NCBI GenBank assembly: GCA_036872755.1 | Contig: JAVHNS010000001.1 | Location: 4,092,001 to 4,156,000 of the forward strand | Source of the DNA: Orbilia blumenaviensis | Taxonomy: Eukaryota; Ascomycota; Orbiliomycetes; Orbiliales; Orbiliaceae | Direction of reading: 5' to 3' | Length of the DNA: 64,000 bases | Shown: piece by piece, positions 1 through 64,000 of the stretch | Layout: the number at the start of each line of letters is the position of its first letter | How positions within the stretch are numbered: position 1 is the stretch's first letter | Position numbers and translations under genes: made by a program | Notes under the pieces: model-generated | What the model saw: the letters and a program-made list of their open reading frames with translations, nothing else | The model's database searches: none | What the model was told of the DNA's origin: nothing

Positions 1-1958
1 GCGAACTATCCTCCCAGAGTGAATTGCAATACGAGAAAAAAAACTAGTCGTGAGTTTCTAAAATCCGGAAGAAACGCTGTTCTGTTATTCTTTTCGAGGG
101 GCCCCTTGTGTATCCGTTCGAAATCAACCGGCGGACTGTCGACCAAAAGGGATGGACAGAAAAGAGACGTTGAGAGGCTTCTATGGTGTTGGAAATACCA
201 AAGTCGAGATTGTCGTATCTGCCTCAAAAAATAATAAACCCTTGCGGGAACGAGGTGAAAGAGAGTTGAAATGAAAGAAAGCGAAAGTCGGAACTGTCAA
301 AAAAAAAAAGGATCGAAAGGAAATTTTGATCAATGCACGACAGAAAGGAGTACATCTGCAAACGAGAATAACCAGCCGCGAGAAAGAAGGGGTCGAAAGG
401 TCGGGTCTTGGTACAATTTGGGTGGGAGGGAAGGGTCTTGCCCACTGTGTCAGAACCGTCTCCGCTATTAATCGACCCCCCTAACGGAGAACTAGTGCGG
501 TTGTACCTAATTTCTCTCAACCGTCCTACCATAGGGTGGTAATCCACATCCTCTCGGCCCTGGTGCACATAAGCTGAGCAGAACTCCCTGGTTACCTTCA
601 AGGAGAGCGGCGGTGCTGCGGAGTAACATTCTCTTGTTGTCGCTGGCTTCGGCCCTCATTCCTTTGTCATGAGATGATAGTTACAGGTACTCAACTAACC
701 TATCAATTTCTCTCAGAATGGCCTGGCGAAATTCGAAATGAAGAGCTGAGGACCAGGCTCGACAAACAAAGACATGCTATTCAGAGACACGAAATTGGCT
801 TTGCAGCTCCCAACTTCCAACAGCTCGGTCCTCTGAGCCTTCATTCGTTGGGTGGGCTCTTCCATCGAAAATAATTTCGATGCCTCTTGGCCTATCAAGG
901 GCCAGATTGCCCCTCTCAGCATGGCATGAGTTTTGCGCTTGCTCGCTTGAGAAATCTGAGGAGAACGACCCCTTTTCGGTCGTTGCACACAGCCAGCAGG
1001 CTGACGGCCTAAGGGCAGGGGTCTCCGACCTGTTCCTGCAGTTCGCCTGCAAGTAAGTCACCGCTTTTTTTGGCCCCGGCATTCCCTCCTGCACGGAAGG
1101 TTTAAGCATGGCTGTGGCCAGGGGATGGCCTGGCTGAAACGGGCTCATGCAGCCAATCCTGATGGAACTGTAGTGGGGTGGGGAGAATGGCCCTTGGCAG
1201 CTGTTGAACAAGGTCGACCAATCGTATCATGCTGGTGTCACCAGTCAGGCGCACTTCCCTCGATGCCAGTCGCATTCGTTCGGAACAAAGGTCTATAAAC
1301 GTGTCGACCGTCGATAAAGATTTTTCTTTTGGTCTCACAATTACATCTCGTGGGATGTTTTGTTGTTGGGTCATCTCCGTTGGAAGACGATGCCCAGATT
1401 TTTCCCCCGCTTCTTTTTCCTCTTTCTCTCAACCTGGGTTCTCGATACTACCTTGAATAGGATGTGGTGGTGCATCACATCTGAAATTAACCATCCTTGT
1501 CGAGCAAGGTCTTCAAAAGGCGTGATATAACTGCCAACAACCACATAAGCGCCTCCATCTAACCTCCAGAATTCAGTTTATCGATGGCTACCTGGTATTT
1601 GCATCAGATTTGAGACGTCAAGACGTTGCCACTTCCTTCGGGCAGCAATGCCGTTGAGATAAGCGCTTTTAGTTCAATCAGATTTTGACGGAAGCCTCTG
1701 GTACTGGCTCTTCATCACAGGGCAAACCGAAGTTGCGATCCTCCATAATTTTAAGGAGACAGGGGTTCCACATGGACGCCTCTCAGAAATTCTCAGTCAC
1801 CACTGACGTAGCCGCACAATCAAAATCTATCGCCTTATCGAACAATTGCTTCTATTTGGTAAAGACTGATCTTCTTTGCATAAACGCTGGGTCGGAATGC
1901 AAACGCCGCAGACAGATGGACGGGTATCATAACATAGCGTAACAAGCAAATTCGTTCC
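1..1958. other. No supported gene; possible degraded coding relic on the minus strand
   Basis: I see no complete gene. On the minus strand between about 1900 and 1100 several short open stretches read like protein, for example one around 1565-1380 (beginning TEFWRLDGGAYVVVGSYITP) and another around 1371-1170 (IVRPKEKSLSTVDTFIDLC). They sit in different frames, are separated by stops, and I could not join them with convincing splice sites. The stretch may hold a decayed gene or the 3' part of an intron-rich gene. The rest shows nothing recognisable. Confidence 0.3.
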
Positions 1959-2974
1959 TCATATTCTCCGTCGGTTCGTATTTCGAGCCTTTCTCGATTT
2001 GAAGGCGACTCCATCATCTGACTCCACTGGGGTTGAAGTCTTGTCTTCGCTGGGCTCGTGTTTCATGACAGGACCCTCTGACCGATCTTCCCCTTTGGTC
2101 TGGTCTCTGTCCTGATCCAACGAATCCACATCGCCCTTCTCCTCTGTAGCAGGAGCTTCATTAGAAGTCTTCGCAATCACTTCATCATCCTCTTCTTTTG
2201 GTCCATTTTTAGCATCCTTTTTTTTAAACACAATTCCTCCCAGACTTGGGACGGGAGTCTGAGCCGGATATTCGACAGTGGGCATTATCTGTTTCGACTT
2301 GCCCTTTTTCTTAAATGTAATCTCGCCAATATTCTCCGATGCTACAGAGTCCCCGGGATACTCTAACGTGCGCATCTTAAAATTCCTTGTCTCGGTTTCC
2401 TCTTCATCCCCATCATCATCTTCGCCGACGTCTCCGAGTTTCCTTCGCTTAGCCCGTTTTGATTCTTCACTTTCCGGGTCTTCGGGTGTGACAGGTCGTT
2501 CAATAACCCGAACTGTCTCCCACTCTCCAGCCATCGCATGTTCTTTCCTATAACTCTCTGGCATAGCCACCCCTAACGCAGCTAACTCATCTAGGTGTTT
2601 CTTTTTTTGTTCTTCTGACCTAAAAGCGTTCGCTTTCGCCGGTTTTTTCTCAGTCAAATCCGCAGCTCGTCTGGCCAGAGGTTTCGCTACGTATTCCGGA
2701 TTTTCTAGATTATTCAGTCTTTCGGCCTCGCGTTTTGTGTTTTCCGCAGCCACGGCTTCTCTCTCTTTATTCCTATGTAACTCGCGCAAAAATCTCTGTA
2801 GCGCATGTTGGTGTTTCGGGGATGCTTCGTGGTCCTTTCGGGATAACGGCGTGTCCTTTACGAACATTTTCTATAGTCGTAGCGTGTTAGCAAGCTCGAG
2901 GCCGGGGTGCGTGAGAGTAGACCTACACATCTTTCGCACCAGTAGCGCTTCGTTGACACCCAGTATTCCGACAT
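1959..2974 (-). CDS. WBP4/FBP21-like U1-type zinc-finger splicing factor
   Basis: Two exons: 2927-2974 and 1959-2870, with a 56-nt intron at 2871-2926 containing GCTAAC near its 3' end; 319 residues. Exon 1 begins MSEYWVSTKRYWCERC, and together with exon 2 it forms a matrin/U1-type zinc finger: C-x2-C at residues 13-16, then H-x5-H in HEASPKH. The finger is followed by the family's charged coiled stretch (LHRNKEREAVAAENTKREAERL). The remainder is acidic and lysine-rich with two FKKK motifs and a basic end. This is the layout of WW-domain-binding protein 4 (formin-binding protein 21) homologues, which in animals join the spliceosome at complex A/B. I see no WW domain, as is usual for fungal members. 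Taking the ATG in exon 2 as the start would delete the zinc cysteines, so the upstream exon is needed. It shares a 367-bp promoter with the divergent gene at 3342. Confidence 0.85.
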
Positions 2975-3341
2975 ATTGGCGGTATTATGGCTATATGGAC
3001 TTTCCAGATGTCGGACAATTGGCAGAGGACTTTTGTTCGGTGATAACCGATACTCTCGTGATATTGATGTTGATGTTGACGTGGATGAGTCGAAAATTCT
3101 CGAAGTTTATGATGCAGGATTTAAGGAAGGGCGAAGACCTTGGCATTTTCGCATTAACAAATATAAAGCACCAATTGCAACCTAAACCAACGTTCAGGCC
3201 GGGTTCCATGTTAACTTTGAATCTGGATAGTATCCAACCATTGAGAAAAAACATCAGCATCTACTTGTTTTAAATACCCCGGACGGCTAGCTATCGATAC
3301 AGCAAATACACACGGCCAACATAGCTTAGTTGAGGACCAAC
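2975..3341. promoter_or_regulatory. Divergent intergenic promoter
   Basis: This 367-bp gap separates the start codons of two divergent genes (WBP4-like, minus; small conserved protein, plus) and must hold both promoters and both 5' leaders. I did not recognise specific binding sites in it. Confidence 0.5.
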
Positions 3342-3713
3342 ATGTCTGCAGTCCCACAATTCCCACCTCCACATATCATCCCAGACGAATCCACCCAGGA
3401 CGCTAGCAGTGGAAGCAGCGAAGAGGCACAGCCGCCCCAGGAGACATTAGCTCTCCCAGCTCCTCAAACCGAGGCACATAAAGAGGAGCCAGCGAAGAAA
3501 CTCGAAGTTGGCACTGAAGCTTTGAAACTCGACCATCTTGGCCCACTCGTCGTTAACTCAGATGGAACTTTAAGTCGGATACACAATTGGGCCGACATGA
3601 CACCGCTGGAGCGCGAAAGGACGATAAAAGTTCTAGGAAAGCGGAATCAATTGAGAACAGGGTCGCTGCTAGCTCAAGGGATAAAGCCAGGTACCATTGG
3701 TAACTCGGCCTGA
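3342..3713 (+). CDS. Small conserved fungal protein of unknown function
   Basis: A single-exon frame of 123 residues starting MSAVPQFPPP. The first half is proline-, serine- and glutamate-rich and probably disordered. The second half carries a compact conserved-looking block, LGPLVVNSDGTLSRIHNW, then an ADMTPLERERTIKVLGKRN segment that looks helical. I recall this block at the C-terminus of short fungal and plant proteins without assigned function, so I give no role. The start is the ATG at 3342; in-frame codons upstream lack an ATG. The gene runs toward Tma20, whose stop codon lies 127 bp away on the opposite strand, so their 3' ends converge. No signal peptide or membrane segment is visible. 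Confidence 0.7.
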   Translation: MSAVPQFPPPHIIPDESTQDASSGSSEEAQPPQETLALPAPQTEAHKEEPAKKLEVGTEALKLDHLGPLVVNSDGTLSRIHNWADMTPLERERTIKVLGKRNQLRTGSLLAQGIKPGTIGNSA

Positions 3714-3840
3714 GGAATTAAGAAGTATAGATACAAGGATAGCAAATGCTTTATGCAAACGACCACCCCCTGTATACTCGACAGGTCCTTGTGAACTTCA
3801 ATAAACATCCAAGATAGAAGCACAATAAATTCCTAACTGA

Positions 3841-4599
3841 CTACTCAGAATCCATTTTCCATAGCCCGTCTCCGAGATAGTGGCAATTCTCGACGCCATT
3901 GCCTTTGTTTAATGTTTTAATATCCTCCGTGCTCATCTTCAATACCCCAACCATGCAAGCGTGCTCTTTGCCTTCAGCATTGATAGCGACGACTGTTCCC
4001 TCCGGCAAGTTGCCTTCTGGCGGAGGAAGCTTTGCTCCCGGCGATGTTAACCCAGGGCACATAAGCTGTGCACCTCCAAGAATGAACCTAATAGCTCCTC
4101 TATCGACCTGTACCGTCGGGAAGCATTGTGGATCTAAATACCTAGTTAGCTGTACTTCCTTGAACAGCAAAAACACCCGTCCTATATGGTTACATTTATG
4201 AACCACCCTCAAATGTGGCATTATCGCATCGTTGTGGTGTTGAAAAAATAGGACTTGGTTATCCAGCGCGTAGAGTGAAACCTTCTCCGGTCTGTAGTTG
4301 AAAATTGTAAAGCTCAACGTTAGCTTCTGTGTCCCTCCTAAGCTCCCTATATCCCCTTTCGAGCATCGTATTATACGAACGCTTTGATAAGGTCTAACTG
4401 CGCCTTTTTAGGCAGTACATCATCGATTACGGGCTCGAGCAGCGGGAACTGCTCGCAGATTCTCTGACGGATGTTTCGCTGGACTGATGACTTGATCTTG
4501 GTCTTGCCGGACGAGCTCACTCTAACAGTCTCCCCCGTTAGCTATAAGTCATATAATGTGCCGATCGTGGAGAAGCAATACGTACGGTTTCTTGAACAT
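3841..4599 (-). CDS. TMA20: Tma20 / MCT-1 family translation factor (PUA domain)
   Basis: Four exons: 4586-4599, 4381-4521, 4194-4291 and 3841-4133; 181 residues. The N-terminus (MFKKPV..., KSSVQRNIRQRI, VLPKKAQLDLIK) is the MCT-1 N-terminal domain. The C-terminal half (FPTVQVDRGAIRF, MCPGLTSPGAKLP, AEGKEHACMVGVLKMS, YLGDGLWKMDSE) is the PUA domain. In yeast, Tma20 binds the 40S ribosome with Tma22 and helps recycle tRNA and 40S subunits after termination; that role is transferred by homology. Intron 1 (64 nt) follows codon 4. Intron 2 (89 nt) uses the donor GTTCGT. Intron 3 (4134-4193) is exactly 60 nt and has no in-frame stop, so retention would add 20 residues inside the PUA domain. The gene is divergent from RPB12 across 286 bp. 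Confidence 0.93.
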
Positions 4600-4885
4600 T
4601 TTGCTGGGTCTAAGGTGCCGGATTGGAAGCTCGAGCGTGGAGGGGTGTCGGAGCTTGGGTGTGGGGCGGTGGCTTTGGTTGCATTTGGTAAGCCGGTTTG
4701 GTTTTAAGCCGCACAAAATTTCAGAGATCCTTTTCGCGACACCAACCCTTTCAAATTTCGATCGTTACCAACATTAAACCACTAAATCCAAATCTATACG
4801 TCCCACGACAGCCACGATAACTTTCACGGCTCCTGAATTACGCGACAATTACGCAAACCACCAAGACCAAAACCAACCTACGAAG
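4600..4885. promoter_or_regulatory. Divergent promoter between TMA20 and RPB12
   Basis: A 286-bp gap between the divergent start codons of a translation factor and an RNA polymerase subunit. Both are growth-related, so shared regulation is plausible, but I identified no defined motif. Confidence 0.5.
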
Positions 4886-5191
4886 ATGCAGCGTGAAGGC
4901 TACGTTCCACCAACTGCAGGCGGCAGCGGCGCTGGCGCTGGTTCGTCCCGGCCTGGTGGCGGATACGGAGATGCTCCTCGACAAACTTCGATGAAATACC
5001 TCTGCGCAGATTGTGGCAAGTCCGTCACCCTTAATAAGGCTGACCCAATCCGATGCAAGGAATGTGGATTCAGAATTTTGTATAAGGAGAGGACAAAGAG
5101 GTACAGGATCCTGATTCACTCGCTGTCTTACGACCTTCAAGGCATGATGCTAATGTTTATTTGTAGGATGGTTCAATTTGAAGCTCGATGA
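4886..5191 (+). CDS. RPB12: RNA polymerase I/II/III shared subunit Rpb12 (RPABC4)
   Basis: Two exons, 4886-5100 and 5167-5191, joined across a 66-nt intron; 79 residues. The core is the Rpb12 zinc ribbon: YLCADCGKSV with C-x2-C, then RCKECGFRIL with the second C-x2-C, then ERTKRMVQFEAR, the basic end typical of the family. The last eight residues lie in the tiny second exon; without splicing the reading runs into intron sequence before the same end. The 34-residue N-terminal extension is rich in glycine, serine and proline and is likely disordered. The subunit belongs to all three nuclear RNA polymerases and binds zinc. It is divergent from TMA20 and convergent with the ribosomal protein gene at 5537. 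Confidence 0.96.
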   Translation: MQREGYVPPTAGGSGAGAGSSRPGGGYGDAPRQTSMKYLCADCGKSVTLNKADPIRCKECGFRILYKERTKRYRILIHSLSYDLQGMMLMFICRMVQFEAR

Positions 5192-5536
5192 TCGATCTAT
5201 ATGGAGGATATAAGGGACAGGAAGGTGGTTTTACTGACGCTCTTTACCGGCCTTGGGTCCCTTTCGATGGAGACCATTCTTTGCTTCTCTGGGGACATCC
5301 GGCCAGCCGCTCTAAAGTGGATAACTCAAGATTCCCTTCGCCCATATATAAACCAATAGCCAGACGGAATTATCAACATACTAAAGAGTGCAACTCCCTG
5401 GCACTCTCGCGCGCCGATAGACTTGCATGCTTTCTCAAAAAGATTATTGTATTTAGCGGGTTATCTTAAATTGCAGCATCTTATGTATAATACAAAGTGA
5501 CCAGTACGCTGATCTATTTACAAATATAGACATCAA
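5192..5536. other. Convergent 3' intergenic region
   Basis: The gap between the 3' ends of RPB12 and the bL10m gene presumably holds both 3' untranslated regions. I see nothing else. Confidence 0.6.
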
Positions 5537-6523
5537 TCAAGCTGCGGGCGGATCAGAACTCTCCCCCTCAGCGTTCTTCTGTGCATCGGGGTCTAACATC
5601 TTCCTACGACCCTCCATCGTAACCCATAGAGCCTTGCTAGGGCTCTGTAGAGTAGCCACCAAACCAGCACCGGCACTTTGCATAAGTCCTAGAAGTTGCC
5701 CACGTAGTGTAGGGAGGTCACCAAGACTTGTGATGTGCTTAAGGGCGCCAGTATCGATCGTCTTTCCGCCCACCTTATCAACCTTTGCTCCCAAAAGCAA
5801 CATCTTTGAAACACCAGATATAAATAACGGATCCGTCCCCTTCTTGAATGTTGCTTTTTCTGGGAATAGCAGATTCAGAACAGCGAGAATATGAGGCGGC
5901 GAGACAGTGGGGAATTGAATGACGCCGACTGGCCCCACCAATAGTGCTTCCAGAGGATGAGATCCTCTGTGCTTCAGTGTCAAGTCATATGCCCCCGGAC
6001 CACTACTCGACCCCACGTTTGCATCTTTGGGTAGATACTCTGCCACCCGGAGAGCAGCCGAGAATAACTCCGTATTAACTACTACCATTTTTACCCGCTC
6101 TCCAACGGGACGAGGTTGTGGGGGTATATTGCCATCCTCGTCTGGCGTAGGGGCTGGTTGTGAGGCCGCTGCCTGTGCGTCTACATTCGCCATAGCGGAT
6201 CTCAAATCTCTCCTTATAGCCACAAGCTCACTTCCCCGGAGGTTGTTATGCTGAAAGACTATCATCAATGGTGTGGCTCGAAGTAACGAGACATAGGTTC
6301 TGTGAAGAAGATTCTGACGAGAGTTGTATGGCCGATGCGATGGCGGTTGATTGGAATCCGGCGGGACACATGTCTTCGAATGGGTTACAGAATGAGAAGC
6401 ATAGCATCTTTGTCCGCCATTAACGAACGCCTCGATGAAGTAGCAGGCATCGCGGAAAGAGATCGAGGTCCGATTTGGGAGCTTCGTCCTTGCCGCTGCC
6501 CTTAGAAATATTGAAGGAGGCAT
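5537..6523 (-). CDS. MRPL11: Mitochondrial large-subunit ribosomal protein bL10m (MRPL11 family)
   Basis: A single exon of 328 residues. The N-terminus is rich in arginine, alanine and serine and poor in acids, as expected for a mitochondrial presequence. The region TYVSLLRATPLMIVFQHNNL, then GSELVAIRRDL, matches the fungal L10-type mitochondrial protein, in which a hydrophobic strand ending in F-x-HNN is characteristic. Further along come the VGPVGVIQFPTVSPPHILAV segment and a C-terminal helix around RGQLLGLMQSAGAGLVATLQ. By family it forms the base of the L7/L12 stalk of the mitoribosome. The acidic, alanine-rich tail (AEGESSDPPAA) is probably flexible. It is divergent from TBCE over 330 bp. 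I chose the first ATG (MPPSIFLRAAARTK) because the targeting peptide lies directly behind it. Confidence 0.85.
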   Translation of the reverse strand: MPPSIFLRAAARTKLPNRTSISFRDACYFIEAFVNGGQRCYASHSVTHSKTCVPPDSNQPPSHRPYNSRQNLLHRTYVSLLRATPLMIVFQHNNLRGSELVAIRRDLRSAMANVDAQAAASQPAPTPDEDGNIPPQPRPVGERVKMVVVNTELFSAALRVAEYLPKDANVGSSSGPGAYDLTLKHRGSHPLEALLVGPVGVIQFPTVSPPHILAVLNLLFPEKATFKKGTDPLFISGVSKMLLLGAKVDKVGGKTIDTGALKHITSLGDLPTLRGQLLGLMQSAGAGLVATLQSPSKALWVTMEGRRKMLDPDAQKNAEGESSDPPAA

Positions 6524-6853
6524 GTTGACATGTAACTATACAGTTTTGCCGAATAGTACCCTGGTTAGATTCAAGGAAGGCCAATTGATTGTGCATTAGG
6601 TGTGGTCTTACTAACCTTCAAGGGATGCTCCCAATTGGGGCTAAAAGGACGAGATGCAGAGCGGAAGTTGAAGGTTCGCGAATCGAATTCGTCGTCGTCA
6701 AATTTTCGAAGTTGCAACAACGTCAGGCGAACAACTCAACAACACCCCGCCATAATATTTACCACACAAGCTACAAGGATCCAACTCGAGGTTTAAGCAT
6801 ATAAGATACATCTATGGGTCTCTGAGCGCGCAGGGACACCGAATGTATCGAGC
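6524..6853. promoter_or_regulatory. Divergent promoter between bL10m gene and TBCE
   Basis: This 330-bp gap separates divergent start codons and must contain both promoters. Short open frames here do not resemble known proteins. No specific element was recognised. Confidence 0.5.
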
Positions 6854-9179
6854 ATGAGTACACACTACATCGGACAGCGATTGTCCTTCGAATCACAACT
6901 CTGTACAGTCCGCTACATAGGAGAAGTCAAGGGCACAAAGGGCGGATGGCTTGGTGTCGAATGGGATAACCCATCGAGAGGGAAGCATTCGGGTGAACAT
7001 AACGGCACAAGATACTTTGAATGTAAGCATGTACCTTAAGGCAAAAAAAAATTTTCATATGCACAATTTAAAGATAAAATGAAACTCTAATATCTGATGT
7101 ATAGGCAAGTCTCCTGGCGCGGGTTCTTTTGTCCGGCCGAATCGACCTTCAGATGCTCCAAATTCCTTTCTCAGCGGGTTGAGAGAGAAGTATATCACGA
7201 ATGTCGAAAAAAGCGGCATCCCAAAGCCCATCGAATTTGGCAAAAAGGCCGTTGAAGAAGTGGGGTTTGACAAGGTGTCGAAGAAATTCTCAGAGCTGGA
7301 TACATTGACAAGCGTCCTTCTCGATTACATGAGAATCAAGACCTGCGGCGAGGACACTGAGGAAATCGCCGCCACATGTGCCAGTAAGTACTCGTATAAC
7401 TATGAGCTTAAATGGCTAATGGACTACGGACCTATTCCCGTATCCGGACGTGCTGCTAATAAAGTAACATCAATAGACTTGCAGAGACTAGATCTAACAT
7501 GTAACCTCTTCGAAGAAGTTGAGGAAGTTGTTAAATTGTGTAGAAGCTTACCAAAACTTGACTTCATATCGATTAAGTATGATCTACGAATTTGTTTTAG
7601 CTTCTGTTTCTGGTTGCCTAACACTCCTTGTCAGTGGGAATCGGTTCATGAATTATCGAATTGGAGATCAGTACAGACGCGGTCTGGACCATATCAAGAC
7701 CCTCAAGGCTGATGATCTTCGGTCGAGCTGGACGGAAGTACGGATCTCTCTTAACCATTCGGCCGAGGCTTTTGATTGCTGACACCTGAGTTTAAGTTAT
7801 TCGAGTTAGTGAATAGCTTTACCAACGTGACTGACCTCTCAATTGCAGTTGGAAGTATCAAAATGTTGACGCCGGACATAGTCCCGAGGGTCTCAGACCT
7901 TCATATTGCTAGTCGACTGGAGTCTATATGCCTCGAAGAACACGCAATCTCCAGCATTTCGGGGCTAGCCGATCTCCAGAACCTGCCCTGCTTGCGTAGA
8001 CTATTGTTATCCTATAACAAAATCAAGGCGGTCTATTCTCCGGCCGAATCCAAGGCCGTTGGTAAGCTATGCTTTCCATCAGTTACATACTTAGACATCT
8101 CCCACAATGAGGTGAGCGACTGGACATTCCTCGACGATATGCGGATTGCCTTTCCGAAGCTGGACGCATTGCGCATCAGCCACAATCCCCTGTACAGTAC
8201 AAGTGATGCCAGGACCCTTACCGACGAATCTTACCAAATTACGGTTGGTCGGCTTGGCCGACTTGTCACTTCTCTTAACTACAGTGTGGTAAGGAACAAG
8301 TTGGACCCACAGTCCAATCCCAAGATTAGCTCGGGGACGCAAGAAACTGATAAGGCAACTGCAGATAACACCAGCGGAACGTGCGGATGCGGAATTATTC
8401 TACATTTCAACAATTGTCAAAGAGCTTTCAGTGAAACCGGCAGAGCAGGAAGCCGAAATACTGTCACGGCATACAAGATGGCAGGAACTTCAAACAAGTA
8501 TGCTATCCAGTACCCTTTTCTCTCTCCCGCGATCTTCCTATGCATAAATGCATTGTCCAATTCTTATTCCTCAAAATGTTTCTCGTTTGCTGATGCAGCG
8601 TCAAACAGTACATGGGGAACAGACCATAACTCGGGATCTTTCAGGGAAGTCTAAAGATGCACTAGCATCAAAGCTAATAGGTTTGTGCAATCCATTTGCC
8701 GTTGCCATCAGTAGCGGCATCAGCACATGCGATGTTGTACCGTTGGGGTATCTCAACCTTTTTATATATGGGAAGTCAAAACGCTAAGGGACCCTTGCAG
8801 AAGTTGAGGTGTGTTCAAGCACTAAGACGGTGACTAAGAAATTTCCCCGCACTGTAACGATTGGCAAACTCTCAGGGCTGATTGGCCGGGTATTCGGCGT
8901 GAATCCGTTGGATATTACACTCTACCTCATTGAAGATGGTATAGTTGACGATGGGGGTGGCGTGAGGGAAACCTTGTAAGTATCACCAACAATTGGAATC
9001 ACAACCCGTTTCTTCAAGATGCCGTTTCGTATTCAGTTTAGGTAATTCACGAAGAATTTTTTTTCTAACGAAAAACGGTTTTTGTTTCTTCAATTAGGTT
9101 GGCCGACGAATTGCGAGAACTTGATTACTATGTTACTGAGGCAAAAATTAAGCTTGCGGTGAGAGACAAGTCGTTATGA
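6854..9179 (+). CDS. TBCE: Tubulin-folding cofactor E
   Basis: Nine exons: 6854-7022, 7105-7383, 7477-7576, 7635-7737, 7791-8288, 8365-8497, 8609-8690 (end given by the last base before GTTTGT; my base count puts it at 8680), 8801-8975 and 9098-9179. Taking exon 7 as 8609-8680 gives 536 residues in frame. Domains: N-terminal CAP-Gly (YIGEVKGTKGGWLGVEWDNP, GKHSGEHNGTRYFEC), leucine-rich repeats over about residues 150-400 (LDLTCN, ISINGNRF, YLDISHNEVSDW), the TBCE linker ITPAERADAELFYI with ELQTIHGEQ, and a C-terminal ubiquitin-like domain (VTIGKLSGLIGRVFGVNPLD, ELDYYVTEAKI). With cofactors C and D it assembles alpha/beta-tubulin dimers. The length matches human TBCE (about 527). Splice choices in exons 5-7 were guided by family conservation; the phases all fit. 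Confidence 0.9.
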
Positions 9180-9313
9180 TTCAGCTCTCTTCGATTTGCG
9201 GGTTTTTTATGTAAGAGTTTAGCGCTGCAGGTTAGGTAGGTTGGTCTGCAGGTATCAAATTCAGGATCGAGCGGCCTGTGCATTGGTGCATTGGTGCATA
9301 TGCAGCGCGGCAT

Positions 9314-9340
9314 AAAAAAAAAATTTTTTTTTTTTTTTTA
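9314..9340. repeat. A10/T17 homopolymer junction
   Basis: Ten A followed directly by seventeen T, downstream of TBCE. It could form a perfect short hairpin; its role, if any, is unknown. Confidence 0.9.
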
Positions 9341-10078
9341 TTCATAGAGAGGGATTAGGAATAAGCCGTTGTATTTCAAGACTATTGCGCAGAAATTTGG
9401 AGTTGTGGTCTTAAAACAGTGTTGAATCCAGGGAACCGTTGAACGCTTTGTCCGCAAGGGTTGAAGATTACGAATTGCTGAGTAGAGGCACCTGCAAGTA
9501 CTTTCAGATGCCAGCGTGGTTGCATACTTTGACCTTCAACTTGCTTGGGCCTTGATATTTGGCACCTGCCGTGAGCCAATGCAGGTTTTCTAGACTGGAA
9601 ATGCTTGAACGTTAACGTTTTGGAAGTTATATCAAACGGCTTATGCGACACGGTTTAGTACGTAGCCTGGCTTAAAATAAAACGGCTGAAGGCCAGGGTT
9701 CCACATTTAATCGACAGTCTTCAATCCTTCTTTGTGGTTAATACCTAGTTATATGAGATCAGGTGAGCGGAGTTTACGGAAAAGGGTCGTGCTCTACAAA
9801 TTGCATGTCCAAGATATTCGAGAATGGTTCCCAACCGTTGATCTAATCTTGACCTTAGAGGCGCCGAGAAAAAGGGACCCGCCGAAGGCTACATACGTGA
9901 TAGTATATTGCTTTATCCCTGGGCACCGTGCTGCACTGCGACGCCATCTAGAAAAACAAAATGTTCTCCGCGATCCGTGCCTTGATTTTGTCAAGATCTT
10001 AGACCTGGTTGGTTGACGGTGCCTTTTTCCGAGCGAATTTCCAAGCATGCAAGGAGACAAAATCGCTTGGAGGGATAC

Positions 10079-10105
10079 AAAAAAAAAAAAAAAAAAAAAA
10101 AAAAA
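10079..10105. repeat. Poly(A) tract, 27 bp
   Basis: An uninterrupted run of A in the TBCE-C2H2 desert. The flanks share no obvious sequence with other such tracts in the window. Confidence 0.95.
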
Positions 10106-10884
10106 CGGTTGACGGGACCGCAATGACAGCTGAGGTGCTCCACATCTTCGCAATACCCTATAGCTATAGCTATGAAAACTTGAAACGAGTACCTGTTGAT
10201 ACCCATTGCTGCCGGCCGATATGGAATCGGTCGATGTAATGCGTTTTCCCAAGAGCGTCTACCTTGCCTGCCGAACATGCGTCGGCCTTGGTATTCGTAT
10301 CCCGTCGCCTGTTTCGACGGTCTAAGCTATTTGTGGAGCGGATGAAAAAACCGTCCAGGAAAGCTACCTACATACCTATATCACCATTACATCGACACCT
10401 TTCCGGATCGATTGACTCACAAACAGCCTCCTTGGGTTAATTAACCGAGTCCCAGAAACAGCAAATTTATGTAAGTACAAGCCTTTTGTCGCCCGATGCT
10501 GACGCTAACTTGCTTTCCCGCAGGATCATCGATCACATTTCAGTGGCCGGAATACCTCATAAACGACATTCATGATGCGGATTGCAAAAGGGTTAGTGGT
10601 AGTGATGATGCACATACCTTATATCAAGCTTGAAATATAGGGGTCTTTCTGTCTTATGCTCAAGCGACTGATATCAAAAGTCCAGGCATGTAACTCGCAT
10701 CGTCAACCCTGAATTCAACGCCCATGGATCCAGATAGTCTCAGAAAAGCCACTCTCCTGCAAACCGCTGCAGCAATTATCGGAGTATCGTGGAACATCCC
10801 GCCTTCGAGATACTGCGCACGGCAGACGGAATTTAACGTCGGTAAGCGGGAATCGCCACAATAGATAGGTAAGTGAGAGAAGGC

Positions 10885-10912
10885 AAAAAAAAAAAAAAAA
10901 AAAAAAAAAAAA
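10885..10912. repeat. Poly(A) tract, 28 bp
   Basis: An uninterrupted run of A in the same desert, about 800 bp from the previous one. Confidence 0.95.
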
Positions 10913-13584
10913 GCCCTTTTCAGAGAGGGATTACAGTTCGAGTTTCACATGTTCCGCCATTTCAATTAATCTGCGTAAAATGCTTTTATCAGTTAAAGGC
11001 CCGCAATATACCGATATCCTGCTGGCGCAGCCATGCGAGAGTCGAAAGGCTGATAACGGGTATATCGCCCTTATCCCAGTGCATTGTCGTGACAGCGAAG
11101 CCACCCTCAAGCCTGTCCCGAAGGAAATTATAGGGTCAACTATACATCTTTGTATCACCAACCTACCGCAAACCAGAAGGCTGCCACCTGACGAATGACC
11201 TGTTTTCTTCATTTGCTTTTACACACGGACACAACTGGACCCTGTGAAAGATCCTGTTCTTTTTCTTCGTTTCGAACGAAAAAGGGTACTGCGGCCTACT
11301 GCGTATTCATGCTATGCGTCTACCGTGCGCATCAATGTATCTATGCTTTTTCCTGCACCGAGATACCGGGATTATCGTTTATATGCACCTCACCAGCACA
11401 TTCCCCCACCAAAAAGTTCAGACCAAAAGGTATAAATTGCCAGTTAAATGATCATTGACATCATCAAACTGCAAGGGTTCTTTGGTGGAGAGGAAAGGTT
11501 GAAAGCCACATACAGCCAAATACTTCTTAGTATAGAAAAAAAGGTCTTGGGCCAGCTGAAATAAGCAGATACGCTAGGTACATACGTAGGAGCAAGTGCA
11601 CTATAGCAGTTAGGGCCATTCTGTTAGTATAAACCCAAACAACTCCTCTTGATGCTTTAAACGCTCGAGATAGTCGACTAAGGTAGCTACTACCGCCACC
11701 CGCCTCATAATACAACACCAATATCCGAGGTCTAGGCTCACGGCAGCGTCCGTGAAGAAAGACACATCGCCTGTTTTGACTTTTTTGATTCAGCCCGCTA
11801 TCCAGCCATGACCATGAACCCTAAAGCTTCTATGTGTGCTGCAAAGACCAGAAACGGTCAAAGGTGTGGATGCAAAGTACGAAACCCCAATTGCAATTTT
11901 ATATCTTCAACCGTTCAAAGTAAGAGAACCCGATGCCATCCATAACTAAGGAAAAGAGAAAGGAAACGAAAAAAAAAAAACAGCGGGTGTTCCATACTCC
12001 TATAATATCAAAGCTACCACGCACTAACGGCTGCCGATTTGCTTCTTTCATGTTTTCTCTCCCTGACCTTGATTTTCTAACCCTGTCGATAGCACTGCAG
12101 CTAAAGGAGTTAATTGCATGTCCACAGAATTCGAGCAGCCACCATGTAAGCCGAAAAGGTGGGAAAGAGAAGAATGCCTATCACTTGCCGTTTGCAAAGA
12201 GGATGGGCAACTTTCTTTCTGACCAACAGGGCTTTTTTCTTCTTCTCTTTTTCCTGACATTACCACTCAAATCCCACAGAAGGAAAAAAAACAGGCCGAC
12301 GAGTTAATATCCAGTAGTATATGGCCAAGGCTAAGGGTGCTCCACAGCCCTAACGGAGATGGTGCAAGTACAACCCTGGAAGACTTAGCAGGCATTCGTG
12401 ACTTTGCCTCTTAGATCGGTCGATGTGGTCAGAGGGGATCGCGATCGGACAAAACCGTGCTTGTAGACTTAATACTGCTTAACAATGCAAAAGATACTTT
12501 CTCCCCATCTATATGCCCATACCAGAGGGATATACGCGCGGTCATTCCACCCTTCCGCACCGTTGTGATGATTGAACTAGGCAGGTCAATCTCCTATACC
12601 GGTGACCGGATAGCAAAGTCCCCTTTTGCTTCAATTTCTCTTTTGCAGGGACTGTCGATCAAGCGATTTAATAGTTTCTAAGATCGAGTGATAGTTTTTG
12701 ACCGGGGGGCTCTGGAAGTCATGCCCCTCTCCAATCATTCGCGCGACTGATCCGTTAACCACCCGCACAGGGCGGTTTGTAGCGTCTGAAAAACGGTGTG
12801 GAAATTCGGGGCAGCTCGGTAGTTCACTGGGATCGAAGCTCGCTCGATAAACTTTTTTTTTAAAATGAAATTCGATACTTTTGTTAGGATTATGTGGACG
12901 CATTTCCCCATTCAATTCGAAGAAGCGAGAAGCTACCTATATGTACAGTAACGGGCCTCCCCGATAGTATGTATAAAAAATATTGAAGATTTTTTAAATA
13001 AGCTACAAAATGAAAAAAGTATTGACAAAAACCACCCAGTTAAGGAAAGAAGAATCGAATTCGTGAAATGCTCCCAAGATAAATTTGTCCCATAGTAAAT
13101 CAAAAGAAAAGAAAGGTAAAGGCAAAGCGAACCCACTCCGTGAAATCCATTATCGAACTTTTTGTACATGTCTTCATAGTGAAGACCAGATAGTCATATC
13201 AAAAGCATGGTAAGTTTTTTTTGCAACCGAAGACCAGCCCATCCCAAAAGCACGGTCATAATAATATCGAAAAGCAGAGAAGCAAGGGTATAACAGAAAT
13301 ATCGAAGCCCAAGATTATGAGAATGGTCGTCAAGGGATGGTATATCCGAACAGCTATGATAGAAGCTCCAGAAGAATAACGACGATCCAATAAGAACCCG
13401 GCTTTTGCTGAAGACGCCGTCATTTTCGGGTATTAGCATCCCAATATCGATGAAAATAAGAGAAGATAAAAAGTCGCTATTTGTGAAAAAGCAAAAGGGT
13501 ATCGTTTCCAGAAGGCATAATGAAGCAGCTCAGAGCAAAAAGGATTTGACAGCCTCCTTTTTTGTCCAGTAAATGTTAGAGGGT

Positions 13585-13609
13585 AAAAAAAAAAAAAAAA
13601 AAAAAAAAA
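13585..13609. repeat. Poly(A) tract, 25 bp
   Basis: An uninterrupted run of A about 180 bp beyond the stop codon of the C2H2 factor; on that gene's strand it reads as poly(T) in the probable 3' UTR. Confidence 0.95.
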
Positions 13610-13790
13610 CAACCGAAACTCCATATTAAGCCCACTTGAAATGTGATAGGGGAGATTCCGGGTGGTAATCTGGTTTCTCGATTTCTCAATTTTCGATTTC
13701 GTACGTAACCTAGTATGTACCGATCTGGAGGTGGTACTGGCGTTTTGGCCACTGGTGGCGTTCATAGAGTTTTTGGTTGGCCGGACCCAT

Positions 13791-14579
13791 TTAATACTGA
13801 TCCATTGCGATGCTAGCTAGCGCTGCAAGGCCGCTTTCTTGTGAGAACGTCGAATCCGGGAGGTAGTGGACCGGGTGGGACGGATATTGATTGGTATCCG
13901 CGATAACCACTGAAGCTTCAACCTTCTTCTTCCTCGCGGACCTCTTATTCGCGCCACCTCCTTGATGAGTTCTAAAATGCTGCATGCAATTGTCTTGTCG
14001 GCTGAACCGAGCGCCACAGCCAGGCTGCGGGCATTCGTAGTTCTTCTCACCAGTGTGTATTCTTGTGTGTCTTGCTAGATGTCCAGAGGTTGTAAATGAT
14101 TTCCCGCAATGGCATGTATATTTCCTGACGGATTTTTTGATAGCTGGATTTGCAGGATTGCTGTCCTCGTCCTCCTCTTCTTCCTCGATACATTTTGTTG
14201 ATAGTACTGGAGAGGCTGAAGAAACCGAGGATGCACAGGATGATGTCGACGAACTTCTAGAAGACATTGCAGGGCGGTATCCTTCAGGACAATTGTTGAG
14301 CAACTTTCCTAGTGATGGAAGCCCCATACTATCAGGTGTGATTGGAGTGCGTGGGGATGAGATATCGCTATATATACTGCCAGTCGAACTATATGAATCT
14401 GATCGTTCAGAGTGATATGGTCGACGCATGTCTGGTGATAGTGGTGGTGTTGGAGATCGTCGACTGTAAGAAGGTGAGAAATAGGGCTCCGATCTGGATT
14501 GATGATAAGCGGGCCGGCCCTGGTCACACAAGATTGAGACTCTGCGTCCCGCGGAAGTTGTAACTGCAAGTGGATCCAT
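13791..14579 (-). CDS. C2H2 zinc-finger transcription factor, Nrg1-like
   Basis: A single exon of 262 residues. The N-terminal 150 residues are rich in serine, proline and tyrosine, with an acidic run ([10 protein letters not shown]) at about 135-145. Two adjacent zinc fingers follow at about residues 152-205. Finger 1 ends in [14 protein letters not shown]. Finger 2 is [20 protein letters not shown] with its two histidines just after. The SGHLARH and [11 protein letters not shown] signatures match the Nrg1/Nrg2 glucose-repressor type. Finger 1 has C-x1-C spacing (TCHCGK) instead of the usual C-x2-C. A basic patch (KRSARKKK) after the fingers may be a nuclear localisation signal. The gene stands alone, with gaps of over 2 kb on both sides, which suits a regulator with a long control region. 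The Nrg1 link rests on the fingers only. Confidence 0.85.
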
Positions 14580-14650
14580 TTTTGATATTGATACTTCGGA
14601 AGGTAAGGAAGCAATCGTCGACTGAGTCTAGCTCACAAGGCAATCTGATA

Positions 14651-14682
14651 GATGGATGGATGGATAGATGGATAGATAGACA
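14651..14682. repeat. GATG/GATA microsatellite
   Basis: Tandem tetranucleotides (GATG then GATA variants) about 75-105 bp upstream of the C2H2 start codon. They lie in the probable 5' leader or promoter and could incidentally create GATA-factor sites. Confidence 0.85.
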
Positions 14683-15848
14683 GAGATACGAGGCTGAGGG
14701 CGAGGAGGGCTGGCTGTGATTACAGTGAAGATACCGGAATGCAAATTATGCACGCTGATAAGACACTTCAGATACGAACGAGTGTAGATAGAATCCTCAA
14801 AGTCAAAAAGCTTGAAAGATATGTGTGAGGGAAACGGTTAAGAAAAAAAGACGGTGGAGGTTGCGAGATCTTGGGATTATAAATTGTTCACACTCAGACA
14901 GACTTGTTCGGTTGCGACATTCAGGCGAGAGGGCTTGCTATCCTACCTGCGTCTTCGCCCGTATTTTAGGGTGAGAGTTAAGTGACATTGGTGTACATGA
15001 ACGGAAAAAAAGAAAACAGGAGGAAAGTAATAACGTCAGTGTGTTCAGGGAAATACCGTATGAAGTGTGTGCTTGCGGACTCCACGTTTGTACCGTCGAA
15101 CGGGTCAAGAGAGCCGCTGGGTAGGGGGACAGGGTACCTTGTATCGGAGACAAGGGCTTGGGAGGGGGAAGAGAAGAAGGAGCACAGGTGGGCATTTGCG
15201 TCATTGGAAAGCCACTTTGGTTACCTTCGACTCAGCAAGTCTCGGATACGGAGACTGGGAATTTCATGCCGGAGACGTGTGAGAATGGCTTTTGTTGCTT
15301 TTCCCATGCCATGCCCAAGCACGCTGTTGCCCAAGTCTCAGGGTGGGGGAGGTGGAGGGAAAGTCCACCTCCACTCTCCACTGTATTAATGTATGTCCTC
15401 CGTAAGCCGTTAATGTGAAGTACCTCCAACATGAACCGATGCATGTAAGTTGCAAAGTACCGGACCTCGAGCGCTGCTTAGTGCCGGCTCCCCAAGCTGG
15501 TATGCACCACGTCCATGTCGGGCGCGCATTTTGCGAAAAGCAAAGGGGGGGACACTAATCCGTAATCAAGCAACGTCCTGGTCCCAAGGCTTTCCCAAGA
15601 ATGGAACTGTCTAACTTTTAGGTCGAGTCTTGGCCCGATCCCAATATAATAATCCGATACTCTCGCGCGAAGTCGTGGTGATAGTTGAAGCGACCCTGTT
15701 GTTTGAGAGAATGATTTACGTTTTCGCTTGCAATTGAAGGAGTTCGTGCAGAGAACAGGTGCTGCCTTCTAGCTTTTTTTCTTCTTTATTTTCGAAGTAG
15801 GACTAATTTAGTAGATCGATACCTAGGTATATATGGCATGCCAGGAGA

Positions 15849-15851
<3 letters not shown>

Positions 15852-15881
<30 letters not shown>
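15852..15881. repeat. Poly(T) tract, 30 bp
   Basis: An uninterrupted run of T in the C2H2-GST intergenic region. Confidence 0.95.
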
Positions 15882-15884
<3 letters not shown>

Positions 15885-16811
15885 GGTTGATTAGTTGATT
15901 TCTCGCGATCTCGATCCCTAGATCTCTCCGCCAGCCATTTGCATACATCAATATTTCGAAACTCGAGCTCAGCCGACAGGGTGAACTGAAAGTGAGGTAT
16001 GCACCCGGAAAGCTTTAAGGAACCCGTGTGGCTTCCCGCCCACGAATCCGTTGTTCTGAATTGGAAACCGGCGGAAAATCTGACGTCAGTCATAATGCCT
16101 GGTGATAATTTCTTCCGGGTGTATGTGCTAAGTATGTAATGTACCTACATCGACTGGGTGAGGTTAATTAATGCGCCCGGATATGGCTTGTCAGACGAGC
16201 CACTTAAAGGAGGATCCTGAGAATTTGCTGCAGGGCCATCGGATCATGTTTCTAGATCCAAGATTCGCTTGCAACATTCAGGACGCAACAGGATTTTCTG
16301 ATCCTCACTAAAATCGTCGATTGCGGAGAGGCGGGGCCCTTTTAGCCTTGACCAGCCCAGGTCTTTCATAATAGCACCACCAGGCTAACACCCGAGGTCA
16401 TTGGAAACTATTGCAGGGACCCGTAACAGATGACATCACGATGCATCGAGACTGCCAATCCTTATATTGGGTGCTCGACTTATAAAAGCTCAGGAACAGT
16501 TCCGTTTACCGGTCGTTGAAGAATAAAATTTCTGTCCCTATCTCGCAGTCTAAAATATCTGCTCCCGCACACATGGGATGGCCGACCTACGGAGTACCCT
16601 GCATCAATATACTATTCTAGCTAAGAGCTTAATTTTACTATTGCATTTGTAGTGCGATCATCATGACATAAGAATAGAAACAAATACAGGGCGTGCAGTC
16701 CCTTGATTCTCAACCCTACAACATCCGCTTTCTGTTTTCCTTTCGCCGGATCGCCTTCATTCCCCGTCAATATCAAGCATTCCCCAGGCCGACTTCTCCG
16801 GAAGACCCTAC

Positions 16812-18760
16812 TCAAGGCAACCCTCGGCCCTCGTTGATGGCTTTTGCTACCTCGCTAGTATTAGGTCGGTTCTCTGTTCCGAAAAAGTTAGATCAAAACT
16901 TGTAAATCTCGATCCCTATCAAAACAACACTTGAGGGCCGAGACTCGATCGGATCGATCCCTAATTTCGGTAGACATTACCTGCATAACGTTCATACGAA
17001 TCGAGGTATAATTCGTCACCAGATGTGGTGGCTCTAACGCTATTCTCACCTTCTAATGCAGCTATGAAACGGCCAAATCTGCTGTCTTCAGACGGTGGTT
17101 GCCACCCTCGGTATGGCTGCAGAACCCTCGGGCAGCGCAGGATCCATGGAGCTACCATAACATCGACAAAGGACATTTTGGTTCCCTGTTTCATGCATTT
17201 TGTGCAAAAAATCAGTTTCGGCCCTACCCGTTAATCGCTAGCCAAACAGGTATTGCTGGTGATGCAGAACACTAGATTACCGGGGCAGTCATTAGGTCGC
17301 ACATACCATGAAGAATGGTCCCTGGGGGTCTGCTGCTTCGAGCAGGCTGTTCACCTGAGAGTTGGCGTGCATTAGTGCTGGATATTCTGCTCCGATGACT
17401 GGTCCAATTAGAGCTGCAGCTGGACAAACCAACCTGTTTCTCAAATTCCTTCCCATGCTCCGCTTGTTTTTCGGGCTGTTGAGCTTGGAGAAAACGATAA
17501 AATGATGGCACAATGTTTCGGGATATCTGTAGCCATCGAAACAAAATATTTTTATCGAACGTCATGAGAGCTCAGTAACCCGAAAGTGTGGCGGTGAGAC
17601 GTTAGGAAATCTAGAACATCACCTACATGGTCCGCCCAGAGCCTGCTGTGCGCTTTCTGTTTTGGGTCCTGGGGTAACAGCTTTTTTTCCGAAATATCGT
17701 CTACCTAACTCAAACGTTTAGCGGAGGCGTTTTTCGCGGAGACGGCCCACCTGGCCAACAGGTAGTGATTGAGTTTTTGGCTTACATATTCCATGAGCAC
17801 TGTCGATTCGTAACAACCCCAACTACCAAACGAAGACCAATTAGAATCCAGTTTTTCTAAATAGACTTTAAAGAACTGGTCTTGAAAGGACGGACGACGC
17901 ACTCGCCATGCCTGAGAGCAGGAACTAAATTGAAAACCCAACTCAATAATATTAGTATATGATATCAGCCCCAAGACTTCAGCTCGGGAAAATTTCCTCA
18001 CGAACGACGTACCAAGACCCTGAAAAGATACAGAAAAAAGAAGTAAACATTCTTGGTTAGTGAGAGGCAGCTAACTTTTAGTGTCTCAGCCATTAATCCA
18101 TACCCTTGGATTGACATCCAGAAGCTCTTTTGGTTTCTATCTCCGGCACCATTCCTCAGTTATCAGCGCCCGCGTTCCCAAGCTCGCTTTCAGATCTCCA
18201 AAAATAAAATAAAATAAAATCATGCGATATGGATGTGATGCCAGGTCAGCTTACTTTGTATGGGTCCACCTGGTATCTCGGTGTTAGCTCAGCCAAGTCC
18301 CAGATACCCGCATTCCCCTTCTCCGTCTGCGTAAGGGGAGTTTACTACCTCAATATACTGGTACTCAAGTCTAAATGACCCAAATAAGATTAGACTACGA
18401 ATCCAACGTTACGTGTCTCAATTGCCAATTCTTACCCTGAAAGCTCCAGGGCGATCCAAACTCGCTTAGAGCGGATTTAGCTTTAGCTTCGAAGATCGAG
18501 ATCCGATGATAGCGACTGGTAGCGAAAGTGGAGGGGATTTACCTGCACAAATGGACTAGGGAAGGTTTGGTGTTCTTTGTTAGCTAACGTTGATCTACCT
18601 TTGGTATCCGGGGGATGGGTTTCTGGAATTACCAGAAGCAGCCTCCGTAAAGTTTCAATTGAGCGTCATGCGAATGTTTTTCAACCGTAAGCAAGGCGTC
18701 GCCTGTGGCCTGGGTGTGATACGTTTTCTGGGTCTTCTCTGTGGTTGATGACGACGACAT
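16812..18760 (-). CDS. Omega-like glutathione S-transferase in 14 exons
   Basis: Exons in order on the minus strand: 18760-18633, 18555-18543, 18464-18436, 18370-18349, 18269-18255, 18136-18104, 18019-18013, 17924-17903, 17822-17786, 17704-17627, 17526-17434, 17354-17307, 17185-16981 and 16873-16812. Sizes are 128, 13, 29, 22, 15, 33, 7, 22, 37, 78, 93, 48, 205 and 62 nt, summing to 264 codons including the stop (263 residues). All 13 introns (65-121 nt) are GT-AG and every phase fits. The protein reads as a GST: LKLYGGCFCPFVQRVWIALE (thioredoxin fold, catalytic Cys), KPKELLDVNPRGLVPALRHG, DWGCYESTVLMEYV, then the helical domain with ISRNIVPSFYRFLQAQQPEK and SFVDVMVAPW, ending NEGRGLP. Probable role: glutathione-dependent thiol transfer or detoxification. 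The catalytic Cys codon is split by intron 1 (TG|T). An AAAAT repeat lies in intron 5. The start ATG gives the family's usual N-terminal length. The joins are inferred from conservation, without transcripts. Confidence 0.88.
18201..18220. repeat. (AAAAT)4 microsatellite inside GST intron 5
   Basis: Four tandem AAAAT units lying wholly within the 118-nt intron between the 15-nt and 33-nt exons of the GST gene, the longest intron but one of that gene. Confidence 0.9.
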
Positions 18761-21700
18761 GGCTGCGGAGTTAGATGCAATGTATGTTTCACTTCGCGAG
18801 GCCTTGGCTGGACCCTGATGGTTTTTCTGATGCAGTGAAAGTTCCGAGAATGTGGGCTCGACTGGCCGACGAAATGGCGGCTATAGTTTCTGAGGGGATG
18901 TTGGATCCGGGGATAAGGAATGATAGCTGCATTGATCGTGATATAGAAACCCTCTTTCTGTTGGATGGTCTGATATCGATACGTCTGATAGACATATGAG
19001 GTCATATATGCATTGGCCAATCAACGACGAGCTTCGCAACTAAGCTCGGACAGGCAATGTCAGCCTTTTCCAAACCTCGGTTTTTCCATTTTGTGTTATG
19101 CCGGTAAATCCTACAATACATACTGCTTACTTAGGTACTTAATTACTCTTAGTAGCATATGCGCAAAAAAAATAACCATATAGATGATAACAGGTAGCTG
19201 TTTACGTGACTATTGATGTATTCTCATGGGGAAATTATAGATGCGGGGCGCCGGCAGGGACGCCGGCGTTCTCCTGTTGTTCAAGTGCAATGTCGCCTGC
19301 TGCACATGTTCACATGCGCATATACACACCTGAGATCAAACGGGAATCGATCGCTTTATATTATCGTTCTCGCCGTTAGACATTCCAGCCCCAGCTCAGA
19401 TCAGCCCGGAACCTTTTTTTTGTAAGCTACAATCTCCACCCTTTTATCTTGATCGGTATATGCCGGACAAGTAACGGTCGATAGCTGGCTTATCTGAGCT
19501 ACTACGAGCTAGTGTACTTTCTTCCCTGATCCTCATGACCATGTATGGTTTCACAAGACCCGGAATTTCTTTCCTACAGACTTAGCTTAGTCATGCTGTT
19601 TGTTTGTATTCTGCGTGTGCTGGTTTGGGTTTATGGTAAGGAGCCCATATAGAGCCGTATGTGCCTATGTATAGGAACTATTGTGTGAATATTTAGTATA
19701 GTAGTATATGCAATTACAGAGTCTCGAACTCGATCGACCCATGCGGCCCGCAGACCTGAATAACAGTGTAGCATGTAGTAGACGTGATGGATTATGCTTA
19801 AATAGGGGTTCGGATGTGTAGTGGCGAGAACTTTTTTTCTTATTCATTCGACTATCTTCGAAAAGAAAAAGATATGCAGCATGCACTGCTGCAGGCGGAC
19901 TTTTTCCAGGTCTCAGTTTTGTGCTACAGAAAACTTGCCGGTCGAAACAAAAATTACAACCTCGTGTGGAGTGCATGGACTTCCTGATTCAGCGCCCAGA
20001 CTGCACTGATCAACGGATCTGCGAGAAAAAACCCAACAGCAACACATGGTCGACTCCTCGCACGACATATTTTGCATGAAAAAATCTGCCGTGTGATGCC
20101 ATACGGGTGTTTGGATATATTTCCTGCTTATAAATCATAAGTGGCTTCCAGATGCTCGGTTTGAGCCACATGTTGTCGTGTCTGTTGCAATTCCCAGCCA
20201 ATATCCGGAGGTTGGGATCGAATCAAAAACGAATGAGTAGTAGTTCGTATATTCGGTTTTTCGCGGATATCAATATGGACGTCGACACTTATTCAGCCAA
20301 GTATGAATCTCTGAAGACGGTTCCGGAACAAGTTTCGCCCGTTAATTACGTTAATTGCAAGTTGAAATATCTTAAACGCGGATTTAACCCAGCGGTAACT
20401 CAAAAGGACCTGGATTCGAATATTCAGGCCGAGGACTATATGCTTTTGAGGAAGTTGCGAACCAGCTCCGGGTACTGTTCCCCCATGAGTGTGTCAATGG
20501 AGGGGCTTAGTTCACGGCCAGGCTTGCGTTTGATCGCTCGGCTTCATGTGCGACGCGACGGTCACCGGTCAAAGATATCAGGGTCCCTCCCATGTCGGGA
20601 TTGGCCGCTTCTAGGATTCAATTCTTAGATCTGGTCTCAGTGTTAACATCTCTCTTTTGGAACCTTGATGCTGGCTGCTTCGTTACCGGAACTCTCCCTC
20701 CTTGGCCTTCTCGCTGCGAAATGTATCAAATCTTGGGATCTCGCTGCCTTAAAAGTATCCCAGAACTTTCGTTTCAAGGATGTATACTCCGTCAACCAAT
20801 ATTCCGTATCTGCGCAATCGCAAGCGAGTTGACACATTTTATGCAAGATGTTTGATATGCTCCATCCTAAAGGCCACAATGAGCTTCCGATCCCTCTAAC
20901 AGATATCCGAATACACTGTACGGCTGTATCTTTATCGAAACAATAATGGGTGAATAGTCGAGAAGTTAGATGAAGACCGTGGCTGTGAGACTCCGGCGTC
21001 CAAGGCAACTACAAAGACTGTCTAACTCGCAGCCAAATACAGATCTATAATGCATTTTACATAGGATTATCTGTTGCAAACTAGGCAGTTACAGCTTGCG
21101 TATCTTCTCCGCAAGACATCTTTCAGATAGGGCGATACCCGGCTATAGACATCGTCAATTCTTAACGGTCCCGCTTTCCATATCCAGTATACCCCCAAGA
21201 TATCGTCTTATTGTTCGCCAACCACCATCCTAAATCAGCAGGCATGAAACCTTCAATTGGAGATTCTGGGGTCTTTCGGACGCGGGATCGCTTCCGCTTG
21301 AGATATCCTTCCCCCAAATCCAACCCCCTGTGCATGCGCACCTATTAACTTACTTAATCTCGCACACGATGCCCTCCCACATGCAAAGAAACCAGCTCGT
21401 CGCACCAATCCGACAGGAAATTAAAAGAAAAAAAAAGTGTATGTTTAGCATGCATGTGCATACTTATTCTCCAGGTCACCCAACGGCTGGCGGGGATATA
21501 TCGCCTCCCGCTGCTCTGATAGCCATAGTCAACCATTCGCCCGCTGTTTGTCGGAATAGATAATGTATGGGGATCAGGGACCGGACGATTGAGACACCTG
21601 CCATTATGGCGTCAAACTGCAAACCCCCGTGTATACCTTCTATCAATTAGAATAAAAATTTCTGCTAGCGCTTAAGTAGATTCTTGACGAATCGAAACGG

Positions 21701-23418
21701 ATGTGAAAACTTGGATAGGGTCTAGTGTAGAACTGTCCATCGGAGAAATGGAGGAGCGCGCGGAATGGATAGTATTATTTTTATTTATTTTTACTTTTAC
21801 TTATTTTTTCACACTGAACAGTCCTCCTGACCTGGATCAATATCCCAAAAAGGAGTTGTTCTAACTTTAAGGAGCAAGTTGAAAGCATTTTTTCAATGCG
21901 TAAAATTGGCAGGTTTTAGCTAGTATCGGTATCGCACATACAAGACATTCAGTCCTTCTGGAATTGACCTGATTGACTGACGTTAAGGTGAAAAGTGGTA
22001 CGATTTAGCGTTGAAGAGCTCGAGTGATCAAGGGAAAGGGACAACAGCTCCCCCCCGCAGTGAGCCAACACTAATGCGGGAATAATCTCGACACTCTGGA
22101 CAGAATCGGATGACTTTCGATGCTGTCACCCTTGCATCACGCATCTCTAGCGGTAAGAATGGAAGAGCAAACAAGGAAAGTTATTTAAAATAAGTATGCA
22201 ATGCTCTCTTATTTTCCTCTTATATTTTATTCTATTATGATGTATATATTTTAAAATTGGATAGATTCATGCTTTAGTTTATATCAGGCCGACTAAAGAT
22301 GTCCACACTCCACAAATTTCGAGATTCCAGATTTAGAAACAAAAGCTGCTGCGCTCGTCCACCCCTGCGCACGCTCTAGAGCTGGATTGCACATTTCTGA
22401 ATGATGAGAGGGTGGAGCGGTGCCCTCTCTCATACTGGCGCGGCAGAGCAAGGGGTCAGTCGTGCAGATGTTGTCGAGCCCATGTCGCAGAAAAAAGGGC
22501 CCTGACGGTTTCAGCGAGCTGCTTGGAACGTTCTAGCGGCCTTCGATTGGGGACCCCTGATGCCTGCTCCACCTCCCATAATCCAACGGCGGGCTTGTTG
22601 GCCCTTGCCTCGTTTATTCGCTGCATGACAGCCCCTCGATATCCTGCCATGAACGAAAAGATGATGGCATACCGGAGGACGCAGTCATCCTACAATTAAT
22701 CCGATGATGCCGAGGACCGCAGGAATCTCCCAGTGGATAGAGAAAGAGAGAGGACTCCACTTATCTCCCCAGCCTATAGCAATACCTGCCTTGGGAACAT
22801 CTAGCGCCTCTCCCACCCCCTTGTGCTGAAATGTATCAGATCGCTTCTCACCAGAGACTCGCTTCCTACCCGAGTTGAAGAGGAACAGCACACCACTCTG
22901 TGACACCTTGCGTGCATTGTTTCGAAGGGCGCACACTTTCTGGCTCATTGGGCTGTTTTGTGTAGTAGTTAATCCGTTCTTGATCTTTTGGATGGCCGAG
23001 GAGGCGCAAGGCATGTCAGAGGGGATTAAACTTATTTCCCTAATTAACTGCTTTTGCTTTTTCATTCCAGAGTGGAAAAATAAGTATAATAGTGCTGCCA
23101 GATTCCTACGATACTTCTCTCTCCCCACTACAATAGTACTCAAATAACAAAATCCTTACCAACTACCCAACCAACTAAAGTATTTCGCAGAGCGGAACTT
23201 TGTCCATTCCTTTACCAAATCCAAAATCACAAGAAACCGAAAAGGTCTCATACACACTCCTTTTTATAAATATATACTACTGAATCCTGTCAGCCGGTTT
23301 GACATCATCGACAACTTAATTGCAATTTCGACAACCCGTCTACCACAGGCAACACAAAACCTATCACAACTTCAAACTCGAAAAGCTTAAGGAATAATTT
23401 CAAAACTACACAGCCAAA
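18761..23418. other. 4.66-kb stretch with no firmly supported gene
   Basis: This lies between the GST start and the 208-residue protein, whose promoters must be at its two ends. One plus-strand frame of 158 codons at 20152-20628 is listed separately. On the minus strand at about 22690-22456 a 77-codon open stretch follows a TTGTAG acceptor-like site and reads like an exon (AIIFSFMAGYRGAVMQRINE). I could not find convincing partners for it. Otherwise AT-rich and featureless. Confidence 0.45.
20152..20628 (+). CDS. Doubtful hypothetical protein
   Basis: An open frame of 158 codons beginning with an ATG in an otherwise empty region. The middle part (from about residue 40, MDVDTYSAKYESLKTVPEQV, on through YLKRGFNPAVTQKDLDSN) has a balanced, protein-like composition. 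The first 35 and last 40 residues do not. It could be one exon of a split gene, a decayed gene or a chance frame. I recognise no domain, and no clear splice sites flank it. With several kilobases of noncoding DNA in six frames, one frame of this length by chance is possible. Confidence 0.25.
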   Translation: MLGLSHMLSCLLQFPANIRRLGSNQKRMSSSSYIRFFADINMDVDTYSAKYESLKTVPEQVSPVNYVNCKLKYLKRGFNPAVTQKDLDSNIQAEDYMLLRKLRTSSGYCSPMSVSMEGLSSRPGLRLIARLHVRRDGHRSKISGSLPCRDWPLLGFNS

Positions 23419-24045
23419 ATGTTCAAGATGCCATTCACCCTCCACACTTTCCTTGCTCCCCGCAAGCCAGAGTCATTCCCTCCTCTTCCAGTGCTTCCTA
23501 CAAATGCTTCTGCGGCACCGTCTCTTTTTGAGGACCTTTACCTAGAAGAAGACATCGTATTCGATGAGGTCTTCCTTGATATTATGGGTCTCAATGAATC
23601 CGCTCAAGCTCCAGCTCCAAGAAATGCCAACGAACCAGTCTACATTCCCAGAAGCGACTCTATCGTTGCACCTCTACTGATGGCCAGGCGAAAGGCTAGT
23701 CTTGCAAACTGCCTTAGCGGACACCCAGCTGCTCCATTCGAACTCAAGAACATGGATCGATTCCGACAGACACGGTCGAAGTCTGTATCCGCAGCCAGCG
23801 CCTTATACTCCAAGCAAAAAGCCGACTTGTTGAAGCCTCTTCCAAGTCTACCATCCAAGGATGGCATCCCTTCTGTTGAATGGACCATCACTCCTTCGTC
23901 CAATAACTTCACAAACTACTCGATGCACAGGAAGATGTCGACACCGAACAGGTTCTTAAGCGTTAACTTTGCGGGTTCGAACGGTATTCCTATCCCCGTT
24001 ACACCGCTATCGCCTAGACAACTCGGTGAGCCCTCGAGTCTTTAA
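23419..24045 (+). CDS. Orphan serine/proline-rich protein, 208 residues
   Basis: A single-exon frame with an ATG in good context (CCAAAATG) after a CT- and CA-rich leader typical of well-expressed fungal genes; a TATA-like stretch (TTTTTATAAATATATAC) lies about 150 bp upstream. The protein opens MFKMPFTLHTFLAPRKPESF. It has proline motifs (FPPLPVLPT, LKPLPSLPSK), an acidic patch at about residues 38-56 (EDLYLEEDIVFDEVFLDIMG), and a serine/threonine-rich second half with several S/T-P sites. No signal peptide, membrane segment or known domain is visible. It may be a regulated, partly disordered cytoplasmic or nuclear protein, but I assign no function. It converges with the anthranilate phosphoribosyltransferase gene about 920 bp away. 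Confidence 0.7.
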   Translation: MFKMPFTLHTFLAPRKPESFPPLPVLPTNASAAPSLFEDLYLEEDIVFDEVFLDIMGLNESAQAPAPRNANEPVYIPRSDSIVAPLLMARRKASLANCLSGHPAAPFELKNMDRFRQTRSKSVSAASALYSKQKADLLKPLPSLPSKDGIPSVEWTITPSSNNFTNYSMHRKMSTPNRFLSVNFAGSNGIPIPVTPLSPRQLGEPSSL

Positions 24046-24964
24046 TTAGTCTTGAGTGGATATCTTTCTCATGTCCCATTTGCTTTGCGTCTTTTTTTCA
24101 TGTTGTAAATATATCATTCTTTCCAGCTTTTAATCCCCCTTTTTGCTTAAAGAAAACAGAAGAACACAGTCAGTTTAGCGTTGATGACGATGATCAAATG
24201 GGCTTTATTGTTTTTATTGCATTGAGCATTTCTGCATTTTTGATGATGATGCTTGGTTTCTGGTTTGGCATTTGCTGTCTTGGGAGGCATTTAGTTTTGA
24301 AGTATATAGATTTTTTGTCACTCGTTTCTATTTTTTCTGTTCTAGTATACTCATGAAGATGTCCTAATGGCGGCTTTATTTCTCCTAAAAATTTCAAAAA
24401 TTGTCATTCATTTTTCATAAAAAAGAACTTCATCGTATCTCTTTATTTTTTCGTTTACCTTGTTTCTTCTACTGGTGCGAGTAATTCTTCATTTTACTGG
24501 CGACGATGGGTACCATGGTTCGCTCCACTCCTTTACTTTACACCGGCTTAGCATAAATAGCTGCACTTGAGATTTTTGAAAATTTGTTAATATGAAAATA
24601 TAATATAATGCTTAATTATTATTTGACTGCCTAAGCTAAACAGCTATAAACACCCCTGTTCCATGCGTAGACTTTAGAAGCCATTAATAAACAAGAAACT
24701 CAGTATGCCGTGATACCGACAGCGATGAAAGAAAAAAAAATATATATAGATAGCCCGACTAAACTTGCCTTTCATGAGCAGCCCAATAAAGGGGATGGAA
24801 AAATGTACATGAAAAGAAGGGCAAAGTGGCACTTGAAACCATCTTTCGGGGATAGACTTGTATACCCTAGCAAGCACTCTGCCGCCGCCGCACATAAGGA
24901 GGTAATGTTTTCAAAGGAAGGGAAAAAACCACTTTATTCTAAAAGAAGGAAAGTCCACACTGCT
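24046..24964. other. AT-rich convergent 3' intergenic region
   Basis: About 0.9 kb between the 3' ends of the 208-residue protein gene and the tryptophan gene. T-rich just after the stop codon and AT-rich throughout, consistent with 3' UTR and termination signals. No gene seen. Confidence 0.6.
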
Positions 24965-26328
24965 CTACTGCGTCCCGTTGGCCCCGTTGGCTGTAACACC
25001 GTTGGCGGCAGACGTGACACCGTTGGTGATAGTGGTTGTGACAGCTGGAACGACTCCAGGGCCCTTGTCGGATTCGTAGGCTTTGCAACCTGCGAGATAC
25101 CCTTCCCATTGTTTGAGTGATGCCTGTTCTTTTAACCCTTCCTTGATTAAATCAACGGCATCTTTCCAGTCGTCTGTGACACCGGCAACGACTAACAATG
25201 CAGCCGAGTTGATCAAACAATAGTCCATAATAGGATTTCCAGGTGCGACTTCATTCCTCAAGATGGACTTGACTATATCAGCGTTTTCATGAGGGGACAG
25301 GCTCTTACACTCTTCCAGTGGATGAAGGGGAACTCCAAAGTCTTTGACCGGATGGAGCTCAAACTCCTCGATGGTAGCTAGCGTACCAGACGGGGAACCG
25401 GGAGGAGCAGCAATAAGTCTCCAGCAGAACGTCTTTCCACAAGGGGAAATCTCGTCAAGTCCTTTCCCGACATCTCCACAAACCACCATCCCCTTTTGGC
25501 AGCCCATCAACTGAAGAACCTCGCTGAAGACCTTTCCGAGTTCTCGGTTCTTGACGCCAAGGATTCGAGCTTCAATCCCTTCAATCGGGTTTGAGAGGGG
25601 CCCGACAACATTGAAGATTGTGGAGAAGCCGAGTTCCTTGCGGACTCTAGCCAGGGATCCGAGACTAGTATGGTATGTTGGAGCAAACAGGAATGCCAGG
25701 TTCGAGTAGTTCGCAAAGATTTTGCCGACAGCTTCGGGGGCAATGTTTAGAATGTGGGGACCACCAGCGAGGGCCGAGATCATGTCGGAACTTCCCGACA
25801 CAGAGGTGGCAGCGCGATTGCCATGTTTGGCGACAAGAAGGTAGGGTGACGCAAGGAGCGCAGAGGTCGTAGACACATTAAAAGTATTATGTCCGTCTCC
25901 GCCAGTGCCAACAATGTCGACCTGTGATTAGTTAACGAGTTGAGTTAGTTATCTGTTGGTTGCGTTTTTTTGGGGGGACCTTGTCCATGAGACAGACAAC
26001 TTACAAAGCCACCGTGGTAGTTATTGCGCTTCAACAAGCGCTTCTTTGTCGCAAAATCTTTGTCATGATAATTGAGCGGAACCCTAACAGCAGCCTCTCG
26101 CATGGTCTTGACTACTGCACTAACAATCTTTGATTCGTTGTAAAGGCCTGTGAAGGTCAGGGCAGTAAGGAGAGCGGCACGTTGGGTGTCGGTGACTTCA
26201 CCCTGACCGAGAATTCCAGCGAAGGCCGCCGTAATCTCGGTGACGAGGTCGTCAGTGACAACTTTTTCCTCGGCATCCTGGTACTGGGCGAGCAGCTTCA
26301 GCAGTGGAGTGATAGAGAAGGTCGACAT
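24965..26328 (-). CDS. TRP4: Anthranilate phosphoribosyltransferase
   Basis: Two exons, 26005-26328 and 24965-25921, with an 83-nt intron (25922-26004, GTAAGT...CACAG) falling just before the active-site loop; 426 residues. The enzyme joins anthranilate to PRPP, the second committed step of tryptophan synthesis. Motifs: the N-terminal helical domain (GEVTDTQRAALLTAL); VDIVGTGGDGHNTFNVST, the glycine-rich PRPP loop encoded at the start of exon 2; KHGNRAATSVSGSSDMISAL, the anthranilate/PRPP-binding segment; and FNVVGPLSNP further on. The last 25 or so residues form a low-complexity tail of threonine, asparagine, glycine and alanine with repeated NGVT units, not part of the enzyme fold. It is the only tryptophan gene in the window, as expected for dispersed fungal trp genes. 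Confidence 0.96.
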
Positions 26329-27836
26329 GATTGTTTATTCAGCTTTTCAAGGAGAGTCCCTTTGACTTTGTTAATAGGATCCCGATATCGGACTCGACTG
26401 GAGGGATTTCAGTTGGATGGAGAAGTTTGGAGAGAGGGATATAGATATGTATATTATTGATGATGATCAGCAGGTTCAATACCGGAGGTCGTGAAGAGGA
26501 CAGAGATTGAAGATAAGATTGCAATACATGGTATGAGTACACAAAAGAATATTCCTTGAGGGAGCGTAGACGCAGATGAAGCGTAGATGGTAATGGAAGA
26601 ATGGGAATATTCGACGGTCGGTCGGGGGAATTTGAGACCAAGTTTAAAATCTGCGAGGAGAGGAGGTTAGTCACACGCGAAGCTGCTAGTGTTCCAGCGC
26701 CGGCTCCGTTCAGGCTATTCAACCAATTCCAACCATGCCAAATGTAATACCATACAATCCAGCTGGCCAGTGCAATCCAATCCGATACTGGTACTAAAAG
26801 GACAAAGAGGTTAGTTCAGCATCTGGAATATAATATCTTATGGCAGTGTGACTATATGATTCCTATAGTACAAAATCATGAGTGTAGGCATGTGCTTGGG
26901 TTGGAGATGCTAACGGGGAGTGGGAGAGCCGACCGCGACCGGTTCATCGGGTCTTATTTCTTATCGATAAAGAATCCATCATCAGACGACGGGCGCATTT
27001 TCGAGGCCTTGATCTGAATGAGCCCCTGCGCGGGCCCCGCGGGTCCACTCCTCTGCTTACAACATCCCCCAGCATCTAGAATTCTGATAAGGTATTGCAT
27101 TATATATATGCCAGAAGGGCCTGCCAAATAGAATAAAATACCGAGTTGCTCTTCTTTCTAATCGAAGAGAACATTCTTCGAATCCTGCAGCTGCAGGCGC
27201 CGGGCCGGCCAATGCAACACTGTAACAACTCGCATATGGAAAACGAAAAGACGTCCTTGAATTGGTTCAGTTCGATTCCGTCTCGTCTTCCAGTCTTCCA
27301 TTGGCCGGCATCGTTTTGGCCTGCGTCTGCTTGAACTTTTTTTTTTTTTTTTTTTTTTGGTCTTGGGCCGACAAACCCTGCCCGAGGTCGAGTTCCTTCC
27401 ATCCATTTCTCTCACTATTTCGATTTGGTCAACCACCATAAAATCGGCGACGTGAGAGCTCAGACCCAGCCAAAGATTCAATCAGAAAAACTTCACACTT
27501 CATAGGACAATAAAAATCTTTACATCGTTTGCCTTTTATGTATTCAAATTTGGCTTACTCTACTTTTTTGCTCTTCGTCTAATCTATATATATATTTTTT
27601 GCATATTGAATTGATCGGTTCTTACCGGCTAATAAAAGTCTTAACATTACTTAGCTTGGAAAGCAACCCTTGCGAACTCAACGGGCGAAAAATTTCTTTG
27701 TGCTACCAACTTTCCTTGTGTACCTCAAATATAATATCAACCTCCCCACCAACGCTATAATAGACTAACAAGCACCGGATTTCGGCTGATTACCGTCCTT
27801 GGGACCCCGTAATCCGATATAACGACCTCTTTCACG
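26329..27836. other. Divergent upstream region of TRP4 and TIM44
   Basis: About 1.5 kb between divergent start codons. It contains a 22-bp T tract at 27337-27358 and a GC-rich patch near 27025-27060 (CGCGGGCCCCGCGGGTCC, partly palindromic). No supported gene. Confidence 0.5.
27337..27358. repeat. Poly(T) tract, 22 bp
   Basis: An uninterrupted run of T about 480 bp upstream of TIM44. Such a tract could keep the promoter free of nucleosomes, which is inference. Confidence 0.95.
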
Positions 27837-29491
27837 ATGCGACCGTTCACAAGGTCCATCGGCCATGCCCAAAAGCATTCCGGCTTCATCACATCCTCCC
27901 TCGTACGGCAATGCTCCGTACCCCGTTCGATACATGCACGGACGATATCCACTATCTTATCCAAATACCCAACAGCGCCAGAACGGGGACAGGTAGCTTA
28001 TTTGAACCAATCTTTTCCCCTGGTTACCTTCCGGGGTTTTCATGCTTCGACCTTTCTGAGATTATCCGATTCTAGCGGTAAGAAGGCGGAGGAAGAGGGC
28101 AAGGCTAAAGATCGCGAAGAAGAAGCTGGTAAAGAATCTAAAGAAAAGGAGGGCGAAAAGAAAGAAGAGAAGAAGAGGGAAGATGCACCTCCGCCCCCAC
28201 CCCATGGAGACAAATCGCCTTTCACCGTCTTTATGGAAACCCTGCAGACTGAATTCAAGAAGTCGAAGGAGTGGAACGAGTCCACAAAGGCTATCGCAGA
28301 CCAGGCACAGCAATTCACTGAGTCAGACGCCGTGAGGGCAGCCAGAGAGGCATACGAGAAGTCCTCCAAAGTAGCTGGTGCTGCAACATCGGCTACCGGT
28401 GAAACTCTGAAAAAGGTCGGTGGTGCCATTGGGAAGGGTGCCCAATGGACATGGGAGACACCGGTTATGAAGGCAGGAAGGGATGCGGTGAAGGCTACTG
28501 GCCAAGGTGTTGAAAAGATGACCAGGCCTATTAGAGAAACTGAAACATACAAGACTGTCAAGGGAAATGTCCAGGACGTCATTGATGATGGTAGCAGCAG
28601 CAGATATGGTGGTTATGTGGAGCGAGAGGAGCGAATGCGGCAGAGAGAGCTTCGGGAGGCCAAGAAAGGACCTGGCAGGAAACATGAGCCTATGGTTGAG
28701 GATCCCAAGTAAGTAGACAACCCATCTTTAATCTCGAGGATAAATGTCTAACATCAACAGTGCTGGCACCAATGTTACCCTCCACAAAGACGCTGCCTGG
28801 AAGGAGTCATGGCGTGATTTCAGGGACAGCAACAAATTTATGCAATCAATGTTCAGCCTCAGGAAGCAATACGACGAGTCCGAGAACCCCTTCATATCGA
28901 CGACCAGAAACATCGCAGACAGAGTAGCTGGCTTCTTTGCTGAGAACGAGACTGCCCAGGTCATTAAGAAATTTAAGGAAATGGACCCAAGCTTCCAACT
29001 CGAACCGTTCCTGAGGGAGCTTCGAGAATGGATTTTGCCAGAGGTCTTGGACGCTTATGTCAAGGGAGATGCCGAAATCCTGCAACAGTGGCTCTCCGCT
29101 GCCCAGTACTCCGTCTACTCTGCGCTTTCGAATCAGTACAAGACAGCTGGGCTCCGGTCTGATGGAAGAGTTTTGGATATCCGAAATGTTGATATCATGC
29201 ACGCAAAGCTGTTGGATCCAGGTGAAATCCCAGTCTTCATCGTGACATGCCGTGCTCAAGAAGTGCACGTGTACCGGGACATCAAAAGCGGCAACCTGGC
29301 AGCTGGTATGGAGGACCGTGTACAGCAGGTCACATATGCCATCGGCCTGACTAGGATTGTCGAGGATATCGCCAACCCCGAAACCGGCGGCTGGAGGCTG
29401 ATTGAGCTCCAGTAAGTTTGTTAACTCAACTGATACCTTCGAGAAATTGCTAACTGTTCATCGTAGGAAATCTGGCCGAGACTATATCTAA
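27837..29491 (+). CDS. TIM44: Mitochondrial import inner-membrane translocase subunit Tim44
   Basis: Three exons: 27837-28708, 28761-29411 and 29467-29491; introns of 52 and 55 nt; 515 residues. Residues 1 to about 80 are rich in arginine, serine and histidine and nearly free of acids (MRPFTRSIGHAQKHS...), a matrix presequence. A charged Lys/Glu region (AEEEGKAKDREEEAGK) and the helical hairpin with FMETLQTEFKKSKEWNES follow, the part known to contact mtHsp70 and the Tim23 channel. The C-terminal Tim44 domain starts near DSNKFMQSMFSLRKQYDESE and runs through LREWILPEVLDAYVKGD, DIMHAKLLDPGEIPVFIVTC and GGWRLIELQ. The last eight residues are in the 25-nt third exon. Tim44 anchors the import motor at the inner membrane and is essential in yeast. 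Confidence 0.96.
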
Positions 29492-30364
29492 GAATCCAAG
29501 CATCTAAATAGACACCAACCTACCCCCACTAATTCCTACTAACTTGAAAGTTTCGATATAAAGAGGCAACCTCCCGACTGCATTGTATATATTCCATTTC
29601 TAACTGCATGGGGCTCCGGGCGTTTTTTTTTGTTCGACTTCTCACCACTCTATTTCCACCCAGTGCTCACCATTTCTTTTTCACTTCTCATGTATATGAT
29701 GACTACGCGACTGCTTTCTGACTTGGTCACGAGCAATTTGCGATCCTATTCGCGGCCCCAATAGCTGGTTTACTTGAAGGCTATCCAAGGCGCCAACCCT
29801 CCGGTGCGTCATCGGCAGGCATCCTTCACTTTGGCGATGCCTTGCATTGATGGCCACTACTTTCTGAAAAATTAACCTAGCTGGCATGTATTATCACAAG
29901 GGAGTACCTTGACATATGAGCATACATCCATGCATGTACATGTACGCAATTTTGTATATACCCTCGAGTACTGGCGCGGACATTGCGATGTCCCGACCCA
30001 AATATCCGTATTGATCCTACACGGGACAACCAACCTCCTAGCGGCTCGCTGCAGGGTAGTTATAGTTTCCGCACACATAGTGCAGTGGAGCTCATGCTAT
30101 AAAAAGGCTGAAACGTGGTGTCTATATGCATCCTGGGCTTGTGTTGTGAAGAAACCTGTGTGTTTGGTTTGTTCCCCGCTGTGTGGAAGTTGATGGAACG
30201 AAGGCGAAGTGACCGGGGTTTCGTTCAACCTTCTCTTCGACTTCCCTTCTCTTTCAGACCTCGACCTCCTTGATAATACCCCGTCCATCACTAGGAGCTT
30301 CATCGAGATTCCGGATAACACGTTACCCATCTCCTTTCTTCTCACATACGGACACATAGGAGCC
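29492..30364. other. Intergenic region TIM44-SGT2
   Basis: About 0.87 kb between two plus-strand genes. It should contain the Tim44 3' UTR and the SGT2 promoter. No gene or repeat seen. Confidence 0.6.
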
Positions 30365-31670
30365 ATGGTAAGTTTTTTCTCCTTCACCCCACATAAAACT
30401 TTGACCGCTTTGGGCCACAAGATTCAGCTGGCTGCGGGGCAACATGCCAAAAATTTTGCTCATACGGTGAATCGTAGGCGTCCGAAACAAAGAAAAGACT
30501 GGCATTAGCCATCATAGACTTCCTCCAAACCTCTGCCTCCGATGGCACCCTCCCAGCCGACGAGAAAGAATCTGTTGAAGCAGCCCAGGAACTCATCTCC
30601 ACTGCCTTCGGTGTCAGCATGAATGACCCAGCCGCGATGAAGGAGGCCCTTGGTGGCCAAAGCTTGCTCAAGATTTATGAAGTTTTCGAGAAGATGAAGG
30701 CAAAGGGTGCTGGCGCTGGTGCAGCCAGTGCTGGTTCCCCTGCCGGTTCTGCCTCTTCAGCTTCACCAAAGGCCCCAGCCGCGCCAACAGCTGATGACAA
30801 GGCTGCCGCTGAAGCCCTTAAGGGACGCGGTAATCAAGCTATGGCACAGAAGAAGTACCCCGAGGCCATCGATCTATACTCGCAAGCTCTTAAGCTCGTC
30901 CCGGGAAACCCGATTTACCTGTCAAACCGAGCTGCCGCCTACTCTGCCTCCTCGCAGCATGAAAAGGCTAGGGATGATGCACAAGCAGCTGTTGAGGCCG
31001 ATCCTGCTTACTCCAAGGGATGGAGTCGCTTAGGATTAGCCAAATTTGCGCTTGGAGACGCGAAGGGTGCTATGATCGCTTACGAGAAGGGTATCCAGGC
31101 TGAGGGTAAGGGTGGTAGCGAAGCCATGCGCAAGGGTTATGAGACTGCCAAGAGAAGAGTCGAGGAAGATGAGAGCACACCTGTTAACCCACCATCGGAG
31201 GAGCCTGTCAGCAGAGGATCTTCTGGCAGCCCGTTCGGTGGTGCTGGTGGCGGTGGTATGCCAGATCTTTCCGCTCTTGCGGGTATGATGGGTGGTGGCG
31301 GCGGTGGCGGCCCTGGTGGAATGGACTTCAATAGTATCATGAGCAATCCTATGTTTGCTCAGATGGCTCAGAGTCTTATGTCTAACCCATCCCTGATGAA
31401 CAATCTAATGAACAACCCAAAGTTCGACTCCCACCCCTAGCAATTATGTGCGAACTCCACTAATAGTCGTGTACAGGATCAAGGATATGATGAGCGGATC
31501 AGGTGGTGGCGGCGGTATGCCAGATATCGGTGCCTTGATGTCCGATCCCTCTATCGCTGAATTGTAAGCCTCCTTCAAGTGCTGCATATCAAAATCTCCA
31601 TTTGCTAACACCATGCTTTGTTAGGGCAAAGAGCTTCATGGGTCCTGGCGGCCCAAGCGCTAAGAAATAG
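30365..31670 (+). CDS. SGT2: Sgt2/SGTA co-chaperone (TPR protein)
   Basis: Four exons: 30365-30367, 30478-31421, 31477-31563 and 31625-31670; 359 residues. Exon 1 is only the ATG, followed at once by GTAAGT. Exon 2 opens ASETKKRLALAIIDFLQTSA, the Sgt2 N-terminal dimerisation domain that binds the Get4-Get5 complex. Three TPR units span about residues 105-215 (GNQAMAQKKYPEAIDLYSQA, NPIYLSNRAAAYSASSQHEK, YSKGWSRLGLAKFALGDAKG). The C-terminal client-binding region is rich in glycine, methionine and asparagine with repeated NP-x-M/L segments (MSNPMFAQMAQSLMSNPSLM). Intron 2 uses the donor GTTCGA. The protein hands tail-anchored membrane proteins to the GET pathway. The ATG-only exon is supported by the fit of ASETKK to the family's expected start. 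Confidence 0.94.
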
Positions 31671-33741
31671 AGACGACAGTATGATAGTGTTTTCACGGTG
31701 TCTATATATTCTATCTTATAGATGATCATAATACGACGGAGTTTGGCTCTTTTTTCCTCCTAACGGCTGTCATCTCGGTGGTCCAGCTTTGTAGAACGTG
31801 ATCACACAGGCTACATTGACCAGAAGATTTGGGATTTTCCACCTCATCTTCTCCATAACCAAGCCAACACAAACTACCAAAACCTGATAGTACTGAGACT
31901 AAGTATCTTTGTTTTCCTTGTCTCCCCTTTGTCTTCTATGCTACTCCCGTGCACGGAAAGCACGCGCAAGGGAAAGATTCTCGAATGATGAATGATTCTA
32001 TATGAATTCTGCAATACCTAAATGACGCCCATTCCTGTGAGTCTATGGTTCACTTTTCGAGGTGAAACCTGGAGGAACAGTTTGGGCGTTTGTTGCGGAC
32101 CAAATCTACACTTGATCTGACGAGACTTGCTATCTTCTACCCGTTCTCTACCCCCTTCCCTGGTCACCCGATCTCTTTCTTTTGGCATAATAATTAGTGT
32201 AGAAACCCAAAGAATGAATGAATCTGCCTTTAGTACAATCGTAATTTGTATCTGTAGCTTACGCCGATATCTGGCCTCAACAATAATGTAGCTAGACTAG
32301 AAACGAAGTGTGATGATACAAACATGCATCATCATCATCATCATGCGCCGTCCGTAAGGTGCCTTGCATACGCACCTGGGGAAGGCCGGCCTCCTGTGCC
32401 GGGACCCACACTCTTGCATCCACTAGCTCCAATTCGTTCTAACCACTCTCAGCACGTACCGACATGTCTTCAATCCCTCATGAGATTTCACACCTTCCTC
32501 CTGTCCTGTGATTGCCTAAGATTTTGGTAAGCCGATACCTTTTTTCCTCTCAGAAACCTCGCTCGATCTCCCTTGCCCCCTCCCCGTACCTAGAATCACT
32601 ACTCGGTATGAAGCCCTACGTACTATGCTGATATGCCTTCCCCTATTGACCACGCATCGCCAGAAACCACCTAAGCGCACCATTCCCATACTGGATTTTA
32701 CGCCTACGGACTTAAACCCCAAACTCCGTAATCCCTCAATAACGGCGTTAAAAACGTTGGGATTCCGTAATTTAATGGTTGATTTCTAATCTGATGACGT
32801 GGGGCATGTCAATTCCGGGCTTGAAGCGCCTTTCGGCCGTGTAAATTGGTTGAGATTTGAGAGATTTTTCGACCGGTGATGTCGGTGAAGTTGTAGTCGG
32901 GCGAGTTTTGGCGGTGGAGATATGGGATGTGTTGAGATGTGGTGTGGGAAGTGGCAGCAGGCTAAGCCGCTTTGGGAAAGCTATAAGGCGATTGGGATTG
33001 TTCTCCGTTTTGGGAATAGTTGGTATTGCCCTGCTGCCATGCAATGTCGACTCGACCAGACAGGTCAGTTGGATTGCCTCTAATCATGACTAATGATAAG
33101 ATTTGGTCCTGGATTTGGTAGAGATTGGATTAAGCTTTTTGGCATTTTTTTCTCTTGATCTGGAAGAGAAGAGACGGATATTTGGTGCATCCAAAATACA
33201 ACACGTTGAATATGAAGCCCCAAACATTGCGCAGTGGCTACTGAGCATTCTTTACCTGTTATTATAAAATAAAAATAAAAACGAATTAATGTGATCGCTC
33301 AAGTACCAAGTTCCAAAGGTTTCTGAGCTTCCGCCTAAAATTTGAGTCTGAAAAAGTTTGAGGTGATGGGAGTGACGGATTTTAGTAGGGTGCTGGGCCT
33401 TGTGAATATATCGAATAGAGTTAAGCGGGCTTCAACGGGCCCAAATTCTAAACTCCGTGTCCGTGGTGAACTCACTGCACACCATGCAGAATTGTTTTCG
33501 AAACCCACTAGCAACATATTTCAATATATACTATCCGAGTTTGCTTGTAGTTCTATGGGACTGGAAAGGTATTTAAGAGTCTCGAGGTCCCCTTTGAAAT
33601 CGAGGGAAATTGTATATTAGCATCATTCTAGACTCAACCTACCGAATAAGCTTTTATTCCATCGAATACACCGCACATAATACAACCTTGTTCTTTATAC
33701 TTTTACTACTACAATCTTCTCTAAGTATTTATATATACAAA
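31671..33741. other. 2.1-kb intergenic region with no gene seen
   Basis: This separates SGT2 from the aldo-keto reductase gene. A short CAT repeat near 32324-32343 and AT-rich DNA are all I see. Open frames are short and look random. Confidence 0.55.
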
Positions 33742-34976
33742 ATGGTTGGAACAGCTCCATTACAGATTTCTGGTCGCAATGTTGGGTCACTAGGTAAGAA
33801 GACCGGCTTTTAGATATAAACACATCGACACGCCGACAATAGTTCCAGGAGTTCATGAAAGGTAGAATATAGTGTAATAACGATATTGAAAATATGACAG
33901 GCTTCGGTTTGATGAATTTCACATGGCGCCCCACCAACACTCCAGATGAGCAGGCCTTTGCCGCCATGAACGCAGCGCTGGCCGATGGTGCCAATTTTTT
34001 TGTCTCCGGCGAGTTCTACGGCACTCAGGATCCACAGGACAACCTTTTCCTCATCAACCGATATATTACAAAATACCCAGAACATGCAGGAAAGATAGTC
34101 CTCTCGGTCAAGGGTGGCGTTAACCTATCCGTCCGCAAACCTGACGGTTCACCGGAGGGGATCCGAAAGTCTATCGACAACATTCTAGATAAGCTTGAAG
34201 GGAAGGTTAAGCTTGATGTATTCTGCATCGCTAGGGTAGACGCTTCAAATCCCGTTGAAACTACCTGGAAAACAATCAAAGAGGAGTATATCGACACCGG
34301 CAAGATCGGGGGCTTGTGTCTTTCAGAGGTGTCTGCTGCTACGCTCCAAAAGGCGTTGGGAATTGTTCCAGTGTCAGTTCTTGAGGTGGAAGTATCGCTT
34401 TGGGCAACTGAGATCTTTGAGAATGGGCTGGCTGAGATCTGCGCGAAGAATAATATTCCTATCGCGGCTTACTCGCCGCTCGGCAGAGGGTTTTTGACGG
34501 GCCAATTGAAGAGTCCTGAGGATATTCCAGAGGGGGATATGAGGAGACATTTTGACAGATTTCAGCCGTGAGTTCCCTGTTCCTCAGTTCACACCCCAAC
34601 TAAAGTTACTAATAGTTCTGTTTAGAGAGAACTTCGGCAAAAACCTTGCCCTCGTTGAGGCTATCCAAAAGATTGCACAGACAAAAGGCGTCACCCCCGC
34701 ACAACTCGCTCTGGCTTGGGTTGTCCAGCAAGGAAAGAAATTTGGATGCACTATCATTCCAATTTTGTAGGTTCCTCTTATATACACAATAAGTGTTTTC
34801 GTGTTACTAACTCATCTCAATCTAGTGGCGCCACCAAGGAGTCACAGGTCGTCGAAAATCTCCAGGAGGCGAGTTTGACTTCCGAAGAGATGACAGAGAT
34901 AGACATGGTTTTGAGGAGTATTAAACCGATTGGTGGACGGTATAATGCGGCTCATGAACGTGCCTTGTATGCTTAA
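33742..34976 (+). CDS. Aldo-keto reductase, pyridoxal reductase type
   Basis: Four exons: 33742-33793, 33901-34567, 34626-34766 and 34826-34976; introns of 107, 58 and 59 nt; 336 residues. It starts [17 protein letters not shown] and continues [11 protein letters not shown], the nucleotide-side start of the barrel. The catalytic region reads [20 protein letters not shown], with the Tyr in EFYG, followed by IVLSVKGG with the Lys. As in the AKR8 (pyridoxal reductase, Plr1/YakC) group, the classical Asp before the Tyr and the classical His are replaced (CIARVD in place of the H-x-x-D site). The later [13 protein letters not shown] and the NADPH-binding block (PILGATKES or PIFGATKES after splicing, then [10 protein letters not shown]) are typical. 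Likely reaction: NADPH-dependent reduction of pyridoxal to pyridoxine in vitamin B6 salvage. Substrate assignment is by family only. Confidence 0.9.
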
Positions 34977-36062
34977 ATATGTTTCTGAGTCAGTTTGGTC
35001 TCGGGAGCCAGTTCAACGATATGCTTAGATTGCTGCATATATATAATCGAAAATTGGAAGGATTCCTTTGTATGCTGGGGAAGGGACATCGAAAGGGTTG
35101 GCCCTTTTTTCTGGTACCCAAAACTTCCGTATAAGTGTTATCGATCTTCCCCTATGCCATAGCTTTGTTTGTCTAGATATATAATAGTATAATTGTGCTA
35201 GCGAACTTGGAAGATCAGCTACATAAAGCTATTCCCTTTAACCTTGTTTTTTGAGTACAATTTAATTCGGTGTATACTGGACTCGTGACTAGGAAAGTGC
35301 TATATAATGTAATTTAATTGGGAATTACCTATATGTTTAAACCTTAGAAACCGGTCAGGTATGGTGGCAAAAATGTGTCAGAACAGATATATAGTACGAA
35401 ACCGCGCGAAATATATATTACAACTTCGCGATATATTAGGTACCTGGGTTAGGTATATATTATAACTTAAGCGGGGCATAAGTGTGTTAATTTTTCATAA
35501 TTGTGCATAACCATCAGCCCGCCGCTAGCTTGCTATTGGCCTGCCACCATCTTACCCGCCCGCCTGTCTATCAAAGGTTGGAGAAAATCCAGACAGCCAG
35601 ATATATAGAATACCTAGTAATTAGGAGTTAGTATGCTGGCTGTCTGGTTTTTCTCCAGCCTCTGAGTAGGCGGGCGAGCTGGTGGCAGGCCAATAGCAAG
35701 CTAGCGGCGGGCTGATGGTTATGCACAATTATGAAAAATTAACACACTTATGCCTCGCTTCAGTATACCTACTTAAGTTGTAATATACACATTGTAGGCA
35801 TCTGGATCTGCGAAAACCTTGAATATTTTAAAATCCACCTCAGCCAATTCAAATTCAATCGAAAAGCAACTTTCAATACACCTTGCTTACGAAGTGTCGT
35901 ATACTACGAGACTACTTTCAATAGATCGTAGACTACAATTTTTAAAACACATTGACACGTACAATCTTAAACAACCATAGCCACCTGCAATTTTATAAAG
36001 AAACAACCCATTACTGCGGGCCCTCCAATCCATACTTATCTCGACTTTACCCGCTAGAGCTA
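34977..36062. other. Convergent intergenic region carrying a foldback element
   Basis: About 1.1 kb between the 3' ends of the aldo-keto reductase and the 778-residue protein genes. It is AT-rich and contains the inverted-repeat element described at 35454-35790. Near 35402-35430 a shorter imperfect palindrome (GCGAAATATATATTACAAC then TTCGCG) also occurs. No gene seen. Confidence 0.6.
35454..35790. mobile_element. MITE-like foldback element with long inverted-repeat arms
   Basis: The left arm, 35469-35600, and the right arm, 35636-35760, are reverse complements of each other with only a few differences. The outer 75 or so bases differ by a single base (GCGGGG against GCGAGG). The loop is about 35 bp. 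Outside the arms, ACTTAAG-containing ends (TATTATAACTTAAG on the left, ACTTAAGTTGTAATA on the right) continue the symmetry, except for a 14-bp insertion on the right. There is no coding capacity. Length, AT-rich ends and intergenic position suit a non-autonomous foldback or MITE element. No target-site duplication was clear, and no second copy was seen in the window. Confidence 0.75.
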
Positions 36063-38536
36063 CTATAGCGGGAGATGTTGAGACACAACGACTTGTTCAT
36101 AGATTTCAGTCCCCTCACCGATGAAGAGAGCTGGCTGGAAGGCAAAATCGATCCTATCCCATTTTGACAGTTCTCTCTTCCCGGGCACAGGTTTCAGGCC
36201 TAGCGGTTTCATAGCTGCAGCACTTGCCGCATTGATCATCCATGATGCTTCAAACCGCGTCCCAGGTCGATCATATGCAATCATATGGACATCGACTTCG
36301 GACTGGAACATAAACTGCAATGCCTGTGCGTCCGATATAATCATATATAACTCTTTCTCTGCGTTTTGAACCATTCTTCGTTTGGAACCAGGTTCTCTGC
36401 TGCCGGCATTAAGTAGTGGGACAAATATTTGTCTGAGAGTGGTGGCAATCTGAGCCTGGTGCTCAAGGACCTGTTGTGCCATGCTTGTGGGTTTGCGGCG
36501 GACATTGTCGGTGAACCAGCGGCCACGGGCGAAATGCCCTTCTTTGGCTATGGTGCGAATGTTTCAGCTTCGGCTATCTTAAGTGATCGTCTTTGTGGAG
36601 CCTGCACTTACTGTTTCTCTGCTCTTTCTTAAGGCCTGCTGACTCAAGCACATGGTACTCAACATCCTTCCTCAACCCGTACAGCCATTGCGACCAGATG
36701 TTTTCGTAGAGGACATGATAGAAAACATACTGGAAGAACATCTGTCGTTTCATTTTCCTCCTCGCATTTCTCTTTTTCAAACTCTTTTCACCTGCTGGTA
36801 TAACAAAGTCGGATTCATTGAAGTAGTCAAGCGCTCGAAAAACCCGCTTTATTGCAGGCAGGACCGAACGGCCATTGATATTAATTGACGTTTTCTTATC
36901 GGTTGGGACAATGTATCTTTCAATCCAAGTGTTGATGCTGGAGAATAATCTGAATGTATAGCCATAGTAGTATATCGCATCCTCGGGACCCCTATGTGCA
37001 GGTTTATATTTTCCATTCGATGGGAGGGTACTAATAGTGATGCCTTGGAGGTCATCTGGATGGTACTCGCACCCCCAGATGTAATCTTCATTCTCTTCGT
37101 ACGCCTTCTGAGCGTCTTCTTTTAATTCTAATAGTACCAACTTAACCTCCGGGTCTATGTAAGGATGTCGCCCTAGCGTTTCAGCCTGCAAGTCTGCTCT
37201 TGTCCATTCCTTCTTGATGGTGAAGTCCCTGGTGACGTCGGATGGAGGGACAAACTCAGGATTTTCCCCAGAAGGACCGAAGTACTTAGCCGCCCACTTT
37301 AAAAGCCCAGGTTTTGTCTTTAGAGCGGCTTCGTGTGGCTGTCCATCGGCGGTCAAGGTTAGGACACCTACCTTGCTCTTGGCCGGAGATCTATCGGTTT
37401 TGGTTCTGGTCCCGGAACGAAACCCCGCCTTCTCTGCCCGTAGTGCAACTTTCGATACTACCTCTGATAATTCTGCGTCTGATGTCTCTGCGTCTGATGT
37501 CTCTGCATATGATGTCTCTGCGTCTGACGTCTCTACCTCCGACTTACCTTTGTACACAGCTACATGTACTTTAAGAGCTTCTAGCATTGTCTTGAACTGG
37601 TCCTGCGCTACGTGGACACCCCGTTTAATTCCTAATAATCTCGCACATGATGCTATTATAGACGCATTTTTGGCTGTCATTCGGGGGCTAGTCATGAAGC
37701 CGATATTGTCTAGCTCTACTATCAGGTTTTGCAGCAACTCCCAAAACATCTCTTCGTCCTTTCCAGAGGGTAACTTCCTTACGGAATCTGGTTTTTTGCT
37801 CGATGCTGAACGGCTAGACGCCTGAGAGGGACCCTCGTCTCTCATCTTATAAAGCTCCTCTAACATGCCGTTGATAAAGTGTGCGAACTCCTTTCTCTCT
37901 TCTTGCAGCTGAATCTTTTCTGTCTTACGCTGGGCTTGCTTTGAGGTCTCTGTATTGACTGTGTGCAGCTGTGTTTTTTTGTTTGGCTTTATATCCTGAT
38001 ACTGTGGTCGCTTTCGAGCGTATGGGGTTCCGGGTCTTACCAGCGCCCTTAGCCCCTGGGATGTGGATCCCGATTCTCCCGCGGGTGGTGGTTCGGGGAT
38101 CGAGTTTTCTCGTGCGTACTCTGCCTCTGGGTCGAGATCATCCTCACTGATGTTGTCCTGGTCCGGACTTGGTTCGTGGCCTGACAAGTCTAGGTCCGAA
38201 AAATCTGACTCGGAGCTTGAGTCGTCTGTATCTAGGTCCTGGAATCGGCTCTTTATGGTACGAAGTGCGGTCTCTACCTCTTCAATTTCCTCATGACGTC
38301 TATTCGCCTCTTCGAGAAGTTGGTGGACATTTTTCATCGCCTCTAATGTGTGTCTCTCTAGGATCTTAAGCTTGGAAGCGGAAATATGATCGGGATTTCC
38401 GTCGCCGGGACTCCTAGAAATGGTATTTTCCGGCTCGGCATCGCCCCGTCTATTTTCAGCTGCATTCAAATTGCTATCAGTATGTAGTGTATCACATATA
38501 TTTAACGAAGTAGGTTCTCAAAAATCTCTTACCCAT
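36063..38536 (-). CDS. 778-residue protein of an unknown fungal family
   Basis: Three exons: 38533-38536 (just ATGG), 36612-38459 and 36063-36547, with introns of 73 and 64 nt. Both introns are GT-AG; the first has ACTGATAG before its TGCAG. The spliced start reads MAENRRGDAEPENT. An ATG at 38469 in the second exon would add only a few residues and needs no first exon. The N-terminal half is charged and probably disordered, with a coiled-coil-like segment at about residues 30-70 and acidic serine runs (DTDDSSSESDFSDLDLS). A DAETS-type repeat lies in the middle. The C-terminal third looks folded: KKEWTRADLQAETLGRHPYI, YYYGYTFRLFSSINTWIERY, then across the last intron EGHFARGRWFTDNVRR and RQIFVPLLNAGSREPGSKRR. 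I recall this C-terminal pattern only from uncharacterised fungal proteins. No function is assigned. Confidence 0.8.
37472..37531 (-). repeat. 15-bp coding minisatellite, four units
   Basis: Four tandem 15-bp units within the 778-residue protein gene, with one variant unit and degenerate units on both sides. They encode a pentapeptide repeat of the form SDAET (one unit SYAET), acidic and phospho-acceptor-rich. Units in phase with codons can expand or contract without breaking the frame. Confidence 0.9.
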
Positions 38537-39359
38537 GGCTAGCTACCCGGAAGTATGATGCTGGTACGTACGCTGCTTGTCAGATATTGTCCAAATTCAA
38601 TTGGGCTATATAGCCATAGGGACCGCCTTGTAGTTTAAATTGTTAGGGGTTCTGATCGATCGATTATAACCCTATGCTCCCTAGAGATAGGGAAAGGCGA
38701 GATGAAGTGTACTTACTAGTGTGATTTGATAAAAAAGGGGCAGAATGGTATAGACTCTACAGCAGTAGGAGTGATGAGGATTTGAAATGTGAATTATAAG
38801 GTCCAAGACCCACTTCTAAGGTGGCCATGCATTTGTGCAGCTGCTGGCTGTTAATATGAAATGCATAGGAATGCAGATTTGTTATTAAAATAATACGCGC
38901 GGACAATCACACTCCTTTCCATGAGTCGTCCAGGCTTACATTTGAAACGTACATCTCTTTCAACATCTACAACTCGACGACTATTTGATTCTCAAGATCT
39001 TCTGTTGGATTCCGGAGGTCCCTTTGTCCTAGATCCAACGCTGTTTCCCAAGCTCTTTGGCACGGTTTTGTTGCAAATTGTGTGTTGTTTAGACTTCGTG
39101 CCAAGCCATTATGCCCTATTTGGGCCATCTTTGAGGCAAGCGAATTATCGCAAATCACAATCACGTCACGCGCGCATCGTCACAGCAAATCAGCTCTAGA
39201 TCTCCGAATGGTCGGCTTAGCTAATCATCCTCAGATGCTCACACGACTCCGCCCTAACCCTTATCCTCCCCTTCAACCCCAGGTTTTCCTCATACATCTC
39301 CAGTTCAACTCCCAAACCTATCTCCGTCAGGACCTTGGAGCCCAACTTACTTGGCCAAA
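38537..39359. promoter_or_regulatory. Divergent upstream region of the 778-residue protein and GILT-like genes
   Basis: 823 bp between divergent start codons; it must contain both promoters. No known elements were recognised. Confidence 0.45.
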
Positions 39360-40273
39360 ATGCGATTCCAAGTGCGATACCCCGTCTGCCTGGCAGTGAT
39401 CCAGCTCGCTAGCTGCGTCGTAAACGCAAAGACCCTCCCCAGTCAAATGTTCCAAGAACCAGGCGTCCAAGAGCTTCGTCCACCCGTCCTTGCAAATTCG
39501 GCACCAGGCTTAGAAAAGCCATTGCAAACGTTGGAAACTAGGAAGCCACCAGTCGAGGTAGAAATGTTCGTCATGAGTAAGGTACGTTAGCCCTGTGGGC
39601 CCCTTTGTCGACGTCTAGGTGCCTGTGTCTGGCCTTATCTGCAAGCTGGAAGCTGCATTATCACATATCCCCCCCCTGGCCGATAATGCAATAGGCAACT
39701 ATCCATTAGTTCGCCGAATGCTAACGGTGTTCTCGCTCCTTCTAGTGTCCCGACGCTCGCGACTGCGTTAGAGACCTTGTTCTCCCTGCCATGGCACAGA
39801 TCTACGATTCCGGGATTATCACCTTAAAGCCGACATATATCGGCACACCGGACGATTCTAATGCCGGAATGGCATGCAAGCACGGTCCGGACGAGTGCCT
39901 CGGCGATATACTCGAGCTGTGTGCCTACGAACTTCACAGAGATCGCCCACAAATGTGGCTTGGTTTTATCAATTGTATGGGGCAAAATTATCAGGATATC
40001 CCTCAGGATACCCATGTCTCCAACTGTGCCTCAGAATATGGCCTCAGTTTTGACCAGCTAGAAAAGTGTGCGGCATCTGAGGACGAGAATAGAGGGATGG
40101 AACTATTGAGGGCAAGTGCACGAAGGGCAATTGACCGAGGTATCTCGACTAGCTGTACTGTTACCGTTAACGGAAGGACGGTGTGCGTGAGAGATAATGG
40201 ACAATGGAAGGGTTGCACAGGCAGGAAAGAGGACTTGGTCGAGGAGGTCCAGCAGGCTTACGATAAGGAATAA
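39360..40273 (+). CDS. GILT-family thiol reductase-like secreted protein
   Basis: Two exons, 39360-39581 and 39746-40273, with a 164-nt intron; 249 residues. MRFQVRYPVCLAVIQLASCV is a signal peptide with likely cleavage soon after. The splice joins FVMSK to CPDARDCVRDLVLPAM, which gives the active-site region. The family signature C-[QK]-H-G-x2-E-C-x2-N-x4-C appears as CKHGPDECLGDILELC, with Asp in place of Asn. IGTPDD and MWLGFINCMGQ also fit. Animal GILT reduces disulfides in lysosomes through a CxxC or CxxS site. Here the site reads C-P-D-A, so the second active Cys is missing, although a further Cys follows three residues later. Redox activity is therefore uncertain. Cysteines near the C-terminus (TSCTVTVNGRTVCV, WKGC) suggest disulfides and a secretory location. 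Confidence 0.87.
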
Positions 40274-41628
40274 GAAACGGAACGGAACGGCACCAAATCT
40301 CGTTACGAGGCTTTACGGAACGGTAGTGGCTGTCAGGATTCCCACATAATATTTACGTCGTGGTGGTAACCGAACAGCCTGGAAATGTGGAGCAACTACT
40401 TACATACTTACTTACACCTACATACGTTTGATCCGTGGAGGCGAATTTTACTATTATAACTGAACAATAATGTCGGGCGTGGAATGCTGAACCTGCGTTG
40501 ACACGCATGCGGTATGCCAGGGTTTACCTTTGTTTTTGATCCGTGTGGAAAATGATACCATGGTTTTGCTTAGGGAATCTTTACTTCTTATTTGGATCGA
40601 AGCTGTGCGGGAGTCTAGGGTGTTGTTCATTTGTTCTCAAGCGTTTTTAATGTATCTTTAAGTATCTGGACGCAGGGAGCCTAAGGAAACTATCTCACTT
40701 CTCTTCTCTCTGTATGGAGAGCAAAAAAAAAAAAAAACCAAACTTTCTCTTGTGTCGGTTTCCTTTCTCTTGAGGGAGAGCTTCCAATTCAACATTCCAT
40801 TCCAGCGCCGCATATGCGTCTCAACATTCCATTCCTGAATCTGGAATCGCGGCCTGAGAATGAGTGCTCAATCCGGAGGGGCGGGGAGGGAGGCCTTCAC
40901 AGGGGCTGGGCTTGTGCAAGGTGGTCATCGTTGTTAATATTCCCTTTTTGGGGTTCTGGAAACCCCCAAGGATACTACCCCGTTTAGATGACAAACCTCA
41001 AACTGTTTAATAGTTTTTAGTTTTCAAGCTAGTAGACGTTTTATTTCTTGGAACATTTATCACATGGAGACCCTTATGTCGGCGCTCTTAAGTCCGTAAG
41101 TATTCAATTCTTGAAAATAAGTACATGCCATTGAAGTGTATAGAACGAGCTGTAGGGCTAGCGCTTTCTGAGAGGCTCCTGGAAACCCATATTTAGCTTC
41201 TTCCCAGAGAAGCGTGGATATTGATAGAATAGAGATACATGAAAAGGGAAATTTTTGAATACATTATACACTGAAGCGAAAGTGTGACATGATTTCTTTC
41301 TTTTTAGAGGAAAAAGACAAGGCCGTGGCATGCAGGATTCCGGGGTGGTAACGACTGAATGAGAATCGTAGGTGGTTATTCTCCTTTTTGGTATAGACGT
41401 CGCCATAAAAACAAAACTCCCATACACACATATTTTTCTTTTATATACCAAAAAAAGGAAGTAACCAGAAATATGGTTCTAAAATAATATGCCAAATGCA
41501 CAGCAGGAGGGGTATATTGGTGATTTATAAACGCCCGATCAGATTGGGAATAAGGAAATCCGAAGTCGCTAAAAATAAAATAAAATAATAGAAATTTTTT
41601 CAAAAGCCTGGACAGCAAGCGAGATACT
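40274..41628. other. Convergent 3' intergenic region
   Basis: About 1.35 kb between the 3' ends of the GILT-like gene and the MGC protein gene. An AACGG-type short repeat follows the GILT stop codon (40276-40296), and an A14 run lies near 40723. Nothing else seen. Confidence 0.55.
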
Positions 41629-42613
41629 TTAGATCCAATTGGTAGATCTGGAACCCCGAATTCTAATAACCTTCACTTGATCTTTTGATACTCGCTGCGA
41701 CGTTCGAGCGCAGGCGGAGTGTAGGTCCGGACTACTCTGGTTTAGCGTCTCGAAAGGCAGCCGCTCCCGAATGAGGAGTTTGGGCCCAAAGCTTTCGCTT
41801 CCGAGTGTGGAAGGAAATTCAAAGGACTGGACTTCTGGCAAGTGCGTCGAGACTAGAGTAGAAGCGGCATCGTCCACATAGTGATCGACAAAGGTGTCTG
41901 CGTCAGTATCCCTGTCGCGGATGTCGGCTTCGTAGGCAGATCTCAGACACTGGCTTGAGGCATATGACCGCGACCTTGAGGTGTAAGAGTTTGACCTAGA
42001 GCTAGAGACTTCTTTTGTAGTAACCACTACGTTGTGGTCGACCTTCCACGGCCATTTTCCAGACGAAAATGATGCGTATCTCTTATGTTGTAAATGAAGC
42101 GGCGCAGCTTCTTCCTCTTCTTCCTCCTCGTACTCGTCGTATTCTTCGCCGTAATATTCATAAGCTTTGTTTGACTCCCTGCTGACGTGCTCAAAGCCAA
42201 GTGGGAAATTGTAGCTGGTCGGAAGGGGCGTCTTCGACTTTGATGACAGGCTGATGGGCGACACGGGTTCTAGGTCAAGCTTGAAGTCGAGTGTTTGACT
42301 GTCTGGGTCGTTACAATTACAGCATAGCATATCGGTATTCCCTAAGGATGCTAGCAATGTGCGAGATGGCAGATCACAGTCGACGCACAGCGCCGATGGA
42401 TATGAAAGTGAATTATGGTGGAAATTCGTTGGCCAGCCCTGTCAAAATTTTAAGTCGGAATATTAGCCTCTTACTCAATATACACTCTTCTACACCACGC
42501 ATTATGTAAAATACTATAATTTATAAAGAGTGCGCGCTTACGATTTGGACATCCTGCTTCCGCCCACCTTTCAACTTCTTCCCCATCGTATTCTTCGATG
42601 GCGCGCAGCCCAT
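41629..42613 (-). CDS. Orphan protein with predicted dual-acylated N-terminus
   Basis: Two exons, 42542-42613 and 41629-42438, with a 103-nt phase-0 intron; 293 residues. Exon 1 encodes MGCAPSKNTMGKKLKGGRKQ and a few more residues. Gly2 with Ser6 fits the N-myristoylation rule, Cys3 is a palmitoylation candidate, and the basic residues after it would aid membrane binding, as in MGC-x-x-S proteins such as Src-family kinases. Exon 2 begins GWPTNFHHNSL and soon holds two cysteine pairs, CVDC and CCNC, separated by about 18 residues, possibly a small zinc ribbon. The rest is low-complexity: an acidic run (YGEEYDEYEEEEEEEAAP), arginine/serine stretches and a basic end. I recognise no family. A T-rich AG just before the ATG hints at a further 5' intron. 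Confidence 0.7.
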
Positions 42614-42734
42614 CTTGGGTCTACAAAAGAGAGATCTCAAAGATTTAATCGAAGGCGGTATTTTGCCGGTTGAGGTGATCCCTAGTCCTAAGACGGGATC
42701 AAACACTACGGATAAGACGAAGGTATAGCCGGTA

Positions 42735-42779
42735 TGCGTGTGCGCGCAGGCGTGTGTGTGTGTGCGTGCGTGCGTGCGT
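42735..42779. repeat. GT/GCGT microsatellite
   Basis: Alternating purine-pyrimidine repeat (TGTG then GTGC units) just upstream of the MGC protein gene. Such sequence can adopt Z-DNA; any role here is unknown. Confidence 0.85.
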
Positions 42780-44932
42780 TATTTATTTATATCTTCAAGA
42801 ACTGCGAAATGCTAGGAGCTACAGCTGAAGCTTCGAATGATCTGATGCAGGCATCAAACGGAAAACCCTGGCTAAAAGATCTGCGACTTGCAAGGGATAT
42901 ATAGAGCTGGATACTACCGTAAAGAGCAAGAGGAATCCAGGAGACCTTTTGACGTCAATTTCGACGGGGGGGGAAGGATCTAAGGGCTAGTTGATGTCAA
43001 GGGCAGGCGGATCTACCAAATACTATATACGGCAGCAGGGTCATAGGACGTCCAGACAGCCGTTCGAAGTTCAGATTATAGGCAAAAGAAAATATGAGGG
43101 CCTCGGAAACAATCAGAATTAAACAAAAAGCCCCCTATGCTCGTTCCCTTAGCAGTACTTGTGGCAACTGAGAGAATCGCCAGTGTACACATACGTGTGT
43201 CATTTAGCTGGAGGCATAACGTGGGATGCAGATACCTCGCTTCTGAAAATGCGCCCTTGCATAGCAAAGCAAGAGGGAGACCAAGCTTGGCTTAGTAGCA
43301 GCCAAAATCCACGACGGTTAAAAATGCGTTGCAAGAATGCAAGAGAGGGTGGGGGACGATGGAAGGGGAAGGGGAAACGCATACGTGGAGATCCATATAT
43401 AAGCCGGCACTTGGGCATGTATGTTGAGAGGCTGGGTGCCATGATCATGTATGTGTGGATGTTGGTGTATGGGCTTGTCGAGAAACACCACACACTTCCA
43501 TGTACCAGCTTGGTCGGACTGAATTGGATTTTTGTGCGGCAGGAAGGACCAACTTCAAAACCCGACTAGTCTTCAATTGAGACCTAATCCAAGGGTCTGG
43601 ACGGGCTAGTTGGGCGGGGCTCTGGTAGAAAGTAGTCATGATCTTCAAGCTTCGCTGCAGGCCACACGCACGGGCAGGTCTGGAAACGGCCATCTAATAT
43701 GTCCTGACCGAGTATCATGACTCCGTGGGGTTCGACTTCGACTTCGACGGCTGGCGGCCTGAATTCAATGGTTCATACTCGGCACGGTGCTAGCGCAGCA
43801 CGCTGTTAACTTAGACGTTCAATGTATGGGGTTTGTACTACCAAATGTTAACCCCCAAATAGGCTAGCTTGCATAATGCAACAAACGAACCTTGCATGCG
43901 GAATACTGGCTGGCTGACATTCCATTTGCAATTCCGTTACAGGCCTAGGACAAGAACTTGGATTGGACCAAAGAATCTCCACCGAAGGCAAGGAGGCTAA
44001 GGGGCCTCGAAGATCACTGCAATATCTCGATGCTGAGTGGAATTTCTTGAAGCTGGGCTGTCCCAATACTCACGCAAGGGCCCCAAGCACACCTTGCGAG
44101 CCCACCCGATATCGTGATTCTAAAAATTAAAGGCGTGGCCACGGGTTCACCAATTTTCTTCTACAACCGTTTAGTTGCATCTACGTATGTGCATAAATAA
44201 ATATAACCTTCTGGATCTTCCAGACTGTGCTTCCGGGAGGGTGCGGGTCGCAATGATATCAGGGGTAGTTTCCCTTCGGGATCGGATTTCCACCCTGTGC
44301 CTGTCCAGATATCGGCGCACGCCTATCTGGCCAGTCTCGAGTTCAAAAGTGACGTCAAAAAGTAATTTAGAAATTGCAGATGCAGGTAACCTTACTTCGA
44401 TGGATGGTGGATGATATTCGATATCAATCGGGATTACTAGTATTAGTGACAATTCCCATATACTAATACCCATCTACATGTACGTGTATATGTACTTGGA
44501 TCTGTATTTACCATTACCACTAATATGTATGTGTGAACAAGAGCGCAAGAGTGCAGGCATAACGCTCGAAACAAAGCAATATTTGGCAAGGAGGTACATA
44601 GATACTAAGTTAAGTCATTTTCTATATCTAAGCGTATTAAGACATGGCATGACAGCCCTATACTGCATTTATAAACATCTGCATGCACAACTGCATCATC
44701 CAAAACTTGGAAACGCCTACCGATCCTATCTAGCTCGCTCTCCCCCATGCTTTCGCAAAAGAATAGCTAACCTTATTATCTAATTCGAAACACGTTGTCA
44801 ATAAGCCCCATTTGCAAAATCCCTTTGCGCGGGAAAGAATGCCTCGGGATTTCAAACGGGCCCGCCAAAACCCCCTTCTATTCTCTTGCTATCTCTCACT
44901 CACTTTCCGCGCCCTGTACTACACGGCCAGGG

Positions 44933-44959
44933 TTTTTTTTTTTTTTTTTTTTTTTTTTT
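44933..44959. repeat. Poly(T) tract, 27 bp
   Basis: An uninterrupted run of T in the desert downstream of the aldehyde dehydrogenase gene. Confidence 0.95.
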
Positions 44960-46095
44960 CAATATCTCGTATCTTAGAGCAAGGGGTTATATCATGCGAC
45001 TACGCACATGATTATCGATCAAATTTATCGGATGGTCACGTTGAACACTACTAGATTGGGTTATCATTGAAGGGGGGTTGAGCACTCCGCCAATGCAACC
45101 CGCTCGGGATCGCGATTGCAGACTAGGAAAAAATCTTGACCGTTCGAGAAATTTGAAAGAAAAGAAAAAGAAAGAAACTTATTCCACTTGGAATCAAAAG
45201 ATATCCTCGAACGGATGATCAATACTGTGCGACCTAGCACGGCACAACTCCAAGCTTAAGCGCCTGGTATCCTATTTCCATCAAATAGCGGTGAGGGGGC
45301 TTGAAAGAAGCGATCAAAATGACGAGTGGGATGGTGGGGCGGCGTGGTATGGGATAGTGATACAGGAAGCTTTCTTGTACCGTAACTCAGCCAGCCTTCG
45401 GTCCCCTCCCTTTCTTTTTTTTCTTTCTTTTTTGTTTGTCTAGTTAGATATTACCAAACGGTCAGGAAGTGGGCATCGGTGGCTTCGATGCTTCGAGGCA
45501 TAGTTGGAATATCTTCGTTGTTTTCTTTTGGTTTTGTAAATTTAAGATTGGAAACCGTCTCCGGCCACCCGACACTTACCAGATGCGGGACTATCGGCTG
45601 CTATGCCACTGTATTCCCGATACTCTCCCATGGCGCGCGTCAGAGCTAGAGACAACAGGTTATATGATGCCTCGCATCCTAACTTACTGCAGAAAAGTAG
45701 CGTGATAATCAATATTGCGAGGGAAGGTTGCAAGTGCAAGGCCCGATTGTTGGCGTTTTGACTCTCCAGGCACCAGATCATCAAAGGCTATCTTGATATG
45801 ACCTAGCTCCACGAAAAGTTGGTAAGGTTTTAATACAAGTCTCAGCGGTGTACCCTCGGTTGATAACTGCACGGGTAGCGGGAAGAGATCCAAGATCTAT
45901 CTTCCTCACAACGGATCTAATTATTCATCAACTATATCCTATTGTCTCGGGCCAATTAAAAGTAACACGGGGTTAAAGATAGAGCTCTAAGACACGATAA
46001 CTAGGACATGTCTTCTCCGCGGAGGCTGACATTGAGCGTTAGCAAAATCTGCCTGATAAGACGTCTAGAGTCTTAGTTGATTTGCCGAAAAGCAC

Positions 46096-47787
46096 TTAGG
46101 AAACCTGCTTGAGGTGAAAGTTCTTCAATCTAACGAACTGATCAAAGCCAAATTTAGACAATGTCTGGCCTCTACCAGAGTTCTTCCACCCAGTCCATGC
46201 CAGATCCTGGTAGAAGAATTAAAACGTTAGAACCCATTAGTCAGACCTTGGTATATTTGTTCATTTAACTCACCGGACTTGGGTAGTCTGCTCTGTTGAC
46301 GAAGACAGTGCCGGCCTCCACTGCTTCCGCTAGTTTTTCACCAGCAGGGATATCGCGAGTCCAGATCGACGCAGTTAAGCCGAGGTCAGAGTCGTTCATC
46401 AACTGAATCGCTTCTTCGTCAGAAGAAACCTTTTGGATTGGGATGACCGGCCCGAAGGTTTCCTCCTTCATGACCTCTACAGATATCCAAGGGAGCCCTA
46501 AATATCAGAAATCTTCCGTATTCATAAAAGCATCTCATTACACAGGGGAAACACATACGCATATCATGATTGACGTTGACTAAGATCTCAGGTCTGACAA
46601 ATGTCTCGCCAAGTGCTTCGCCTTCCTTGAAGACATCGGGGGTCAAAGTTTCCGCCCCGCTCTTCAGGGCCTGGTCAATATGCTTCCTGATGGTCTGCGC
46701 ACTCTTGACGCTGATAACTGGGCCAAGGTGGTTTGAGCCAGTGAAAGGATCCCCAAGTTTGTAGTTTTTGACGACACCAACGACCTCATCCACGAACTTG
46801 TCGTAGATATCCTGGTGGACATACACTCTTTCAATCGAACAGCAACTCTGACCGCTGTTGAACACGGCACCATCAACAATCTCCTCGGCAGCCCATTTAG
46901 CATCCACATCGGGTCGGATATATGCAGGGTCATTTCCTCCCAACTCTAATCCAACAGGGATGACACGTTTCGAGGCGGCTTGCTGAGTTGCAATTCCTCC
47001 TACGACTGAACCCGTGAAAGTGACGGAGCTGATGCCGGGCGCCGATATTAATTGCGACAAAGTATCTGCGTTTCCGCAGTGAATGACCTGGACCACATTC
47101 TTCGGTAGCCCCGCTTCCTCTAGGACAGATAAGAAGGTTTCGGGGACCGTAGGGGTTTGCGGAGACGGCTTCAAGATGAGAGCATTCCCGGCAAGTAGCG
47201 CGGGAACCAGAGAGTTCACGAGAATGAGATATGGATACTATCATCTTGATCAGAATTTTATCTTACCACGTCTTTTTTTTATTTTATTTATCTTCCTCCT
47301 GATTTCTTCGCAGATATCCGAAGTATATGTGGTAAAATATTCAGGGTAGAGTTTGTTTTTTGTTCGGGAAACTTACATTCCATGCGAAGATCACGAGGAC
47401 AGTACCAAGGGGTTCTTTACGAATATATCGCTTGAAGCCGGCCTCCTCATCTCCCGGAACATCCTTGAGTGCCTCCGTGGATGCCTTAAGCATGTACCGC
47501 CCACGGAGAACGGCGGTCTTGACCTCTTTGGCACAGTACTGAATGGGCCTGCCCATTTGCTCCGTAAGATCCCGAGCAAGATCGTCAGCCTTGGACTCGA
47601 GGATATCCAGGGCCTTAGCAACGAGTTTCTGGCGGGCAGGGAGATCATAGGAGGCCTTGAAGCCGGCGAATGCCTTCTTCGAGGCTTCGACTAAAGCCGG
47701 GATTTGGTCAGGAGTGAATTCATCCCTGGTGTGGATTGGCTTTTGAGTAATCGGAGAGATAGTAGTGAGCACCGGTTTGTTAGACAT
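46096..47787 (-). CDS. NAD(P)-dependent aldehyde dehydrogenase
   Basis: Four exons: 47377-47787, 46559-47237, 46274-46476 and 46096-46206; introns of 139, 82 and 67 nt; 467 residues. It starts MSNKPVLTTISPITQKPIHT. Motifs: APALVEASKKAF-like N-terminal helix; TVLVIFAWNYPYLILVNSLV across intron 1; PSPQTP with the nucleotide-binding Lys before it (ALILKPSPQ); VTFTGSVVGG; LELGGNDPAYI with the catalytic Glu; FNSGQSCCSIERVYV with the catalytic Cys; KEETFGPVIP; and the C-terminal LAWTGWKNSGRGQTLSKFGF. It is a complete ALDH of usual length. The substrate cannot be read from sequence; relatives are annotated as broad-range or succinate-semialdehyde-like enzymes. The frame stays open upstream to 47982 with an arginine- and serine-rich extension, so a longer, mitochondrially targeted form from an upstream start is possible but unproven. 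Confidence 0.93.
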
Positions 47788-49129
47788 GGTGTTAGTAATA
47801 TTGTTGGATTGTGAAATATTGGTTAGCCTAGAATCTAATCGATGATGTCGCGCGCAAGAGAACCGAACCACGACAGAATGCAATTGCTGGAGCCAAAAAA
47901 AAAACCCCGTTCGTGATATGAAGTGGGGTACTCGCGATATCGAGGAGAGGAGGGCTTGTAGTTTTAGGTTAGAGTTCAACAAGTTAAATGTATCAGATGC
48001 AAGACGACGGAAAGTGGCCGTCGTCTAGTCTGGGGCGTAACGCAACGGATTAATGCGGTACATTTGAGAAGAGCCCCGCCAACCGCGCGCAGATTCGATT
48101 AGGTCGATTCGGGTTCAGCACACCCACCTTGAATCCCGCTTTGCCTTGCCTCACAGTTACCACCGCGGCCGCCGCACTTGATCCGACAGGATAGCCATAT
48201 CTGGATATCGACATCATACATTATACTGCATAAGTATAGACTGCCAGTACGTCACGTTACGGGATCTGTGCTGTGATACGAGGGTATACGTACAGTGCAC
48301 TGTATGTAAGTACATGTGGTGCAGGTCAATGCAATGCACACTCATATTATGTTTCTTGATAGGCTCCTGAGCTCAAGAATTGCAAAGTCGCCAAGTTATA
48401 TATTTTTAGCCATCTTTCTTGCCGTATTGATATTTTTAGACTCGAAAATTATATCTATATGTATTTTAAGACTTAACTTGGCTCTTGATAGCTATTTTGA
48501 AAGGTTTGATTGAATCGGAATTGCATTAGCCATGCCATGTTACTATTTGTGAAGCTATCTTGATAAGGAACTTTGTGCGGCAGTGAAAGTCCAACTGCGG
48601 CAACCTCACCAAATGCAAAAACGCGCCATCAACATCGTCTTCCCAAGCTAGTCCACCAAGGAACACATGCACCGGAGCCACGAAATCTAACCCGATCGAA
48701 CAAAAGTCATTATATAGTATCAAGCAGCGACGAATCAAACATCCATCAAGGGCATCATCAACCCGTCCCTACGTCAGACGTCAGCCTGTGCACCAAGCTG
48801 TGGTTTGCCTTGACGCGTGCCTTAAAAACAGCGTCTGCAACAGAGTTCCTGCGGCATGGTTGCGCGACAACCAGGTCGCAACAAGAACAACTCAGAAACC
48901 TCAACCTCGGACTTGAATAGATACCCAATAAGCAAGAAATCAGTATAGAAGACGCTGATCTGAACAAGGCCTTTCTTTATCCCACAAAATCCCCTTCTTT
49001 CAAAAGGTTTCTTCAGTTAATTATTTTCTCGCTCTTTTATTTTTTCTTGTTTTATTTTATTTTATTTTATACTCTAATCTCTATCCTTTAACTCTAAGCA
49101 CTTGATTTTCAATTTTCTGCAATAACGAC
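47788..49129. other. Divergent upstream region of ALDH and CLR2 genes
   Basis: About 1.3 kb with no supported gene. It carries a (TTTTA)4-type microsatellite at 49051-49070 close to the CLR2 start, within its probable 5' leader or promoter. Confidence 0.5.
49051..49070. repeat. (TTTTA)4-type microsatellite
   Basis: Four tandem pentanucleotides 60-80 bp upstream of the CLR2 start codon. Confidence 0.9.
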
Positions 49130-51302
49130 ATGGCTAAAGATACAGATGCTCCGAAATGGAGGATATTAGTGTCCTCTGGTCAGTCCGATGGGAATACGGC
49201 TGCTCGTCCAGATCCCCACCTGCTAAAGCCGGGAGCTCCTGCAGGGCACTTGGTCGGGGTATCTCACAATATGGTTTTGGATGTATTGTGGAGACAGATG
49301 TTGGGAACATTATATATGGAAACGGTTTGTCCGGAGGAATATTCGAAACGTATGTATCAACCCTTAGAATCCTTAATGTTATGTTGATGGTATATGCAAG
49401 AAATTTTGATCGGTTGAACTGATTTTCTTATAGACCCATGGTGGGTTCTTGAGGCATTGCCTGCAAACTATCAGCTTTACACACACCATAAGCCGAACCC
49501 CGAGAAATTGGTATGTATCAATTATTATAGCTAACCTCCCCTTCATTCGAGAATCAATCGTCACGGATACTAATTTTTGGCTATAGATGGCAAAGCAGCT
49601 CGCATCTACTGGCCACTTTTTCGGCCTTAGAGTTGGCAACTACAATGTAGTCTTCCAGTCGCCCCAAGAATTCCTCCCACATCTCATTTGGTTGGAGAGC
49701 GATAAGAGCAAAGCGTGTCCCTGCCGTCATTGCAGTAGGCCCCCGGAGCCCATGCCTGTACCTATGCCTGTGCCTGCTCCTACTCCTGCACCTGCTCCTG
49801 CAGCTCCGATAAACGGGCAACTACCCTATCCTATCCTCCTAAAATTCATGCAGGCCGATGCTAATCCTGCCAGTGGTCTGTATCGGGCTGGCGAGATGGT
49901 ATGGGCAAATCCCAACGACACATACCCTGTGATCTCCATCGTGGCAAGCAAGGTTATTGCAGATGGCACAGAGCCCACATATCAACTAATCCCTCTAAAA
50001 TCTCCCCGCATTATCAATCGTCCCCCCTTCACCTTGCCAGAAAGCAGATTACGCCCCTGGCTTTCATACACGCCGCCTGACCCTCTGCAGTCATCGATCT
50101 CACAGCGGAAGTATCAAGTCAAGTGGGCAGATATCAGCTGGCAGGAATGGAGCCACCAGGATGCAGAATTGCACGATGCAAGCATCATCGCCAGTATCCG
50201 TATTGCCTGCAACATCGGCATCACCACGTGTGCAACCGAAACGGGTGAAAACATCATTCCCTGTATATGGCTAGGGGCCGAAAAGATTTGGCGGAACGAA
50301 GAAGTCCGTGTCATTACACCAGAAGTAGAGGGCCAGAAGGGCGTTGACGTGCTTGTGATCAAGAGTATCAATCGAGATGCTGGCGGTAATCCATTTTTCC
50401 AAGGCAACATATACTGTAAAGTCCTGCATCCTTTGGCACAGCAGCAGTTTCCAGATCCTCCGCCGACGCCTAGGATGCAACAGGATGCTGCGAGCATGGG
50501 ATGTCGCTGGCATCTAAAATACCACAACATCCAGATCAGCGCCATGGAAACCAAAGGGAGATGGTACCCATCTTCCATTCTACGATCCATTATAAACCCT
50601 ACAGCTGAGCCACCTGATAATACATACTACGACGTCAGCGTATTGCTTAACAGCAATGCTGATATCCCGAGTCACGGTGGAGGCTGGAGACTTAGCTCAA
50701 ATAGGGAAGAGCACATCCTTGGGATCGGACATCTACCCAACAATCAGCCCGCCGGTTGGATTAACATTGACGACTGGAAACGGTTGTATGTGGATGATGC
50801 TAAGCAGTGGTCTCTTGTTACCGCTCCGCCACAGGCCGCACCGGCACAACAAGCTCCGACAGCTCCCAACGTCGTTGAAAATACAAAACCAGTATGACAC
50901 CCACTTCCTTCAAAATTCGTTTTACAAACCACTCCACACATATAATTATCAATCAAACATGTTACAGGAAAAGTACTGACACCTGGCGCGGTGCTTTAGA
51001 CTAAGAAGACCGCAGCTACACGCAAAACAACAAGGCGTGTCAGCACGAAAACCAAGCAGGTTGCACAGCAAGTGGAAGAGCCACCGTCTGAGCCGAAACA
51101 GCAACAGCAGCCTCCAGCTCCTACGCAAACTGTCGTTCAGGGTTCGGCCGCACCGGCGGAACAGGAAGCTCAAGCCAGCAGACAGCAGGCGGAGACATAC
51201 GACGATAACCACGAAGATGATTTCCTACGCCAAATTGAACAAGACGGAGCCGATTTCGAGAAGGCCGTTCAAGAGGGGGACCCTTGGGCATTCTATGGTT
51301 GA
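49130..51302 (+). CDS. CLR2: Clr2-like heterochromatin silencing factor
   Basis: Four exons: 49130-49349, 49434-49510, 49587-50891 and 51000-51302; introns of 84, 76 and 108 nt; 634 residues. Exon 1 starts MAKDTDAPKWRILVSSGQSD. The join to exons 2 and 3 gives PWWVLEALPANYQLYTHHKP, then FFGLRVGNYNVVFQSPQEFL and PHLIWLESDKSKACPCRHC, the N-terminal Clr2 signature with its cysteine cluster. A Pro-Val/Pro-Ala low-complexity linker at about residues 150-175 separates it from the long C-terminal Clr2 domain (GEMVWANPNDTYPVISI, YQVKWADISWQEWS, IPCIWLGAEKIW, GCRWHLKYHNIQIS). The tail is glutamine/proline- and acid-rich. In fission yeast Clr2 belongs to SHREC, which removes histone acetyl marks and silences heterochromatin. 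That role is inferred here. Confidence 0.85.
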
Positions 51303-53510
51303 TTACACCGACGAGGATTTTCAACTCGGCCTATATATGCATTTATGCGTGCATGCATAATTGGCCGATGATTCTTCCCCATAATTTACAGGCAGGGAGG
51401 AAACAAGGGTAATAAACGTATGTCTAGTGATTGCATGTCAGTAGATAGCTTATTTGCAGTGTGTGCAGCGCAACCGTTCCATCCATTCGTTTTTTCATTC
51501 CTTTCCCCATCCTTCCATCCTCCTTCGTTTCTTTTTTTTCGGCGGACATACCCCGCAATACGCTATCTAATCCCTCGCTGTGGATATCTAAGCATTGCAT
51601 AGCGACTGTATTCGGAATAGAACCTCTGCTACTCCACAATATATCATACTTCGTATGTAATTGACTATTGCATATGCTGATACATGTAACAGTACATGTA
51701 CATTACTTCCTGCAGGTACCTTTCTCCTTCCCAACCACAGCCACTCTCCACAAAATTACAAAATTCTCCATAAAAACTCGCGGCCAAGTGCCTTTGGGGT
51801 ACATAGAAATGGGGTAAAATACAGTAAAAGTCCTTTGGGGGAGCTTGTGACACGCCAAAAGATGGGGAAAAAGAGAGAGTTCAGGCTAAATAGATGATAA
51901 AACGCAAGTTGAGGAAACGGTCCCTATATTACGCAAGCTTTGCAGCAAAAAAGGGCCCTAAAATTAAGAATAAAGGGGGTGTGGAGGCGCGATGATGCGG
52001 TGCCTGATGCTTTTACAGTTGGATATTATTCGAGAAGACAGCATGTGGAAATCCCTTTGGCGATCGAGATGGTCTGTGTGTCGATGTCGACGGGTTCTTG
52101 GACTAGTACGAGACCCAGGGGTCGCCCGCCTTGGGCCCTGATCGGGGTGTCCACAACACGGAATCCTAGCCCCCCGAACAGGTGCTCGCTGGGAATATCC
52201 CTGTAAGTGCCTAACCTACCCTCAGAAACTCGCGAATGAGCTGCGGCCGGCGGAGATTGAAAAGCCGGGTAAAGGCCGGGTAAACTCTAAACCCACGTTG
52301 CTAGTGCTAGTTTTCATTGGGTGAACCATTTTATTTTTCGCACCAATTGAAAGCCATTTAGCCGGCAGGAGGACTGGTCCGTCCAGCCAGATGATGATGT
52401 AGGGGTCCATAACGGTGTGGTTGAATGATTTCGCCAGAGGTCAGAGTTACCATTCAAAGAAAAACCCGTTCGCTCGTTCACGACGACCACCATGACGGAT
52501 TCAAAGGAGCTAACGAAGGTTTCTGGGACGCCACCACTTTCGACCTCCGGCCTCCGCAATGAATGAGCCGACTGGCCAATCCATCATTCTCTCCACGGTC
52601 TTTGGCCATCTTCCAGCGTAGCACACCCTCTTTTTTTGGTCTTTCTACATGTAGTCCCCCAGCTGGCGGAGTGGGGCCACTGAGGCTGGATGCTAGAAGC
52701 TGGACGGAATATCTTAGGAATCTCTCGCTTTCGAGGTTGCATGGCGAGCACGCACACCAACATAGGTAGAGACAAGCACTTGACACCCTAAAAGTTCGTG
52801 CACAACATAAATGTGTGTTTAAGAACAGCCAAATGTCTCGTTTTTACGATCGAAGAATTGCTCCTTTGCATCGTATCGTCTGGTCTGTCCGTCACTCTCT
52901 TTTTTATTTGTTTTTTTTAGTTTTTGTTATGTGGAAATCGCGGAAGCAGCGGGCATGAGCTGCAAATCATGTCCGAGCTGCAGATGATACTAAACCTTTG
53001 GGGGGGATGAAGCCCTTACACTTCTTCTTCGTAAAATAAAACGTACTCACCTCGTAGCTACCACGGATCAAACGACGACCTCCCGACTGGATGCTTCGTA
53101 TCCCACCCGCAGGATGTGGGAGGGAAAAACTTGGTTCCACCTGCATCTTCGTTTTGTTTTTCTACATTAAACTACAACAAGCATCAAGCATGTTATCACG
53201 GAATGCAGAACCTAACAATACCTACTTCTTTCATTGGTTGTTTCGTTTTCTTTATTTCTCTGGGATGATGGTCACCATGAGATGGTCGGATTTCGAGGGT
53301 GGTGGGTACCATCGACTACTCCACAACGGAATTCTGCGAATTCGAATGTTCTTTTTTGCTTCGCGACTTTACTGTTTCCATACTGAGCATATTATAATTT
53401 GGAATCTCCATTTTTTATTGGCCTAAACCGAAAAAGAATAAAAGAAAAATAAAACCCTTTTCAAGTGGGACTCTCTTGCATATGCATATGCTCCAGCCAG
53501 GCGCTAAAGA

Positions 53511-53546
<36 letters not shown>

Positions 53547-55556
53547 TTTATTAGGAAAAAAAGAGAGAGTGGTGCGTTTCGCTGTCCCATGGAGAAAGCT
53601 CGCAGTCAGCATCGGCCTTGTGCTCAGGCGACTCTCGCGCCTCTCGAAAACAAAAATAAAAAAGGTACTGTACCGGCTGGCCGGTGTTAAGGGATGATGA
53701 TGATGAAGGTGACATTAACGTTTGTTTTTTTGGGGGGTCCAACTGAAGCATGGATGTTTAGCATTGTAACCAGACTACCAGAAGGGCGTGGTGGTGGTGA
53801 TTAGGCGTATACAAATCTGCAAAAGTGCACGACATCAGGAACGTACATAAAGTAAGTACTTACATACAGGAAATAATTACCTTCTTGCTTGCATGATGTC
53901 TCTGATCGAGTAATCGCACGAAATCAAAGACAGGTCCTCCGAGTATGCAGTTCCGTCTAGTGCACCTGATCATTCCGAAGAGTGTGTGTATCTAAGTTAG
54001 TAAGGGTACTTATATACCTCGCTTTGATTGGTGATATCATGCAGGTTGCTGGACTGAAGCATGAAAAAGATGGGGGTGCCTCGGTTCCCTTTTTGTCGAA
54101 GCTTTCTTCGTTCTTTGTTCGTCTGGCCGATTTTCCCGTTTACTATTTCTGCCAAGGGCCTTATTTTTTCCTCGGACTTTTTATATTTTTTTTGTGGCCT
54201 CCCGGGAGAGATATTCCGGGGAGAAGACTTCTAACCTTCCGGGGACCCAAACGTGGCCGGATTAACCCCGGAAAGAGAAAGTTAAAATGCAACAGAGCTG
54301 GCAGCTGTCAAGCTGGTAAAGAAAAAGTCGTCACGAAATGTAATGTACAGTGCAATCGAAAGAAAACCTGCTGCCTCCCACCTCTCGCAACGAAAATTCT
54401 GATCCCGATAAAGAAAGGGCAAGACATAATCGAGAATCGCTCATTGCACCCAATCAGGTTCAGAAAAATGAGGATGAGGGAAATCCAGAAATCCCACTCT
54501 GCAGAATGACATATCTGATCTTCACACTACACGTGCAGTTGGCGACAATGTGAGCTTTTGCCAATGGAATGCGAAGTCAACTTTAGGGGAGGTGGAGGGA
54601 CTTGATTGTGACAAGGGACAGCTCCACATGACACACCACACTGTGGAGCGTTTGCTTTCCCCGCAATAATATCCCCACCGTTGATCACTTAGCCAGGCTG
54701 TAGATACTGGGTATTGATAAAATAAACTACAGGCGGGATGGAAGGATCCGAAAGATGATAACATGTCACATTTATCTTCCGAGCTTCCTTGCCTAATTTG
54801 GGTTCTGAATTAATTGCATATCCTCACTTTGATTACACTAGTTAGGTGGTTATAGGCAAGACTATGAAGATCGATTTGTTTTGTTCAGTTTGTACAGTTC
54901 TTTTTTTCATTTCAAGAATTTAGGATCTATATAACATGAGGCTATAAAAAACATCATAGAGAAGGGGAAAAATATACAGTGATGAAATGAAGGTCTGAGG
55001 TAACTCGTAGGAGGGGCTCAGAGGAGGGTTAGTCTAGATAGGAAATTATCACTAGGAAATTAAAGAAAAGGAAGAGGGTGCGAAAAACAAAAGTATTCTA
55101 CACAGGATATTGTGCGAGAGCTTTTTGGGAACCAAAAAAAAGACAACAGACCAAGGAGACACCCGGAAAGACCAGATAAGATCGAGAAAAACGACAGAAA
55201 ATAAAGTATGTACAAGAAAGGAATTGGCAGGAGTAAAATATAATGGTAAAGGGAGCTTGAGCTTTGTTTTGGGGCCCCGCGAAGAAGGCAGAAATATGTG
55301 AGGGAAATCAAATACAGAGAAGGGGAGCATCGAGCTGCAAACCAAATGGTAGGTATAAGAAAAGGTACGAAGAAAAGACGGTAACGGTAAAAAAGCACAA
55401 ATATAAAAGTCCAGAGGCGCCCATAAAGTAATCATGAAAACATCACCGTGTGAAATGCAAAAACTAAAAGGGAAGAGAGAGAGAGAGAGAGAACCAACCC
55501 TTGGAGTGAAACGCCGGATGCCCTCTCCTTGGAAGCCGTGGGAAATAAACGAAATG
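51303..55556. other. 4.25-kb convergent region without a supported gene
   Basis: It separates the 3' ends of the CLR2 and XlnR genes. I see a 30-bp T tract at 53514-53543, a GA microsatellite near 55477-55492 and no convincing gene. The longest plus-strand frame (53982-54509) is low-complexity with no recognisable features. Confidence 0.5.
53514..53543. repeat. Poly(T) tract, 30 bp
   Basis: An uninterrupted run of T between the converging CLR2 and XlnR genes. Confidence 0.95.
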
Positions 55557-58500
55557 TCAGAGTGCCAAACCATGCCCATCCCCACACCATCGGTAAAGCA
55601 TAAGGACTTCTCTGCGCCTTTGCTTCTGCTCCTCCATATCCTCAGGTAAACATCTGCCGCGTACTTGTGCAAGAGCAGATCGCATAACTTTGCGGAAGTT
55701 TCGTTGGTATTCTGTGTTCAAGGTAACCACACACACTTCGTGGGCCCTAACAATAGTTTCGCAAGCACCAACAACCGCCTGCGACGCCTCCCCTTGAAGT
55801 TTGTCCGCGATGAGAAGAAGAAGAAAGCTGCCTTGCAGTAGATAGATACCAAAGAAATATGGCATAAAGCTTAAATCAGGGTCGTATTTGAGGATGTTGC
55901 CTATAGCCTCAGCAGCGGAGACTGCATGAGCCGTGGCGGAGATGAAACCGGGTGATGAAATCCAGAGATCATTATCGTCGAGCATACTGATTGGGTCCCA
56001 TTTGCCAGAGAGAAGTATGTGCAAAACATGAAGGACATGTGTCCCATACGCCAAGGCAATCTTCTTCTGCATTTGATCGCCAGAGAAGGGAGAAGAAGAC
56101 TTATCAGTCACAGGAGCCGTTTGAGGAGCAATGGCAGGATCTGTTAGTGTATCCCCGTTGCCAACCACCTGTAGGCGGGCCTCGTTATTCTCAGGGAGTG
56201 CTTCGGCCGCCTGCTGCTGACCGTTCATATTAACAGCATCATCATGCGGCTTTTCTTGATCAGTATCAAGGCGATTATGCTCCCAGTCTGACAAGCTTCT
56301 TTCGTACATGTCGAGTTGGCTCTGGATTTCTGCAACTTGGTCCTCCCAATCCGCTCCGGAACCACCAAAACCTTGTCCAAGTCTTGGATGGTTCCTCGCA
56401 TGGTGAAGGTCCACAATTTCTCCCAGAATAGTCATCAGGGGTAAGAAGAACCCGAAGAGACTCGGCCCTGTGACCTGGATCGTTGGGCCCGCGCATCGAT
56501 TTTCCTGTTGAGTATTTGATGAGATCGATGGTGGAGGTGAAGGGTTGGAGGCATAAATATTAGGTACCTGATTCAAGGAGTGGAACGGGTCCGCAAGGTC
56601 TTGTCCATTGCTGTTCTCATGGGACCCGTAGAAATCCCCGTTTTGCCATCTCGTATCATCCATTGGTTGTAAAAGATCAACGCACTCTATATCTCGAAGA
56701 GCAAGTGGTCGGTTGTAGCAAAGGGCAAGGTGTCTATCAACGATGTACAATAGCCACCAAATCCTGCGCCTCTCTTCCTTTTCCTCTTCGCTCGTAGTTG
56801 ATCTTGTATTCGGTACGACTCCTTCCTCCTGCTCTAATTCCGGTTGGTCACTAACTTCCCTGTTTAACCTAAGCTCCCGTGCCAGAGCCCACGCAGCGTT
56901 CCACCACCGTAAAGATGCGCCCTTAAACTCCGAAGCGGAAATAACTGTAGCTAAATGTATGTACGTAAGAATATCATCAACAGTCCCAGCAGCACCCACA
57001 ACGCCTTCTCTACCTGTTGGACCGGGTGAGGCTAGCCCCCCGAGTCCCATTCCTGCGTTTTCGTTCTCATGCGATGAGTGGGAGGAGCCGACCGCCACTG
57101 AACCCAGGGGAATATGGACCAACGGTCTCAGAAAACCAATGCACATCTCCAGCAGTTTCTGGCAGATCCGGCCCCGAGCACTGGGAGAAACCGTAAGGGC
57201 TGGGGCATCCGAAGTCTGAGCCGCAATCCAGAGCATCGATGCTAGGAGTGCCGGCGTAGTCAATCGAGGATGTGTCGGATGCAGAACTGACTTCTTCCGC
57301 AAGACGTGGCATAGGACATACGGAGACGCCGGCTGGAAGAATGAGAGAATCGGATTCAGGAAGAAGAGATCTAGAAGTTCGCAAGCAAGATGTGTTGGAA
57401 TTATTTGTTGCAAGTGGGGGAGAATAGGCAAAAGGACGGGGTACCTCAGATGATTTGGATTCGAGTGCATTGGAGTAGGTGGTGATGGCAATGAGAGCCA
57501 GCCAGGGGACTGATTGTCCGGAGATTGGCCCAGAAGACCCGCCAGTGGTGAGATGCCTGCACTCGATAGACTCAAACCACCTTGAGGCCCGGCTTGATTG
57601 TGCGGAGAGATCATCATAAAGTCATGACCGTAGCCTTGGTTTGGCATCGGCTGAGCAGCATGAGTCTGGAGTTGAGGGTGCGGGAGCATTCTGGCGCCAC
57701 TCATCAGGCCGTTCTGTTGAGGCTGGTACTGTGGCATCCTCCCATATGGCACTTGAGCAAAGGATGAATCGCTGATTTGAGCCATATGGGTAGGCGAGTC
57801 TGGCGTGGGCAGGTGGTGGTGGTGTTGAGATGGCAGTCTGTGATGGTGGTGTTGCTGTTGCATCTGGCTTGGAGAGAAGTCGCTCTGATCACTAGATGCG
57901 GTATGTGTGGAGCCAACAGATGACCTATTGGGTCTTGGGAATCCCAGGTCTGGACGTTGTGGTGGTGGTAGGTCAGAGAAAGATTCTCTCGATGCGGATG
58001 TAGGCATCATGGCAACCGGAGTTTGTGACTCTCCATTCTCTTCGACAGACCCACCGTTGGGAGTAGAGGTTGCAGCGGCGGCGGCGGCGGCGGCTGCTGC
58101 TGCTGCGTTTTGGATGTCTTTTCTTGATGCCTTTCCTCGCTTCTTACGTTCTCGATTATATTTGCAGTCAAGATTGAAGTCTACAAGAACACCCAACTTG
58201 CTGGTTAAAACCAATGTTCTAAGTTATAATTAAGGTATAGTTTTCAACCAAGCCCGGCCGCAAAAGTCCTTGCGACGAAGCCGAGTAGGCAAGGCAAAGA
58301 TGAGAAATCAAAGGAAAGAAAATTCATAACAATAAAAATAAATAAATAAAAACTCACCGATACAGTGCTGGCATGGCATTTTACCATCGCATCTTGTCCT
58401 TAGTTGGTTACATTGATCGCAAGCTCTGCTGATTCTGCGACGGATTGGTCCTGTTGTTGGTGAACCACTACCAAGGTGGCCCAGGGGCTGGAGGCCTCCG

Positions 58501-58673
58501 GGGCTTGGGGAGCCGTAAGGGTGATGTCGCTTATTCATCATTGGTTTCGGGTGATGGGAAAACGAGTACGACGAAAGTCCGCTTGACGACAAAGACTCGA
58601 TGGTGGACGTATGACTATTCATTAACGTCGGAGCACCAATGTAGCTATGGTGAGGTATGCCTGTGGAAAGCAT
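55557..58673 (-). CDS. xlnR: XlnR-like Zn2Cys6 transcriptional activator of (hemi)cellulase genes
   Basis: Two exons, 58358-58673 and 55557-58180, with a 177-nt intron inside the zinc cluster; 979 residues. The binuclear cluster at about residues 85-111 has spacing C-x2-C-x6-C-x5-C-x2-C-x6-C, begins [14 protein letters not shown] and is completed across the splice (CI|DFNLDC). It is followed by [15 protein letters not shown], which is diagnostic of XlnR/Xyr1. A polyalanine run, a long Gln/Ser/Pro/His linker and [11 protein letters not shown] lead into the fungal transcription-factor domain ([40 protein letters not shown]). The C-terminus ([40 protein letters not shown], ending GHGLAL) is nearly family-identical. 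By homology it binds GGCTAA-type sites and activates xylanase and cellulase genes on xylose. The length is close to the roughly 945 residues of Aspergillus XlnR. Taking the TTG at 58679 as a start is unnecessary. Confidence 0.95.
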
Positions 58674-61600
58674 CTTCAAAAGGAAGGGCGGAAAAAGAGG
58701 GCGCTTTGGATTTTGAATTTACCCAGGCCTTATATAATAAGGAAGGATGGGGATGTTAGTTGACTTGTACTTGGGCAGCGGGTCCACGTCCGGTCTGTTG
58801 CTTGTTTGACCTGGTGCCCCGAACCCCAAAGCGAATTGTGGGGAAAAGCCTAAGCAGATGGGTCGGGATCAAATGCGAGTGCAGCACAGTACTGGATCGA
58901 AACACGCTAATCGAAAAAACCAGCTTTTTCGGCTTTCGACTTGACTTGGTATGTAAGACAGACTAGAAGAAAGACAGATGCGACTTTTGCTGAGAATTGG
59001 TTAGCAGACTGGAAAGGTTGTACCAAACTGTCGGTCGAATCCCCAATACGAAGTATATATAAATGAACGGTGGGGTGAAGGGTTGTTGGCCGGAGTGTGG
59101 TATTTTAGCGTGGTGACGGGCAGGCTTGCGTATAAGTCTGCTCAAACGAGATATCGATTGTATGTGCCCCAGACCATGCGCCTGTTCGTATGCGTGTATA
59201 TAGATAGGCACGTATATATATATATATATATATCTACCTGGGTATATCTTGTTTATACCTGGGGATAGGTGTACTGATATATGTATGTATGGGATGGCCT
59301 TTGGGAAGGGAAAGTAAAACAATAAAAGCAATGTGAAAGGGAAGAGGAAGGGGACGGAAGGGAAATCCCAAGGGCAGGATATGTTTCTTTTGTGAGCCCC
59401 AAAAAAAACCACGAAAAGAAAGAGAAAAGAAAGATCACTGAAGACAAGACATGGGCAGGACGAAGGCAAGGCTAGCTAATTTGATCGAACTTACTTTGCC
59501 AGTCCAATTCCTGTCTGCACCCACCGCTGGTGAACGAACGAACGTATGTCTGTACTGTGCAATAGTCGAAGCAAAAAAAACAAAAAAAACAAAAAAAAAG
59601 AAAGAAACAAAAACTGGAAGCCGGCCTATCTGAAAAAGCACCCTGGTCAGAAGGGACTGTTATTTGTGCGTTGACTTGGCCTGGGGTGCTGGCCTGGGGT
59701 CGCTGGGGTTGAAGGTGAAGGGTGGATCCACTGTGTAGAAACTCACGCTAGGTCTTTTCCTGCCGGCCACACTTTTGCCAGCCTGCCAGGCCCTGGAATG
59801 TAAATGCGTCCTGTGTAAAACTGTCGAAAAGAAGCAAAGACGGCAGAAAAAAAACGAAGAAAGTAGTCTATATCACGGCCGACTATGGAGTGGGTCTGCC
59901 TGCAAAATGTCACTCTTCTGTGGGCCGGCTTCTCCAGACAAGTTGGTGTGCTGCGCTAACTCTGAGAATCTGATATGTCTGGTATCCCTTGTGACCCCGC
60001 CTCAACAGAAGCTGCAAAACGGCCGGGCTTGTTTCTGGAGGCTGGATTGCCCGATGAAAGTGTTGATCAGGGAATTAATGCGAGGTCCGAGAGATCTTGC
60101 AATTGATGCCTCCCTGGAAGTGGTCTGCGCAGGAGCAAGCGGCTTGCAGGAGGGGGAGGGCGAAACTAGGTTCAAGCTTGGGTTTCTGTCACAGGTTAGT
60201 TAGCCATTGTCCTGATCACAGAATCGTCATACGTTTCCTCTTGCATCTATCTGTTTCGAGCCTCATAATAAATTTAAGAAAGAAAGAGAGAGAAAAGAAG
60301 CATAAGAGGGGAATCTATTGATATCATGATTCTGATATCAAGATGGTCCGTTCGCAGGAAAGACGTAACCGTGATGCGACTGGCGTCAACACACTTTCGG
60401 ATCTGAACTTTGGTGGAGAGGCCTCGAAGGGGCTGCTTCCCACCCACACGCAGAAAATATCAGGGTCTTTTGGACTGATTCTTCGAGCTACCCATATCCC
60501 GGAGATGGGCTTTCTGCGGGCCTGATACTTTTTTTTCTGCTTCCACTTCTGCAGGGCCTCGGATTTGAGACTGGAGCATGATGTTGCATTTTGCTGCTTC
60601 GGATCAAGTAACAGTGTTGAAGCAGTCACTTGAATCCACAGATGATACTTGATGGACCCCAGTAAATCTCGATCTTTTATTGTCCGAGAAAAACGGCCAG
60701 AGCTCGGAGTATTTCCAAGGTGTCATAGCGGAATCCGGGTCCCCAAGCTCAGAAGGCCAGTAATTCCGTCAAAACGCCATAGTGAACGAACTCTTTTTGA
60801 ACAGGAGCCACTCCGTGGCATCTTTACAATTTGCAAGTTAACTTACATTTGCCCAAGTAACTACTAATGTGAAGATAAGTTTGGGATTCAGTCAAAAAAT
60901 CGATTGGGGTTCCCACTTGGGATGATCGTCTAAGTCGTGACTATGTTGTTTCCGATAGTATGGAAAATAAGTGCCCTGTTGGCTTTCAAGCCTTGGTCCT
61001 GTTCCTCCTGGATTCAGAAAAGATAAGATTGTTAGGATTGGTCATGGAATACGGGGAAGGGTCTCTTCCGACATACTTATGGAATCCTGGTAGTGGATCT
61101 ACCAACGTGAGGATAGACAATTTCGAAGCCTCGAAGGATAGTATCTTCAACGCTAGCTCCTGTGGCAGCAATAGACTACCGGGAGAAACAGACCAAGTTG
61201 CCGACAGATTAATGTACCGTCGAACTCAGTAATGCGGTCAGAGCTGATACCAGGGTTCGTTTCATCGATCTTTTCAAGGGGATGGTTTGGATGGGAGGCT
61301 TTCTCTCAAAAGAAAAATACTGTGGCGGGATCCAATATACTATAAAATTCTATACTCTACAAGGTTGTTATTCAACTTTCAGCGTGCGACAGAGCCAAGT
61401 CAATATTGGCAACTTGTTAACTAGTGCCTGGACTTTATTGATGCGGTGAGCGGAGTACAGTCTCCACAGACGGATAGCACCGTTCGTGCATAGCGCTCAC
61501 AGAAAAATAGTTGATCCGGAGAAGACTGGCCTTTCCTGAGATCTGCTCAAGGTACAATGTACACCACCTGGCCGCGCAGAATTTACCTGGCCGCAGGCCG

Positions 61601-64000
61601 GACAGAGCCTACGTACAAACTATAGCTATGGCTATGGATTGTATTTTTAGTTTACCTAATTTTTCCTTTGTCGTTATCAGCTGGGAACTCCATGCTTGGG
61701 GGTATCCGAACAAATTGAACCGTCGAGGATACATGATTGGATTCCTTGCATCTTAAAATTGGACGAACCCAGATGGTGCCCTGGTAAATGACCCCATTAC
61801 CTTCGGATTCTGCACGCTCTCTTGGGTCTTTCATGAGAATTATCGGAAGGATTTACGTTCGCTAGTCAAAATATGCCTGTATCTATTTAGGTCTCTGGGC
61901 TTTGACCGCATAGTGGCACCATGAGCCCTTTTTTGTTTCTTCTGATCTCTTGTCATTATATTTACCTGACTAGGTTTCCATTATTTGCAATTGGCAGATG
62001 CTTGTGGTTGAGCCCGGCTCCTTGAAATATGGTCAAGCGGGGTACCTAGTGGTGCTTGAACATGGAGGCAGTTGTAGGGGCGCGTTCATGTAAGATCAAG
62101 CTGGGGAAAAAAGTTGGGGAAGTCATCTGGAAAAAAGGAACCATGCACAGAGATATTGGGATCCACAGAAACCCATAATGACTAGCGCAGCCCACGCTGC
62201 ACTCGCAAAGTTAAGACTGTTTCGTCTTTCTTATTTACGAATTTTATTGGGCTGCCACGGGAAGAGCGTCAGATGAAGCCTTATGGGTGTTTCTTCTGAA
62301 GCTGTTCCAGAAAGGTTCTTCCGGCCCACATCTGCACGACAAGGGAGGATGGGAACACACCCTGCATGATCAAATTTCGGTTGAGGTAAATACTAAACAG
62401 ATAAAATGCAAATGGCTATCTAATCCGGGTCGGGTCGTGGAACCTCTCAGATCTCACATTTCTGTCTTGCTGGAGTTTGGTTAACTGTGCTGCGACTGCA
62501 ACATTTCGTGGTCTTCGCGTTTTAGAGCCCATGTGCGTCTGCATGCGGCACCAGATATGCATAACTGCAACTGCACATACAGCAAATTGCTTTGCTTGTG
62601 CCGAAGCACTGAACCCCAAAGAAAATATTAGACCCCAATAAGATACCACAGGGCATGTGAAGCGCACCAACCCCATGAAATTCATCCTTAGTATGTAGAA
62701 GGATGGGTGCTAATCTAGTGAATTTCTTGGCCGTCACGAATGACGATACCTTAGACCTGCCTTCTTTCCAGATGAGGAACGGTTTACGAGGCACACTTCT
62801 ATATGTAACTAGCTATAGCTCCAGCTATTCGCAGGCATCTAAGTTTAAGACTCGGTAGTGCGCTCCGTTCCCTCACACAAACTCCTGCACATATGTATTA
62901 ATGTATTATCTAAATTGGATATGAGTATGACGATTAGCACCGTGAGGTAGTGTGATCGGTCTGAGAATCTGATCTCGATATCTGAGCGTTGTCACAACCG
63001 TGCAATTATAAATCGCCCTGCGCCTGTACGAAACACTTATATGTGTGCATTGTTTCTTTGTTTCCATTTTAATGGCCCTATCGGAAGCAGAGGGAGCCCC
63101 GGTCAGATAAGACATGCGAAAGACCAAGCTTGTTGGACGAAATCACCGAAGGCTTGAGCTTCGTTCTCGTTTTCCGTTGCATGCATGGAAGCATTCGCTG
63201 GCAGGGATAGGCCCGTAATTCGGCCGTTCAGACAGGGCTAGGGGCCAAACCTTCGTTAATCCCACCCCCAAAGCCAGTGCTGCAACCCGCTCAAAGAGGG
63301 GTCAAGGTTGACAAGGGGGCTCTGCGCCTTTCTGCGCATGGAGAATGTCGCGCGGTGAAATTGAAAGGAATGCGGGCAACATGAGATCAGATTTTATCCG
63401 CTTGTGGTCTCTAATCGAGCAGTTTTCTCCAGCTCCAAATATGCTAGGGATAGGTAAATATTGATCACATGGTTTCAACGGCCCAAAAACTCTAGTGAGC
63501 ACTGAACCTGGAGACGCACCCTCAGATACCAGCGGAAGTGAACGTTCATTGGTGAAATTTAAAACGAGTCTGGGGGGCCCACCGATGATCGAAATGCCGC
63601 CTCAGTTGCACAGACCTTTCTCAAACACTAAGTGTAAGGTAGTAAGGAGGAAAGAATGGAACTCCGAGGGAAGCTTTCAGGAACACTTCGTTGAACGCAC
63701 TTTCCAGCCTACGGCTAGCGGAGGCGACGGTGGGACCATATGTATCAATGCGTTGCGAACCCTCATTCACACGGGCACGAGCACGGCCCTACGCCTGACG
63801 AGTTCCGTAACAGTTAGGACGAGAAGCCAGCGCAGGACTTCCACGAATAGAAGACTATACGAGGACTCCCTCTACCGTTCTTCAACTTTTCTAGAAGCGG
63901 ACTGTTCACGTGGACCCACACAATCCCCACCCCAGCATCGTATCACATATTAATATTGGTGGGCATCATCAAGCGCTTCGATTCAAAGTAGTCTAAATTT
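58674..64000. other. 5.3-kb stretch without a supported gene
   Basis: The part next to XlnR (to about 60 kb) is probably its long promoter and leader; it contains a TA microsatellite at 59213-59232 and AC-rich runs near 59570. Beyond that I see only short frames. One open plus-strand frame of 152 codons at 63495-63953 begins with GTG and shows no domain. The window ends inside this region. Confidence 0.5.
59213..59232. repeat. (TA)10 microsatellite
   Basis: Ten tandem TA units about 550 bp upstream of the XlnR start codon. Confidence 0.9.

What the first reader, a model, noticed from the sequence alone, without database searches (positions are those of the whole stretch)
16812..18760. A glutathione S-transferase shattered into 14 exons in a filamentous ascomycete
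A full GST of 263 residues can be rebuilt only by joining 14 exons, half of them under 40 nt. All 13 introns have GT-AG ends, all phases agree, and the joined protein follows the omega-like fungal GST pattern from end to end. Thirteen introns in under 800 coding bases is far above the norm for this phylum and for its neighbours here (1-8 introns). Automatic annotation would probably miss or truncate it.
Basis: partly seen in the sequence, partly recalled or inferred. Interest (0 to 1): 0.88.

Follow-up and report, generated by a model that had tools for sequence, protein, structure and literature searches.

The report
Fungal detox-enzyme gene with 14 exons
In a fungus related to the nematode-trapping Arthrobotrys, a normal glutathione transferase gene is cut into fourteen pieces, eight of them tiny and in a row, so gene-finding software often gets it wrong although the protein itself is ordinary.

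Summary
On the minus strand, 18760-16812, fourteen exons separated by thirteen GT-AG introns join in frame to 792 nt (263 aa plus stop). Spliced alignment with six relatives' proteins returned 14 exons in 6 of 6, with the same junctions for 5. The product is a Cys-type omega-like GST, 90% identical over its full length to Arthrobotrys flagrans DFL_006130, so the host is taken to be an Orbiliales fungus. Density is 16.4 introns per kb of CDS; published means are 2.75 and 2.8 introns per gene for A. flagrans and A. oligospora. Exons 2-9 (7-37 nt) encode residues 43-102, with the glutathione-site motifs.

Automatic annotation does struggle: 8 of 11 named Orbiliales clusters listed depart from the 263-aa form; 3 of 11 are complete. 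Indirect signs put introns 1, 4, 9 and 13 at the same places in other Pezizomycotina, so part of the pattern looks old. No introner copies were found.

No RNA of this species was seen. Verdict: real, extreme in degree, ordinary in kind. Open: why it persists, and why intron 2 looks conserved.

The parts
18633..18760 (-). exon 1 (128 nt), start codon to the first two bases of the Cys43 codon
18543..18555 (-). exon 2 (13 nt), completes Cys43, then PFVQ
18436..18464 (-). exon 3 (29 nt), RVWIALELS + part of G57
18349..18370 (-). exon 4 (22 nt), end of G57, then LEYQYIE
18255..18269 (-). exon 5 (15 nt), VDPYK
18104..18136 (-). exon 6 (33 nt), KPKELLDVNPR; skipped exactly in annotations P0028 and P0150
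18013..18019 (-). exon 7 (7 nt), GL + first base of Val83
   Evidence: residues 81-83 ungapped in 138 of 138 proteins other than the 12 named Orbiliales
17903..17924 (-). exon 8 (22 nt), end of Val83, PALRHG (holds Pro84) + part of D90
17786..17822 (-). exon 9 (37 nt), end of D90, then WGCYESTVLMEY (holds Glu95-Ser96)
17627..17704 (-). exon 10 (78 nt)
17434..17526 (-). exon 11 (93 nt)
   Evidence: one of six proteins put its end 8 nt further on
17307..17354 (-). exon 12 (48 nt)
16981..17185 (-). exon 13 (205 nt)
16812..16873 (-). exon 14 (62 nt) with stop codon
18465..18542 (-). intron 2; its translation resembles retained-intron peptides of A. megalospora (17 of 19 in the best ungapped segment) and O. 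oligospora
18270..18348 (-). intron 4; position apparently shared with Aureobasidium; strongly folded as RNA (z -3.97)
17355..17433 (-). intron 11; retained in O. oligospora annotations P0004, P0006, P0007, P0150
16874..16980 (-). intron 13; position and phase apparently shared with Loekoesia (P0143); strongly folded (z -3.16)

Best explanation
A working gene for a cysteine-type omega-like glutathione transferase in an Orbiliales fungus, split by thirteen ordinary U2-type introns. Each intron is short and has its own donor and acceptor, most with a branch-point-like word, so each can be recognised across the intron (intron definition). That makes exons of 7-37 nt tolerable, and all fourteen exons are expected to be joined constitutively into one 263-aa enzyme. 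The enzyme is expected to bind glutathione in its thioredoxin-like half and to use Cys43, whose codon intron 1 splits, for thiol transfer or reduction. The structure is shared by Orbiliales; introns 1, 4, 9 and 13 probably predate the split from other Pezizomycotina, while the age of the other nine is open. Shown: frame, splice signals, homology, residue conservation. Inferred: constitutive splicing, intron definition, catalysis, ages.
For: Gene model by hand and by spliced alignment. Full-length orthologues P0001-P0003 at 89-90%. P0005 (84%, 98% covered) and P0008 (75%, 100% covered) lie on contigs of at most 1130 and 1041 nt, too short for about 0.79 kb of coding plus 13 introns of this size, hence cDNA-like or intron-poor. 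Residues of exons 2-9 are ungapped in 137-138 of 138 proteins other than the 12 named Orbiliales; Cys43 in 137 of 138, Pro84 138 of 138, Glu95 137 of 138, Ser96 138 of 138. The orthologue's Cys aligns with the FCPF motif of GSTO1 chains. Orbiliales annotation errors fall on these junctions: introns 2 and 11 are read into, exon 6 is skipped exactly, the frame is lost at intron 13. Of the 138 others, 4 have an internal insertion of 5 aa or more beyond residue 25, and those 4 sit at intron 4 (two Aureobasidium), intron 9 (Bogoriella) and intron 13 (Loekoesia); chance of three independent hits within one residue about 0.003. P0142 starts in what reads as intron 1.
Against: No RNA from this species was seen. 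The contigs of P0005/P0008 were not read; that they are cDNA is inferred from length. Introns 2 and 9 lack the strict CTNAY word (both have GCTAAA), and intron 2 ends in AAG. The insertion test was devised after seeing the data. No fungal DNA outside this genome was read, so shared positions rest on protein annotations. The Aureobasidium inserts do not begin with the Val that a plainly retained phase-0 GT intron would give, so they show the acceptor side of intron 4 better than its donor side. The same genome's 44% paralogue (C16) has one intron, 3 nt away from intron 1's position. P0008 prefers another intron 11 junction.
Confidence: 0.86

Rival explanations
1. Most of the thirteen introns were gained in the Orbiliales lineage (or shortly before), in a burst confined to this gene, rather than kept from an intron-rich ancestor.
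For: Misdrawn models are frequent in Orbiliales (8 of 11 clusters) while only 4 of 138 other proteins have large internal insertions, which hints at simpler genes elsewhere; the two measures differ and many of the 138 are unnamed metagenome proteins, so this is weak. The paralogue has one intron. Single-gene bursts are known: a transferred amylase in basidiomycetes averages 13.3 introns. A large survey put the Pezizomycotina ancestor at 0.98 introns/kb.
Against: Four positions look shared with other classes. No copies of the gene region, or of introns 2, 4 and 13 singly, were found elsewhere in the genome, so no introner source is visible.
Confidence: 0.4
2. The micro-exons and some introns are a splicing switch: skipping or retention turns the catalytic half off, giving a regulated or shortened protein.
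For: Exon 6 (33 nt, phase 0-0) skipping and intron 2/11 retention appear as frame-preserving variants in O. oligospora models. Intron 2 reads 17 of 19 codons alike with A. megalospora in the best segment. A microexon switch is reported in Trichoderma (passages of PMC11121469).
Against: The variants are computer annotations of one gene that conflict among strains. In this species intron 2 retention meets a stop codon and intron 11 retention (79 nt) shifts the frame (sequences). Six of the eight micro-exons (7, 13, 22, 22, 29, 37 nt) do not preserve frame if skipped.
Confidence: 0.1
3. The gene is a decaying or non-expressed copy that only appears intact when exons are chosen to fit.
For: No transcript seen; the PF13409 scan of the genome did not report the locus.
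Against: Full frame, 90% identity to another species over its length, conserved active-site residues, shuffled controls far below.
Confidence: 0.02

Closest known systems
Omega-class glutathione transferases (GSTO1; PDB 6srb, a 261-aa chain named 'Uncharacterized protein')
   Same: Similarity over residues 14-260 to 6srb (E 2.4e-62) and over 33-249 to GSTO1 chains (best E 4.2e-23); the orthologue's FCPF cysteine motif aligned with GSTO1; GST_N domains over Pfam cut-off.
   Different: GST_C Pfam models score just under cut-off for this protein; no biochemical test. That 6srb comes from a white-rot fungus is recalled, not from a call.
Microexons in filamentous fungi: Trichoderma Xlr2 (20 nt) and Fusarium CYP621A (1 nt)
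   Same: Tiny exons coding conserved motif residues, missed by gene finders (passages, part 1 of 3 of the text).
   Different: Those reports concern one microexon per gene in what I read; here eight exons of 7-37 nt stand in a row. Xlr2's is regulated; regulation here is unknown.
Intron-invaded alpha-amylase of Basidiomycetes (PMC3584928)
   Same: One gene with about 13 introns on average (8-22), far above its genomes' means (section 7; abstract).
   Different: In intron-rich Basidiomycetes, after transfer from a bacterium; its orthologous introns were too diverged to align, whereas intron 2 here seems alignable across Orbiliales at peptide level.
Introners and symmetrical (stw)introns of Hypoxylaceae
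   Same: Introns in fungi; intron 13 folds into a long hairpin, as the symmetrical introns are proposed to do.
   Different: No sequence copies of introns 2, 4 or 13 found elsewhere in the genome; only the abstract and outline of PMC8469720 were seen.

Membership tests
Omega-like (Cys-type) GST | Thioredoxin-like GST N-terminal domain | tested here: met
   PF13417, PF13409 and PF02798 above cut-off
Omega-like (Cys-type) GST | Catalytic cysteine in an FCPF motif | tested here: met
   Cys43; the orthologue's Cys aligned to FCPF of GSTO1 chains; Cys in 137 of 138 relatives. That this Cys is catalytic in GSTO1 is recalled.
Omega-like (Cys-type) GST | cis-Pro and Glu-Ser of the glutathione site | tested here: met
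   Pro84 138 of 138, Glu95 137 of 138, Ser96 138 of 138; their roles are recalled
Omega-like (Cys-type) GST | All-helical GST C-terminal domain | tested here: inconclusive
   GST_C_7, GST_C_5 and GST_C_2 match at 26.1, 25.1 and 21.7 bits, below cut-offs of 27, 27 and 24.9; PF13410 passes in orthologue P0001 (25.5 against 24.9)
Omega-like (Cys-type) GST | Thioltransferase / dehydroascorbate reductase activity | not testable with these tools
   needs enzyme
Spliceosomal (U2-type) introns | GT-AG ends and branch-point-like word | tested here: met
   13 of 13 GT-AG; 11 of 13 CTNAY against a shuffled mean of 4.2
Spliceosomal (U2-type) introns | Removal from RNA | not testable with these tools
   no RNA from this species; short contigs of P0005/P0008 are indirect
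Introner-derived introns | Near-identical copies at other loci in the genome | tested here: not met
   only self matches for the gene and for introns 2, 4, 13; the other ten introns were searched only as part of the gene, and very common words are skipped by that search
Stwintrons | Intron inside a splice signal of another intron | not tested
   -

The most novel reading that the evidence does not exclude
The introns around the micro-exons are themselves under selection: conserved intronic elements (intron 2 above all, 17 of 19 codons alike with A. megalospora in the best segment) and stable intron folds (introns 4 and 13) are needed to join eight consecutive micro-exons, and their efficiency sets how much active-site-bearing GST is made, a splicing-based dose or stress control in Orbiliales.
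Probability: 0.12. Interest if true: 0.65.

Novelty: new member of a known kind. Interest (0 to 1): 0.42.

Why it matters
At 16.4 introns per kb this one gene is more than twice as dense as the genome-wide value reconstructed for the fungal ancestor (7.6/kb), in a subphylum known for few introns. It is a compact natural test of how short consecutive exons can be under intron definition and of whether intron-dense genes survive as relics or arise by gain. It is also a benchmark on which gene finders demonstrably fail (8 of 11 listed Orbiliales clusters). The protein itself is an ordinary GST.

Tried and rejected
Introner origin: searched the gene and introns 2, 4 and 13 against the whole genome; only self matches. 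Repeats inside the gene: only short pairs of 12-15 nt. Intronic small RNA: one Rfam match at E 0.24, 15.1 bits against a cut-off of 376, outside the gene; no tRNA in the window. Antisense coding gene: no + strand ORF over 74 aa touching 16700-18900. Intron selection: peptide-level likeness of introns 2 and 11 beats 20 shuffles of each peptide (scores 79-97 against shuffled maxima 29-38, 5 of 8 peptides tested). P0048 (22 against 28) and P0010 (31 against 31) did not, and P0011 (33 against 26) matched mainly exon 3. Without relatives' DNA neutral divergence is unknown, so I do not claim selection. Intron structure in other classes could not be read directly: the genome collections offered are prokaryotic, viral or plasmid, and metagenome scans were capped at 0; I did not scan viral contigs or genome contigs. 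PDB code 6SRB plus 'glutathione transferase' found no paper. For prior descriptions, 'Arthrobotrys' + 'glutathione S-transferase' + 'exon' gave two papers on other subjects (listing only), and 'glutathione transferase' + omega + fungi + intron + exon gave 42 papers, 20 listed, none on this gene by title and abstract start. These searches do not show that it is undescribed.

Full report
What is there. The joined coding sequence is 792 nt with its stop codon and encodes 263 residues. All thirteen introns begin GT and end AG. They are 65-121 nt long, mean 89.0 nt, close to the published means for A. oligospora (90 bp) and A. flagrans (92 bp). Eight of 14 exons are under 40 nt and stand in a row (exons 2-9: 13, 29, 22, 15, 33, 7, 22, 37 nt).

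Is it more than chance. I wrote a spliced protein-to-DNA alignment that knows only the genetic code, BLOSUM62 and the GT-AG rule (introns of 45-200 nt). With six relatives' proteins, at two intron penalties, it returned fourteen exons in 6 of 6. For five of the six the internal junctions equal those above; P0008 moved intron 11 by 8 nt. Even P0021, a 64% relative from Tothia fuscella (a dothideomycete, recalled), gave all fourteen, with one residue gapped. Masking any of the eight exons under 40 nt, the 7-nt exon 7 included, lowered the P0001 score by 34 to 88, and eight dinucleotide-shuffled regions scored below zero against 1124. A CTNAY word at branch-point distance is present in 11 of 13 introns, against a mean of 4.2 in shuffled introns.

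What it encodes and where. The best relatives are Arthrobotrys flagrans DFL_006130 (90%), Orbilia javanica and O. oligospora (89%), so I take the window to come from an Orbiliales fungus; no identical protein is in the list. The protein has GST N-terminal domains above Pfam cut-offs, and C-terminal domains just below. It matches PDB 6srb and omega-class GSTO1 chains. I collected 150 relatives, which are the best listed hits of three searches (120 shown of 861, 120 of 1115, and 3). In the 138 other than the 12 named Orbiliales clusters, Cys43 is kept in 137, Pro84 in 138, Glu95 in 137 and Ser96 in 138. Intron 1 splits the Cys43 codon. The micro-exons encode a well conserved part: mean identity 0.70-0.98 for exons 2-9, against 0.51 for exon 1, 0.48-0.59 for exons 10-13 and 0.77 for exon 14.

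Evidence on splicing from relatives. No RNA of this species was available. P0005 and P0008 are nearly full-length and full-length relatives (84% and 75%) on contigs of 1130 and 1041 nt, too short for this gene with thirteen introns of this size, so they are probably spliced sequences (that source 'lgn' means assembled read archives is recalled). Of the 11 named Orbiliales clusters listed, P0001-P0003 have all segments and 8 depart (P0004, P0006, P0007, P0009, P0010, P0011, P0028, P0048). A twelfth, P0150, also departs, but was found by a search with the retained intron 2 of P0007. The departures are informative. P0004, P0006, P0007 and P0150 read through intron 11. P0007, P0009 and P0150 read into intron 2. 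P0028 and P0150 skip exon 6 exactly at its borders. P0006, P0028 and P0150 end exon 14 in another frame. So several of the same junctions exist in these species. I read them as annotation failures because they disagree with complete models, in O. oligospora within one species.

How unusual. 16.4 introns per kb compares with one to two per kb in filamentous ascomycetes (PMC3778014, passages). The means are 2.75 and 2.8 introns per gene in A. flagrans and A. oligospora (PMC6453484 and PMC3164635, passages), and the reconstruction for the fungal ancestor is 7.6 per kb (PMC8476143, passages). These are averages, so single dense genes elsewhere are not excluded, and I had no gene set of this genome to rank it in. 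Within this genome, a scan with the GST_N_2 domain gave 9 places; 7 of 9 lie in stop-free frames of 167-283 aa, one frame has two stops, one is 58 aa, and the present gene is not among the nine. The nearest paralogue, on contig C16, is 44% identical over residues 44-263, is 272 aa long and has one intron, after the second base of the Pro codon next to the Cys, 3 nt from intron 1's position.

Age of the introns. DNA of other fungi was not read. Protein annotations give hints: in the 138 proteins, 4 have an internal insertion of at least 5 residues beyond residue 25, and those four are at intron positions of this gene. Two Aureobasidium proteins are at intron 4 (read best as extensions on the acceptor side), Bogoriella is at intron 9, and Loekoesia is at intron 13 with a reading that fits a phase-1 GT...CAG intron. 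One further 3-residue insertion (P0126, residue 106) is not at an intron. Three independent hits within one residue have a chance of about 0.003; the test was conceived after seeing the list. P0142, 74% identical to the Trichophaea protein, starts in what reads as the end of intron 1. I therefore think at least introns 1, 4, 9 and 13 are old. For the rest, gain in Orbiliales and loss elsewhere are both open. The gene and introns 2, 4 and 13 have no copies found in the genome, which speaks against introner spread.

What remains odd. In the best ungapped segments, intron 2 read in one frame matches the retained intron of A. megalospora at 17 of 19 codons and that of O. oligospora at 24 of 32 including exon 3 bases; intron 11 matches O. 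oligospora at 16 of 24. For comparison, the coding part 84-263 is 163 of 180 identical to A. megalospora. If the introns were neutral I would expect more drift, but silent sites could not be measured, so this is a lead. Introns 4 and 13 fold much better than shuffled copies (z -3.97 and -3.16; the other 11 lie between -0.70 and 0.63). Conserved intron sequence that helps join the micro-exons is my most novel reading, at 0.12.

Known microexons in filamentous fungi include a regulated 20-nt exon in Trichoderma Xlr2 (PMC11121469, passages) and a one-nucleotide exon in Fusarium CYP621A (PMC12940212, first of three parts of the text). A transferred amylase in basidiomycetes carries 8-22 introns (PMC3584928, abstract and section 7). 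The present gene is thus a striking new case of known things, and an annotation lesson, rather than a new kind of system.

Noticed in passing
P0121, P0123, P0132, P0139, P0147, P0086: In Morchella, Tirmania, Thermoascus, Penicilliopsis and Penicillium annotations (and an unnamed 2426-nt contig) the same GST is preceded in one protein by a conserved segment of about 165-210 aa (HRSTQ..KGR..GTP..RDLC). In the two scanned (P0121, P0132) it hit no Pfam family at E 0.1; the Tirmania segment gave no match in this genome (no positive control). Either an old fusion or merged neighbours.
   Followed up: partly
L009:1307-2208 (G000 C16): Paralogue of the GST with a single intron placed 3 nt downstream of the position of intron 1, possibly intron sliding plus loss of the other introns.
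   Followed up: partly
window 18465-18542 and 17355-17433: Introns 2 and 11 resemble, codon by codon, peptides from retained introns in O. oligospora (both) and A. megalospora (intron 2) annotations.
   Followed up: partly
window 18270-18348 and 16874-16980: Introns 4 and 13 fold far more stably than shuffled sequences (z -3.97, -3.16); intron 13 forms one long imperfect hairpin.
   Followed up: partly
window 15852-15881: A run of about 30 T on the + strand in the region beyond the 3' end of the gene.
   Followed up: no
window 24965-25876, 28744-29415, 33894-34571, 39791-40273, 46419-47219, 55557-58214: Neighbouring open frames match glycosyl transferase family 3, Tim44, aldo/keto reductase, GILT, aldehyde dehydrogenase and a fungal transcription factor domain.
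   Followed up: no
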